Shown in pieces: positions 1 to 64,000 of a stretch of 64,000 bases of DNA. A program made the position numbers and the translations under genes. Positions within the stretch are counted from its first letter, which is position 1; every line of letters starts with the position of its first letter. This DNA is from Prochlorococcus sp. AG-363-C20. GTDB taxonomy: Bacteria > Cyanobacteriota > Cyanobacteriia > PCC-6307 > Cyanobiaceae. The stretch covers positions 1 through 64,000 of the forward strand of contig QCFI01000007.1 of the NCBI GenBank assembly GCA_003280295.1. Direction: 5' to 3'. The notes under the pieces were generated by a model. The model did no database searches and had not been told where the DNA came from. It worked only from the letters and a program-made list of their open reading frames with translations.

Positions 1-442
1 CTTTTGCAGGAATAGCATTCATTAAAACTGTGCTGGGATAAGAGGCTCGTCCTCCAGGAATGTAAATACCTGCTTTTTTAACTGGACGCCATCTACGACC
101 AAGTTTTTCGCCATGGATGCCTTTTATTAATAAATCATTTGGTTTTTGATTTTGATGAAAGTCTTTTATTCGCTTATGAGCAAGGTGAAGAGCTTTTTGT
201 AGTCCTTTGGGGATTTCTTGCCAAGCATTTGCAAGTATTTCTGGCCTTACTGCAAGTGGTTCTGGTTTGAAGCCATCAAATTGTTCTGTGTATTGGATAA
301 GAGCTTGATCCCCTTTTTGTTTGATGTCTTGCAGAATTTGTTCTACGACGCTTCTAGCTTGTTCTTGTGCTTCTCCAGAAGTGCGGTTTGAAATCTGTTC
401 TAATGCAATGCTGGCTTCATGAAAACCAGTAATGCAGCGCAT
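1..442 (-). CDS. hisD: Histidinol dehydrogenase, N-terminal part (cut by window edge)
   Basis: This minus-strand frame encodes about 147 residues and runs off the left edge, so only the N-terminal third is present. HisD oxidises L-histidinol to L-histidine in two NAD-dependent steps at the end of histidine synthesis. The visible part ends in the family segment with GRRWRPVKKAGIYIPGG and YPSTVLMNA, which is characteristic of HisD. The start is taken at the ATG giving MRCITGF; an in-frame TTG 45 bases upstream is also possible. It is divergent from rpsT across about 170 bases. Identity is secure from the GIYIPGG region; the start is less so. Confidence 0.88.
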   Translation of the reverse strand, partial: MRCITGFHEASIALEQISNRTSGEAQEQARSVVEQILQDIKQKGDQALIQYTEQFDGFKPEPLAVRPEILANAWQEIPKGLQKALHLAHKRIKDFHQNQKPNDLLIKGIHGEKLGRRWRPVKKAGIYIPGGRASYPSTVLMNAIPAK

Positions 443-599
443 GATTGACCTGCATTCTTCTGAATTGCTCTGGCTTTTTTCAGCCAAGATTTTTATTTGA
501 ATTCTTTATTCAAGCTATAGCCTGCCCTACTTAGTTGTCTTGCGATTGATCCAAAGTGTTCTACTGAATCGGTTCTGCGGTAGTCTTAACTCCCTTTAA

Positions 600-914
<315 letters not shown>

Positions 915-1002
915 CTTGACATTGGATAAGAAATCTACTTGCCTGCTTTGATTTGCCTAAAAAGATATATTTGATAGCAAAATAGTTCTCAATATATTTA
1001 TT

Positions 1003-1794
1003 TTGCCAGTGTCCTCTTACTCGCTTATAGATAGTCATTGTCATATTGTCTTTCGGAATTTTAATGAAGATTTAGATGAGGTGGCAGCTCGATGGCGGGA
1101 GGTTGGGGTTAAGAGTTTATTGCATGCCTGCGTAGAACCTTCAGAAATTCCAGCAATTCGTTCATTAGCAGATCGCTTCTCGGAATTGCGCTATTCAGTT
1201 GGTGTTCATCCTCTAGATACTCAACATTGGCAAGAGGATACGCTCTCAGTTTTACGTTGTGCTGCAAAACAGGATTCTCGAGTATTGGCTATTGGTGAAC
1301 TTGGACTTGATCTCTTTAGAGATTCAAATCTAGATGTGCAATTGGCTGTGCTTAGGCCACAGTTATCTCTTGCTGTTGAGTTGGATCTTCCAGTGATTAT
1401 TCACTGTCGTGAAGCGGCAGAGCCGATGTTGAAGGAACTTCGTCGATTACAACAACTCGGTTGTTGTCCAAGAGGTGTTATGCACTGTTGGGGCGGAACA
1501 AAAGAAGAAATGAATGCTTTTCTTGATCTTGGGTTTTACATCAGTTTTAGTGGGACCGTGACTTTCCCTAAGGCTGAGACAATCCACATATGTGCTCGAG
1601 AGGTGCCGGAGGATAGATATTTAGTTGAGACTGATTGTCCTTTCCTTGCTCCAGTTCCCCGCAGAGGGAAGCGAAATGAGCCTGCTTATGTTGAGGCGGT
1701 AGCTGCTCGGATAGCTCAACTCCGAGGACAAACATTGTCAGTGGTTGCGAATCGCACTACCGCTAATGCAAGGAGATTGTTTGGCTTGCCATGA
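1003..1794 (+). CDS. tatD: TatD family metal-dependent deoxyribonuclease
   Basis: This is a TIM-barrel metallo-hydrolase of the TatD/YcfH family, about 263 residues, which is normal length. Family ligands are visible in order: DSHCH near residue 10, the Glu in GELGLD near 98, the His in VIIHCREA near 135, MHCWGG near 160 and the Asp in ETDCPFLAP near 210. TatD proteins are Mg-dependent DNases or 3'-5' exonucleases linked to DNA repair. There is no ATG at the N-terminus; TTG at 1003 or GTG at 1009 must be used. It precedes the rpo operon but is separated from it by a 283-base leader region. Confidence 0.92.
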   Translation: MPVSSYSLIDSHCHIVFRNFNEDLDEVAARWREVGVKSLLHACVEPSEIPAIRSLADRFSELRYSVGVHPLDTQHWQEDTLSVLRCAAKQDSRVLAIGELGLDLFRDSNLDVQLAVLRPQLSLAVELDLPVIIHCREAAEPMLKELRRLQQLGCCPRGVMHCWGGTKEEMNAFLDLGFYISFSGTVTFPKAETIHICAREVPEDRYLVETDCPFLAPVPRRGKRNEPAYVEAVAARIAQLRGQTLSVVANRTTANARRLFGLP

Positions 1795-1831
1795 TTCTCA
1801 AATAAGCCTAGATAAATTGGCCTTGAATGTG

Positions 1832-1837
1832 TAATAT
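1832..1837 (+). promoter_or_regulatory. Candidate -10 element for the rpoB leader
   Basis: TAATAT lies 241 bases upstream of the rpoB start, with TAGATA 17 bases further upstream as a weak -35 candidate. If used, transcription would start near 1844 and give an rpoB leader of about 230 bases. This is motif reading only, and marine cyanobacterial promoters often lack a clear -35 box. Confidence 0.3.
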
Positions 1838-1839
1838 TA

Positions 1840-2077
1840 ATGATTGGCCTGGTTGCGACGGGGTTATGCCTTGTCTCTACCGCCTGAAGAGTCCATCCCC
1901 TTCTCGTGCGTTGTCGACGCAGCAGTTCTGACCTGAGTTCATTGAGCCTTTTGAGCGGCAAGTAGGCTCCATTGAGGGGACCTAGTGACGCTGATGATGT
2001 CTCTTTAATTCGGTTTTTAATTCAAAGTCGCAAGCTCAGGCTCACCATTATCAACTTCTTCAACTGCAGGTTTACGC
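1840..2077 (+). promoter_or_regulatory. Putative structured 5' leader of rpoB
   Basis: The region between tatD and rpoB is visibly richer in G and C than other spacers in this window and encodes no convincing protein. It holds a perfect hairpin TGCGT-TGTCG-ACGCA at 1907-1921. It also has two mutually exclusive long-range pairings: CTCAGGCTCA at 2035-2044 can pair either with CCTGAG at 1932-1937 or with TGAGCCT at 1943-1949. A 5-bp GAGCC/GGCTC stem can also form locally near 1945-1979. A regulatory leader or small RNA is an inference; no known riboswitch or L10-type leader was recognised. Confidence 0.4.
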
Positions 2078-5000
2078 ATGAGCAGAAGCGCACTTCAAGT
2101 TGCAAAGACGGCTACTTATTTGCCCGATCTAGTTGAGGTACAGAGAGCAAGTTTTAAATGGTTCTTAGAAAAAGGCTTGATAGAAGAGTTGGAGAGTTTT
2201 TCTCCTATTACTGACTATACGGGGAAACTGGAATTACATTTTGTTGGAAGTGAGTATCGTCTTAAGCGTCCTCGTCATGATGTTGAAGAGGCCAAACGAA
2301 GAGATGCGACCTTTGCCTCTCAAATGTATGTGACTTGTAGACTCCTTAATAAGGAAACTGGTGAAATAAAAGAACAGGAAGTTTTTATTGGTGAATTACC
2401 ACTAATGACTGAACGTGGCACTTTTATTATTAATGGAGCTGAGAGAGTAATTGTTAATCAGATTGTTCGGAGCCCAGGGGTTTATTTTAAGGATGAACAG
2501 GATAAGAATGGAAGAAGAACTTATAATGCGAGTGTTATTCCTAATCGGGGGGCATGGCTAAAGTTTGAAACTGATAAGAATGATTTATTGCACGTACGTG
2601 TTGATAAGACAAGAAAAATAAATGCACATGTTCTGATGAGGGCTATGGGCCTTTCAGATAATGATGTGGTTGATAAATTGCGTCACCCTGAATTTTACAA
2701 GAATTCGATTGAGGCTGCCAATGAAGAAGGAATTAGCTCAGAAGATCAGGCACTGCTTGAACTTTATAAGAAATTACGTCCTGGGGAACCACCCTCAGTA
2801 AGTGGTGGTCAGCAACTCTTACAAACTAGATTCTTTGATCCAAAACGTTATGATTTGGGGAGAGTAGGTCGTTACAAGATAAATAAAAAGTTGAGGTTGA
2901 CTATCCCAGATACTGTTAGAACACTGACTCATGAAGATGTTTTATCAACTCTTGATTATCTAATTAATTTAGAGCTAGATGTGGGTGGGGCAAGTCTTGA
3001 TGATATAGACCATTTAGGTAATCGTAGAGTTCGTTCTGTTGGAGAACTTTTACAGAACCAAGTACGTGTTGGATTAAATCGTCTGGAGAGAATAATTAAA
3101 GAAAGAATGACGGTGGGAGAGACTGACTCTTTAACTCCAGCTCAATTAGTCAATCCAAAACCTTTGGTAGCAGCTATTAAAGAGTTCTTTGGGTCTAGTC
3201 AATTAAGTCAATTCATGGATCAGACAAATCCTTTGGCTGAATTGACTCATAAACGTCGTATCTCTGCATTAGGCCCAGGTGGTCTGACTAGAGAGCGTGC
3301 TGGTTTTGCTGTTCGTGATATTCATCCCTCTCATTACGGACGTTTGTGTCCAATTGAGACACCTGAAGGCCCTAATGCAGGATTGATCAATTCTCTTGCT
3401 ACTCATGCAAGGGTGAATCAATATGGATTTATAGAGACTCCATTTTGGAAGGTTGAGAATGGCCGTGTAATAAGGGAAGGAGATCCTATTTATCTTTCTG
3501 CGGATTTAGAGGATGAGTGTCGTGTAGCTCCAGGCGATGTTGCCACAAATAGTGATGGGCAAATTTTAGCTGAATTGATACCTGTTAGATATCGACAGGA
3601 TTTTGAAAAAGTTCCACCTGAGCAAGTCGATTATGTTCAGCTATCTCCTGTTCAAGTTATTTCCGTCGCAACTTCTTTAATACCCTTTCTTGAGCATGAC
3701 GATGCTAATAGAGCACTTATGGGGTCAAATATGCAAAGACAAGCAGTTCCTTTATTGCGTCCTGAACGCCCATTAGTTGGCACAGGTCTTGAGACTCAAG
3801 TTGCAAGAGATTCAGGTATGGTCCCTATTTCCAAAGTTAATGGGACTGTTACATTTGTCGATGCTACTGCAATTGTTGTTTGTGATGAGGATGGGAATGA
3901 TCACACACACTATCTTCAGAAATATCAACGTTCCAATCAAGATACATGCTTAAACCAAAGGCCTATTGTGAATCAAGGAGATTCAGTTCTGGTTGGACAG
4001 GTTCTTGCAGATGGATCAGCATGTGAAGGTGGAGAAATTGCACTTGGCCAGAATGTCTTAGTCGCTTATATGCCTTGGGAAGGTTATAACTATGAAGATG
4101 CAATTCTTGTAAGTGAACGTTTAGTTAAGGACGATCTTTATACCTCTGTTCATATTGAGAAGTATGAAATTGAAGCTCGTCAGACTAAATTAGGCCCAGA
4201 AGAAATTACTAGAGAAATCCCAAATGTTGCTGAAGAAAATTTAGGTAATCTTGATGAAATGGGAATTATTCGTACAGGAGCTTTTGTAGAGAGTGGCGAT
4301 ATCCTGGTAGGAAAAGTTACACCTAAAGGAGAGTCTGATCAGCCTCCAGAAGAGAAGCTACTAAGGGCTATTTTTGGAGAAAAAGCACGTGATGTTAGAG
4401 ATAATTCATTAAGAGTGCCTAGTACTGAAAGAGGTCGTGTTGTTGACGTTCGAATTTATACAAGAGAGCAAGGGGATGAATTGCCGCCTGGTGCAAATAT
4501 GGTGGTCAGGGTATATGTGGCGCAAAGACGAAAAATTCAGGTAGGAGACAAAATGGCTGGACGCCATGGCAATAAAGGGATCATTAGTCGCATTCTTCCA
4601 AGAGAAGATATGCCCTATTTGCCTGATGGCACGCCAGTCGACATTGTTTTAAACCCCCTTGGTGTTCCAAGTCGCATGAATGTTGGTCAGGTTTTTGAAT
4701 GTTTGATGGGATGGGCGGCGGCAAATTTGGATTGTCGGGTCAAAGTTGTTCCCTTTGATGAAATGTATGGTGCTGAAAAGTCCCAGCAAACTGTTGAAGC
4801 ATATTTGCAGAAGGCAGCTAAACAGCCGGGCAAAGAATGGGTATATAACCCAGAGAGTCCAGGTAAACTGCAATTAATAGACGGCCGTACTGGTGAGCCT
4901 TTTGATCAACCAGTAACTGTTGGATATGCTCAGATACTTAAATTAGTTCACCTTGTTGATGACAAAATTCATGCTCGCTCCACAGGTCCATATTCTTTAG

Positions 5001-5371
5001 TGACACAGCAACCATTGGGAGGCAAGGCTCAGCAAGGAGGACAGCGCTTGGGTGAAATGGAGGTTTGGGCTCTAGAGGCGTATGGGGCTGCTTATACTTT
5101 GCAAGAGCTATTAACAGTTAAGTCAGATGATATGCAAGGTCGCAATGAGGCTCTCAATGCGATTGTGAAAGGTAAACCAATACCTAGACCTGGGACCCCA
5201 GAGTCCTTCAAGGTATTAATGCGAGAGCTTCAATCTTTAGGACTTGATATTGCTGTCTATACAGATGAGGGTAAAGAGGTTGATTTGATGCAAGATGTAA
5301 ATCCAAGGCGCAGCACACCAAGTAGACCTACTTATGAATCATTAGGAGTCTCAGACTACGACGAAGATTAG
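2078..5371 (+). CDS. rpoB: DNA-directed RNA polymerase subunit beta
   Basis: A 1097-residue beta subunit of the cyanobacterial type, shorter than the E. coli protein (1342) because lineage-specific insertions are absent. Diagnostic segments include the rifampicin-region stretch ending in [19 protein letters not shown] (about residues 410-435), the catalytic [12 protein letters not shown] near 825-837 and the C-terminal [21 protein letters not shown] (about 980-1000) that contacts the clamp. It forms the catalytic pocket with RpoC1 and RpoC2. It is the first gene of rpoB-rpoC1-rpoC2, with 53 bases to rpoC1. The ATG gives the expected [18 protein letters not shown]. Confidence 0.99.
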
Positions 5372-5406
5372 CCGCTCTCTTTATTCCTTTTTGTTTTCGT
5401 CCCTAA

Positions 5407-7329
<1,923 letters not shown>

Positions 7330-7371
7330 GCCTTTAAACACTTTTCGTTCCTATTTATTCCATTTAACTAG

Positions 7372-12784
<5,413 letters not shown>

Positions 12785-12830
12785 AGAAGAGTTTTAATGA
12801 GGGGGACCTTATCTATAAGTCACTAGGGAT

Positions 12831-14594
12831 ATGGCGCCAGTCGATTGGTTTATTCTTGCTAGTTACTTATTGCTATCTTTAGTTCTTGGGCTTTTACTGG
12901 CTCGTCGAAATAGAGATAATGATGATTATTTTGTTGCCGGGAGACGTCTTAGTGGCTGGTTAGCTGGTGCCTCAATGGCTGCAACTACCTTTTCAATAGA
13001 TACCCCTTTATATGTTGCAGGAATCGTTGCTACTCGGGGTCTTGCTGGTAACTGGGAATGGTGGAGTTTTGGATTCGCGCACGTTGCGATGACGGTTGTT
13101 TTTGCTCCTATGTGGAGACGGAGTGGTGTGCTGACAGATGCAGCATTTACAGAATTGCGCTATGGGGGAGCTACAGCTGCTTGGCTTCGGGCTATTAAGG
13201 CATTCCTTCTTGCTATACCAGTTAATTGTATTGGAATTGGGTATGCGTTCTTAGCAATGCGTAAAGTTGCTGAGGCACTAGGGATTGTCAATGGCCATCT
13301 TTTTTTTGGGGTCATTAGTGACAGTTTGTTGTTGCTAACATCTGTTGCTGCTTTGATGCTTGTTTATACAGTTGTGGGTGGGTTGTGGGCTGTTGTTGTT
13401 AATGATCTAGTTCAATTAGTTTTAGCTTTATTAGGTGCTTTATTTGTTGCTGTGGCTGTTGTGTATGCAGTAGGAGGTACGACAGAATTGCTTGACCGGC
13501 TTGATGCTTTAGATCGTCCTGAGCTGCTTTCATTCTTCCCTTGGACTTGGACAGAGGATGGTTTTGAGTGGATTGATAGTGCAGGTATAAGTCTTGCTAC
13601 TTTTATTTCATTCCTCACATTGCAGTGGTGGAGTTTTCGACGAAGTGATGGTGGTGGTGAATTTATTCAACGAATGCTTGCAACTCGAGATGAGAGAGAA
13701 GCCAAGTTGGCAGGTTTAGTGTTTCTTGTCGTTAACTACCTATTAAGAAGTTGGTTATGGATATTGGTTGCACTTTCAGCTCTTGTGTTGCTTCCTTCTC
13801 AACAAGATTGGGAGCTCAGTTATCCCATCCTTGCTGTTCGATACTTACCTCCTATAGCACTAGGTGTTGTCGTTGTTTCATTAGTGGCGGCCTTTATGAG
13901 TACTGTGAGCACCTCTTTGAATTGGGGAGCAAGTTATCTGACCCATGATCTTTATCAGAGATTTTTCAGGCCTTCTGCAGGGAAAAAGGAATTGCTTCTG
14001 ATTGGTCAATTTTCAAGTGTGTTACTTCTTGTGATGGGAATTTTGACTGCTCTTGTTACCGACAGCATAGGTACAGTATTTCGTCTGGTAATAGCGATAG
14101 GAACAGGACCAGGTGTTGTACTTGTTCTTCGATGGTTTTGGTGGAGAATTAATGCTGCAGCTGAGCTGTCTGCAATGGTTTGTGGCTTTCTAGTGGGAAT
14201 TACAACATCTGTTATTCCAATTATTCGCATTGATGATTATGGGTTGAGACTAATAGTCACAACTGTTGCGACTGCAGTTGTTTGGTTGTTGGTTTTGCTA
14301 TTCACTCCTGCTGAATCTCAAGATGTTTTAGATCAATTTGTTTTAAAAGTACGTCCTCCTGGTCCAGGTTGGCGGACGTTGAGAGAGCGGCTTGGGGTAG
14401 AACCAGTAGATTCTTTAAGTTGCTTGTTGACTCGTTTTCTGCTTGGTTCGGCTGCTCTTTTTGCAGGGTTGTTGAGTGGTGGTGCTTTCCTTATTCATCA
14501 GGAGCGTTCTGGCTGGATAGGTCTTGTAATTGCAGTGCTTTGTTTATTTCTTATGCGTAAAAAAAAGTTATTTGATAGTTCTATTGTCTCTTGA
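12831..14594 (+). CDS. Sodium:solute symporter family protein
   Basis: A 587-residue polytopic membrane protein with about 13-15 hydrophobic helices. It belongs to the SSS/SLC5 family: the N-terminal DDYFVAGRRLSGWLAG and ATTFSIDTPLYVAG segments match the first helices that line the Na+ site. A later TVSTSLNWGASYLTHDLYQRF-type stretch near residues 360-380 matches the signature around helix 8. Such proteins couple Na+ entry to uptake of a small solute. The substrate (proline, pantothenate, sugar or another) cannot be told from the sequence. It follows rlmN by 46 bases. Confidence 0.85.
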   Translation: MAPVDWFILASYLLLSLVLGLLLARRNRDNDDYFVAGRRLSGWLAGASMAATTFSIDTPLYVAGIVATRGLAGNWEWWSFGFAHVAMTVVFAPMWRRSGVLTDAAFTELRYGGATAAWLRAIKAFLLAIPVNCIGIGYAFLAMRKVAEALGIVNGHLFFGVISDSLLLLTSVAALMLVYTVVGGLWAVVVNDLVQLVLALLGALFVAVAVVYAVGGTTELLDRLDALDRPELLSFFPWTWTEDGFEWIDSAGISLATFISFLTLQWWSFRRSDGGGEFIQRMLATRDEREAKLAGLVFLVVNYLLRSWLWILVALSALVLLPSQQDWELSYPILAVRYLPPIALGVVVVSLVAAFMSTVSTSLNWGASYLTHDLYQRFFRPSAGKKELLLIGQFSSVLLLVMGILTALVTDSIGTVFRLVIAIGTGPGVVLVLRWFWWRINAAAELSAMVCGFLVGITTSVIPIIRIDDYGLRLIVTTVATAVVWLLVLLFTPAESQDVLDQFVLKVRPPGPGWRTLRERLGVEPVDSLSCLLTRFLLGSAALFAGLLSGGAFLIHQERSGWIGLVIAVLCLFLMRKKKLFDSSIVS

Positions 14595-14636
14595 GTTCAC
14601 GTATAGGAGCAGAATGACTGAAAATAAATGTGAACT

Positions 14637-14762
14637 TTGAGCTTCTTACGTTCTACTCTTTTCCCAATTTTGATAGTTGCTTTATTTGGCGCTGCCTTAT
14701 TTGTAGTGAGTGCCCGTATTTGGATCCCAGGTGACATGCTTGCACCAGCTCCAACAAATTAG
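14637..14762 (+). CDS. Small single-pass membrane protein, 41 aa (unrecognised)
   Basis: A 41-residue frame with one strongly hydrophobic helix (FPILIVALFGAALFVVSA, residues 9-26) and a polar tail IWIPGDMLAPAPTN. The in-frame stop just upstream makes TTG at 14637 the only usual start, with no convincing Shine-Dalgarno. The composition resembles the small subunits found in photosynthetic or NDH complexes, but it does not match PsbI, PsbN, PsaM, PetN or Ycf12 as I remember them. It fills an otherwise unexplained spacer between the symporter and the HEAT-repeat gene. Function is unknown. Confidence 0.5.
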   Translation: MSFLRSTLFPILIVALFGAALFVVSARIWIPGDMLAPAPTN

Positions 14763-14791
14763 TTGAGCTTAAACCTGGTTAATATCTGTTT

Positions 14792-15601
14792 ATGAATGAT
14801 GCCCAAGGACATCCAGTAGATGAGGGCCTAGCGAGTCTGGCCATAGATCCTGACTTGCTAGCTAGAGAGCTAGAGGCAGAACTTGTTGGAGACCCATTGG
14901 ATGAAATTGATATAGCGGAGTTTGATTCCGATGCATTAAAGATCTCTCGAGAGTGTGACTTGGGCTTGCAGTGGTTGAAACAAGGCCATGAAGAGCGTTT
15001 ACAGGGTTTGAGAGTTTTTTGTGAGCACAGAGATCCAAGAGCGCTTCCATTGTTGGTTCCTCTTTTGCAGGAGCCTTGCCCAGTAGAAAGGATGAGTGCT
15101 GTTTATGCACTTGGCAGGAATCCTTGTCCTCGTGCTGTCAAAATTCTCCTTAAGCTTTTACGTACTGACAGCAATACTTATGTTCGCAAGGCGACCGCCT
15201 GGAGCCTGGGTAATTATCCGGATGCACCTGTCATTAAGCCTTTGATTCATTCTCTGCAGAATGACGTAGCTGCCGTTCGTCTTTGGGCCTCAGGTTCATT
15301 AGCAGAAGCAGGGGCTAGCTCCGTTAAAAACACTTCCCTTGTTGTTGATCAATTGTTAATAAGTTTGGAAATTGACAATGAGCCTTTAGTACGAAGCAAC
15401 TGTATTTGGGCTTTGGGACGGCTTTATGATGCTTTGGAGCTACTTACTAGGGATCAGATTGAAGAGGCTTTGTTAAATGTGCTCTTGAATGATGCAGAAC
15501 CTTCAGTTCGATATGAAGCTCGTACTGTCCTTGAGCAAATTGATAATCCTCCTCTTGAGCAGAGACTCAAGCGTCTAATAGATCAGGGTTTCTTAGCTTG
15601 A
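14792..15601 (+). CDS. HEAT-repeat (PBS lyase-like) protein, IaiH-type
   Basis: A 269-residue all-helical protein with an acidic N-terminus and about five HEAT/Armadillo-type repeats from residue 70 onward, for example MSAVYALGRNPCPRAVKIL, YVRKATAWSLGNYPDAPV, VRLWASGSLAEAG and VRSNCIWALGRL. Such repeats occur in phycobilin lyases (CpcE, CpeY) and in the cyanobacterial IaiH protein. Length and lack of phycobiliprotein neighbours make IaiH-like more likely than a lyase subunit, but this is inference. It precedes the DUF2997-Ycf35-ferredoxin group and may belong to it. Confidence 0.75.
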   Translation: MNDAQGHPVDEGLASLAIDPDLLARELEAELVGDPLDEIDIAEFDSDALKISRECDLGLQWLKQGHEERLQGLRVFCEHRDPRALPLLVPLLQEPCPVERMSAVYALGRNPCPRAVKILLKLLRTDSNTYVRKATAWSLGNYPDAPVIKPLIHSLQNDVAAVRLWASGSLAEAGASSVKNTSLVVDQLLISLEIDNEPLVRSNCIWALGRLYDALELLTRDQIEEALLNVLLNDAEPSVRYEARTVLEQIDNPPLEQRLKRLIDQGFLA

Positions 15602-15688
15602 AGTTTTGTTTTAAAACACATCCTTGTAACAACTGCACAAAAAATTCAGTTTTTTTTCTATAACATCATTTATTAAAATTACCCATGT

Positions 15689-15895
15689 ATGCCCCAACGC
15701 ACTCTGCGGTTCAAAATTCGTCAGGATGGACTTGTTGAAGAGTCTGTGGAGGGAGTTACTGGTCAGTCATGTTTTCAATTGACTGAAAAGCTTGAAAAAG
15801 CTTTGGGGGTAGTGCAACATCAAGAACCTACTTCGGAGACTTATCTTTCTGATGTGGTTCAGCCTCAGTCAATTTCAGCGGAACAACTTTACTAA
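15689..15895 (+). CDS. DUF2997 domain protein
   Basis: A 68-residue protein starting RTLRFKIRQDGLVEESVEGVTG and continuing with a CFQLTEKLEKALG helix, the layout of DUF2997, a small domain usually encoded beside Ycf35. The function is unknown. Its TAA stop shares a base with the ATG of the next gene (TAATG), so the two are almost certainly translated together, which suggests partners in one complex. The start ATG sits 87 bases after the HEAT-repeat gene, in a T-rich spacer. Confidence 0.85.
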   Translation: MPQRTLRFKIRQDGLVEESVEGVTGQSCFQLTEKLEKALGVVQHQEPTSETYLSDVVQPQSISAEQLY

Positions 15896-16290
15896 TGTCC
15901 CATTTCAGCACAGTTAAAACACAGTTACGTAAGCGGAAGCCGCTTTTACAAGCACTTCATGATTTGGGATATGTTCCTCAGGAGGGAGAAAAACTCGTTC
16001 GTGGTTATAGAGGACAAACCGTTAAAGCTGAAGTAGCAGTCCCAATGAAAAAGGGAGGAGATATAGGTTTTCGTTGGAATGAGACTAACCAGGTTTATGA
16101 ATTAGTCACTGATTTAGATCTTTGGGAAGGCCAAGTTCCTTTAGAACGTTTTTTGGCACAGCTCACACAAAGATATGCTTTGAATACTGTTGTTTCTGCA
16201 GCTGCTGAGGAAGGCTTTGAAGTGGCTGAAGAGACAAGAAACTTGAGTGATGGATCGATTGAATTAGTGGTTACACGCTGGGACTCATGA
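15895..16290 (+). CDS. ycf35: Ycf35 family protein (DUF1257)
   Basis: A 131-residue homolog of the plastid-encoded Ycf35, recognised by MSHFSTVKTQLRKRKPLLQALHDLGY at the N-terminus and the central GGDIGFRWNETNQVYELV region. It has no signal peptide or membrane helix. Ycf35 is conserved in cyanobacteria and algal plastids but has no settled function. Its position between a translationally coupled DUF2997 gene and a [4Fe-4S] ferredoxin gene suggests a redox-linked role; this is inference only. Length is normal for the family. Confidence 0.93.
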   Translation: MSHFSTVKTQLRKRKPLLQALHDLGYVPQEGEKLVRGYRGQTVKAEVAVPMKKGGDIGFRWNETNQVYELVTDLDLWEGQVPLERFLAQLTQRYALNTVVSAAAEEGFEVAEETRNLSDGSIELVVTRWDS

Positions 16291-16299
16291 TTCAGACTA

Positions 16300-16686
16300 T
16301 TGACTATTGATCTTTCTGTAGCTTTTCAATCCAAGTCAACATTTGACTCCGAGGTTAATGGTAAAGAGCCATGTCTAGGGGGGCAACTGAGAGAACAGGC
16401 TGTTTGGGTGGATGAATCTATATGTATAGGATGTCGTTATTGCGCGCATGTTGCCACCAATACCTTTGTAATAGAGCCGCATTTAGGGCGTTCAAGGGTA
16501 ATCAGACAAGATGGAGATAGTACTCAGCTAATTCAGGAAGCTATTGGTACCTGTCCAGTTAATTGCATTCATTGGGTTCCTTTTGAACAACTTGATGAAT
16601 TACGTGCTCAGTTAGACGGAATGAACCTTCAAGACTTAGGGAAGCTTCCACAAGTATCTAGGAGGATTAATCGTCAAAAGAGTTGA
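16300..16686 (+). CDS. Single-cluster [4Fe-4S] ferredoxin
   Basis: A 128-residue ferredoxin with one [4Fe-4S] site: Cys42, Cys45 and Cys48 in CIGCRYC and Cys85 in TCPVNC. It resembles cyanobacterial and plant ferredoxins with N- and C-terminal extensions. No ATG exists in frame; TTG at 16300, nine bases after the Ycf35 stop, is used. It would transfer single electrons, probably to a partner encoded nearby. The next gene, 28 bases on from its own stop to the preferred ATG, is an aldo/keto reductase whose usual Fe-S domain seems degenerate, so it may be that partner. Confidence 0.88.
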   Translation: MTIDLSVAFQSKSTFDSEVNGKEPCLGGQLREQAVWVDESICIGCRYCAHVATNTFVIEPHLGRSRVIRQDGDSTQLIQEAIGTCPVNCIHWVPFEQLDELRAQLDGMNLQDLGKLPQVSRRINRQKS

Positions 16687-16714
16687 CCTATAAGCTTTGA
16701 CTTCAATTGCTTCA

Positions 16715-17908
16715 ATGCCATTTCGTCGTTTTGGCCGTACAGGCATTGAAATGCCTGTCTTGTCGCTTGGAGGTATGCGCTTTCAGCAGAGTTGGAAAGA
16801 TCTGACTTCAGATGAAGTAACACTTCAAAGTCAACAGCAACTAGAAAGGACTCTGCTTAAAGCAAAGGATTGTGGGTTAATGCATGTCGAAACAGCAAGA
16901 CATTATGGCAGTTCTGAGCTGCAGCTTGGAAAGGCCTTTAAGATTCTGCCTGATCAGAATAGAGTGCTTCAGACAAAAGTTCCACCTAGAGAAGATGCTC
17001 ATCATTTTGAGGCGGAACTCGAGCTTAGTTTTGAAAAGCTTGGCTGTAAGAAATTAAATCTCCTTGCTATTCATGGCCTGAATCTTCCAGAACATTTGGA
17101 TCAGACTCTTAGGCCTGGGGGTTGTTTAGAGGTGGTTAGACGTTGGCAAGATAAAGGTCTAATTGGGAATGTGGGATTTTCTACTCATGGTTCAACAGAA
17201 TTAATTGTTCGCGCTATAAATACGGATGAATTTGATTACGTTAATCTTCATTGGTATTTCATTCGTCAGGATAACGAACCTGCCTTAGATGCTGCAGAGA
17301 AGTTGGACCTTGGGGTTTTCATAATTAGTCCTACAGATAAGGGTGGGCATTTGCATACACCTTCTTTAAAGCTTCTTGAGTTGTGTTCACCATTACATCC
17401 AATTGTATTCAATGACCTTTTTTGCTTAAGAGATCCAAGAGTTCACACTATAAGTGTTGGAGCAGCAAGACCAGAGGACTTAGATCTTCATCTACAGGCC
17501 ATACGTCTACTTGATAGTGCAGATATTTATGTACCTGATATTCAGAAGAAGCTATATGATGAAGCTCTTATCGCTCTTGGCGAAAATTGGTTGACTACTT
17601 GGCATATCGGATTGCCAACTTGGAATGAAACACCAGGGGAAATTAATATTCCAATTCTACTCTGGCTTCATAATCTTGTAGAAGCCTGGGGAATGGAAGG
17701 TTTTGCACAAGCTCGTTATAGTTTACTTGGTAGTGCTAATCACTGGTTCCCTGGTGAGAACGCTGATTGCCTAGATAGGGAAATCAGTGAAGAGGTATTG
17801 CAAAAAGCTCTTGTAAATAGTCCTTGGTGTACTGAAATACCTAGCTTGCTACGCAAATTGAAAAATCGTATAGGAGGCAAAGTTCAGAAAAGGTTATCTA
17901 CTTCTTGA
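16715..17908 (+). CDS. Aldo/keto reductase (COG1453-like) with degenerate Fe-S domain
   Basis: An aldo/keto reductase of about 397 residues beginning MPFRRFGRTGIEMPVLSLGG, typical of the COG1453 branch. In that numbering the catalytic Tyr is near 64 (HYG), Lys near 88 (QTK) and His near 120 (IHG); the usual DTA Asp is replaced by Glu (ETA). The C-terminal third (about 290-380) aligns by eye with the ferredoxin-like domain of COG1453 enzymes but lacks the CxxCxxCxxxCP clusters; only two isolated cysteines remain. TTG at 16697 is an alternative start. The substrate is unknown. Confidence 0.85.
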   Translation: MPFRRFGRTGIEMPVLSLGGMRFQQSWKDLTSDEVTLQSQQQLERTLLKAKDCGLMHVETARHYGSSELQLGKAFKILPDQNRVLQTKVPPREDAHHFEAELELSFEKLGCKKLNLLAIHGLNLPEHLDQTLRPGGCLEVVRRWQDKGLIGNVGFSTHGSTELIVRAINTDEFDYVNLHWYFIRQDNEPALDAAEKLDLGVFIISPTDKGGHLHTPSLKLLELCSPLHPIVFNDLFCLRDPRVHTISVGAARPEDLDLHLQAIRLLDSADIYVPDIQKKLYDEALIALGENWLTTWHIGLPTWNETPGEINIPILLWLHNLVEAWGMEGFAQARYSLLGSANHWFPGENADCLDREISEEVLQKALVNSPWCTEIPSLLRKLKNRIGGKVQKRLSTS

Positions 17909-18648
17909 AAACCTAAAGGCCTTTTGTTTGGTATACCTATTGGTCTTGGATAGGTCGTGGGACATGGCGATCTCGCTTCAAGGCAAATCAAGTGCCTTGT
18001 TCCTCTATTTAAAGGTAGTTCAAATCGTTGAACTCTATTGATCTTGGCTTTGAGCGGTGCTAGTGCTTTTAGAAGTTCTTTTTCATCAATTTGATTCCAT
18101 CTCCCTTTAAATAAAAAAGCTTTTCCACTAGGCTTTATTAGTGGGATTAAATATTCTGCTGTGACTGGTGCATCAGCAACTGCACGAGCCATTGCTAGAT
18201 CAAACTTTCCTCTATAAGTAAGATTGTGACCTGTCGCTTCTATTCGTTGAGTAAGGATATTGATTCGTGAATTAAGTCCAAGCTCTGTTGAAATTGTTTT
18301 TAAGATTGAAGTTTTTTTTCTGGTCGAATCAACAAGTGTCAGCTGTGCTTTCGGAAGTGATATGGCTACAGCTAATCCAGGGAATCCGCAACCTGTTCCT
18401 ACGTCGATGCAATTAAGCACCTTTTCTGGGCTATTTAGTTCGTTTTTTAGAGGCCATAGGCTATCGATAATCTGTCCAACCCAATAGTCATCCTTTTTTA
18501 ATAGGCGGGTCAAATTAACTTGTTCATTGAATTGATTTAACAGTTTTTGCAGAGTAACAAATTGCTCAAGTTGGCTTGGAGATGGATGCCAGTGCAGCAC
18601 TTCCCATAAAGAATCATTTGGTTTGTTGAAGCAGCTTTGAAGAGACAT
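17884..18648 (-). CDS. rsmG: 16S rRNA (guanine-527-N7)-methyltransferase RsmG
   Basis: A 254-residue class I SAM methyltransferase of the RsmG/GidB family, which methylates N7 of G527 in 16S rRNA. The SAM-binding motif I is DVGTGCGFPGL (about residues 82-92), preceded by the family segment LNQFNEQVNLTRL. RMARAVADAPVTAEYL-like sequence (MARAVADAP) and the GTRHL tail are also typical. The ATG giving MSLQSCFNKPNDSL is preferred over an open frame that extends 45 residues further into the divergent DnaJ-like gene. The 3' end overlaps the aldo/keto reductase 3' end by 25 bases, tail to tail. Confidence 0.94.
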   Translation of the reverse strand: MSLQSCFNKPNDSLWEVLHWHPSPSQLEQFVTLQKLLNQFNEQVNLTRLLKKDDYWVGQIIDSLWPLKNELNSPEKVLNCIDVGTGCGFPGLAVAISLPKAQLTLVDSTRKKTSILKTISTELGLNSRINILTQRIEATGHNLTYRGKFDLAMARAVADAPVTAEYLIPLIKPSGKAFLFKGRWNQIDEKELLKALAPLKAKINRVQRFELPLNRGTRHLICLEARSPCPTTYPRPIGIPNKRPLGFQEVDNLF

Positions 18649-18702
18649 GTTAAAAGCTTCTGCTGTTCTTAGACTGTTTTTAGCTAATGGTTCTTTGATA
18701 GT

Positions 18703-19209
18703 TTGACTTTGCCAAAAAGTCACTATGAATTGTTGGGAGTGCCTCAGTCGGCTGACTCCAAAACTCTTCGCAGAGCATTTCATAGTTTGAGTAAAACATT
18801 ACATCCAGATACCACGTCTTTACCTGCTGAAGAAGCAGCATATAGATTTCAACAGATTTGTGAAGCCTATGAACTGCTTACTGATCCTTTGCAGAGAGTC
18901 GCTTATGACGAGAGACTGAAATCAGTAAATATGAGAAAGCAGGCTCCTACTGATGAGCTTTTAGATCTATCAAAAAACATCTCTACAAACTTTAAGGCAA
19001 TGGAAGTTCGTCGTTCTTTTTCTGGGGGTGAAATGTTTTCACTTTTGTTGTTAGTAGGAACGCTTTTGATCAGTTTGTTGTTGGCGATAGGGTTTGCATA
19101 TATTCAGGGTCGTGCATTACAAATTCAACCCAGTTGGCTCATTTATGAAGAGAGAGCTATCAACGTAATTGCTTCACTTCATCACTACTTACCTATTACG
19201 ACTAATTAA
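18703..19209 (+). CDS. J-domain protein with C-terminal membrane helix
   Basis: A 168-residue DnaJ-like protein. The J-domain occupies residues 7-70, starting HYELLGVPQSADSKTLRRAF and including the Hsp70-stimulating HPD (LHPDTTS) and YELLTDPLQRVAYDE. No Gly/Phe or zinc-finger regions follow. Instead there is one hydrophobic helix, SLLLLVGTLLISLLLAIGFAYI (within residues 108-130). It is therefore a membrane-anchored co-chaperone, probably recruiting a DnaK to the thylakoid or plasma membrane. TTG at 18703 or 18709 must serve as start. It is divergent from rsmG with 54 bases between starts. Confidence 0.85.
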   Translation: MTLPKSHYELLGVPQSADSKTLRRAFHSLSKTLHPDTTSLPAEEAAYRFQQICEAYELLTDPLQRVAYDERLKSVNMRKQAPTDELLDLSKNISTNFKAMEVRRSFSGGEMFSLLLLVGTLLISLLLAIGFAYIQGRALQIQPSWLIYEERAINVIASLHHYLPITTN

Positions 19210-19213
19210 TAAT

Positions 19214-19238
19214 ACAAGAGAGTACTAACTCTCCTTGT
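19214..19238 (+). repeat. Hairpin after the J-domain gene
   Basis: ACAAGAGAGT at 19214-19223 pairs with ACTCTCCTTGT at 19228-19238 with a single bulged C and a four-base loop, giving ten base pairs. It lies five bases after the J-domain stop. No T-tract follows directly, so it may stabilise the mRNA end rather than terminate. The remaining 146 bases to the bioA stop hold only a 6-bp TTGTTC/GAACAA pairing near 19350. Confidence 0.5.
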
Positions 19239-19384
19239 TAGCTTAATTGATTTCGTTTTAGTTGATTGTCTGTAAAAAGGCTAGAGAAGATTACGTGAAG
19301 GTACTCCTAAATAAAACTCTCACTCAGTTGATATTCATCCAAGAAATCTTGTTCGGGATTACCGTTCGCTGAACAATGAATTGA

Positions 19385-20668
19385 TTACAGTACTTCTAGT
19401 CCCTTCTTAATAGTTGAATAGCATTGTTCTAGTTGAGAGTCGTTTATGCAGAGTGGAGGTAGTAAGTAAACAACATTACCGAGTGGTCTTAGGAATACAC
19501 CACTCTCCATGGCATATGCCTTAAGAGTTTTACCTGCAAGATTTAGATATCCCTGAGGTCCATCTACTTCCAAATTAAAGGCTGCGATTGTTCCAGTAAC
19601 CCTTGTTTGCTTTACTTTTGGATGCTTCTCAAGTGTTTTGAGATGTAAGAGATGACGTGCTTCAAACTGTTGATACTGCTGAGGATTTTGTTGGAGTAGG
19701 TCTAAGCTTGCATTTGCCGCCGCGCAGCCTAAGGGATTGCCTGTGAAACTATGACCATGCCAGAGAGTTAATTGGGGATCATCTCCTATGAACGCCGAAA
19801 AAATTTCCTCACTAGCCATAGTTACTCCCATCGGTAGAAAACCACCAGTTAATCCCTTTGATAGTGCAAGTAAATCTGGTTGAATATCCGCTTGCTTAAA
19901 TGCGAATAAGGTTCCACATCGCCCGAACCCGGTTAAAACTTCATCGGCAATTAGAAGCGCTCCAGCTTGTTTGACTCTATCTGCGACTTTTTGAAGGAAT
20001 TTTGGTCGCACCATAGACATTCCTCCTGCACCTTGAACCAGAGGTTCAAGAATGACTGCAGCAGTTGCTGTCTCAAGCTTCTGCTCTAGTTGATTTAAAA
20101 CAAATTCTTCTTTTTGTTCTACTTTTTGGTCTTCCCGCCATGTAGCAGGCCAAGGAATTCTGCACACCGGAAATAACATTTTTTCAAAAGGTGCATTAAA
20201 GAGATTTCTTTCCCCTAAAGACATTGCTCCAAAAGTGTCGCCGTGGTAAGCCCCTTCAAAGGCAATTAGTTGATGCCTTGGTTCGCATTTATTCTGCCAC
20301 CATTGATATGCAATTTTCAGGGCGACTTCTACAGCCGTAGAGCCATTATCTGAAAAGAATAGACGTTGAAGGCCGGTAAATTGGCTGAGCCGCTTTGCAA
20401 GTTTTTCCGCTTGCGGATGAGTAAAATCTGCAAAAATAACTTGCTCTAATTCTTGAGCCTGTTCTGCTATAGCAGTTGCTATATAAGGGTGTGAGTGGCC
20501 ATGAAGAGTAACCCACCAACTACTGATGGCGTCAATTAAAGGTGGAGCACTTTGACGGAGTAATAAGGCTCCTTTACCAGCCCAGACACTTTGTGGTGGG
20601 CTTGAGGAGGCAATTTGGGTAAATGGAGGCCAAAGGTTTGGGTTCCATTCCTTAGAGTCAAAATTCAT
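19385..20668 (-). CDS. bioA: Adenosylmethionine-8-amino-7-oxononanoate aminotransferase
   Basis: A PLP-dependent class III aminotransferase of 427 residues, matching the E. coli BioA length. It converts KAPA to DAPA using SAM as amino donor. Features include WPPFTQ near the N-terminus, the SDNGSTAVEVALK segment (about residues 107-119), ADEVLTGFGR with the PLP-ring Asp (about 241-250) and Lys271 in LSKGLTGG. The ATG giving MNFDSKEWNP is chosen because it leaves the family N-terminus; an open frame extends further upstream over bioD. It starts 27 bases after the bioD stop and is the last gene of the operon. Confidence 0.96.
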   Translation of the reverse strand: MNFDSKEWNPNLWPPFTQIASSSPPQSVWAGKGALLLRQSAPPLIDAISSWWVTLHGHSHPYIATAIAEQAQELEQVIFADFTHPQAEKLAKRLSQFTGLQRLFFSDNGSTAVEVALKIAYQWWQNKCEPRHQLIAFEGAYHGDTFGAMSLGERNLFNAPFEKMLFPVCRIPWPATWREDQKVEQKEEFVLNQLEQKLETATAAVILEPLVQGAGGMSMVRPKFLQKVADRVKQAGALLIADEVLTGFGRCGTLFAFKQADIQPDLLALSKGLTGGFLPMGVTMASEEIFSAFIGDDPQLTLWHGHSFTGNPLGCAAANASLDLLQQNPQQYQQFEARHLLHLKTLEKHPKVKQTRVTGTIAAFNLEVDGPQGYLNLAGKTLKAYAMESGVFLRPLGNVVYLLPPLCINDSQLEQCYSTIKKGLEVL

Positions 20669-20694
20669 GCTTGAGGTATTTAGATTGAACAAAC

Positions 20695-21345
20695 TTATTT
20701 TTGAAGTAGTCGTTTGAAGGTAGTGCCAAGACATTGCTTTTCCCATTGTTCTGCAAGTGTCTTTGCATTGACCTCTTTTAATGGAGGTAGTTGACCAATC
20801 ACTTGAACCTTGCCGATTTGCTCTAGTGTTTTGAGATTATCCTGATGGGGAGGACCATTAAGTATGAGGCCTAGAAGAGGAATCTTTCTCTTCCTCAATG
20901 CCTCAATACTTAGCAAGGTGTGATTAAGGGTCCCTAGCCCTGTCCTTGAGACAAGAAGAACAGGCAGTTTCCAAGAGTTGAGTTGATCAATTTGAAGTAG
21001 TTGTCGATTGAGAGGAACTAAAAGGCCACCAGCAGTTTCTATAACGATAGGTTTTGTGACTGAAGGTAGTTGCAGGTTGGCAGGATTTATTAATTTGTTT
21101 TCTTTCTCTGCTGCCCAATGAGGAGATACTGGAGCTTGAAACCTGTAGGCTTCTTTTATCCAACGTTCCTTTGAAAGTTGGAGAAGTTTGCAAATTTGAA
21201 TTGTATCTCCTCCATTTGTTATGCCACTTTGTATTGGTTTCCAATAGATTGCATTGAGACCCTGGACAACTAAAGCGCTCACAATTGTTTTGCCTACATC
21301 TGTATCTGTACCGCATACGATCAAACCAGAAGGTTGCGATTTCAT
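20695..21345 (-). CDS. bioD: Dethiobiotin synthetase
   Basis: A 216-residue P-loop enzyme that closes the ureido ring of dethiobiotin from DAPA, CO2 and ATP. The nucleotide-binding motif GTDTDVGKT lies at residues 12-20, the KPIQSG segment near 36-41 and the ETAGGLLVPL loop near 103-112 are all diagnostic. The ATG at 21345 overlaps the bioC TGA as ATGA. It fits between bioC and bioA in pathway order. Confidence 0.96.
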   Translation of the reverse strand: MKSQPSGLIVCGTDTDVGKTIVSALVVQGLNAIYWKPIQSGITNGGDTIQICKLLQLSKERWIKEAYRFQAPVSPHWAAEKENKLINPANLQLPSVTKPIVIETAGGLLVPLNRQLLQIDQLNSWKLPVLLVSRTGLGTLNHTLLSIEALRKRKIPLLGLILNGPPHQDNLKTLEQIGKVQVIGQLPPLKEVNAKTLAEQWEKQCLGTTFKRLLQK

Positions 21346-22097
21346 CGTTTTGCTAAGAGTATTTGAATTAACCAGGTGAGCTTTACTGTGCCATCTTTTA
21401 TGGAGTCGGGCCAAGCTTGTTTTAATCTTCGCCAGTCACTGACACTCATCCCAACCTGTGGACTGGCTTGAGCTCCAACTTTGACCATTGGCTTTAAAAG
21501 AGAATTGATCCCAGAAGCTTCTTGTGTAAAGCTGTGCAATTTTTGATACCGAATATATTTTTTGTTTAAACCTTTAAGAAGAGACTCTTGAGAAGGTAGA
21601 GGGATTGCGCTGAATGGGACATGACTTGATTGCGCTGCAAGACGCCATTCTTGGAAGCTTCCTTGCACAGGAAGGGCTATAGCTAGCAAGCCACCAGGTG
21701 ATAAAGCAGAGAACCATTCTTCAATACGATTTGTTGGATCATTCAGCCAATGCAAAGTAAAGCTTGAGGCAATTAAACTTGGTTGTTTTGGCCAAGAAGG
21801 TAATCCGCAATTGAGATCCCAAAGTTGAGTTTGTTTTTCAACTGGGTGTTGAGCAAGCATTTCTTTGCTGCCATCTACTCTGAATACAGATTTATTGGGA
21901 TGGAGTGTTTCCAAAGCTTCAGCTAGGAGGCCTGTACCGGATCCAAGATCTATCCAAACCCCTTCTGGAATTGATTCTTTTGAACATATTTTTGCCAATC
22001 GCCAAGCAAATGCCCTTTGAAGTTGAGCTTCTTTGTTGTAATTAGGGGCTGCTTTCCCAAAGTTTTTCAGAATTAACCTTTGCCAATTGCTGATCAT
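21342..22097 (-). CDS. bioC: Malonyl-ACP O-methyltransferase BioC
   Basis: A 251-residue SAM-dependent methyltransferase. BioC caps malonyl-ACP as a methyl ester so that fatty acid synthesis can build the pimelate moiety of biotin. SAM motif I is IDLGSGTGLL (about residues 49-58). The N-terminal KNFGKAAPNYNKEAQLQ and the SSFTLHWLNDP segment match BioC rather than a general methyltransferase. The ATG at 22097 overlaps the upstream esterase stop (ATGA), and its own stop overlaps the bioD start. Context and motifs agree. Confidence 0.93.
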   Translation of the reverse strand: MISNWQRLILKNFGKAAPNYNKEAQLQRAFAWRLAKICSKESIPEGVWIDLGSGTGLLAEALETLHPNKSVFRVDGSKEMLAQHPVEKQTQLWDLNCGLPSWPKQPSLIASSFTLHWLNDPTNRIEEWFSALSPGGLLAIALPVQGSFQEWRLAAQSSHVPFSAIPLPSQESLLKGLNKKYIRYQKLHSFTQEASGINSLLKPMVKVGAQASPQVGMSVSDWRRLKQAWPDSIKDGTVKLTWLIQILLAKR

Positions 22098-22810
22098 GGG
22101 TATGAATTTAACCAATCTCTAATACGGTTGATTAGCCCTGGGACTAGAAGCAAATGACCTGCTTCAGGAATATTCCAATGGGTGGGTGCATCATTTAGAT
22201 ACTTATTGAGATCCTTTTTCAGGGCGCTGCTAGTGGAAGGAACAATTATGGAGTCTTTTTCTCCTTGAACAATTAATACTCTCGATTGTGCTGGTAGTCC
22301 ATTGGGTATTTTGTGCGTTTTGATCAGTAATTCAAGATCGGCTTGAAGCTTTTTGCGTCCTTCACATGAGAGACCTTTTGTTATAGGCCCAGGAGGTACT
22401 GAGCTAATTGGACTTGGATGGCAGGCTTTTTTGAGGAAGTTATTGAGCATAGTTGCTTCCTTTACTGTCCCAAGTTGTTGTTGCATACCACGTAGGGCAG
22501 CTTTTACAAAACGACTGTCGTTCCCTAAGGGGATAAAACGACTGAAGCTACAAAGCAAAACGACATCTGTTGCTTTTTCTAATACATCCTTTTTTATCAG
22601 GTGTGAGCCCAGTGAATGCGCTACAACAACACGACGCTGAAAACAATTCTTAGTGGAAAGATCTTTCCAAATGGGATGAAAAGGTGGGATGTCCCCATAA
22701 CCACGCTCTACGCTTTGCCATATCCATCCATTGTTTTGAAATAGCTCAGCCCACATTTTCCATGTATTGCTATCGCCACTCCATCCGTGCATGGCTATTA
22801 CTTCTTTCAT
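22094..22810 (-). CDS. bioK: Alpha/beta hydrolase, BioK-type pimeloyl-ACP methyl ester esterase
   Basis: A 238-residue alpha/beta hydrolase with nucleophile Ser66 in AHSLGS, acid Asp186 in GEKDSI and His219 in EAGHLL. It sits between bioF and bioC with ATGA overlaps at both ends. The position implies that it removes the methyl ester from pimeloyl-ACP, the step done by BioH in E. coli. Marine picocyanobacteria are known to use a distinct esterase, BioK, at this position. Assignment to BioK rather than BioG or BioH rests on context and taxonomy, not alignment. The nucleophile elbow begins with Ala instead of the common Gly. Confidence 0.82.
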   Translation of the reverse strand: MKEVIAMHGWSGDSNTWKMWAELFQNNGWIWQSVERGYGDIPPFHPIWKDLSTKNCFQRRVVVAHSLGSHLIKKDVLEKATDVVLLCSFSRFIPLGNDSRFVKAALRGMQQQLGTVKEATMLNNFLKKACHPSPISSVPPGPITKGLSCEGRKKLQADLELLIKTHKIPNGLPAQSRVLIVQGEKDSIIVPSTSSALKKDLNKYLNDAPTHWNIPEAGHLLLVPGLINRIRDWLNSYP

Positions 22811-23949
22811 AGGGTTTTAAGTGCATTAATTAGTCTGTCAAACGTTCCTTTTGGCAGATCTCTACGAAGCACTAACCGTAGGCGTGATGTCCCTTCTGGA
22901 ATTGTAGGTGGCCGAATTGCCACGCTTAGTAGGCCTGCATTCTCTAATTGAGCTTGGTACAAAAGAGCTTGTTGGTCGGTTCCTAAAACTAGAGGGAGTA
23001 TTGGACCTTTTCCAGGTGGGCGGCTCCAGCCCTCTGCTGAGAGTCGAAAACGCCAATCCTCTGCACGTTTTTGTAGCTTTTGCCCCCAATCACAATTGCT
23101 TTTAATTAATTTCAAGGCGGCCAATGCAGCTGCAGCTAGAGGAGGAGCGAGGGCTGTGCTGTAACGAAAGCCCCCGCTGGCTTGGAGCAGATACTCGCTC
23201 ATTCTGTTGCTGCAAGCTAAGAAAGCCCCACCACTTCCGAAAGCTTTTCCAAATGTTCCACTTAATATGGTTATAGGTGTTGAAAGTTCATAACAAAGAC
23301 CTCGCCCTTGAGACCCCATTATTCCAAGTGAATGTGCTTCATCTACTAAGAGTTGCGCCCCATATTTGTCACATAGAGATGCCATCTTATTGATCTCTGG
23401 ACTGGTACCTTCCATGCTGAACAGGCTCTCAGTTATCACAAGAGGCCTGTGGGTTGATTTATTGTTGCTGTGCAGCTTTAAATGTTTTTCCAGATCATCT
23501 AGGTCATTGTGAGCATATCGTTTCAACTTGGCACCACTTGCTTTTATACCTACCAACAGGGAATGGTGAATTAGTTTGTCTGCAAGAACAGTAGTATGTC
23601 TATCTGCTAGTGCAATTACGGCAGCTAAATTTGCTTGAAAACCACTAGGGAACAGTAAAACACTTTCTTTTCCGAGCCAGTGTGCTAAAGCTTCTTCCAG
23701 TTCTTTGTGAATTGGTCGATGCCCAGTTACTAAAGGTGAAGCACCAGCACCGACTCCATTTGTATACAAGGCTGTTTGAGCAGCTTCTATAAGGTTTGGA
23801 TGTTTGCTTAGGCCTAGGTAATCATTGCTGGCTAGATCTAAGAGGGATATTGATTGACCAAGCTTTCCAGTACCTTTCATTTCGGCAGGTTCGTCGCCAT
23901 GAATCCATATCTTTAATTTGCGGCGTCTTGATGGAAGAATGTTTGGCAT
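22807..23949 (-). CDS. bioF: 8-amino-7-oxononanoate synthase
   Basis: A PLP enzyme of about 380 residues that condenses pimeloyl-ACP (or -CoA) with L-alanine to give KAPA. Visible landmarks are SNDYLGLS near residues 41-48, DEAHSLGIMG near 203-212, the PLP Lys in SGTFGKAFGSGG near 230-241, and the TGHRPIH segment. ATG at 23949 (MPNILPSRRRKLK) is preferred; the frame could start ten codons upstream at a TTG. It is the first gene of the biotin operon. bioB is not in this window. Confidence 0.94.
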   Translation of the reverse strand: MPNILPSRRRKLKIWIHGDEPAEMKGTGKLGQSISLLDLASNDYLGLSKHPNLIEAAQTALYTNGVGAGASPLVTGHRPIHKELEEALAHWLGKESVLLFPSGFQANLAAVIALADRHTTVLADKLIHHSLLVGIKASGAKLKRYAHNDLDDLEKHLKLHSNNKSTHRPLVITESLFSMEGTSPEINKMASLCDKYGAQLLVDEAHSLGIMGSQGRGLCYELSTPITILSGTFGKAFGSGGAFLACSNRMSEYLLQASGGFRYSTALAPPLAAAALAALKLIKSNCDWGQKLQKRAEDWRFRLSAEGWSRPPGKGPILPLVLGTDQQALLYQAQLENAGLLSVAIRPPTIPEGTSRLRLVLRRDLPKGTFDRLINALKTL

Positions 23950-24076
23950 GTTTTTCGTCTGTGATTTAATTGATTGCAAAGGCTTTTTGAATGGGATATT
24001 TGTTTGAATGAAATGATCTTTCTACTAGTGAAGATATTTCATGAGATGTCTTGCAAATCTCTATAAGATTTAGTTG

Positions 24077-26854
24077 ATGAGTTCAAGGGCGAACGTTACG
24101 ACTGCTAAAGATGTCGTTAATGTTGAGTTGGATCCTGAAGCGATCTTTCCTTTTTTACTGGACGATTTTCAACTGGAAGCTATTGATGCTTTAAATCATG
24201 GGTATTCAGTTGTTGTAGGTGCTCCAACAGGTTCTGGTAAGACACTGGTAGGTGAGTATGCCATTTATCGAGCTATTGCACATAAACAAAAGGTTTTTTA
24301 TACAACACCTTTGAAAGCGCTCTCAAATCAGAAGCTGAGAGATTTTCAAAAGCAGTTCGGTCCAGAACAAGTTGGATTAATGACAGGAGACCTGAGTGTA
24401 AATAGAGAAGCTTCAATCGTTGTTATGACTACTGAAATCTTCCGAAACATGCTTTATGCGGAGGTTGATGAGCATGATGATCCTTTAGCTCAAGTGGAGG
24501 CAGTAGTTTTAGATGAGTGTCATTACATGAACGATTCTCAACGAGGTACGGTTTGGGAAGAATCAATTATTCATTGCCCTTCATCAGTGCAAATTGTGGC
24601 TCTGTCTGCAACTGTTGCTAATGCTGGACAGCTCACTGAATGGATCCAACGAGTACATGGTCCCACTCATTTAGTGAATAGTGATTTCCGTCCAGTTCCA
24701 CTTAATTATTATTTTTGTAGTGCAAAGGGTATGCACCCTTTGTTGAATGATCAGGGGAAAGGCTTACATCCGAATTGCAAAGTTTGGCGAGCTCCAAAGG
24801 GTCATAAACGAAAGGGTCGACCTTCTAAACCTCTGCAGCCAGAGTCTCCTCATATTCGCTTTGTCATTTCTCAGATGGCAGATCGCGATATGCTTCCTAC
24901 TATTTATTTTATTTTCAGCCGTCGTGGTTGTGATAAAGCTGTAAGGGATCTAGGTCCTCTGTGTTTAGTTACATCTCAAGAACAGGAGTTGATTCGAAAT
25001 TGTCTATTGAAATATGAGGAAAAGAATGCGGAAGCTGTTCGTGATGCAATACATGTTGATGCTTTGATGCGGGGTATTGCAGCCCATCACGCAGGAGTGT
25101 TACCTGCTTGGAAGGAGCTAATTGAGGGTTTGTTTCAAGCCGGCCTAGTTAAGGTGGTTTTTGCTACAGAGACTTTGGCGGCTGGTATCAATATGCCTGC
25201 TAGAAGTACCGTGATTTCGACATTGTCTAAGCGGACTGAGCGTGGACATAGGCCACTTATGGGTAGCGAGTTTCTGCAAATGGCAGGAAGAGCAGGGCGT
25301 AGAGGTCTTGATACTCAGGGTTTTGTGGTTACCGTTCAGAGTCGTTTTGAAGGGGTCAGAGAAGCTGGCAAATTAGCCACAAGCTCAGCTGACCCTTTGA
25401 TGAGCCAATTCACTCCTAGTTATGGAATGGTTCTGAACCTTTTGCAACGATATGAACTGGATAAGGCCAAACAGCTTATAGAACGTAGTTTTGGACATTA
25501 TTTGGCAAGTCTTGATTTGGTAGAAGAGGAAGATTTATTAGAACAACTGAAATTAAAATTAGTCAATCTGCAACAAGTTGTTGGGGATGTCTCTTGGGAT
25601 GACTTTGAAGATTATGAGAAGCGTCGAGGTCGCCTTAAAGAAGAAAGACGTTTATTGCGTATTCTTCAACAACAAGCTGCTGAAACTTTAGCTAATGAGC
25701 TCACCATGGCGTTGCAGTTTGCAAGTATTGGAACTTTGGTGAGTTTAAAAGCTCCTCAGCTTCATGGACGAATAACACCTGCAGTCATTGTCGACAAGTT
25801 AGAAGGTCCGGGACAGTTTCCTTTGTTGCTTTGTTTGACAGATCAAAATATTTGGCTGTTAGTGTCTTGTCAGTCAGTAGTTAGTTTGCATGCTGAGCTG
25901 AGTTGCATGGAAATAAACAATATCAATAAGCCTGAGCTCAAGCGAATGGGTGGACTACAACATGGTGATAAGCAAAGTGGAAGTTTGGCTATTGCTATTA
26001 CACACATCGCAAAACGTCATTCAATGGAAATCCCTCAGTATGATCTTGCCGCTGAAGTTTTAGCTCAAGTTGAACGAGTCAAGGCATTCGAAAAAGATTT
26101 GGAACAACAGTCAGTGCATCGTTGGGGTGATCGTAAAAAGCTTAAGAAACATCGACGACGAATGGAGGAGTTGGAGTTAGAGATTAGAGAGCGCCAACAG
26201 TTATTTCATCATCGTGCAAACCGTCATTGGGAAACTTTTTTAGCTTTAATAGAAGTTTTAAGATATTTTGGTTGCCTTGAAAACCTTGTACCTACTGAGA
26301 TAGGTAGAACGGTTGCTGCTTTGCGTGGCGATAATGAACTTTGGCTAGGGCTAGCATTAATGAGTGGTCATTTAGATGAGTTAGAACCTCCGGATTTGGC
26401 CGCGGTATTCGAGGCGATTGCTTTAGAAGTAAATCGTCCTGATCTTTGGAGTAACTATTCTGCTCCTCCTAAGGGAGAAGAAGCATTAAATAATCTTTCA
26501 GGAATTCGCCGAGAGTTATTACGTGCTCAAGATCGATTCAAAATTGATATTCCAGTTTGGTGGGAATTGGATCTGATGGGGCTTGTAGAAGCTTGGGCAC
26601 GTGGAACATCCTGGAGTGAATTAATTTTGAACACCTCCTTAGATGAAGGAGATGTAGTACGAATAATGAGAAGAACAGTTGACCTTCTTTCACAAGTTCC
26701 CTATTGCGAAGCAATCAGTGAAAAATTGAGAATTAATGCACGCTTAGCTTTGAAAAGAATCAATCGCTTCCCAATTTGTGAAGCAGAGGATCTTATAGAG
26801 GCTTCTTTATCTCCTGAGGAGTCATTGAACCCTTCTACTGAAAGAGTGGTTTGA
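24077..26854 (+). CDS. Ski2/Mtr4-like DEAD/DEAH-box RNA helicase
   Basis: A 925-residue superfamily 2 helicase. Walker A is GAPTGSGKT (about 48-56), motif II is DECH near 145-148, motif III SAT near 176 and motif VI QMAGRAGRRGLD near 401-412. The C-terminal region matches the DSHCT domain of Ski2/Mtr4-type RNA helicases. In cyanobacteria these are thought to act in RNA turnover or antisense RNA processing, by analogy with the exosome helicases. ATG at 24077 is preferred over the TTG codon before it. Its stop abuts the fumC stop with no gap, tail to tail. Confidence 0.93.
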   Translation: MSSRANVTTAKDVVNVELDPEAIFPFLLDDFQLEAIDALNHGYSVVVGAPTGSGKTLVGEYAIYRAIAHKQKVFYTTPLKALSNQKLRDFQKQFGPEQVGLMTGDLSVNREASIVVMTTEIFRNMLYAEVDEHDDPLAQVEAVVLDECHYMNDSQRGTVWEESIIHCPSSVQIVALSATVANAGQLTEWIQRVHGPTHLVNSDFRPVPLNYYFCSAKGMHPLLNDQGKGLHPNCKVWRAPKGHKRKGRPSKPLQPESPHIRFVISQMADRDMLPTIYFIFSRRGCDKAVRDLGPLCLVTSQEQELIRNCLLKYEEKNAEAVRDAIHVDALMRGIAAHHAGVLPAWKELIEGLFQAGLVKVVFATETLAAGINMPARSTVISTLSKRTERGHRPLMGSEFLQMAGRAGRRGLDTQGFVVTVQSRFEGVREAGKLATSSADPLMSQFTPSYGMVLNLLQRYELDKAKQLIERSFGHYLASLDLVEEEDLLEQLKLKLVNLQQVVGDVSWDDFEDYEKRRGRLKEERRLLRILQQQAAETLANELTMALQFASIGTLVSLKAPQLHGRITPAVIVDKLEGPGQFPLLLCLTDQNIWLLVSCQSVVSLHAELSCMEINNINKPELKRMGGLQHGDKQSGSLAIAITHIAKRHSMEIPQYDLAAEVLAQVERVKAFEKDLEQQSVHRWGDRKKLKKHRRRMEELELEIRERQQLFHHRANRHWETFLALIEVLRYFGCLENLVPTEIGRTVAALRGDNELWLGLALMSGHLDELEPPDLAAVFEAIALEVNRPDLWSNYSAPPKGEEALNNLSGIRRELLRAQDRFKIDIPVWWELDLMGLVEAWARGTSWSELILNTSLDEGDVVRIMRRTVDLLSQVPYCEAISEKLRINARLALKRINRFPICEAEDLIEASLSPEESLNPSTERVV

Positions 26855-28249
26855 TTACGTAGGGGTTAGCATAGAATTTGGATTGATAATACGATCAAAG
26901 TCGACTTCACTTATGTAGCCAAGCTCTAAAGCAGCTTGTCGAAGACTAATTTTTTGCTTGTTGGCAAGTTGGGCGATTTCACTTGCTTTTTTGTATCCGA
27001 TTGAGGGAGTTAAGGCGGTAACCAACATGAGTGATTGGTCTAAGTACTCTTGGATTTTTTCTTGGTTTGGTTTTATTCCTTCTAGCATTGATGTTCTGCA
27101 ACTCCTTGAGGCGTCATGAAGTAATTCAATGCTATGTAAAAGATTGAATCCAATTAATGGCTTATAGGCATTCATCTGCAGGTGTCCACCACTGCCCGCC
27201 ATGGCCACGGCCAAATCTAATCCCATTATTTGCGTACAAACCATCGCCATTGCTTCGCATTGTGTTGGATTAACTTTGCCGGGCATTATCGAGCTGCCTG
27301 GCTCATTTTCAGGTAATTTTAGTTCTCCTAGACCTGCTCTTGGTCCAGAAGATAACAGGCGAAGATCATTAACAATTTTTAGAAGAGATACGGCTAATAG
27401 TTTTAGTTGAGACATTGTATTCACTAATCCATCATGGCTAGCCATGATGGCGAATTTGTTGTCTGCGACCTTGAAAGGAAGCCTAGTTAATTCTGAAATT
27501 TCTGCGACAATTTCAACGTCAAAGTTGGTTGGTGAATTCAAACCTGTTCCTATTGCAGTACCTCCTAATGGAAGTGGGTAGAGTTCTTTTAATGATTCCT
27601 CTATACGTTTATAGGCAGTTGAAACTTGTTCTTGCCAAGCAGAAGCTTCTTGACCAAGAGTGATTGGGACAGCATCTTGCAGATGAGTTCTGCCAATTTT
27701 GACTATTTCTTTCCAATCATTGCTTTTTTGAGAAAAGATTTCAATTAAGATTGCTAACTCAGGTAGTAGTTTCTTGGTGATTCCTTCCACAGCAGCTATA
27801 TGGATTGCAGCAGGGAAAGTGTCGTTAGTAGACTGTGATCTATTTACATGATCATTTGGGTGAAGAGGCTTGTAACTTCCTAAGGGCTCGCCACTTATTT
27901 TGGATGCGATATTGCTAATTACTTCGTTGACATTCATGTTCGTTTGTGTGCCACTACCGGTTTGCCAAACTTTTAATGGGAACTGGTCGTTATGCAGTCC
28001 TTGTGATATTTCATTTGCCGCATTGATGATTAAATCTCGCTTTTTTTTATCAAGTACTTTTAGGCGATTATTAACCGTCGCAGCAGCTTTTTTGATTTTA
28101 GCTAATGCATAGATTAGCTCGATTGGAATGCGGTCTTCGCTAATGCAGAAGTTTAAGAGAGACCGTTGAGTTTGGGAGCCCCAAAGCGCCTTTGAAGGGA
28201 CCTCAACGACACCTAGGCTGTCATGTTCTATTCGATAATGTTCAGACAT
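26855..28249 (-). CDS. fumC: Fumarate hydratase class II
   Basis: A 464-residue homotetrameric fumarase that interconverts fumarate and malate. The superfamily signature GSSIMPGKVNPTQCEA lies near residues 315-330, and the catalytic-site segments TGSGTQTNMNVNEV near 97-110 and HPNDHVNRSQSTND near 129-142 are intact. Fumarase fits the incomplete TCA pathway of Prochlorococcus. It is followed upstream on the same strand by purB, another member of the fumarase/aspartase superfamily, with 155 bases between. Initiation is at a clear ATG. Confidence 0.97.
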   Translation of the reverse strand: MSEHYRIEHDSLGVVEVPSKALWGSQTQRSLLNFCISEDRIPIELIYALAKIKKAAATVNNRLKVLDKKKRDLIINAANEISQGLHNDQFPLKVWQTGSGTQTNMNVNEVISNIASKISGEPLGSYKPLHPNDHVNRSQSTNDTFPAAIHIAAVEGITKKLLPELAILIEIFSQKSNDWKEIVKIGRTHLQDAVPITLGQEASAWQEQVSTAYKRIEESLKELYPLPLGGTAIGTGLNSPTNFDVEIVAEISELTRLPFKVADNKFAIMASHDGLVNTMSQLKLLAVSLLKIVNDLRLLSSGPRAGLGELKLPENEPGSSIMPGKVNPTQCEAMAMVCTQIMGLDLAVAMAGSGGHLQMNAYKPLIGFNLLHSIELLHDASRSCRTSMLEGIKPNQEKIQEYLDQSLMLVTALTPSIGYKKASEIAQLANKQKISLRQAALELGYISEVDFDRIINPNSMLTPT

Positions 28250-28340
28250 CTATTCTTTGATGTGGGTAGAAGTAGTTTGAATTAAGTTTTTGAAAAATTT
28301 CAGAAGACTAAAGGGACTTGATAGCTCTCTAGCGGATGGG

Positions 28341-28362
28341 AATTAATCTTTCAAGATTAATT
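28341..28362. repeat. Perfect inverted repeat between purB and fumC
   Basis: AATTAATCTT at 28341-28350 is followed by TC and then AAGATTAATT at 28353-28362. As RNA this gives a nine-bp stem with a TTCA or TGAA tetraloop. It is 43 bases downstream of the purB stop and 92 bases upstream of the fumC start on the minus strand. No T-tract follows on either strand, so it is a processing or stabilising hairpin, or a binding site, rather than a clear terminator. Confidence 0.45.
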
Positions 28363-28404
28363 ACTCAAAAATCAAGCAAAGTTTGGCCTCTCATTAATGG
28401 CTTT

Positions 28405-29700
28405 TTAGATCTCAAGACGGTCCCAGATCACATCTAGATTTGATTGATGTATCTCTGTGTTGAAACAATTAATCAGCTGATTAGACGTTAGTTTTTCCAT
28501 GACTTTTTGGTCTGATTCAAGATTCCTTTTGAAATCTCCTCCATCTTGATTCCATGCTAAGTGTGCATTTTTCTGAACAACTCTGTAGGCTTCTTCTCTA
28601 CTCATGCCATTTTCAACAAGGGCTAACAAAACCCTTTGACTAAAGACAACACCTCCATAAATATTCATGTTGCGGAGCATATTTTTGGGATATATCCCCA
28701 GGCCTTTGATTATTTCAGTCATTTCCCTCAACATGAAATGGAGAGTTACTGAGCAATCTGGCAGCATCATTCTTTCTATTGAGCTGTGGCTTATATCCCT
28801 TTCGTGCCAGAGGGCCATATTCTCTAGCGCTGCGACTACATAACTGCGCAGTACCCTTGCCAGCCCGCTTATTCGCTCACTGCGAATGGGATTGCGTTTG
28901 TGAGGCATAGCTGAACTACCTTTTTGGCCTTTTGCAAAGCTTTCTTCAACTTCGAGAACATCAGTTCTCTGTAGGTTCCTAATTTCTGTAGCGAAGCGAT
29001 CTAAAGAAGTGCCAATCAGCGCAAGTGTTTGAATGTAATCAGCATGTCTATCTCGAGAAATTACTTGTGTACTAGCAGTATCAGGAGTGAGGTTAAGTTT
29101 TTTGCAAGTTAGTTTTTCGACTTCAGGGTCTGTATTTGCATAAGTCCCCATGGCTCCACTGATTTGCCCTACAGAAATATCAGTTCCTAATCGCTTTAAT
29201 CGATCGCTATTTCTATTTGTCTCTGCTAACCAGCCAGCCAATTTAAAGCCAAAAGTAATCGGCTCACCGTGGATTGCATGTGAGCGTCCAATCATGACAG
29301 TTCCCTTATGGGCTTTAGCTTGAAATCGGATTACATCTTCCAGGCTTTGTATTTCTTTTTGAAGCAGCTTTACTGAAGCTTTTAATTGCAAGGCGAGTCC
29401 AGTATCAAGCACGTCGCTACTGGTCATCCCAACGTGAATAAATCGTCCGGCATCACCTACATTTTCATTGATATTTGTGAGGAATGCAATGACGTCATGT
29501 CTGACTTCGGATTCGATTTCGAGGATTCGTTCAGGGTCGAAGGCGGCTTTTTGGCGAATTTCTCGCATTGCATTCTTGGGAATCTTGCCAAGCTCGTAGT
29601 TTGCTTCGCAAGCAGCTATTTCGACATCTAACCAACTTTGAAATTTGGCTTTGTCGGTCCAAAGATTGCCCATTTCGGGCAGTGTGTATCGTTCGATCAA
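28405..29700 (-). CDS. purB: Adenylosuccinate lyase
   Basis: A 431-residue lyase that acts twice in purine synthesis, releasing fumarate from SAICAR and from adenylosuccinate. The superfamily signature SSAMPHKRNPIRSE is near residues 267-280, TSSDVLDTGLALQL near 93-106 and GRSHAIHGEPITFG near 139-152. The start is a TTG giving MIERYTLPEMG, which is the family N-terminus, so the unusual codon is well supported. Fumarate produced here is used by FumC, encoded next on the strand. Confidence 0.97.
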   Translation of the reverse strand: MIERYTLPEMGNLWTDKAKFQSWLDVEIAACEANYELGKIPKNAMREIRQKAAFDPERILEIESEVRHDVIAFLTNINENVGDAGRFIHVGMTSSDVLDTGLALQLKASVKLLQKEIQSLEDVIRFQAKAHKGTVMIGRSHAIHGEPITFGFKLAGWLAETNRNSDRLKRLGTDISVGQISGAMGTYANTDPEVEKLTCKKLNLTPDTASTQVISRDRHADYIQTLALIGTSLDRFATEIRNLQRTDVLEVEESFAKGQKGSSAMPHKRNPIRSERISGLARVLRSYVVAALENMALWHERDISHSSIERMMLPDCSVTLHFMLREMTEIIKGLGIYPKNMLRNMNIYGGVVFSQRVLLALVENGMSREEAYRVVQKNAHLAWNQDGGDFKRNLESDQKVMEKLTSNQLINCFNTEIHQSNLDVIWDRLEI

Positions 29701-29744
29701 CGTATCGTAAATTTGCTAGAAGCTTTGAACTTAAGTCCTTGAGC

Positions 29745-30041
29745 TCATGCTGACTTCAGTCGACGATGCTCAACTTCCCAATGAATGTGTCTTCCCCAGG
29801 ACTGTTGCCTAACCCAACAACGTCCTCCTTTGCAATTAATTACTTGGAATGGGGGTAGGTCTTTAGGTTGATTTTCAAGTGTTACAAAGCTTCCTGGTCG
29901 AAGTAGTTCAAGCACAGTAGCTCTTTTAAAGCCTGACACCAGATGAATACGCTTGCATCTGCTGTAAGTGCTTTTTGGGGCTGACGTTAGGAATTTGTCA
30001 GACACTTCCTTTGAGAGCTGATCGGTAGATCCTCTCCACAA
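29745..30041 (-). CDS. Conserved-type hypothetical protein, 98 aa
   Basis: I do not recognise a domain with confidence. It is a 98-residue basic protein with no signal peptide or membrane helix. The C-terminal part (GSFVTLENQPKDLPPFQVINCKGGRCWVRQQSW) looks like a small beta-rich fold with a repeated Cys and Trp pattern. The frame starts at TTG; a GTG at 30005 would give an 86-residue form. It lies 44 bases upstream of purB on the same strand and so may be cotranscribed. Coding status is supported by the full use of the space between purB and tlyA. Confidence 0.6.
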   Translation of the reverse strand: MWRGSTDQLSKEVSDKFLTSAPKSTYSRCKRIHLVSGFKRATVLELLRPGSFVTLENQPKDLPPFQVINCKGGRCWVRQQSWGRHIHWEVEHRRLKSA

Positions 30042-30103
30042 ATTTGTCTAATTGGGTAACTTCTGCTGTTTTTATTCCGTTTCCTGTCTGCTTTTATTAC
30101 TAA

Positions 30104-31266
<1,163 letters not shown>

Positions 31267-31287
31267 TTAAAAGACTAATTAACTTTT

Positions 31288-31515
31288 TTAGAATTTCCCT
31301 GAAATTGATAGAGCTGGGAGGCGATTAATGCTTAAGCCTGCTTCTTTTGCATCATTTGAAAGCGCTTTAGCATCTTCAAGAGGAAGTCTGACCTGTTTTG
31401 AGGCTATTGCTTCCCAATGAATATCCTCAAAATGAGTTTGTAGCCAAAGCATTCCTAGGATGGTTTCGGGTCTTAGATGTGTTCCTTCCTCTGTATCGAT
31501 CAACCAAATATCCAT
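31288..31515 (-). CDS. Small conserved-type protein upstream of glnB, 75 aa
   Basis: A 75-residue protein beginning MDIWLIDTEEGTHLRPETILGMLWLQTHFEDIHWEA, with no membrane helix. I recognise the general look of a picocyanobacterial protein family but no named domain. It has a clean ATG and lies 39 bases before the PII start on the same strand, so the two are probably cotranscribed. Whether it relates to nitrogen signalling is unknown. No paralog is seen in the window. Confidence 0.7.
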   Translation of the reverse strand: MDIWLIDTEEGTHLRPETILGMLWLQTHFEDIHWEAIASKQVRLPLEDAKALSNDAKEAGLSINRLPALSISGKF

Positions 31516-31722
31516 AAAAAGAGATTTGCTAAGTACTATTAGGGGGTATAAAGCTGCATGAATTTGTCATTGTTGCTACGGATTTAGCTTTTGAGTATCC
31601 ATTAGACATTTTCATGGTGAGCTTGAAAAGGATTTCTTTTCATATTTGTTTTGGCTTAGCTCAACTCAACTGAAATCTTTGTTTTCATTAATAAGCTCTA
31701 AAACAATTGATCAATTTTCCTA

Positions 31723-31733
31723 AGAGGGGAGGT
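31723..31733 (+). promoter_or_regulatory. Strong Shine-Dalgarno for queF
   Basis: AGAGGGGAGGT ends five bases before the GTG at 31739 and decides that start. It is one of the few strong Shine-Dalgarno sequences in the window. Confidence 0.75.
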
Positions 31734-31738
31734 CTTAA

Positions 31739-32146
31739 GTGAGTAACCATGACGCAAAAACAAAGACTCCATTTTATGGAGAACGTGCCATCGCTGAGGG
31801 AGAGCTAATTTGTTTTGAAAACCCTAATAAAAAGCGTCCTTACGAAATTTCTATAGAACTGCCTGAATTTACCTGTTTATGCCCTTTCTCTGGTTATCCA
31901 GATTTTGCCAGGCTTCGTTTGCTATATCAACCAGATCAAAAGGTTTTGGAATTAAAAGCAATTAAGCTTTATATAAATAGCTATCGCGATCGCAAAGTTT
32001 CTCATGAGCAGGTAGCCAATGAAATTATTGATGATTTGTTGGAAGCCTGTAGCCCTTTGTGGATGCAGTTAGAAGCTGATTTTAATCCTCGTGGCAATGT
32101 TCACACGGTCGTTCGTGTTGCCCATGGGAGCAGAAAAGCTTGTTAA
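31739..32146 (+). CDS. queF: NADPH-dependent 7-cyano-7-deazaguanine reductase
   Basis: A 135-residue unimodular QueF that reduces preQ0 to preQ1 in queuosine synthesis, belonging to the tunneling-fold superfamily. The catalytic Cys48 is in CPFSGYPDF with Asp55 nearby. The QueF signature is seen as [12 protein letters not shown] near residues 70-81. The start is GTG behind a strong Shine-Dalgarno. The gene stop touches the ccs1 stop on the other strand with no gap. I looked for a preQ1 riboswitch in the 223-base upstream spacer and saw none. Confidence 0.96.
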
Positions 32147-33433
32147 TTATTTGTTGAGAACAGCCTCTAGAAGATTAGGCATTTCGTTTGCTAAGCCAGG
32201 TAAGTTTCTATTACTCAACCCTCCAATATATAAAAGGTCCCTCCCATTATCTGAGACTGCCCATAATTGATTTGTGGTAATCATGCTTAGAAAACCACCT
32301 ATTAAGGTAATGGCAAAACCTGCATAGACAAGAGGAACTCCAGGATCACGTTTAAGTAATAGACCACTTGCCGGTAACACCTCGATTACACGTAAAGGCA
32401 TCCCTTTTATTTCTTTTGCCTCTCCTCCTGGACTTAGTCCGGATATGAATTGGCCGTTTTCATCAAAAACCTGAACAGGACCAATTTCGGTTGAAGCACT
32501 AATCAGGACAGGATCTGTCCCATTTGGATTGGTTGGAAGTACTAGTCCCCATATTTGTTCACCTAACTGAGGAAAATTTTGTAAAGGAAGTTGCAGTTTA
32601 GGTCCTTTAGCGAGTTGAAGTGTAATGGCTGCCAGAGACCAGTCTGCTTGATAAATAGTTATACCCTTGAAACGTAAAGGATGATTCACACTGATTTGTT
32701 TGATTACGCCATGACTTTTTCCTGGTTCAATGAGTTCAATACTTGATTGAAACTGCTCAGGCCTTCCTGCGGGGTCTCTTTCGATCTCGAAGTTTTTTAG
32801 CGTAAGAGTTAATTGATTGAATCCTTCTCTATTAACAAGCTCAAATGATCTTCCAGGGGCGAGAAATCTTTCTACTCGTTGACCTTTGACAGCTCCCCAT
32901 GCCGCTCCAAACAAAAGAAACACCAGTCCTAGGTGTATAAGTGGAGGACCTATGCGTCCTATTGCTCCTTTCCTTGCAGCTATCCGGCTTGATTTCTTTT
33001 TAATTTGCCACCCTTTTTTTTTGAGTTGTTCTGCAAGATTATCTAGGCTTCCTTTTTTGGCTGGGATAGTTTCAGCTATTGCGAGTTTGCTTAATTGTTC
33101 GGGTTTTGTATAGTCAATCCAACGCAAGGCTGCTTGAAGAATTGGCCATTGTCTTCTCCAACTGCATATCATTAGTGACAATGCCAACCAACTAAGTAGG
33201 CCTAGAAACCAATCACTCGAATAAACATGATCTAATTGGAAAGCAATAAGAGTTTCTCCACTAAGGAATCCAAGTAAAGGGTGCTTTCCATAAATCTCTA
33301 TATATTTTTCAATAGATTCTCCTTGTGGAATTGCAGTTCCTATTGCGCTTGAAAACGCAATAATAAGTAGTAAGAAGATTGCAACTTTGAGGCTGGATAT
33401 CCAGGTAATTATTCTTCGTAAAATGAACATCAC
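32147..33433 (-). CDS. ccs1: Cytochrome c biogenesis protein Ccs1 (ResB-like)
   Basis: A 428-residue membrane protein of the system II cytochrome c maturation pathway. Three N-terminal hydrophobic segments (residues 12-32, about 70-88, about 165-183) and one near the C-terminus (about 368-386) surround a large lumenal domain. LKVAIFLLLIIAFSSAIGTAIPQG and the RIGPPLIHLGLVFLL segment match ResB. Ccs1 works with CcsA in heme delivery to apocytochromes such as cyt f. Its GTG/ATG start directly follows the ccdA stop. ccsA is not in this window. Confidence 0.95.
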   Translation of the reverse strand: MMFILRRIITWISSLKVAIFLLLIIAFSSAIGTAIPQGESIEKYIEIYGKHPLLGFLSGETLIAFQLDHVYSSDWFLGLLSWLALSLMICSWRRQWPILQAALRWIDYTKPEQLSKLAIAETIPAKKGSLDNLAEQLKKKGWQIKKKSSRIAARKGAIGRIGPPLIHLGLVFLLFGAAWGAVKGQRVERFLAPGRSFELVNREGFNQLTLTLKNFEIERDPAGRPEQFQSSIELIEPGKSHGVIKQISVNHPLRFKGITIYQADWSLAAITLQLAKGPKLQLPLQNFPQLGEQIWGLVLPTNPNGTDPVLISASTEIGPVQVFDENGQFISGLSPGGEAKEIKGMPLRVIEVLPASGLLLKRDPGVPLVYAGFAITLIGGFLSMITTNQLWAVSDNGRDLLYIGGLSNRNLPGLANEMPNLLEAVLNK

Positions 33434-34099
33434 TTAGCCCCAACGTGCCATAAGAGTTAACAGACCGGTTGTAAGCAATATGGTTCCACTTAATGGTGAG
33501 ATCCAATGCACGAATGGACGAAGTGCTAACAGATTAGGAATGCTTGCAGCAGCAGTTCCTGCAACAAAAAGCGGGAGTATTTGCCCAAACCCAAAAAATG
33601 TTAGTAATAAAATTCCTATTACAGGGTTTCCACTTTTAGCAATCCAGCCTAGTAAAACCGCTAAAACAGGCGTTGTGCATGGGGATGATGCAAACCCGAA
33701 TGCTAAACCTGCTGCAATTGGTGCTAATGGAGCAGGAACATTTCGCTCCCAAATTGTTGGATCTGGACCTTTTGGTAATGGAAATTTGACAACTCCTAAA
33801 AGATTTAGACCCATAATTACTGCTAAAAGACCTACTAATGTCGGTATTAAAAGAGGTATTTGACCATATATTTTCCCTAAGAAGCCGCTAATACAACCTA
33901 AAATGATTAGTGAGAGGACGATACCGCTACAGAAGTTAAAACTGCTCTTAATTGGGCCTTGACGATCTTTAAATCCCGCTAGAAAGGCAACTGTTATGGG
34001 TAGTAGAGATAAGGAACATGCTCCAAGACTTGTAAGCAGCCCACAAAAAAATACAATAAATAGTGTTAATGGACCTGGGTGAATAAGCCCCTGGCTCAA
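33434..34099 (-). CDS. ccdA: Thiol-disulfide transfer protein CcdA (DsbD-like)
   Basis: A 221-residue membrane protein with about six helices and a redox-active cysteine pair: Cys28 in GACSLSLLP and Cys141 in SSPCTTPVL. CcdA moves reducing equivalents across the membrane to keep apocytochrome c haem-binding thiols reduced, and so serves the same pathway as the adjoining ccs1. The start appears to be TTG (MSQGLIHPG). It lies between ftsW and ccs1 on the same strand, consistent with a transcription unit. Length is normal for CcdA. Confidence 0.95.
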   Translation of the reverse strand: MSQGLIHPGPLTLFIVFFCGLLTSLGACSLSLLPITVAFLAGFKDRQGPIKSSFNFCSGIVLSLIILGCISGFLGKIYGQIPLLIPTLVGLLAVIMGLNLLGVVKFPLPKGPDPTIWERNVPAPLAPIAAGLAFGFASSPCTTPVLAVLLGWIAKSGNPVIGILLLTFFGFGQILPLFVAGTAAASIPNLLALRPFVHWISPLSGTILLTTGLLTLMARWG

Positions 34100-34198
34100 C
34101 AGATGCTCACTATTGCGAGCTAGATCGGATAATGTCAGATCTAGAGAAGAAATTGGAGGAAATGGCAGTTTTTAATTAAATTAGGTTTTTAAAGATAT

Positions 34199-35419
34199 CT
34201 ATTTAACTCTTCTATTTATTGTAGATCCAACAATGATATTAGTCGATTCTAAGGAACATCTAATAAGAAGGCCTCCTATTAGTAAGCTTGACAGAAGAGA
34301 ACTACCCCCATAACTGATCATTGGTAATGGCAAACCTGTTGTTGGCATTACTCCAGATGCTACTGCAATATTCATCAATGACTGTCCAACAAGAATCGTG
34401 CTGCAGCCAATTGCAACTAGCTTTGATTGATTTGTTTTGCAATAGAGAGCGACACGTAATCCAAGAAAAGCTATTAACATTAAGAAGAGTAATAACATCA
34501 CTGAACCAAAGAATCCAAACTCTTCTGCAAAAACCGAAAAAATAAAATCAGTACTTCTAAAAGGTAAGTATTGAAGCTTTTGTGTAGAAAGGCCAAATCC
34601 TTCACCAAACCATCCTCCTGAACCTATAGCCAATAGACTTTGAACTAATTGGTATCCAGTCCCTTGAGGGTCTTGCCAAGGATCAAGGAATGACACAACT
34701 CGAATTCTTTGGTATTCCTTTAAAAAGATACTTACAGCTCCTAAAAGGACACCTAGAGAGGCCACTCCAAAAAGGGTGCGGAATCTAATTCCTGCTGCTA
34801 GCGCTATTAACCAAAGGAGAATACCTATCAGGGCTGCAGTACTTAAATTAGGCTGAAAAAGTATTAACAATAAAAGAGCGCTAAAGATTATTAACCAGAA
34901 CATTTTTTGATCTATGTTGAGCCGTTTCCATTGTGCGAATAGGTTTGCAGCTTGAAGAATTAAAAAGGGCTTAAGAAGTTCTGAGGGTTGAATTTGGAAT
35001 GGACCAATTACTAACCATCTTGTAGATCCATTGATGGTTGTCCCTACAAAATGTGTTGCTAATAAAAGAAGTAATGAAACTAAAAGTAAAGGGCCTGAAA
35101 ATTTCAACCAATTTCTTAGGCTGGTAGAAATCACAACGTATAAAAGCCCCCAGCTTGCTATTAGCCAGATCAGCTGTCGTTTTATGTAATACGCTCCATC
35201 CCCCATCTCTTTAGTGGCCACCCACCAACTAGCCGAGCCAAGAACAAAAAGCCCTGCAAGACTCCAAAAAGCTATCAATGCGATCAATAAGCGCCCCTCT
35301 GCTGACCAAGCCTCCCAAGGGAGTGGGAGGAGAGCTTGCCAGAAAGAGATTTTTTCTGCCTTCTTTAAGGGCAAAGAATTGTTATTTGATTTTCTTGTTT
35401 GAGTTTTACAGGTAGCCAT
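34199..35419 (-). CDS. ftsW: FtsW/RodA/SpoVE family peptidoglycan glycosyltransferase
   Basis: A 406-residue polytopic SEDS protein with about ten membrane helices. Visible family segments are GSTRWLVIGPFQIQPSELLKP, with the conserved Arg and Glu, and DFIFSVFAEEFGFFG near residues 290-305. VMPTTGLPLPMISYGGSS is near 360-377. SEDS proteins polymerise lipid II; FtsW acts at the division septum. The N-terminal 50 residues are polar and cytoplasmic. ATG at 35419 is chosen; a longer frame runs 25 residues further upstream. RodA is an alternative; the Lys-rich N-tail and cyanobacterial position favour FtsW. Confidence 0.92.
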   Translation of the reverse strand: MATCKTQTRKSNNNSLPLKKAEKISFWQALLPLPWEAWSAEGRLLIALIAFWSLAGLFVLGSASWWVATKEMGDGAYYIKRQLIWLIASWGLLYVVISTSLRNWLKFSGPLLLVSLLLLLATHFVGTTINGSTRWLVIGPFQIQPSELLKPFLILQAANLFAQWKRLNIDQKMFWLIIFSALLLLILFQPNLSTAALIGILLWLIALAAGIRFRTLFGVASLGVLLGAVSIFLKEYQRIRVVSFLDPWQDPQGTGYQLVQSLLAIGSGGWFGEGFGLSTQKLQYLPFRSTDFIFSVFAEEFGFFGSVMLLLFLMLIAFLGLRVALYCKTNQSKLVAIGCSTILVGQSLMNIAVASGVMPTTGLPLPMISYGGSSLLSSLLIGGLLIRCSLESTNIIVGSTINRRVK

Positions 35420-35734
35420 TATGAAGGAACTAATTTCAAGGTGAATTCGAAGATTAACTATCCCTATTGAGCCGCCTATAAGGATATTTGCCAAGTCAAT
35501 TACAATAATATTTTTTGTAAGCTTTAACTAATTTTTAGTTTCTTGTAGTAACTAGTATGAATTTTGATGAACTTTAGATTTAAAGTTTTTTCTATAAAGT
35601 CTTATTTTATTGCCTATATTTGGCAAAGCATTTAGAGTGAAGAAGTATTTTTCTTTATTCTATTAGCTGAATGCCCACAGACTAGTAGAGTGCTTAACTT
35701 TTCTTTCTATCCTTTAGGTCTGATCTCCTTTTAT
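35420..35734. other. AT-rich divergent spacer between ftsW and a methyltransferase gene
   Basis: This 315-base stretch is very AT-rich and encodes no supported protein. It must hold the ftsW promoter and that of the methyltransferase gene. A small hairpin TTGCC-TATATTT-GGCAA occurs at 35610-35626. If the methyltransferase starts at GTG 35690, the last 45 bases are coding. I see no clear operator, tRNA or repeat. Confidence 0.6.
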
Positions 35735-36946
35735 ATGACATCTTTAGGGGAATTACTTGGTGATGATGACTCGTCATTGGTTGCTGCTTTTTATGATCGA
35801 TTTCCATACCCAGATGATTCTTTGAAAGATGGGCCTCCACCAGGCTTTAATTGGAGGTGGTCTGTAGATAATGTTTTTTCATTTTGCACTGGTGCACTTC
35901 CTAGAAAAGCTGAGGATATTGGATATTGGAGGATTTTGGATGCTGGTTGTGGTAGTGGTGTCAGTACAGATTATCTTGCGCATTTAAATCCTGGTTCAGA
36001 AATTCTTGCTGTAGATATATCAAAAGGGGCGCTTGCAGTGGCGATTGAGCGACTGCGTAGATCGGGAGGAGACAAAAAAGCGAACTTACGCTTTGAGAAT
36101 AAGAGTCTTTTTGAACTAGGAGATGATGGCAAATTCGATTTTATTAACTCTGTAGGTGTTTTACATCATCTATTGGATCCTGACTTGGGCTTGAAAAAAT
36201 TAGCTTCACTACTTAAATATAGAGGTATATTACATTTATTTATATATGCAAAAAGAGGTCGTTTGGAAATAAATAATGCTAGAAAAGCCATGAAGATATT
36301 GGGATTAGTGGATGCAAAAAATGACTTAAAACTAGCGAGACAATTTTTTGAAAATCTTCCTGAAAAGAATTCTATCAGAAAGGATTATGAAGAGAGATGG
36401 GCTCTTGAATGTCAATCTGATGTAAATTTTGCAGATATGTATCTGCATCCAAGAGAGCTCAATTATGATCTCCAGAGCCTTTGGCAAATGATAGACAATT
36501 CAAATCTTCAATTTGTAAATTTCTCCAATCCTAATATATGGTTTTTGGAACGTTTTTTCAATGGTGAACTTTTAGAAAGAGCAAAAAAATTGTCATATAA
36601 AGAGCAAATGCTTTTGGTGGAATATTTAGATCCTCAAATCAGCCATTTTGAGTTTTTCTTGTCTAAAGGTGCACTTGAAAAATATCAATGGAACAATGAT
36701 GATGAGTTACTTTCTACTACAGGAAAACTTAATAAGTGCATTTGGGGTTGGCCAAGTCAAACTTTGCATGATTCTGAAATGAACCGAATAGAAATTAATG
36801 CTGATTGTTTAACATTTTTAAAAGCTATTGAGATTTCTCCTGGGATACCTTTTGGTTTATTGCCTTTGAACTGGGATCAATCCATGATTGCCTCTACTGC
36901 AAGGGATCTGCAGAAACAGCAATTGCTGTTGATTTATCCCTTGTAG
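35735..36946 (+). CDS. Class I SAM-dependent methyltransferase with extra C-terminal domain
   Basis: A protein of about 403 residues. The N-terminal part has a class I methyltransferase domain: motif I LDAGCGSGVSTDYLA near residues 68-82, an acidic AVDISKG near 92-98 and SVGVLHHLLDPD near 135-146. About 190 residues beyond residue 215 match nothing I recognise. The N-terminal AAFYDRFPYPDDSL recalls TPR-linked methyltransferases of bacteria. Codons are AT-richer than in neighbours, perhaps a sign of transfer. GTG at 35690 is an alternative start. The substrate is unknown. Confidence 0.75.
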   Translation: MTSLGELLGDDDSSLVAAFYDRFPYPDDSLKDGPPPGFNWRWSVDNVFSFCTGALPRKAEDIGYWRILDAGCGSGVSTDYLAHLNPGSEILAVDISKGALAVAIERLRRSGGDKKANLRFENKSLFELGDDGKFDFINSVGVLHHLLDPDLGLKKLASLLKYRGILHLFIYAKRGRLEINNARKAMKILGLVDAKNDLKLARQFFENLPEKNSIRKDYEERWALECQSDVNFADMYLHPRELNYDLQSLWQMIDNSNLQFVNFSNPNIWFLERFFNGELLERAKKLSYKEQMLLVEYLDPQISHFEFFLSKGALEKYQWNNDDELLSTTGKLNKCIWGWPSQTLHDSEMNRIEINADCLTFLKAIEISPGIPFGLLPLNWDQSMIASTARDLQKQQLLLIYPL

Positions 36947-36999
36947 TTTTCACTGCATGATAGATTCCGCGAGCCTTTACGTAGAGAGCCTCGGAGCCC

Positions 37000-37503
37000 T
37001 TGCTGGCATCCCCGCTGCTCCAGCCTGAAAATGACCCTCCAAAAGGGGGTGACTTACTGCTGGAAAAATTAGAGGATTCTGGTCAAAGCACCGAGAGCAA
37101 TCTGAATCTTGGCCTTCCAGAAGATTCTTCTGATGCTTCTTCTGGAGAATATGTGCAGCTACAGCGGCGCATATATAGGGCGGCTTTGATTGTCTCTGCT
37201 CTAGCAGGGACGATTACGGCTTTTTTCTTTGGCTTATATGTTTCTATCAGCCTTCTGATAGGTGCTTTATCAGGAATCCTTTACCTAAGGCTCCTTGCCC
37301 GAAGTATTGGAAAGCTTGGGACAAGTTCAAAGACAGTCAGCAAGATTCAGCTTCTTGTACCAGTAGTTCTTGTGCTCGCAGTGTCAAAACTGTCTCAGCT
37401 TGAGTTATTACCGGCAATTTTGGGTTTTCTGCTCTATAAACCCTCACTAATTTTTCAGATCTTGCTTGAGTCTCGTTCAAGAGTTTCACCTGATCATTCC
37501 TAA
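37000..37503 (+). CDS. atp1: ATP synthase-associated protein I (Atp1/UncI)
   Basis: A 167-residue protein whose first 55 residues are polar and acidic, followed by about four membrane helices (within residues 60-160). It is at the head of the ATP synthase operon, the position of atp1/uncI, which helps assemble the c-ring or supplies Mg2+ in other bacteria. Only the topology and position support this call, since the family is poorly conserved. No ATG is present; TTG at 37000 is the likely start. A terminator-like hairpin follows directly. Confidence 0.82.
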
Positions 37504-37504
37504 T

Positions 37505-37524
37505 AGCCGATTTTCGGCTTTTTT
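37505..37524 (+). terminator. Rho-independent terminator-like hairpin between atp1 and atpB
   Basis: AGCCGA at 37505-37510, a TTT loop and TCGGCT at 37514-37519 form a six-bp stem, followed by five Ts at 37520-37524. It begins one base after the atp1 stop and lies inside the operon, 38 bases before atpB. It could work as an intra-operon attenuator or mark a separate atp1 transcript. Confidence 0.75.
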
Positions 37525-37562
37525 CCCTTCCGTCGTATCAGCGACACCGAACTTCACGCCCA

Positions 37563-38288
37563 ATGGGTTCCTTTCCATTTTTTCTCCCCTTTGCTGAATT
37601 AGAGGTTGGTCAACACCTTTATTGGCAGTTAGGAGGCCTAAGGATTCACGGTCAGGTTTTTATGACTTCGTGGATTGTTATAGGTGCATTGCTTGCTCTT
37701 GTAGTTGCAGGAACTAAAAAGATGGAGCGAGATCCTCGTGGTGTACAAAATCTTTTGGAGTTTTTGTGGGATTACATCCGTGATTTAGCTCGGACTCAAA
37801 TTGGTGAGAAGGTTTATCGAGATTGGATGCCTTTTATAGGCACTCTTTTCTTGTTTATTTTTGTTAGTAACTGGGGAGGTGCTTTGGTCCCATGGAGGCT
37901 GATTCACCTTCCAAGTGGAGAGCTTGGCGCGCCAACTGCTGATATCAATACAACTGTGGCCTTGGCCCTTTTGGTATCACTTTCATATTTCTATGCAGGC
38001 TTGAGCAATAAAGGATTGCGTTACTTCGAGTATTACGTGCATCCGACGCCGATAATGCTTCCTTTCAAGATTGTTGAGGACTTCACCAAACCATTATCAC
38101 TTTCCTTTCGTTTGTTTGGGAACATCCTGGCAGATGAGTTAGTGGTTGCAGTTTTGGTTTTTTTGGTTCCTTTGGTTCTTCCAGTTCCGGTAATGTTCCT
38201 TGGCCTTTTTACAAGTGCTATTCAAGCTCTCATCTTCGCCACTCTTGCCGCTTACTACATCGGTGAAGCTGTCGAAGAACATCATTAA
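37563..38288 (+). CDS. atpB: ATP synthase Fo subunit a
   Basis: A 241-residue membrane protein with about five or six helices, subunit a of Fo, which with the c-ring forms the proton half-channels. It is called atpI in plastids. The essential Arg lies in [14 protein letters not shown] near residue 183, and the family segment [15 protein letters not shown] precedes it. [19 protein letters not shown]-like sequence ([13 protein letters not shown]) near 90-100 is also typical. The start ATG follows a pyrimidine-rich stretch without Shine-Dalgarno. It is the second gene of the atp operon. Confidence 0.98.
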
Positions 38289-38330
38289 TAGATTTTTTTG
38301 TCAGATTTGAATTGAAGATCTGGCAAAAAC

Positions 38331-38704
<374 letters not shown>

Positions 38705-38727
38705 TTTAAAAGAAAGTGGGATTTGAC

Positions 38728-38766
38728 CTCTAACTACATAAACAACCAAAACTGATGTAGTTAGAG
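38728..38766 (+). repeat. 12-bp perfect hairpin after the c-subunit gene
   Basis: CTCTAACTACAT at 38728-38739 and ATGTAGTTAGAG at 38755-38766 are perfect complements with a 15-base A-rich loop. The hairpin starts 23 bases after the atpE stop. No T-tract follows directly, which argues for mRNA end protection or processing rather than termination. Confidence 0.8.
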
Positions 38767-38783
38767 ATCAACCTCATGTTGAT
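38767..38783 (+). repeat. Second hairpin, in tandem, before the b'-subunit gene
   Basis: ATCAAC at 38767-38772, loop CTCAT, and GTTGAT at 38778-38783 form a six-bp stem immediately abutting the 12-bp hairpin; TTCTTTG follows. The 67 bases between it and the ATG of the b' gene are rich in T and C. Confidence 0.6.
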
Positions 38784-38850
38784 TTCTTTGTCCTTGCTTT
38801 AGTTCCTTTCTCATCTTGTTGCTTGCTTTTTTCGCTCGCACCTTTGTCAC

Positions 38851-39312
38851 ATGACAAGTTTGTTTCTGTTCGGTGCTACTGAGGGAGGTCTTTTTGACTT
38901 CGATGCCACCCTTCCACTTATGGCGGTTCAGGTGGTCCTCCTCACCTTCATCCTTAATGCTCTTTTCTTCAAACCCGTAGGCCGGGTCGTTGAGGAAAGA
39001 GAAGGCTATATAACTACTAGTCGAGCTGAAGCGAAGCAAAAACTTGCTGAGGTTCAAAGACTAGAATCCGAGCTAAAAGATCAGCTTAAGGCTGCCCGTC
39101 AGGCAGCTCAAAAGGTCATAACTGATGCTGAGCAAGATTCTGAAAAGCTCTATAAAGAGGCTTTGGCTTTAGCCACTGCAGAGGCAAATGCTTCTCGTGA
39201 ATCAGCCAGGCGTGAAATTGATTCTCAGCGGGATTCTGCCTTGACTCAATTAAAGGAAGAGGCTGAACAATTGGGCAATCTCATTGTCGATCGCTTATTG
39301 GCAGCAAAATGA
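38851..39312 (+). CDS. atpF2: ATP synthase Fo subunit b'
   Basis: A 153-residue peripheral-stalk subunit b', the second b-type subunit of photosynthetic organisms (atpG in Synechocystis naming). One membrane helix ([17 protein letters not shown], about residues 24-40) is followed by [14 protein letters not shown] and a long charged coiled coil to the end. The start ATG is in a pyrimidine-rich context without a Shine-Dalgarno. Its stop overlaps the start of the b gene as ATGA, coupling the two stalk proteins, which pair one to one. Confidence 0.96.
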
Positions 39313-39824
39313 TTTTTAATTTAATTCTTGCTTCTGAAGGCTTTGGTCTCAATCTCAATGTGTTTGAGACAAATGTCATTAATTTGGCTGTTGTAATTTT
39401 CGGGCTTTATAAATTTCTCCCTAACTTTTTAGGTGGAATGCTTGAAAGACGGCGTTTAGCAATTCTTTCTGATTTGAAAGATGCGGAGGACCGTCTTTCG
39501 GAAGCTACAAAATCACTTACAAAGGCTAAAAAAGAACTTGCATCTGCTGAACAGAAAGCTGTTCAAATTCGTACTGATTGCAAGACTCGTGCAGAATCTA
39601 TCCGCTTAGAAAGTGAAAAGCGAACTATTGAGGAAATGGCTCGCTTAAAGCAAGGAGCTGTGGCTGATCTCAATGCAGAGGCTTCGAGAGTAACCTCTCA
39701 GTTGCGGCGTGAAGCAGCTCGTTTGGCTATAGAAAAAGCATTGGCAACTCTCCCTGGGAAACTTGATGAAAGAGCTCAGGAAAAGTTTTTAAGCCAATCA
39801 ATACAAAATATGGGTAAAGATTGA
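39309..39824 (+). CDS. atpF: ATP synthase Fo subunit b
   Basis: A 171-residue peripheral-stalk subunit. One membrane helix ([18 protein letters not shown], about residues 20-37) is followed by [19 protein letters not shown] and a long coiled coil rich in Lys, Glu and Ala. It pairs with b' to link subunit a to the F1 head through delta. The ATG overlaps the b' stop (ATGA). The stop shares an A with the delta ATG (TGATG), so three stalk genes are translationally coupled. Confidence 0.96.
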
Positions 39825-40372
39825 TGCCACTTCTAAATACCATCACTACTCCTTATGCAGAAGCTTTCCTTCAAGTGGCAACAACCCGGAAGGAAGTGGA
39901 CAAAGTAGTCGATCAGGCAAAGTCAGTATTGAATCTGTGGAATGAATGTCCAGCATTTAGTGAGGCAATGGCATCACCAGTGTTGGAGGTTGATTCAAAG
40001 AAAGCGGCTCTAGAAAAGCTCTTTACTGATCAGGTCACACCTTCTTTCCTCAACCTTCTGAAGCTGTTAGCAGACCGTCAACGAATAGGTCTTTTAGATG
40101 CTGTGCTTGAGCGGATGCTTGAGCTTTATAGAGAACAGCGAAATATTGCGCTAGCTACTGTCACTTCTGCATCGACACTAAGTGAAGACCAACAATCTGA
40201 TCTACTCAAGAAGATTCAATATGTAGCCGGTACAGATAATCTTGAGATTAACCTTAAGGTAGATCCTGATTTGATTGGTGGCTTTGTAGTCAATGTTGGT
40301 TCTAAGGTTATTGACGCAAGTTTGTCTGGTCAGGTTCGCCGTTTAGGACTTGCTTTGGCGAAGGTGAGCTAG
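39824..40372 (+). CDS. atpH: ATP synthase F1 subunit delta
   Basis: A 182-residue delta subunit (OSCP homolog; atpD in Synechocystis naming), which joins the stalk to the top of the alpha3beta3 head. The N-terminal TTPYAEAFLQVATTRKE and C-terminal NLKVDPDLIGGFVVNVGSKVIDASL segments match the family. ATG at 39824 shares one base with the atpF stop. A TTG one codon upstream is ignored. It ends 70 bases before atpA, a stretch that is almost all pyrimidine. Confidence 0.96.
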   Translation: MPLLNTITTPYAEAFLQVATTRKEVDKVVDQAKSVLNLWNECPAFSEAMASPVLEVDSKKAALEKLFTDQVTPSFLNLLKLLADRQRIGLLDAVLERMLELYREQRNIALATVTSASTLSEDQQSDLLKKIQYVAGTDNLEINLKVDPDLIGGFVVNVGSKVIDASLSGQVRRLGLALAKVS

Positions 40373-40383
40373 CTCATCTAAGG

Positions 40384-41960
<1,577 letters not shown>

Positions 41961-41975
41961 TTCTTAAGGTTATTT

Positions 41976-41983
41976 TAGGAGGA
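41976..41983 (+). promoter_or_regulatory. Shine-Dalgarno of the gamma-subunit gene
   Basis: TAGGAGGA ends nine bases before the ATG at 41993. It contrasts with the Shine-Dalgarno-free, pyrimidine-rich leaders of atpB, atpE and atpA in the same operon. Confidence 0.7.
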
Positions 41984-41992
41984 CTTTAATCT

Positions 41993-42943
41993 ATGGCGAA
42001 CCTTAAGGACATTCGAGACAGAATTGTTTCTGTTAAGAATACTCGAAAGATCACCGAGGCTATGCGACTTGTTGCTGCTGCAAAGGTCCGTCGTGCTCAA
42101 GAACAGGTTTTGAGAAGCCGTCCCTTCGCTGATCGTTTGGCACGTGTGCTTGAAAATATTCAAACTCGTATGAAGTTTGAGGCGGCTGATGCACCATTAT
42201 TAAAAGTACGGAATGTTCAGAAAATTACCCTTCTTGCCGTTACAGGTGATAGAGGATTATGTGGTGGTTATAACTCCAATATTATTAAGCGAACAGAGCA
42301 ACGTTATGCCGAGTTGCAAGCTAAAGGATTTCAGCCTGATTTGGTATTGATTGGCCGTAAAGCGATTACTTATTTCCAGAATAGATCTAGTCAATATTCT
42401 ATTCGTGCAACTTTTAAGGAACTTGAGCAAGTGCCTACAGCTCAAGATGCAGAGTCAATAACCAGTGAGGTTTTGGCAGAATTTATGTCGGAAAGTACAG
42501 ATAGAATTGAGGTGATTTATACCAAGTTCATCAATCTTGTTAGTTGTAATCCAGTAGTGCAGACCCTTTTACCCTTAGATCCTCAAGGGATTTCAGAGGA
42601 TGATGATGAGATTTTTAGACTCACAACAAAGGACAGTCGTCTTACTATTGAGAAAGATGTTGCTCCAACTAATGATCAACCCTCTCTGCCTTCTGACATT
42701 ATTTTCGAGCAGAGTCCTGATCAACTTTTAAATGCACTTTTGCCGCTTTATTTGCAGAATCAATTGCTTCGTGCCTTACAGGAATCAGCTGCTTCAGAGC
42801 TGGCAAGTAGAATGACTGCAATGAATAATGCTAGTGATAATGCTAAGGAACTAGCTAAGACCCTTACTCTTGATTACAACAAAGCTCGTCAGGCTGCAAT
42901 TACGCAAGAGATTTTAGAAGTGGTTGGAGGAGCCTGTGCTTAG
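41993..42943 (+). CDS. atpG: ATP synthase F1 subunit gamma
   Basis: A 316-residue rotor shaft subunit (atpC in Synechocystis naming). The N-terminal helix [31 protein letters not shown]-type sequence and C-terminal [30 protein letters not shown]-type helix form the coiled coil. DRGLCGGYN is near residues 85-93. The extra loop around residues 195-235 is the photosynthetic gamma insertion, but without the redox cysteine pair of chloroplasts, as usual in cyanobacteria. It has a strong Shine-Dalgarno and is the last gene of the first atp operon. Confidence 0.98.
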
Positions 42944-43043
42944 ACTTTCACTTGATAGGATTAGTAATATAATTTTGAAAATATATTGCGACTCTATTCT
43001 AAGAAGTCCTCTTTAAAATATAGTTGCTTTTATTGGAAAAGAC

Positions 43044-43075
43044 TAAATCTAAAACTGTATTGATGACTAGATTTA
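43044..43075. repeat. 8-bp inverted repeat after the gamma-subunit gene
   Basis: TAAATCTA at 43044-43051 and TAGATTTA at 43068-43075 are perfect complements around a 16-base loop. It lies about 100 bases past the atpG stop in an AT-rich spacer, with no T-tract behind it. AT-rich arms make chance occurrence plausible. Confidence 0.3.
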
Positions 43076-43145
43076 ATGAGGTCTCCATCAACTATTTCTG
43101 CATAAATATGATTGCGAAAAATTTAAAGTTAGGGCTATATTTGAA

Positions 43146-43340
43146 TTGAAATTAAAACTCCTTGAAGTGAAATTGAAATTGCCTAAAGAAATTCCCATTG
43201 AAGGACTTCGACCTTGGATTGTTAAAGAGCTAATTAAACTTGGAGATCCTTTGCGCTGGTCTATTTCCAGTATTAAATCTTTAGAATCCAATGAAACATC
43301 TAACCAATTAGTGGTTGAAGCTGTGGTAATTATTCCTTAG
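43146..43340 (+). CDS. Small hypothetical protein, 64 aa
   Basis: A 64-residue frame starting at TTG with sequence KLKLLEVKLKLPKEIPIEGLRPWIVKELIKLGDPLRWSI and a Val/Ile-rich end. Alternating charged and hydrophobic residues suggest a small alpha/beta fold. I recognise no family. It lies between the atp operon and the DUF3326 gene, in the same direction, and uses codons like its neighbours. The weak start and short length leave doubt. Confidence 0.5.
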   Translation: MKLKLLEVKLKLPKEIPIEGLRPWIVKELIKLGDPLRWSISSIKSLESNETSNQLVVEAVVIIP

Positions 43341-43394
43341 TCTTTCAATTGATATTATTGGAATTTTAACTCTCCAAATTATAAAAACTTCTCT

Positions 43395-44492
43395 TTGGCT
43401 ATAGAACTGCCCACCCTTTTACTCATTCCTACTGGGATTGGTTGCTCTATAGGGGGGTATGCGGGAGATGCAATTCCTACTGCTCGTTTATTAGCTTCTG
43501 CTTCAGGGTGTTTGATAACACATCCAAATGTGATGAATGGAGCGGCTCTTTATTGGAGTGATTCTCGGATTCAATACGTTGAGGGGTATGGGTTAGATCG
43601 ATTTGTTATTGGTGAATTGGCTTTGCGTCCAGTTAGACAACAGAAAGTTGGTTTGCTATTAGATGCAGGCATTGAGCCTGACTTGAGACAGAGACATTTG
43701 CAGGTCGCAGAAGCTTGCAGAGCGAGTCTTGGATTGAATATCGGACCTGTTGTAATTACAGAGGTTCCGTTAGAAATTAAATTGCAGAAAGGAAGTAGTG
43801 GGGCGAGTTGGGGAGAACTTGTACAAGTAGATGCTTTACTTAAGTCGGCTGAAAAATTAAAGAAGGCTGGTGCTACAGCAATAGCTGTTGTTACACGGTT
43901 CCCAGATGATGTTGGTAGTGCAGTTTTATCTGAATATCGTCAAGGAAGAGGTGTTGATCCTCTTGCAGGTGCTGAGGCAGTTGTTAGTCATCTATTGGTA
44001 AAACATTTTGGCTTACCTTGCGCGCATGCACCTGCTTTGTCTTCGTTACCGCTTGATGAAGGAGTAGACCCAAGAGCGGCAGCTGAGGAACTAGGACATA
44101 CCTTCTTACCTTGTGTTTTGGTAGGCTTGAGCAGAGCGCCAGATCTCTTACCAATAAATAAAGAATCTTTCTGGGAAAGTTCTCGAATCCCAGGCTCTTT
44201 GCATGTTGATCAATTAGGAGCAGTGGTCGCTCCTCAGGGAGCACTTGGAGGTGAGGCGGTATTGGCTTGTTTGGAAAGAAAAATTCCTCTAATTATTGTA
44301 TCTAATCCAAACTTGCTTAATATCACATCTCATTCTTTGGGGCTTAATAACGATGTCATCTCTAATAAGAATATTGTAGTTTTACATGCAAGCAATTATG
44401 TAGAGGCAGCCGGTTTAATTGTTCTTTTAAGAGAAGGTATATCTGCCGATTCGCTTTATAGGCCTATTACTCATATTCGTGAAGTCAAGTAA
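43395..44492 (+). CDS. DUF3326 family protein
   Basis: A 365-residue soluble protein that matches DUF3326, a cyanobacterial family without known function. Features are LLLIPTGIGCSIGGYAGDAIPTARLLAS at the N-terminus, CLITHPNVMNGAALYWSD near residues 38-55, GRGVDPLAGAEAVVSHLL near 180-197 and SLHVDQLGAVVAPQGALGGEAVL near 258-280. The Gly-rich motifs suggest nucleotide or cofactor binding. A TTG at 43395 is the only credible start. The next gene is convergent across 76 AT-rich bases. Confidence 0.85.
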   Translation: MAIELPTLLLIPTGIGCSIGGYAGDAIPTARLLASASGCLITHPNVMNGAALYWSDSRIQYVEGYGLDRFVIGELALRPVRQQKVGLLLDAGIEPDLRQRHLQVAEACRASLGLNIGPVVITEVPLEIKLQKGSSGASWGELVQVDALLKSAEKLKKAGATAIAVVTRFPDDVGSAVLSEYRQGRGVDPLAGAEAVVSHLLVKHFGLPCAHAPALSSLPLDEGVDPRAAAEELGHTFLPCVLVGLSRAPDLLPINKESFWESSRIPGSLHVDQLGAVVAPQGALGGEAVLACLERKIPLIIVSNPNLLNITSHSLGLNNDVISNKNIVVLHASNYVEAAGLIVLLREGISADSLYRPITHIREVK

Positions 44493-44568
44493 AAAAAATA
44501 ATTTCTATATTTGATAAGTGTATGGATTAAATTATTTTTATTTGCATATATTTAAGGTAGCTTCTTCT

Positions 44569-45708
44569 TTAGCGTAAACATGCCATTGGATGTCTTGGAG
44601 ATATACCTAAGGCTTTTGCTACCCCAGGATGACATACAGAACCTCCAACCGTATTCAGGCCGGAAAGTAGTTCGGGACGGTCGGCAACTGCTTCTTCTAG
44701 ACCTCGCCCTGCCATTCCAAGAATGTATGGAAGGGTAACGCTAACAAGTGCTTCTGTGGAAGTAAAAGGCACTGCACCAGGCATATTCCCAACTGCGTAA
44801 TGTTGTACACCGTGAATATTTACAGTTGGATTTGTATGAGTAGTTTCAACGCTTGTAGCGACACAACCTCCTTGATCTATTGCGACATCAACTATCACTG
44901 AGTTTGGCTTCATTCCTTTCACCATGTGTTCGTTTACAAGTGTTGGCGCCCGTCCTCCTGGAGTAAGTACTGCGCCTATAAGAAGGTCTGCAGTGGGAAT
45001 AAGTCTTTCAAGTAAGGCTTGATTGCTTACAACGCTCATGAACCGTCCTCTTCGGTGCGCTTCGATGTTGCGCAACCTTTCTGGGGATCTATCTAATAGC
45101 ATGACTTCTGCATCCATGGCAGCTGCCAGTCTTGCCGCATTCCATCCAACGGTGCCTGCTCCAAGCACAATTACTCTGGCAGGTCTAATACCAGTGCACC
45201 CTCCTATTAGAACACCGCTACCACCATGTGGACGCTCAAGCAAATGGGCACCCACTTGTGCTGCCAGTCGACCAGCAATCTCACTCATTGGGGCGAGTAA
45301 AGGTAAACTGCTGTCCTCCATTTGGACAGTCTCATAGGCAATCCCTGTTGTCCCTGTAGTTATTAAGGCTTCACCAACTTTTGGATAAGCAGCTAGATGT
45401 AAGTAAGTGAATAAAATCATGTCTTTTCGCAGGAACTTAAACTCTTCTTCTTGCGGTTCTTTAACTTTCACGATTAGATGTGCCGCCCAAGCTTCTTCTC
45501 GAGAGACAATTTTTGCTCCTGCATGAGCAAAAGCTTTATCTCCAATGCCTGCTCCTGTTCCCGCGCCTGATTGCACAAGCACCTCTAAACCTTGAGTGAC
45601 AAGCTCTCTTGCCCCGTCTGGTGTAAGAGCTACACGTAATTCATCAGGTTTGATTTCTGTTGGGACACCGATGCTGGCCAGCGGAGCCGAGAGAACTGAG
45701 GAGGTCAT
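44569..45708 (-). CDS. ald: Alanine dehydrogenase
   Basis: A 379-residue NAD-dependent enzyme that interconverts L-alanine and pyruvate plus ammonia. The N-terminal GVPTEIKPDELRVALTPDG segment, VKVKEPQEEEF, and AYETVQ followed by PLLAPMSEIAGRLAAQVGA are the family's substrate-side motifs. GAGTVGWNAARLAA near residues 188-201 is the NAD fold. TINPTVNIHGVQHYAVGNMPGAVP-like sequence near 290-310 is also typical. It may help recycle ammonium. It stands alone between DUF3326 and nadE. Confidence 0.97.
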   Translation of the reverse strand: MTSSVLSAPLASIGVPTEIKPDELRVALTPDGARELVTQGLEVLVQSGAGTGAGIGDKAFAHAGAKIVSREEAWAAHLIVKVKEPQEEEFKFLRKDMILFTYLHLAAYPKVGEALITTGTTGIAYETVQMEDSSLPLLAPMSEIAGRLAAQVGAHLLERPHGGSGVLIGGCTGIRPARVIVLGAGTVGWNAARLAAAMDAEVMLLDRSPERLRNIEAHRRGRFMSVVSNQALLERLIPTADLLIGAVLTPGGRAPTLVNEHMVKGMKPNSVIVDVAIDQGGCVATSVETTHTNPTVNIHGVQHYAVGNMPGAVPFTSTEALVSVTLPYILGMAGRGLEEAVADRPELLSGLNTVGGSVCHPGVAKALGISPRHPMACLR

Positions 45709-45769
45709 AAACGGCTTTGACTTCTCTTAGGGTGCACAAGTAAGGACAGTGTTGCCAGTATTGTTTTGA

Positions 45770-47464
45770 TTATTTGGCAGCGATCGGTAATCTCCATCCG
45801 TCACCGAAGGCTTGAGTACTTACTTTTAGTAAAGGAGGTGCTTGCCTTCTTTTGAATTCTGCTTTCTTTAACATATTTTCTATTTGTTTAATTAAAGTTG
45901 GACAATATCCAGAATCTATAAGTTCTTGAATGGTGAGATGTTCTTCAATGAAAGCTTGAAGAACAGTGTCAAGAATTTTATAGTCAGGCAATGAATCACT
46001 ATCTAGTTGACCGGGTCTTAATTCAGCACTAGGGGGCTTATTAAGGATTGCTTTTCCTATAATTTCTTTGTTATTAGACAGCCCTAAGGTTGACTTGCAT
46101 TGGAGAGAAGCTGAACTATCTAGCCATTTACATAGTTCAAATACAGACGTTTTATATAAGTCGCCTATAACTGATAGGCCTCCGTTTAAATCCCCATAGA
46201 GTGTGCAATAACCAACAGCTAGTTCGGATTTGTTTCCAGTTGATAGAAGTAGGTGTCCTTCTTGATTTGCTATAGCCATAAGAAGAGTTCCTCTAATTCG
46301 AGATTGGAGGTTTTCAGCTGTGACCCCCTCGGGTGGTTTGCCTAGTGGAGTTTCCAGAGTCAAGTTATAGCTATTCATTAGGGCTTCAATTGGGACAGTT
46401 AGGGTAAGAATGTCAAGACGCCTGGCGAGGTCTAAGGCATCTTTAATTGATTCAACGGAGCTCCAGGGCGAAGGCATCAATACAGCGGTGACGTTCTTAG
46501 GTCCTAAAGCGGCTACCGCAATGATTGTGACTAGTGCAGAATCAATCCCTCCACTCAAACCAATTAGAGTTGAATTAAAATTGCATTTCTTTGCATAGTC
46601 GCTCAAGCCTAGAACTAATGCTTTGAAAAGTTGTTCTTGTGGTGTAACTGTAGATATAAGTTTTGAGGTGTTTGTTTGGGTTGTTTCCCATATAACTAAT
46701 GATTGACGACAGCTTGGTAGTGTCAGAGTTAATTCAGCTTTCGAATTAAGTACAAAACTTGAGCCATCAAAGATTAGTTCATCATTGCCACCAACTTGGT
46801 TGAGATATATCACTGGGCATTGGAGTCTTTTTACTGCTTTTGCTGCCAATCTTTGTCTAAGGGATGTTTTGTCATGACTAAATGGTGAGGCGGAAAGATT
46901 TATGAGTAGATCGATGTTTTTGGATTCAAGTTGCGCAATTGGATCTGGTCCTGCTATGCGATGAATTTGTAATTCTTCTTCGACCCATAGGTCTTCGCAA
47001 ATTGTTAACCCTACATGCCAAGTCTTTTTTTCGATCTCTATATGGAGTGTCCCTAGTGGTTCGCCTGTACGGAAGTAGCGCTTCTCATCGAAGACGTCAT
47101 ATGTAGGTAGTAATTGTTTGCGAGCTACAACTTCCCAGCCTGATTCTTTTACGAGAACTATTGAATTAAACAACTTTGGGAGTTGAGGATCTTGTGTTGG
47201 CTCAGCTATGCCTATGAGAGCCATCAATTTTGGTGTATCTAACGCAATTGATTTAGAGATTTTGTTAAGAATTTTATGTTGCTCTTCAAGGAGTAGAGAA
47301 TTCAGAAGCAGATCTCTAGGGGGGTAACCCCAAAGAGATAGCTCTGGAGTGAGCAAAAGGTTTGCCCCTTGTTTAGCAGCCTTGCGGCAGGCATTCAAAA
47401 TGATTTCTGAATTTCCTTCGAGATCTCCTACAAATGGGTTTATTTGGGCTAGAGCAATTTTCAT
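45770..47464 (-). CDS. nadE: Glutamine-dependent NAD+ synthetase
   Basis: A 564-residue two-domain enzyme that makes NAD+ from deamido-NAD+, ATP and glutamine. The N-terminal nitrilase-type glutaminase has the triad Glu41 (TPELSLWG), Lys116 (ARKQLLP) and Cys156 (TICEDLW). The C-terminal synthetase has the P-loop GLSGGIDSALV near residue 305 and STGNKSELAVGY near 415. It starts one base over the nadD stop (TAATG), so the last two steps of NAD synthesis are coupled. It lies at the end of a CNNM-like, GTPase, nadD, nadE group. Confidence 0.97.
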   Translation of the reverse strand: MKIALAQINPFVGDLEGNSEIILNACRKAAKQGANLLLTPELSLWGYPPRDLLLNSLLLEEQHKILNKISKSIALDTPKLMALIGIAEPTQDPQLPKLFNSIVLVKESGWEVVARKQLLPTYDVFDEKRYFRTGEPLGTLHIEIEKKTWHVGLTICEDLWVEEELQIHRIAGPDPIAQLESKNIDLLINLSASPFSHDKTSLRQRLAAKAVKRLQCPVIYLNQVGGNDELIFDGSSFVLNSKAELTLTLPSCRQSLVIWETTQTNTSKLISTVTPQEQLFKALVLGLSDYAKKCNFNSTLIGLSGGIDSALVTIIAVAALGPKNVTAVLMPSPWSSVESIKDALDLARRLDILTLTVPIEALMNSYNLTLETPLGKPPEGVTAENLQSRIRGTLLMAIANQEGHLLLSTGNKSELAVGYCTLYGDLNGGLSVIGDLYKTSVFELCKWLDSSASLQCKSTLGLSNNKEIIGKAILNKPPSAELRPGQLDSDSLPDYKILDTVLQAFIEEHLTIQELIDSGYCPTLIKQIENMLKKAEFKRRQAPPLLKVSTQAFGDGWRLPIAAK

Positions 47465-48045
47465 TATTTACTGTTTAGGCCATAAAGGTTTCGCGCTAAA
47501 ACCATTGGCAAAATTGAGTCTGGGATTTGAGAAGATTTTGGATTGTGACGTACAAGTGAACTTGCTGAGTGTGGTATTTGTAACGGCAGTAAATCGACTT
47601 GTCCTCCAAGAGACTTCAAACTTATTAGATGATTTTTTTCAATTGGCCATCCTTCGCGGGGGGCAATTCCAATCCGAGCTTTTTTTAAAACAGCTTTTGG
47701 ATTTGCCCAGTATGGGATTTGTCCTGCAAGATCACTGCCGATAACAAAGATTAATTCTTCTTTTGGCCATTTTTTAGAAGCTTTTTCTAAGGTTTTTATC
47801 GTCCATGGACTACTAAGGTCTTGAAGTAGTTGAAGATGAGGGTTTGCGATCTCATCCACTAAGGCACTTAGCAATGCATGACGATGTTGAAGTGAAGCAC
47901 CATGCTTTTTCATTGGATTGTCACTTGCCCAGGTGACTACTTTCGGGAAGATTTTGAGTAACCCTTCTAAAAGAGCTTTATGACCATAAGTAGGAGGGTC
48001 CGCGCTTGTTCCTAGTAAGGCGATAGGTCCTCTAGGAGAATTCAT
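47464..48045 (-). CDS. nadD: Nicotinate-nucleotide adenylyltransferase (NadD-type)
   Basis: A 193-residue nucleotidyltransferase that adenylylates nicotinate mononucleotide to deamido-NAD+. GTSADPPTYGH (residues 12-22) is the GTFDPxHxGH-type motif, with Tyr-Gly-His retained. FVIGSDLAGQIPYW near 100-113 is the substrate-side motif. HSASSLVR near 160-167 stands in for the SxTxIR motif. The ATG overlaps the upstream GTPase stop (ATGA) and its stop overlaps nadE. Assignment as NadD is backed by its nadE neighbour. Confidence 0.92.
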   Translation of the reverse strand: MNSPRGPIALLGTSADPPTYGHKALLEGLLKIFPKVVTWASDNPMKKHGASLQHRHALLSALVDEIANPHLQLLQDLSSPWTIKTLEKASKKWPKEELIFVIGSDLAGQIPYWANPKAVLKKARIGIAPREGWPIEKNHLISLKSLGGQVDLLPLQIPHSASSLVRHNPKSSQIPDSILPMVLARNLYGLNSK

Positions 48046-49364
48046 GGGAGGAAAAGCTGTTGTTCACTTTTGGGATTTGTTTCGCTTCTTGGCCAATTCC
48101 TAAGCCAATGTTTCACTTGAGGATCTTGTTTTACAAGTCGTTGCAACATTGCTTCTGGCGGGATACATCTGTGGTTACTTCCTTGGATTAATGCTCCTGC
48201 GGCAAGACGACCTGTGATTTTTGTCGTGTGGACTGCCAAGGCGGCTTGTGCAATGGCTACAGGAGCTGTTGATGCAAGGCTTAATCCACCTGTGATTGGA
48301 GTCGCTAAGATTAGGAACTGCCGCAAAGCGCTGAGAATTAGTTGAATGCTTAATTGTGCTCCGCCAAGAAATGCATTGTAAATAGATAAACGCTTTAGTA
48401 ATTTTCTTGCAGCATGTCCTTTCATTTGTAATCCATATAATTTGCTTAGTTGTATAACAAGCGCTGTATCAAAGACGAGTCCACCAGCCAGATCAAGCAT
48501 TATTAGTGGATTTACTGCAACACAAGAGGCTTTTAGAGCAGCGCACCTTCCAATTAGATTCTGTGCGACTGCCTTACTACGTTTTAATCGACCAACAGTA
48601 ATTGCTTGATGAAAATGATCTGCTTGTCGAAGTGTATTAATAGCTAACAGAAGTTCTCCTTGTTCTGATAAATAAAACTTTAAATAATTGAGAAGAGAGT
48701 TGACTTTGGGGAGGCAAGGTTGACTTCTGACTCGACCATTTGATTTTAGTTGAGCCTTTCGTGGTGCTGCTGCTACTACTTTGATGATTAGGTTGCGGGC
48801 ATTATTTGGCAAGCGTTTGCGAATACTCTGGATCACATCTTCCAACTCATTTGGCTGCCATTGATCGCAGCGATTGAGAGTAAGTAAAACAGGTTTGCCA
48901 CTGCTCAAAAGTATCTCAAGCGCTTCTAATTCAATTCTTGTGAGGTCACCGTCTATTACAAGAAGGACTAAATCAACTTGAAGGGCTAATCGTGCTGCTA
49001 GGCGAGCTCTGGCTTCAGCTGCAATTTCATCGATTCCTGGGGTGTCCACTAATTCAATCCTTTTTAGGTTGTTAATGGAGAGATTCCAGAGATGAGCTTT
49101 GGTAAAGCGGGTACAGCCATGAGCCACATCAGTGGCGAAGATGTTCTCTTCTAATAAGGCATTGAGAAGACTAGATTTTCCTACTCCAACCCTGCCAAAG
49201 GCTGCTATACGTATATGTTTTTTATTTAATCGACTTATTTGTCGATCTAGTGTTTTGAGCTCTCCGGTTAATTGTGTTCTTTCACGTGGGGTAAGTTTTA
49301 ATTGATTACGCCATTCATTGAGGAGTAATTGACAACGTTTGGCTGTGCTTGGGGCAGAGTTCAT
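48042..49364 (-). CDS. GTPase with C-terminal membrane-associated DUF697-like domain
   Basis: A 440-residue protein with an Era/dynamin-like G domain: G1 GRVGVGKSS (residues 57-65), G3 VDTPGIDE near 105-112 and G4 NRCD near 163-166. The N-terminal 50 residues are helical and charged. The C-terminal half has hydrophobic helices (AGGLVFDTALVIQLSKLYG and a Gly/Ala-rich ALRQFLILATPITGGLSLAS), resembling DUF697. The ATG at 49364 overlaps the CNNM-like gene stop, and its own stop overlaps nadD (ATGA). Function is unknown; a membrane-linked GTPase is the best description. Confidence 0.82.
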   Translation of the reverse strand: MNSAPSTAKRCQLLLNEWRNQLKLTPRERTQLTGELKTLDRQISRLNKKHIRIAAFGRVGVGKSSLLNALLEENIFATDVAHGCTRFTKAHLWNLSINNLKRIELVDTPGIDEIAAEARARLAARLALQVDLVLLVIDGDLTRIELEALEILLSSGKPVLLTLNRCDQWQPNELEDVIQSIRKRLPNNARNLIIKVVAAAPRKAQLKSNGRVRSQPCLPKVNSLLNYLKFYLSEQGELLLAINTLRQADHFHQAITVGRLKRSKAVAQNLIGRCAALKASCVAVNPLIMLDLAGGLVFDTALVIQLSKLYGLQMKGHAARKLLKRLSIYNAFLGGAQLSIQLILSALRQFLILATPITGGLSLASTAPVAIAQAALAVHTTKITGRLAAGALIQGSNHRCIPPEAMLQRLVKQDPQVKHWLRNWPRSETNPKSEQQLFLP

Positions 49365-50359
49365 GAGCTGGATTTCCGCCACCAACCTGCTAATACCGCT
49401 AATACAGCCTCCGCACCTATTAAACCTACAAATCCTCCGAATTCATCAACTACTACTCTGACACCTCTTTTGTCATCATCAAAGCTTGTTAGTAGCCGAT
49501 CAACTCGAATCATTTCCGGAACAAATTCAACTGTTTCGCAAAGAGCTGCAGAAGTTAAGTGTCCCTCCCCTTCGAGTAATGCTGTGAGAAGGTTTTCACG
49601 ATTTGCCACACCTAAAACCTTATCCACTTCTTCACCAAGTACTACCCACCATTGAGCATTGTTTTTCAATAAAGTTGTTCTTAATTCATTCAAGCTTGTC
49701 GCACCATTAAGTGTTGGAGCAGAAACTCTTGGTGTCATTAGATCTCTCGCTTGAAGATCATTTAGTTGGAACACTTTGGAGATCATGGCGGCTTCATCAG
49801 CTTCGATTTGACCTTGTTGAGACCCAAGTCTGGCCATTTGACGAATCTCCTCTTCGTCGGTACTTATCTTGTTCTCGGCTGTGATCACTGGTAGTAACCA
49901 TTCAAGTAGAAGTAATAAAGGGCGCATTATCAGACCTAGGAAATGAAGTAATGGTGCGCTTATTAACGAGACTTCTATGGCTCGACGACTCCCAATGGAT
50001 TTAGGAAGTATTTCACCTAAAATGATGACTAGAACTGTTAGACATATTGAAAATAGTGGTAGAGCTACACCACCTATGTTGTTTTGTTCAAATACGAAGG
50101 TGGCGTAGCTTCCCAGCATCAAGCTGCCAAAGATATTGAATCCGTTGTTAGCGATTACAAGAACAGTGAGTGTTCTTCCTAACCGTTGCCTAAGCTTTGC
50201 TAAGCGTCTTGCGCCTGTAACTGGCTTTGATCTAGCTGATAATTCATAAACATGCAAGGGGTTGACAGCTAATAGGGCCGCTTCTACGCCTGAACATAAG
50301 GCAGATCCAATTAATACAACTAGTACAAGAAATGCTAATTGCAGAAGGGACTCACTCAT
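49361..50359 (-). CDS. CNNM/CorC-HlyC family protein (DUF21 + CBS)
   Basis: A 332-residue protein with an N-terminal DUF21 membrane domain of three or four helices (residues 3-150; SALCSGVEAALLAVNPL and GEILPKSIGSRRAIEV are family motifs). Two CBS-type segments follow (from RDLMTPRVSAPTL near 200). Members export or sense Mg2+ or Co2+ and include hemolysin-like proteins. The C-terminal CorC/HlyC transporter-associated domain seems absent. ATG at 50359 is used. It is first in a four-gene group with a GTPase, nadD and nadE, joined by overlaps. Confidence 0.88.
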   Translation of the reverse strand: MSESLLQLAFLVLVVLIGSALCSGVEAALLAVNPLHVYELSARSKPVTGARRLAKLRQRLGRTLTVLVIANNGFNIFGSLMLGSYATFVFEQNNIGGVALPLFSICLTVLVIILGEILPKSIGSRRAIEVSLISAPLLHFLGLIMRPLLLLLEWLLPVITAENKISTDEEEIRQMARLGSQQGQIEADEAAMISKVFQLNDLQARDLMTPRVSAPTLNGATSLNELRTTLLKNNAQWWVVLGEEVDKVLGVANRENLLTALLEGEGHLTSAALCETVEFVPEMIRVDRLLTSFDDDKRGVRVVVDEFGGFVGLIGAEAVLAVLAGWWRKSSS

Positions 50360-50626
50360 GTCTGATTGACTTTGGTGAATTTGATGTGTTGCCAACTCAT
50401 GAATTGTTTTGCATTGGAGTCCAAATTAATTTTGAGAAGCCATGAGACAAATGAATTAATAATCCTTGATTTGGGAAGCATGAACTAATCCTTACTAGTA
50501 ACCACTTTGATGTCCAGCATCCATTTAAAAATTACTTAAAGCTTGCTAGAAAAAAACTCACAGCGTCTTGCATTTCAAAATTGTTCTTCTTCTGCCATCC
50601 TAAAGTTCTTCACTGATGTCTCTTCT

Positions 50627-51955
50627 ATGGGCGATCAGCATTGTTTTGCTAAGCGACGTGATCACTTTTTGGGTCAATTAGAAGGAATGGCTGCGATTAT
50701 TCCTGCAGCACCCTTGGTAACTCATCACGCTGACTGCGAATATCCTTTTCGCCAAAATAGTGATTTTTGGTATCTCACTGGTTTCGATGAGCCCGACGCA
50801 GTTGCTCTTTTTATGCCTTATCGGCCCTTGGAGGAGCGGTTTGTATTGTTTGTTTTGCCTAAAGATTCAGTAACAGAGGCTTGGAATGGTTTTCGATATG
50901 GAACTGAGGGAGCTGTTATTCATTTTGGAGCAGATATTGCACATCCACTAGAGGAGTTACCCAAGCGTTTAGGTGATTATCTAAAAGGTGCACAAGGTAT
51001 TGCCTTTCGAATTGGTAAACATCCAACAATCGAGCCAATAGTTCTTAAGGCTTTAGCTACACAACTTGATAATGTTCAGCGAAATGGTTCTTCTGCATTC
51101 TCTTTAGTTGCACCTTGCCCAATACTCCATCAGTTGCGGCTTTATAAAGAATCTTGGGAATTAGAAAGAATGAGAGAGGCTTCGCGCATTTCTGCAAAGG
51201 CTCATGAATTGGCTCGAAATGTTGTTCGCCCTGGGATGAATGAGCGTTATTTGCAGGGTTTGATAGAGCAATATTTTCTCGAACAAGGAGCTCGAGGACC
51301 GGCCTATGGATCTATTGTTGCAGGAGGAGATAATGCTTGCATACTCCATTACACGGCTAATAATGCTCTGCTTAATGATGGGGAATTGCTTCTTATTGAT
51401 GCGGGTTGTTGCTTGTCTGACTATTACAACGGTGACATAACAAGAACTTTCCCCATAAATGGTCGTTTTACTGGGGAGCAGAAGGCTTTATATGAGATTG
51501 TTTTGGAGGCTCAGCAGGCTGCGGTGGAATCAGTAGTCCCAGGTAATAATGCTGAGGAGGTGCATAAAATTGCAGTAAGAATTATTGTCGAAGGCTTATT
51601 AGAACTTGGCCTGCTTGAAGGGTCAATTGATTGTTTGATTGAACATGGCTTATATCGCCATATCTATATGCATCGCACCGGACATTGGCTTGGTTTAGAT
51701 GTACATGATGTGGGTGCTTATAGGTTGGGTGATTATCCTGTGAATCTTCAAGAAGGCATGGTCTTGACAGTGGAGCCTGGTATCTATATTAGCGATAGAT
51801 TTCCTGTTCCAGAAGGACAACCTTCAATAGATGATAGGTGGAAAGGTATTGGCATTCGAATTGAGGATGATGTTTTAGTTGGAGAAAAGTATCCCGAAGT
51901 TCTTAGTTGTGATGCGGAAAAATCTGTTGATGCAATGCAATTCCGGAATACTTAA
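50627..51955 (+). CDS. pepP: Xaa-Pro aminopeptidase (aminopeptidase P)
   Basis: A 442-residue M24B metallopeptidase that removes N-terminal residues preceding proline, matching E. coli PepP length. The metal ligands are visible: two Asp in LIDAGCCLSDYYNGDITRTF, a His in HRTGHWLGLDVHDVG, Glu in LTVEPGIYI and Glu in GIRIEDDVLV. The N-terminal HADCEYPFRQNSDFWYLTGFDEPDAVA is the typical creatinase-like domain. ATG at 50627 is chosen; the frame is open 28 codons further upstream. It is divergent from the CNNM group. Confidence 0.96.
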   Translation: MGDQHCFAKRRDHFLGQLEGMAAIIPAAPLVTHHADCEYPFRQNSDFWYLTGFDEPDAVALFMPYRPLEERFVLFVLPKDSVTEAWNGFRYGTEGAVIHFGADIAHPLEELPKRLGDYLKGAQGIAFRIGKHPTIEPIVLKALATQLDNVQRNGSSAFSLVAPCPILHQLRLYKESWELERMREASRISAKAHELARNVVRPGMNERYLQGLIEQYFLEQGARGPAYGSIVAGGDNACILHYTANNALLNDGELLLIDAGCCLSDYYNGDITRTFPINGRFTGEQKALYEIVLEAQQAAVESVVPGNNAEEVHKIAVRIIVEGLLELGLLEGSIDCLIEHGLYRHIYMHRTGHWLGLDVHDVGAYRLGDYPVNLQEGMVLTVEPGIYISDRFPVPEGQPSIDDRWKGIGIRIEDDVLVGEKYPEVLSCDAEKSVDAMQFRNT

Positions 51956-52012
51956 TCAGTTCATATATAAATATATTTTCATTATATTAGATTATTCCAA
52001 AAAGTTAAAAGT

Positions 52013-52036
52013 AAAAATTCATCTTGCGAAGATGAA
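52013..52036 (-). terminator. Terminator for the HAD phosphatase gene
   Basis: Reading the minus strand, TTCATCTT-CGC-AAGATGAA forms an eight-bp stem at 52036-52018 followed by TTTTT (52017-52013). It lies 44 bases past the HAD gene stop. On the plus strand no T-tract follows, so it serves the minus-strand gene rather than pepP. Confidence 0.75.
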
Positions 52037-52079
52037 AATGAGTAATCATAATCTAGTTCTATTTTGATATATTTAGTTT

Positions 52080-52880
52080 TTATACTTGCTTGAAGCTTTT
52101 TGTGGACTGCTCTGCAAGTTGTAATACTTCAGTTGTACATTTTAGGATCCTGTCAGCACCTGCTTCCTTGAGTGAGTTTTCATATTCGAGGCGGGCGTTT
52201 TGATTTTCTTGACCATGTAGATGAGGTGGTGCTATTGCAAGACTGACAAACTTCTGATTCGGTATCTTTTTTCTGGCTTGATGGATCGTTAGTACATCGG
52301 CAACAGTGTCTCCTAGATAGAAAATAGTTGGAACCCCTAAACCTAAAGGGCAACCTGCAATGTCTCTTGCGAGTTTAAGAAGACCTTTTGGATTTGGTTT
52401 GTCTGGTGCGTCTCCCATTGCAATCAAAGGGGGCGCTTTAAGACCTAGTCGTGTTTCTAGAACAAATTTGGCAGAAGGAGTCTCCGCTCCACTTACAAAA
52501 CCCCATTCGAACCCTTGAAGAGTTAGTTCTTGGAAAAATTTTTGGTCTACCAGCAGGCTTTCATTTCTTATGAACCCTTCCCATTCATGATTGTTACCAT
52601 TAGGGTCTCCCCCAAAATAAAAATTACTAAAGATTTTCTCAATTTCTTTAAGGGTTGGTATTGAGTTACAACGCCTTGAAGTATCTTCATGGCGTTTTAT
52701 AAGCTCCTGGCTAGCTTTCCAGTCATTATTCCAGCTTCCTTCTGCTTTAAGGTTGTCGATACTTTTAAGCGTTGGACGCCAGTTGCAGAAGTGATTTACA
52801 GTTTCTTGTATCGCTAGACGGTAGCTGCTTGCTACGTCGCGAATCACTCCATCGATGTCGAATAGAAGAAAACCTCTCAA
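52080..52880 (-). CDS. HAD superfamily hydrolase, subfamily IA (TIGR01548-like)
   Basis: A 266-residue HAD phosphatase. Motif I is FDIDGVIRDV with nucleophile Asp8 and Asp10; motif II is VSGAETPS near residue 130; the Lys is in PDKPNPKGLL near 160; and motif IV YLGDTVADVLT is near 190-200. The fold and cyanobacterial setting resemble TIGR01548. The substrate is unknown. A TTG at 52880 gives MRGFLLFDIDG; no ATG is available. It is divergent from the PSRP-3 gene and has its own terminator. Confidence 0.88.
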   Translation of the reverse strand: MRGFLLFDIDGVIRDVASSYRLAIQETVNHFCNWRPTLKSIDNLKAEGSWNNDWKASQELIKRHEDTSRRCNSIPTLKEIEKIFSNFYFGGDPNGNNHEWEGFIRNESLLVDQKFFQELTLQGFEWGFVSGAETPSAKFVLETRLGLKAPPLIAMGDAPDKPNPKGLLKLARDIAGCPLGLGVPTIFYLGDTVADVLTIHQARKKIPNQKFVSLAIAPPHLHGQENQNARLEYENSLKEAGADRILKCTTEVLQLAEQSTKSFKQV

Positions 52881-52914
52881 GTTCAGATAATAATTTGTGA
52901 TCTAGGGCTGTTAG

Positions 52915-53448
<534 letters not shown>

Positions 53449-53481
53449 AATGAAAACCTACTTTAAAAATTCTTTTAGGAA

Positions 53482-54147
53482 TTACAATTGTGTGTCTATT
53501 TCAAACCTTTGAGCAGCTTTTAGAGTCGTCTCATTGTTGAAAAAATCTTCAGCTAATTGATCACTAATAGTGAATATTTGAATTCCATGAGACGCTAAAT
53601 TGCAAATTTCATCACTATCGCGGATGCTCGCTACTAATATTTTGCAATGGCTGCATGTTCTATCAAGAATTTTTTTCATAGTTATTAATTCTGCTTGCCC
53701 ATTTCTTCCTTGGTCATTTATGCGTCCTAAATACGGGGCTACATAATTAGCACCAATTGCTGCCGCAAGTAGTACTTGTTTGCTTTCAAAGCAAGCAGTA
53801 AAAGTTACAGAGATTTTGGCTGCAATTAGTTCTTTTGCAGCTTCACTTCCTGTTTTCGTAATTGGTATTTTTACATGAACTGGCATTTCAGGACTTGAAA
53901 GTTTTCCTAAAGTGATGCCGCAATTTTTTATTTCTTTGAAACTATTTCCCCAGGCCTGAATATGCATTTCATTGCAGCCAATGTCCTTAGCTCTTTGGGT
54001 CAATTGTTTTAAATTAGGGAAGGTGCATGGTTGCCCTGCTTTTCTTAGCAAAGTTGGGTTGGTTGTGATTCCATGAAAGATTCCTGATCTAAACCATTTG
54101 GTCCAGATGGTCGGATCAGCACTATCAAGAAGGAGAGTAAGGCTCAC
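53482..54147 (-). CDS. Transaldolase / fructose-6-phosphate aldolase-like protein
   Basis: A 221-residue TIM-barrel class I aldolase of the TalC/FSA family. The Schiff-base lysine is Lys93 in HVKIPIT. SADPTIW and GITTNPTLLRKAG near residues 10-38 and FTACFESKQVLLAAAIGANYVAPYLGRI near 112-140 fit the family. It could exchange C3 units between sugar phosphates in the pentose phosphate pathway, but fructose-6-phosphate aldolase is equally possible. It lies between PSRP-3 and atpC on the opposite strand to PSRP-3. Start ATG clear. Confidence 0.88.
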   Translation of the reverse strand: MSLTLLLDSADPTIWTKWFRSGIFHGITTNPTLLRKAGQPCTFPNLKQLTQRAKDIGCNEMHIQAWGNSFKEIKNCGITLGKLSSPEMPVHVKIPITKTGSEAAKELIAAKISVTFTACFESKQVLLAAAIGANYVAPYLGRINDQGRNGQAELITMKKILDRTCSHCKILVASIRDSDEICNLASHGIQIFTISDQLAEDFFNNETTLKAAQRFEIDTQL

Positions 54148-54175
54148 TCAAATTCAATTAGTTTGAGTGAAAAGT

Positions 54176-54586
54176 TCAGATGGTCGATTTGGTTGCTTGT
54201 AGTCTTGCTCTAGCGCGATTGAGGTTTTGTTTTGCTTTTATTTTTTCTGTGGAATTAACTTCATTTTCTACTTGAGTGAAATCACTTTTTGCTTGTTCTA
54301 ATTCTGCTTCTGCTGTAGTGGCATCGATTGTGCTACCTAATTCAGCACCATTCACCAAAACTGTTACTTCGTCATCTTCTACTTCTGCAAATCCCCCCAT
54401 TAGGGCTATGGAATTCCAATTTCCATTGGTGAGGACCCTAAGAACGCCAATATCAAGGGCAGTAACCATGGAAATATGACCAGGGAGAATGCCTAGTAAG
54501 CCTGTTGTACTTGGAAGGATTACTTCTTCGGCTGTGCCATCAAACACGCTCTGGTCAGGCGCCAGCACTCGGAGGGTGAGGGACAT
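54176..54586 (-). CDS. atpC: ATP synthase F1 subunit epsilon
   Basis: A 136-residue epsilon subunit (atpE in Synechocystis naming). The N-terminal beta-barrel (MSLTLRVLAPDQSVFDGTAEEVILPSTTG, GILPGHISMVTALDIG) and the C-terminal helical hairpin (residues 90-136) are intact. It inhibits ATP hydrolysis and links gamma to the c-ring. It follows atpD with 105 bases between, which contain a strong hairpin. Together with atpD it forms the second ATP synthase operon, separate from the main one as in other cyanobacteria. Confidence 0.98.
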   Translation of the reverse strand: MSLTLRVLAPDQSVFDGTAEEVILPSTTGLLGILPGHISMVTALDIGVLRVLTNGNWNSIALMGGFAEVEDDEVTVLVNGAELGSTIDATTAEAELEQAKSDFTQVENEVNSTEKIKAKQNLNRARARLQATKSTI

Positions 54587-54651
54587 TTAGGAGAGAGTGT
54601 TGAGAATGTTAATTGAGTTGGAGACAGAGTAGGGCAAGCTAAAGCCTTTTC

Positions 54652-54688
54652 CCATTAGGAGGAGATTTTTTTAACCCCCTCCTAATGG
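54652..54688 (-). repeat. 11-bp hairpin between the beta- and epsilon-subunit genes
   Basis: CCATTAGGAGG and CCTCCTAATGG are perfect complements at 54652-54662 and 54678-54688, with a 15-base loop that is A-rich in the transcript. It begins three bases after the atpD stop and ends 65 bases before the atpC start. No T-tract follows in the transcribed direction, so processing or mRNA stabilisation is more likely than termination. Confidence 0.8.
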
Positions 54689-54691
54689 AAT

Positions 54692-56164
<1,473 letters not shown>

Positions 56165-56261
56165 TTAAAAAAAATCAATGGGTTGCAAAAATGCACACCC
56201 TTCTATAGCCGCGCAACATTACCACTTTGCCTGCAAATTGACTTAAGGGTTCGGTCAACCG

Positions 56262-56276
56262 CACAGGTGCACTGTG
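56262..56276. promoter_or_regulatory. Inverted repeat in the atpD/groES divergent spacer
   Basis: CACAG-GTGCA-CTGTG is a perfect five-bp inverted repeat around a GTGCA core (56262-56276), 27 bases before the CIRCE element. It could be an operator for either divergent gene, but could also be chance. Confidence 0.3.
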
Positions 56277-56302
56277 GCAGATACGTCACTAATCCGAATA
56301 GG

Positions 56303-56329
56303 TTGGCAGTCATGGACTTCGAGTGCTAA
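56303..56329 (+). promoter_or_regulatory. CIRCE element (HrcA operator) of groESL
   Basis: TTGGCAGTC, nine bases, then GAGTGCTAA match the CIRCE consensus TTAGCACTC-N9-GAGTGCTAA. The right arm is perfect and the left arm has two mismatches (A to G, C to G). It lies 53 bases before the groES ATG, where an HrcA repressor would block transcription. hrcA itself is not in this window. Confidence 0.85.
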
Positions 56330-56381
56330 TTCGGTCCTTTTCGTGCCTTTCGGCGCTCTGTTCTTGCTCCTGCATTAATCT

Positions 56382-56693
56382 ATGGCAGCTGTTTCTCTTA
56401 GTGTCTCCACCGTTAAGCCCCTCGGAGACCGTATTTTTGTCAAAGTCTCTGAATCAGAAGAGAAGACCGCGGGTGGGATTCTTCTCCCAGATACCGCAAA
56501 AGAAAAACCTCAAGTTGGAGAAGTGGCCCAAGTAGGTCCTGGCAAGCGCAATGATGATGGTTCTCGCCAATCTCCAGAAGTAGGTGTTGGTGACAAAGTT
56601 TTATACAGCAAGTACGCCGGCACTGATATAAAACTTGGTGGCGATGAATATGTACTTTTGTCTGAAAAGGACATTTTGGCAGTCGTTAACTGA
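56382..56693 (+). CDS. groES: Co-chaperonin GroES
   Basis: A 103-residue heptameric lid of the chaperonin. [34 protein letters not shown] is the family N-terminus with the mobile GroEL-binding loop (residues 26-42). [16 protein letters not shown] and ILAVV complete the fold. It follows a CIRCE operator and precedes groEL by 73 bases, giving a groESL operon. The leader has no Shine-Dalgarno and is rich in T and C. Confidence 0.99.
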
Positions 56694-56727
56694 GATTTTT
56701 CAGTTTTACCTAACTACTAATTCTTAA

Positions 56728-58404
<1,677 letters not shown>

Positions 58405-58462
58405 TGAATAGACGTTGACTACTGTTTGTTTTCAGAAATCACTTATTTATCAAAATCATTTA

Positions 58463-58493
58463 GGGAGAAGGCTTTCACCTTCTCCCTTTTTTT
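58463..58493 (+). terminator. Rho-independent terminator of groESL
   Basis: GGGAGAAGG at 58463-58471 and CCTTCTCCC at 58478-58486 form a perfect nine-bp stem with a six-base loop CTTTCA, followed by seven Ts. It lies 59 bases after the groEL stop and is the clearest terminator in the window. Confidence 0.95.
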
Positions 58494-58532
58494 AATATTT
58501 ACTTAGAAAAATCTAGGAATTCATAAAATGCA

Positions 58533-58670
58533 TCAATAAGAAAAGATTTATTGAGAATATGTTTAGTAGGGGGGGATTTGACTATTAAAACTTTCAGAAT
58601 CAATTAATTCTCAAAAAAACTAAAAAAGGGTAGACCTTTCTCTTTTTTTAATACGCAAAAGAATTTGCGT
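58533..58670. other. Hairpin-rich spacer between groEL and secG
   Basis: Between the groEL terminator and the secG stop three more inverted repeats occur: TCAATAA/TTATTGA (58533-58554), AAAGG-GTAGA-CCTTT followed by CTCTTTTTTT (near 58626-58650), and ACGCAAA-AGAA-TTTGCGT (58653-58670). The middle one looks like a weak bidirectional terminator; the last is a perfect seven-bp stem 16 bases beyond the secG stop on the minus strand. No protein is supported here. Confidence 0.5.
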
Positions 58671-58685
58671 TATATTTTGACTTCT

Positions 58686-58916
58686 TTAATTTAGCCAGCC
58701 TGCACTAAGGATAATTGCAAGGCTTAGAAAAATTGCGAGGAAAACCCATGTAGTTTTTTTCAGTGTTGCTTCGGCACTGCTAGCACTTGTAAACATGGAA
58801 CTACCGCTTGCGGCTAAACCTCCCATACCATCCCCTTTGGGACTATGCAGAAGCACTAACAAAATCAATGCGATACCAGAACCTATCCAGACCCAGGAAA
58901 GAAAAGAAGTAGTCAT
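58686..58916 (-). CDS. secG: Preprotein translocase subunit SecG
   Basis: A 76-residue protein with two membrane helices (residues 9-24 and 55-73) linked by the conserved loop LLHSPKGDGMGGLAASGSSMF, which is typical of SecG. It aids SecYEG-driven protein export across plasma and thylakoid membranes. It lies 53 bases downstream of gpmI on the minus strand, a common cyanobacterial arrangement. Start ATG clear. Confidence 0.96.
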   Translation of the reverse strand: MTTSFLSWVWIGSGIALILLVLLHSPKGDGMGGLAASGSSMFTSASSAEATLKKTTWVFLAIFLSLAIILSAGWLN

Positions 58917-58969
58917 TGTTTGATTTTAGTCATTATTTGGAGAGAGATGTTTTTTAAAAGACTGAATTA

Positions 58970-60628
58970 CTAAACAGTTTGAGGTAACCGAGAAGAGGTG
59001 GATGAAGTCTCTATAGTTTCTATTAATGATGATCCAGTCATCGCATTAGGTTTAGGTAATCCAAGCAGTTGAAGAATTGTAGGAGCTATATCAGCCAGAC
59101 CTCCTCTTTCCCTTAGTTGGATAGCATTTCCAAAACCAGATAATTTTCTTTTTTCACCCTCTATAAGAATTACAGGAACAGGATTGGTTGTGTGAGCTGT
59201 CCATGGTTGACCATCAGGGCCTTGCATCAGTTCCGCATTCCCATGATCTGCTGTTATTAGTAGGGTCCCACCCATTTTTCCTGTAGATGCAATTAATTTT
59301 CCTAAACAGTTGTCTACTTTGTGAATTGCTGCTTTTGCTGCTTCCATTACACCTGTATGCCCAACCATATCTGGATTTGCGAAGTTGATCACCACAAATG
59401 AATAGATGCCTTTTTCTATTGCTTCGGTACAACTGTTTGTAAGTAGATCTGCAGACATAAATGGGGATAAATCATATGTAGCTACTCTTGGTGAAGGAAC
59501 TAGGTGACGCTCTTCACCAGATAAAGGTTTTTCTATTCCTCCATTTAAAAAATAAGTTACATGGGGATATTTCTCTGTTTCTGCAGTGCGGTATTGGCGT
59601 AGGCCGTGCTCAGCAACTACTTGGCCTAGGAGATTATCTAGTGATTCAGGGGGAAATGCAACTGCAACAGGTAACTCTGCTTCGTATTGAGTAAAGGTAA
59701 CAGTATTTAGTTTTAGGTATTGGTTTCTTTTGAACCCTTGAAAGTTATCCATTGTTAGTGCACGCATTAATTGTCTAGCTCGATCTGGACGGAAGTTGAA
59801 CATGATCAATCCGTCTCCTTCTTTTAAATAAGAAGTTGAAAGCCTTATTGGTTCAAGGAATTCATCTGTAGTACCAGCGGCATAACTATTTTGCAGACTT
59901 TTGTGAGCAGATAATTCACTGATAGGAAGATCGGGGTTGGTTAATAATTCATAAGTTCTTAAAGTCCTTTCCCAGCGATTATCACGATCCATTGCCCAAT
60001 ATCTTCCACAGAGACTGGCTATTTCCCCTACCCCATTGTCTTTGATGGAATCTTCAATGATTTCTAAATAATGCCTTGCGCTTTGAGTTGGCGTATCTCT
60101 TCCATCGGTAAAGACGTGAATTGCTACTTTTTTTAAACCAATGGACGAGGCCCAAGTCAGAAGTCCACGCAGATGCTCAACGTGACTATGTACTCCACCA
60201 TCTGAACAAAGTCCAATTAGGTGGAGCGTTTTATCTTCTTTTTGAAGTTTTGAAGCAAGTTCTAAAAGTGCAGGTATTTGTGCAAGCTTTTTATTCTTTA
60301 CGGTATTGCTAATGCGTACTAGCTCTTGCTGAATTATTCGTCCTGCTCCGATGGTTAAATGCCCTACTTCGGAGTTGCCCATTTGATTATCTGGCAAACC
60401 AACATCAGCACCACTTGCTTCTATTAAAGTATTTGGATATGCCTTCAAAAGTGCATCCATAACTGGTGTATCAGCACTTTTAATCGCATTGTTCTCTTCT
60501 TCTTGACGGTGTCCCCACCCATCGAGAATGGCCAGCACAACAGGCGCTACTTGATTAGATCGCCCGGGTTCTCGGGAAATACGTTTGGGGATTGTGACCG
60601 GGATAATTTTTACTTCTAATACGCCCAA
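58970..60628 (-). CDS. gpmI: 2,3-bisphosphoglycerate-independent phosphoglycerate mutase
   Basis: A 552-residue alkaline-phosphatase-superfamily enzyme that interconverts 3- and 2-phosphoglycerate. The catalytic Ser86 is in [14 protein letters not shown]; the metal-binding LAILDGWG is near residues 32-39 and [10 protein letters not shown] near 473-482. [11 protein letters not shown] near 155-165 is also typical. The N-terminus is about 25 residues longer than usual. The only possible start is TTG at 60628, since a stop lies four codons upstream. It is followed by secG. Confidence 0.97.
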
Positions 60629-60752
60629 AGATCAAATTACTTCCTCGATGGTCACTCCTTGCTTTTCTGTCGAGTTCCGTCAGCTTTTGTGAATGCAATT
60701 AAGTATCTGATTCAGTGGTACGTCATAAAATCTATCCTTCACACAAAATTAA

Positions 60753-61295
60753 ATGACCGACTCTCGCAACGATGAAAGGGTGGAGATACTTTCGGAAAGA
60801 GACCTTGGGCTTACTATTTCCCGGCTTGCTTCTCAAGTTTTAGAAACAGTTTCCGATAGCAAATCTCTGTTTTTACTAGGTATACCGACTAGAGGAATTC
60901 AACTTTCTAACGTTTTAACTAAGGAATTAGAGCAGAAAGTGGGTCATCCTATAGATCATGGGAGCCTTGATCCCACTTTCCATAGAGATGATCTTGTTCG
61001 TATAGGAACAAGGATGGTACAACCAACAAATCTCCCCGCAAGCGTGGAAGGTCGTCAAGTGGTTTTAGTGGACGATGTAATTTTTACTGGTAGAACAGTT
61101 CGTGCGGCTCTTGAAGCTCTTCAGGCTTGGGGAAGGCCTGAAAGAGTAATGCTTTTAGTTATGGTTGATAGGGGACATAGGGAATTGCCTATTCAGCCGG
61201 ATTTCTTTGGTCGTCAAGTTCCCACTCGTAGAACAGAGACAATAGAATTACGTCTGAGAGCCGTAGATGGAGAAGAAGGAGTGTTTCTGCGTTAG
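60753..61295 (+). CDS. pyrR: Bifunctional PyrR: pyr regulator / uracil phosphoribosyltransferase
   Basis: A 180-residue PRTase-fold protein. The PRPP-binding loop is VVLVDDVIFTGRTVRAAL near residues 107-124, and GIPTRGIQLSNVL is near 43-56. LDPTFHRDDL near 73-82 is typical of PyrR. In bacilli it attenuates pyr operons by binding their mRNA. No pyr gene is adjacent here, so it may work mainly as uracil PRTase or act in trans. Start ATG; divergent from gpmI by 124 bases. Confidence 0.93.
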   Translation: MTDSRNDERVEILSERDLGLTISRLASQVLETVSDSKSLFLLGIPTRGIQLSNVLTKELEQKVGHPIDHGSLDPTFHRDDLVRIGTRMVQPTNLPASVEGRQVVLVDDVIFTGRTVRAALEALQAWGRPERVMLLVMVDRGHRELPIQPDFFGRQVPTRRTETIELRLRAVDGEEGVFLR

Positions 61296-61343
61296 GAGCA
61301 TTGAGGTGATTTTTAATTTTTTCGAAAGAATCCTTTAATTAAA

Positions 61344-62954
61344 TTATCGAATTAGACCAAGAGTTATTTTTTGTAGATTTGTTCCAGTCCGTAGATCTGT
61401 TGCTTCAACTAGAAGATGACTTGAAGCATTAATAGTGAAGTTTAACTTTAAACAATCTTCGCCAAGTTGACCTGGTGGGTTGAGTTGAAATGATTTTGAA
61501 GGATTGTCCCAAGGGGTCATTTTGGGTTGTGTTGATTCTTCCTTAATGGTTGGGATTCCATCTATAAAAATAATTTCATGACCCATAACTTCAGGCTCAC
61601 CAATAATTAGATCAATTTCCATTTGATTCTCCCTGCTCGTTGAGAGAATTAATTCCAGTCCCTTTGTAGTTGGCCAAGTCTGTCCACATAGGAAAAGAGG
61701 ATGCCAAATATGTTTGTTACTCTTTTTGTCCCAGCAACGTAGAGATGCTCCTCGTCGAAGTACATCGCGGATTGTTACACCTGGAGTCAAGCTCAATGCT
61801 CCTTTTGCAACAGCTTCTATGGGGGGTGGTGTTAACAATGGCACTGGTTGACATTCTTTATGCAACCATTTACGCACTAAAGGAATTCTTGCGCCTCCAC
61901 CAACTAAAACGGCACTATGAATATCCTTAAGAGTGCAATTATTTGCACGCCCCATTTCAAGGGTTTTTGATAATAGTTTTGTTAGACTTTTTAGAAGTCC
62001 ATGCTGAATAAGTAATTCCTCTAATTGAACTTTGCTTAGTCTTAGATGCTTTTTGTTAGAGGTAGGTGATTCTTGATAAGTCTCTTCAAGAACTTTTGTT
62101 CTTTGAAGTTCATTTTGACTTAATCTACACTTGAGTCTTTCCGCTGTATTTAGAAGTTTTTTTGTTAACGGTTCCTTTGGACATAGATAAGTTGCTATCC
62201 ACTGATCAAAGTCTCTTCCCCCAAGACGCTGTCCTGCTTTGCCAAGAACCTTTGCTGAGCGAAGGGTTTGGCTGCTTTTGTTCTCAAGATCTTCCCCTGC
62301 AAATCTAAGTAATTGGGCTATTGGCTCAGCGTGTCCTTGCCCTCCTTCTAATGCAACTAATGATAGATCAATTGTGCATCCACCAATATCGATTACTAAC
62401 AGCTTGGCTCCAGAAGGTAGGCCAGCACCCATAGCTGCAGCAGTAGGCTCATCGACTATTGCAATTTCTTCTACTGGAAGGAGTTGACAGACTTCGTTAA
62501 GCCAAGCTCTGTAAGCACGATATGTCTCTATAGGAACAGTTAAAACAAGCCGTTTGATTGTTAATTGAGGAGGAAGTCTCTGCCAAATCTGTTGAATCAA
62601 AAGTTCACCTGCTTTCTCAGAGGAAAGCTCAGCTTTCCCCAATAGAGGAGGATGCGCAGCACCTATCCAACGCTTGAAGTCAGTATAAATACTTAGCTGT
62701 TCTTGATCCTTTGGGTCGAGAACAGCTACTTGCTGTCCTATCAGAATATTTGGATCAAGCTGGTCGCTATATGCAACAAGGCTTGGTACTACGCCTTCTT
62801 CTCTTGTTATTGGTGGCAGTTTTAAAAGTTTTGGGCTCCCATTCTTTTCCTCTTGGAAAGCTACTACTGTTGATGAATTGCCTAGGTCTATTGCAAGAGT
62901 GCCAAACCTTTGCGTTTCTTCAGTTTGTGGTTCCTTTAGATAGGTCTTCTCCAT
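61344..62954 (-). CDS. Hsp70-like ATPase (divergent DnaK family)
   Basis: A 536-residue protein with the actin-like Hsp70 ATPase fold: TLAIDLGNSSTVVAFQ (phosphate 1) near residues 20-35, VDEPTAAAMGAG near 165-176, LLVIDIGGCTIDLSLV near 185-200 (phosphate 2) and AVLVGGGARIPLVRKWL near 350-366 (adenosine). It is shorter than DnaK (about 640), and the C-terminal 140 residues are only a partial substrate-binding domain with no helical lid. It is a DnaK relative, and its partner may be the J-domain protein earlier in the window; this is inference. Confidence 0.88.
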   Translation of the reverse strand: MEKTYLKEPQTEETQRFGTLAIDLGNSSTVVAFQEEKNGSPKLLKLPPITREEGVVPSLVAYSDQLDPNILIGQQVAVLDPKDQEQLSIYTDFKRWIGAAHPPLLGKAELSSEKAGELLIQQIWQRLPPQLTIKRLVLTVPIETYRAYRAWLNEVCQLLPVEEIAIVDEPTAAAMGAGLPSGAKLLVIDIGGCTIDLSLVALEGGQGHAEPIAQLLRFAGEDLENKSSQTLRSAKVLGKAGQRLGGRDFDQWIATYLCPKEPLTKKLLNTAERLKCRLSQNELQRTKVLEETYQESPTSNKKHLRLSKVQLEELLIQHGLLKSLTKLLSKTLEMGRANNCTLKDIHSAVLVGGGARIPLVRKWLHKECQPVPLLTPPPIEAVAKGALSLTPGVTIRDVLRRGASLRCWDKKSNKHIWHPLFLCGQTWPTTKGLELILSTSRENQMEIDLIIGEPEVMGHEIIFIDGIPTIKEESTQPKMTPWDNPSKSFQLNPPGQLGEDCLKLNFTINASSHLLVEATDLRTGTNLQKITLGLIR

Positions 62955-63277
62955 AGCTTTGATTGACTTTGTTATAAAAAAGTCTTAAAGACAACAATTG
63001 GATGAATGGCAATTTATAGCTTTTAAAGGTTTCAAGCTTCAAATTAAATAATTACAGGTTTTTAGGCAAGGCATTCTTCTTGTTGCATTGAAGATATTTC
63101 TAAAGCTTTTAGATCTGAAAAATGATTTTATTCAATTCACTACCTGCTTTACATGCCCTCTTTTTATTCTGGTAGGCAAAAAGAAAATTTTGAGAATCTT
63201 GATGAATTAAAAACTCTAATTTAAATGCATTTGGATTAATCAGGAACAACCTTCGCGTAGAGTGGCTTTATATTTGA
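62955..63277. other. AT-rich divergent spacer between the Hsp70-like gene and rpoZ
   Basis: This 323-base region is AT-rich and has no supported gene. It must hold the promoters of the Hsp70-like gene (minus) and rpoZ (plus). A possible 23-codon frame at 63153-63224 (MPSFYSGRQKENF) lacks a ribosome-binding site and is not called. The only inverted repeat seen is CTACC/GGTAG near 63140-63175, too weak to name. Confidence 0.6.
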
Positions 63278-63514
63278 TTGGGTTCAGTGATTAAAGCCGG
63301 TTTGGATCCCAAAGATCTTGCCAAACGAGGAGAAAGTCTCATTCGTCAATCCACTAACCGATACTTAACAACAGTTCGGATAGCTTTTCGTGCCAAGCAA
63401 AGGCGCTTTGATGATTTTGATGGTCTTTTAGAGGAATCTAGTGTCAAGCCTGTTCATAGGGCAATAGTTGAACTAAGTGACGAACAAGATCAGCCTGATT
63501 TGCTCCCTGGTTAA
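63278..63514 (+). CDS. rpoZ: DNA-directed RNA polymerase subunit omega
   Basis: A 78-residue omega subunit of the cyanobacterial type, recognised by [22 protein letters not shown] and [15 protein letters not shown], then a conserved [14 protein letters not shown] end. It chaperones assembly of RpoC1/C2 into the polymerase. The start is TTG at 63278 or GTG at 63287; I keep the former. The DUF1818 gene starts three bases after its stop, so they are cotranscribed. Together with rpoBC1C2 this window lacks only rpoA of the core enzyme. Confidence 0.93.
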
Positions 63515-63517
63515 AGG

Positions 63518-63880
63518 GTGATCCAGCAAGAAGGTTCTGGGTGGCGTCTAGCAAGGGATAATTCACGTCCTAATTTTCCTGTGATTATTGGTGGTGAGGG
63601 TTGGGCGATTGAATTGACTGAGGGAGAGTTGATTTCCTTGAGAATTATTATTGATGATTTAATTTTTCAACATAAGAAACTAGAGAATCAGCTAATGCCT
63701 GAGGAGACAATTTGTTTGGAAATGGAAAGAGCACCTTGGTGGGTTTGTCTTGATGGAGATAAAGATACTTGGAGTCTTCAATTAGTCCTTGAGGTTAATG
63801 ATCAGTCTTTTCGAGGCTTTGAAGCCTATTGGCCTTCTCCTGCTGCTCAATTTATTGCATCTGCTATAAAAAAAATTTAG
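63518..63880 (+). CDS. DUF1818 family protein
   Basis: A 120-residue soluble protein of a cyanobacterial family (DUF1818) without known function. GSGWRLARDNSRPNFPVIIGGEGWAIELTEGE is the family N-terminus, and FEAYWPSPAAQFIASA the end; Trp residues are abundant. GTG at 63518 follows the rpoZ stop by three bases, which suggests translational coupling and a link to transcription or regulation; this is inference. The last 120 bases of the window after it contain no supported feature. Confidence 0.88.
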   Translation: MIQQEGSGWRLARDNSRPNFPVIIGGEGWAIELTEGELISLRIIIDDLIFQHKKLENQLMPEETICLEMERAPWWVCLDGDKDTWSLQLVLEVNDQSFRGFEAYWPSPAAQFIASAIKKI

Positions 63881-64000
63881 TTTTCTCTTATGACTTTTTT
63901 GCAAGAAGTGATGTTTAGATGAAATTAAATAAGTTAAGTATAAATTGTGTATTTTAAAACTGCCTATAAATTATTGGGATATAATCTCATCTAATTCGCT

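Follow-up and report, generated by a model that had tools for sequence, protein, structure and literature searches.

An ATP synthase needs three beta subunits for each epsilon subunit, and in most cyanobacteria the two genes form an operon (reviewed in PMC11124002). The question raised by this locus is whether the RNA between the two genes helps to make their output unequal. The window, a 64,000-nt stretch of Prochlorococcus sp. AG-363-C20, carries the beta gene atpD (atpB in cyanobacterial naming) at 54692-56158 on the minus strand, an ORF of 488 aa that is 87–98% identical over its full length to cyanobacterial beta proteins. The epsilon gene atpC (cyanobacterial atpE; 54176-54586, minus strand, ORF of 136 aa), whose orthologues sit directly downstream of beta in relatives, follows on the same strand after a gap of 105 nt.

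A hairpin between the beta and epsilon genes

The initial annotation had described a perfect 11-bp inverted repeat at 54652-54688, starting three bases past the atpD stop codon. The repeat is present and lies directly after atpD, but read on the coding (minus) strand it proves longer and stronger than described: it extends inward via two G-U pairs and outward by two further pairs, to a total of 18 without interruption between 54690 and 54650, with the stem beginning only 1 nt past the stop. The arms, at 54690-54673 and 54667-54650, enclose the loop AAAAA (54672-54668), and the minus-strand sequence reads UUCCAUUAGGAGGGGGUU-AAAAA-AAUCUCCUCCUAAUGGGA.

As minus-strand RNA the hairpin folds with –27.2 kcal/mol (z –6.24), and none of 200 shuffled sequences folded equally well. 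The plus-strand RNA of the same site reaches only –18.0 kcal/mol, because the G-U pairs turn into A-C mismatches there. Among 133 codirectional gaps, taken from sampled stretches of 22 picocyanobacterial genomes including that of the window, the atpD hairpin ranked first; it is beyond chance. The bases adjoining the stem on its 3' side, AAAGGCTTT, contain no U-tract, and a terminator scan of the minus strand gave no match, on which grounds an intrinsic (Rho-independent) terminator was rejected. With no mismatches allowed, the hairpin pattern occurs at one place in the genome, and this single copy rules out a dispersed palindromic (REP-like) repeat. A covariance-model search against Rfam at the beta-epsilon hairpin returned nothing credible.

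Between the hairpin and the epsilon start lies a pyrimidine-rich, unstructured linker (54587-54649, minus strand), again without a U-tract, which leaves ~60 nt free; on the minus strand it contains no promoter-like and no terminator-like match. Its last 12 bases, directly 5' of the epsilon start (ACUCUCUCCUAA, 54587-54598, minus strand), are complementary, allowing G-U pairs, to the hairpin 5' arm and offer a possible alternative pairing. The 3' arm of the hairpin thus resembles the epsilon start region.

Recurrence in relatives and at other junctions

The atpD-atpC gap was taken from 118 cyanobacterial loci, 117 of them distinct. The genus mate G001 and Prochlorococcus sp. AG-363-K07 have identical gaps (L007 and L050), in keeping with a Prochlorococcus lineage for the window. 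For the control survey, genes were called across the window, 400 kb of one genus mate and 20-kb stretches of 20 more genomes of the family; the best hairpin was scored in every same-strand gap of 40–170 nt and compared with 100 dinucleotide shuffles of that gap, a hairpin being called significant at p ≤ 0.02. Within the family, 34 of 87 atpD-atpC gaps in this length range contain a significant hairpin, compared with 15 of 127 (12%) control gaps unrelated to ATP synthase (Fisher p = 5e-6). The excess persists when the sequences are collapsed into clusters (26 of 58 with a significant hairpin, p = 2e-6), so common descent of close relatives is not its cause. Outside the family, other cyanobacteria carry a hairpin in 16 of 22 atpD-atpC gaps, and in the genus of the window every genome with atpD, four in all, has one; their stems measure roughly 9–18 bp and have no common sequence.

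The hairpins of relatives are mostly unrelated in sequence and occupy the same position. Across the 61 significant hairpins the stem starts at a median of 7 nt past the stop codon, and a U-rich tail (at least 6 T in the next nine bases) follows only one of them. Retention in relatives under a different sequence, which the initial annotation had set as its own test, is thus what was found. Since structure is kept by position while sequence has turned over, such an element is missed by sequence-based RNA family searches. In one homologous clade (L176-L178, L181-L183), 4 of 10 pairs are altered on both sides with pairing kept; this was matched by 8 of 500 shuffles, and sliding the pairing partner yields 0–1 such changes. 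Covariation was assessable in two clades only, and the second (A3) shows no both-sided change.

The Nostoc-type cyanobacteria (L043, L044, L046, L048, L052, L053, L057) form the atpD-atpC hairpin from tandem short repeats such as GTCATTA or GTCAGTT, the same structure from a different origin. The strongest hairpin in the set, a GC-rich 14-bp stem of –32.0 kcal/mol, belongs to a family genome (L209) and has a sequence unlike any other. Strong hairpins without a U-tract also follow the stop codons of other genes; one example in a genus mate is a near-perfect 21-bp stem in a gap of 104 nt that follows an unrelated gene (L114, 10422-11843, minus strand; G003, 200001-220000). Strand asymmetry was considered as proof of RNA function and dropped: the 5' arm is the G-rich one in 51 atpD hairpins against 5, yet the controls show the same bias (32 against 11).

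AT-rich Prochlorococcus of the high-light type (for example L018 and L032-L037; the label is inferred from composition and gap form) have gaps of 40–57 nt without a hairpin, and several Synechococcus and Cyanobium genomes have atpD-atpC gaps of 1–42 nt that likewise lack it. Beyond the cyanobacteria, beta-epsilon gaps have a median length of 8.5 nt and are mostly shorter than 20 nt; 11 exceed this length, 2 of them with a hairpin. The cyanobacterial lineages without a hairpin need the same 3:1 ratio, and the hairpin is therefore dispensable for it: the beta hairpin is a recurrent yet dispensable feature. The large ATP synthase operon of Prochlorococcus MED4 shows position-dependent decay (PMC2897979); MED4 belongs to the high-light strains, which in our set apparently lack the beta hairpin.

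A second hairpin in the window lies after the gene of the c subunit (38456-38704, plus strand, start taken at MDSITT...), where the initial annotation had correctly seen the same layout of a strong hairpin without a U-tract. It spans 38723-38771 on the plus strand, begins 18 nt past the c stop codon and consists of 16 pairs with one internal mismatch around a 15-nt loop (–17.6 to –17.8 kcal/mol, z –7.05). A significant hairpin (p ≤ 0.02) follows the c gene in 10 of 29 genomes, an enrichment weaker and less consistent than that at beta. In one genome (L156, G009) the gap between c and b' holds a perfect 20-bp stem of –35.9 kcal/mol. The alpha-gamma junction, which also separates subunits needed at 3:1, has a gap of ~30 nt and a significant hairpin in none of 22 genomes, and none of 21 genomes has one after delta. 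Of the three subunits required in larger amount than the one encoded next, two (beta and c) thus have a hairpin after their gene, and the third, alpha, does not. This pattern partly fits a role in stoichiometry; it equally fits the placement of hairpins wherever there is room. The suggestion of the initial annotation that the hairpin controls stoichiometry is not supported: the alpha-gamma junction is bare, so that a rule for every 3:1 junction fails there, and the beta hairpin is absent from high-light Prochlorococcus and several Synechococcus and Cyanobium genomes.

Upstream of the c gene, between a and c, the window contains a match to the Rfam ATPC RNA motif (RF01067; 38297-38393, plus strand; 41.0 bits, E = 1.9e-6). 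With a score just below the gathering threshold of 45, the match escapes a default Rfam scan. In most of the family genomes examined, a and c are separated by 164–177 nt, with the same paired segments, GGTCC/GGGCC and CATCTC/GAGATG.

Possible roles of the beta-epsilon hairpin

Cyanobacteria possess both RNase E and PNPase, the latter being easily halted by stable structures (PMC10989914). From the anatomy of the locus we consider it probable that the hairpin acts as a 3'-end stabilizer between co-transcribed beta and epsilon genes, leaving a protected atpD mRNA. A stem just past the stop codon, followed by a free linker of ~60 nt, devoid of a U-tract and more stable as coding-strand RNA than as its complement, agrees with a barrier to 3'-to-5' exonucleases after endonucleolytic cleavage further downstream. 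We hypothesize that beta and epsilon would be transcribed together, that an endonuclease, likely RNase E, would cut the transcript in the unstructured linker or inside epsilon, and that 3'-to-5' exonucleases would then trim back the new end until halted by the 18-bp stem. The product would be a relatively stable mRNA ending just past the beta stop codon. Beta mRNA would then exceed epsilon mRNA and may help to meet the 3:1 need, the remainder being supplied by translation. The first rank among 133 gaps, the excess at atpD-atpC, the hairpins of all four genus members, the compensatory changes in one clade and the clostridial precedent favour this reading; the lineages without a hairpin, the bare alpha-gamma junction, the less consistent hairpin after c and the second clade without covariation weigh against it.

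The same hairpin might instead act on transcription, as a partial terminator without a U-tract at which RNA polymerase halts in a fraction of rounds, so that less epsilon is transcribed. The stem is very stable, and internal terminators reportedly set operon ratios in other prokaryotes (PMC9045158, PMC10450193). However, a U-tract is missing here and from 60 of the 61 comparable hairpins, the minus-strand terminator scan is empty, and the groEL gene of the same window, by contrast, has TTTT after its terminal stem; partial termination is in our view unlikely. It is also conceivable that the structure does nothing, being a palindrome or repeat that arose by template switching or repeat insertion and is tolerated, without function, because the gap is long. 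The near-complete turnover of sequence between related genomes would be expected of such a structure, the stems of the heterocystous genomes are indeed tandem short repeats (L043, L044, L048, L052), and many genomes have no hairpin at all. For single genomes a neutral palindrome is possible, but it leaves unexplained the excess at atpD-atpC over comparable gaps of the same family and the compensatory changes in one clade. Retention of a hairpin in all four genus members speaks against it too, as does the single copy, which means that this genome holds no dispersed repeat of it, and as a general account we find neutrality rather improbable.

A third alternative is control of epsilon translation. 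The hairpin, or a duplex of its 5' arm and the region around the epsilon start, could couple translation of epsilon to ribosomes that finish beta, and the same junction offers a precedent in E. coli uncDC, where, by the title of a 1994 study by Dallmann and Dunn cited in PMC11124002, secondary structure reportedly governs epsilon expression at the level of translation. Positions 54674-54685 of the 5' arm could form a duplex of –17.9 kcal/mol with the 12 bases before the epsilon AUG, and 1.9% of shuffles do equally well. The local hairpin is nevertheless far more stable (–32.5 kcal/mol, compared with –18.7 kcal/mol when the 3' arm is blocked), forms first and leaves ~60 nt open upstream of the epsilon start. 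Nor is pairing with the gene's own target, striking as it is in the window, clearly favoured across 59 loci (mean rank 0.40; rank ≤ 0.05 at 6 of 59, among them several heterocystous repeats), and we regard this explanation as very improbable.

Returning to protection of the atpD 3' end, a broader proposal can be made tentatively, one that we would sooner doubt than assert: cyanobacteria may tune the subunit ratios of ATP synthase by paired 3'-protective hairpins, one after beta and one after c, with position and strength selected, sequence replaceable, and repeated loss in streamlined lineages. If true, this would be the first RNA-level control of stoichiometry described for the cyanobacterial ATP synthase.

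Comparison with known systems

Structured RNA between ATP synthase genes has precedents. Like the Rfam ATPC motif (RF01067), the beta-epsilon hairpin lies between ATP synthase genes of picocyanobacteria; the ATPC motif differs in sitting between the a and c genes and in having a conserved sequence, whereas the hairpin matches no Rfam family. E. coli uncDC shares with it an RNA structure at the same beta-epsilon junction. The uncDC structure acts, by the title of that work, on epsilon translation, whereas the stable stem described here excludes the epsilon start. The hairpin also resembles the differential mRNA decay of E. coli (malEFG type; PMC5927463), in which RNA structure shields the segment of one gene within a polycistronic mRNA and co-transcribed genes differ in level. 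In the genome-wide map of that study, however, most protective structures are located within the coding sequence of the downstream gene, while the hairpin abuts the upstream stop codon.

The closest likeness is to selective RNA processing and stabilization (SRPS) in Clostridium, where a stable stem-loop without a U-run directly follows the high-demand gene of an operon for a protein complex, ATP synthase operons being listed among the examples. In C. cellulolyticum, highly expressed genes within operons are followed by such stem-loops at the ends left by processing; the transcript ratio varies with the folding energy of the stem-loop, and of 33 stem-loops at such ends, 28 have neither a U-run nor other features of a terminator (PMC4423207). 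Two processing sites flank the c gene of its F-type ATPase, whose transcript exceeds those of the adjacent genes 3–5-fold (PMC4423207), and the SLOFE paper counts ATP synthases among the SRPS operons (PMC8219983). Clostridial species differ from one another in stem energies and orthologous stems, as the genomes here do, and two marks of an SRPS stem-loop, a stable fold within the 3' UTR of an operon gene and the lack of a U-run, are both found at the beta-epsilon junction. The cases differ in that Clostridium offers measured processing sites and transcript ratios, while the beta-epsilon hairpin is described from its sequence, and in that the clostridial F-ATPase case concerns the c gene, while the strongest hairpin here follows beta, in a separate beta-epsilon unit and in cyanobacteria.

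A 2024 review of bacterial mRNA mechanisms for unequal ATP synthase subunit production states that relevant reports are lacking for cyanobacteria (PMC11124002). The hairpin is a good cyanobacterial candidate for a known kind of element, the SRPS-like 3'-stabilizing intercistronic hairpin. It offers a defined and testable element at the beta-epsilon junction for studying the unequal production of ATP synthase subunits in cyanobacteria, and the lineages with and without it form a natural comparison.
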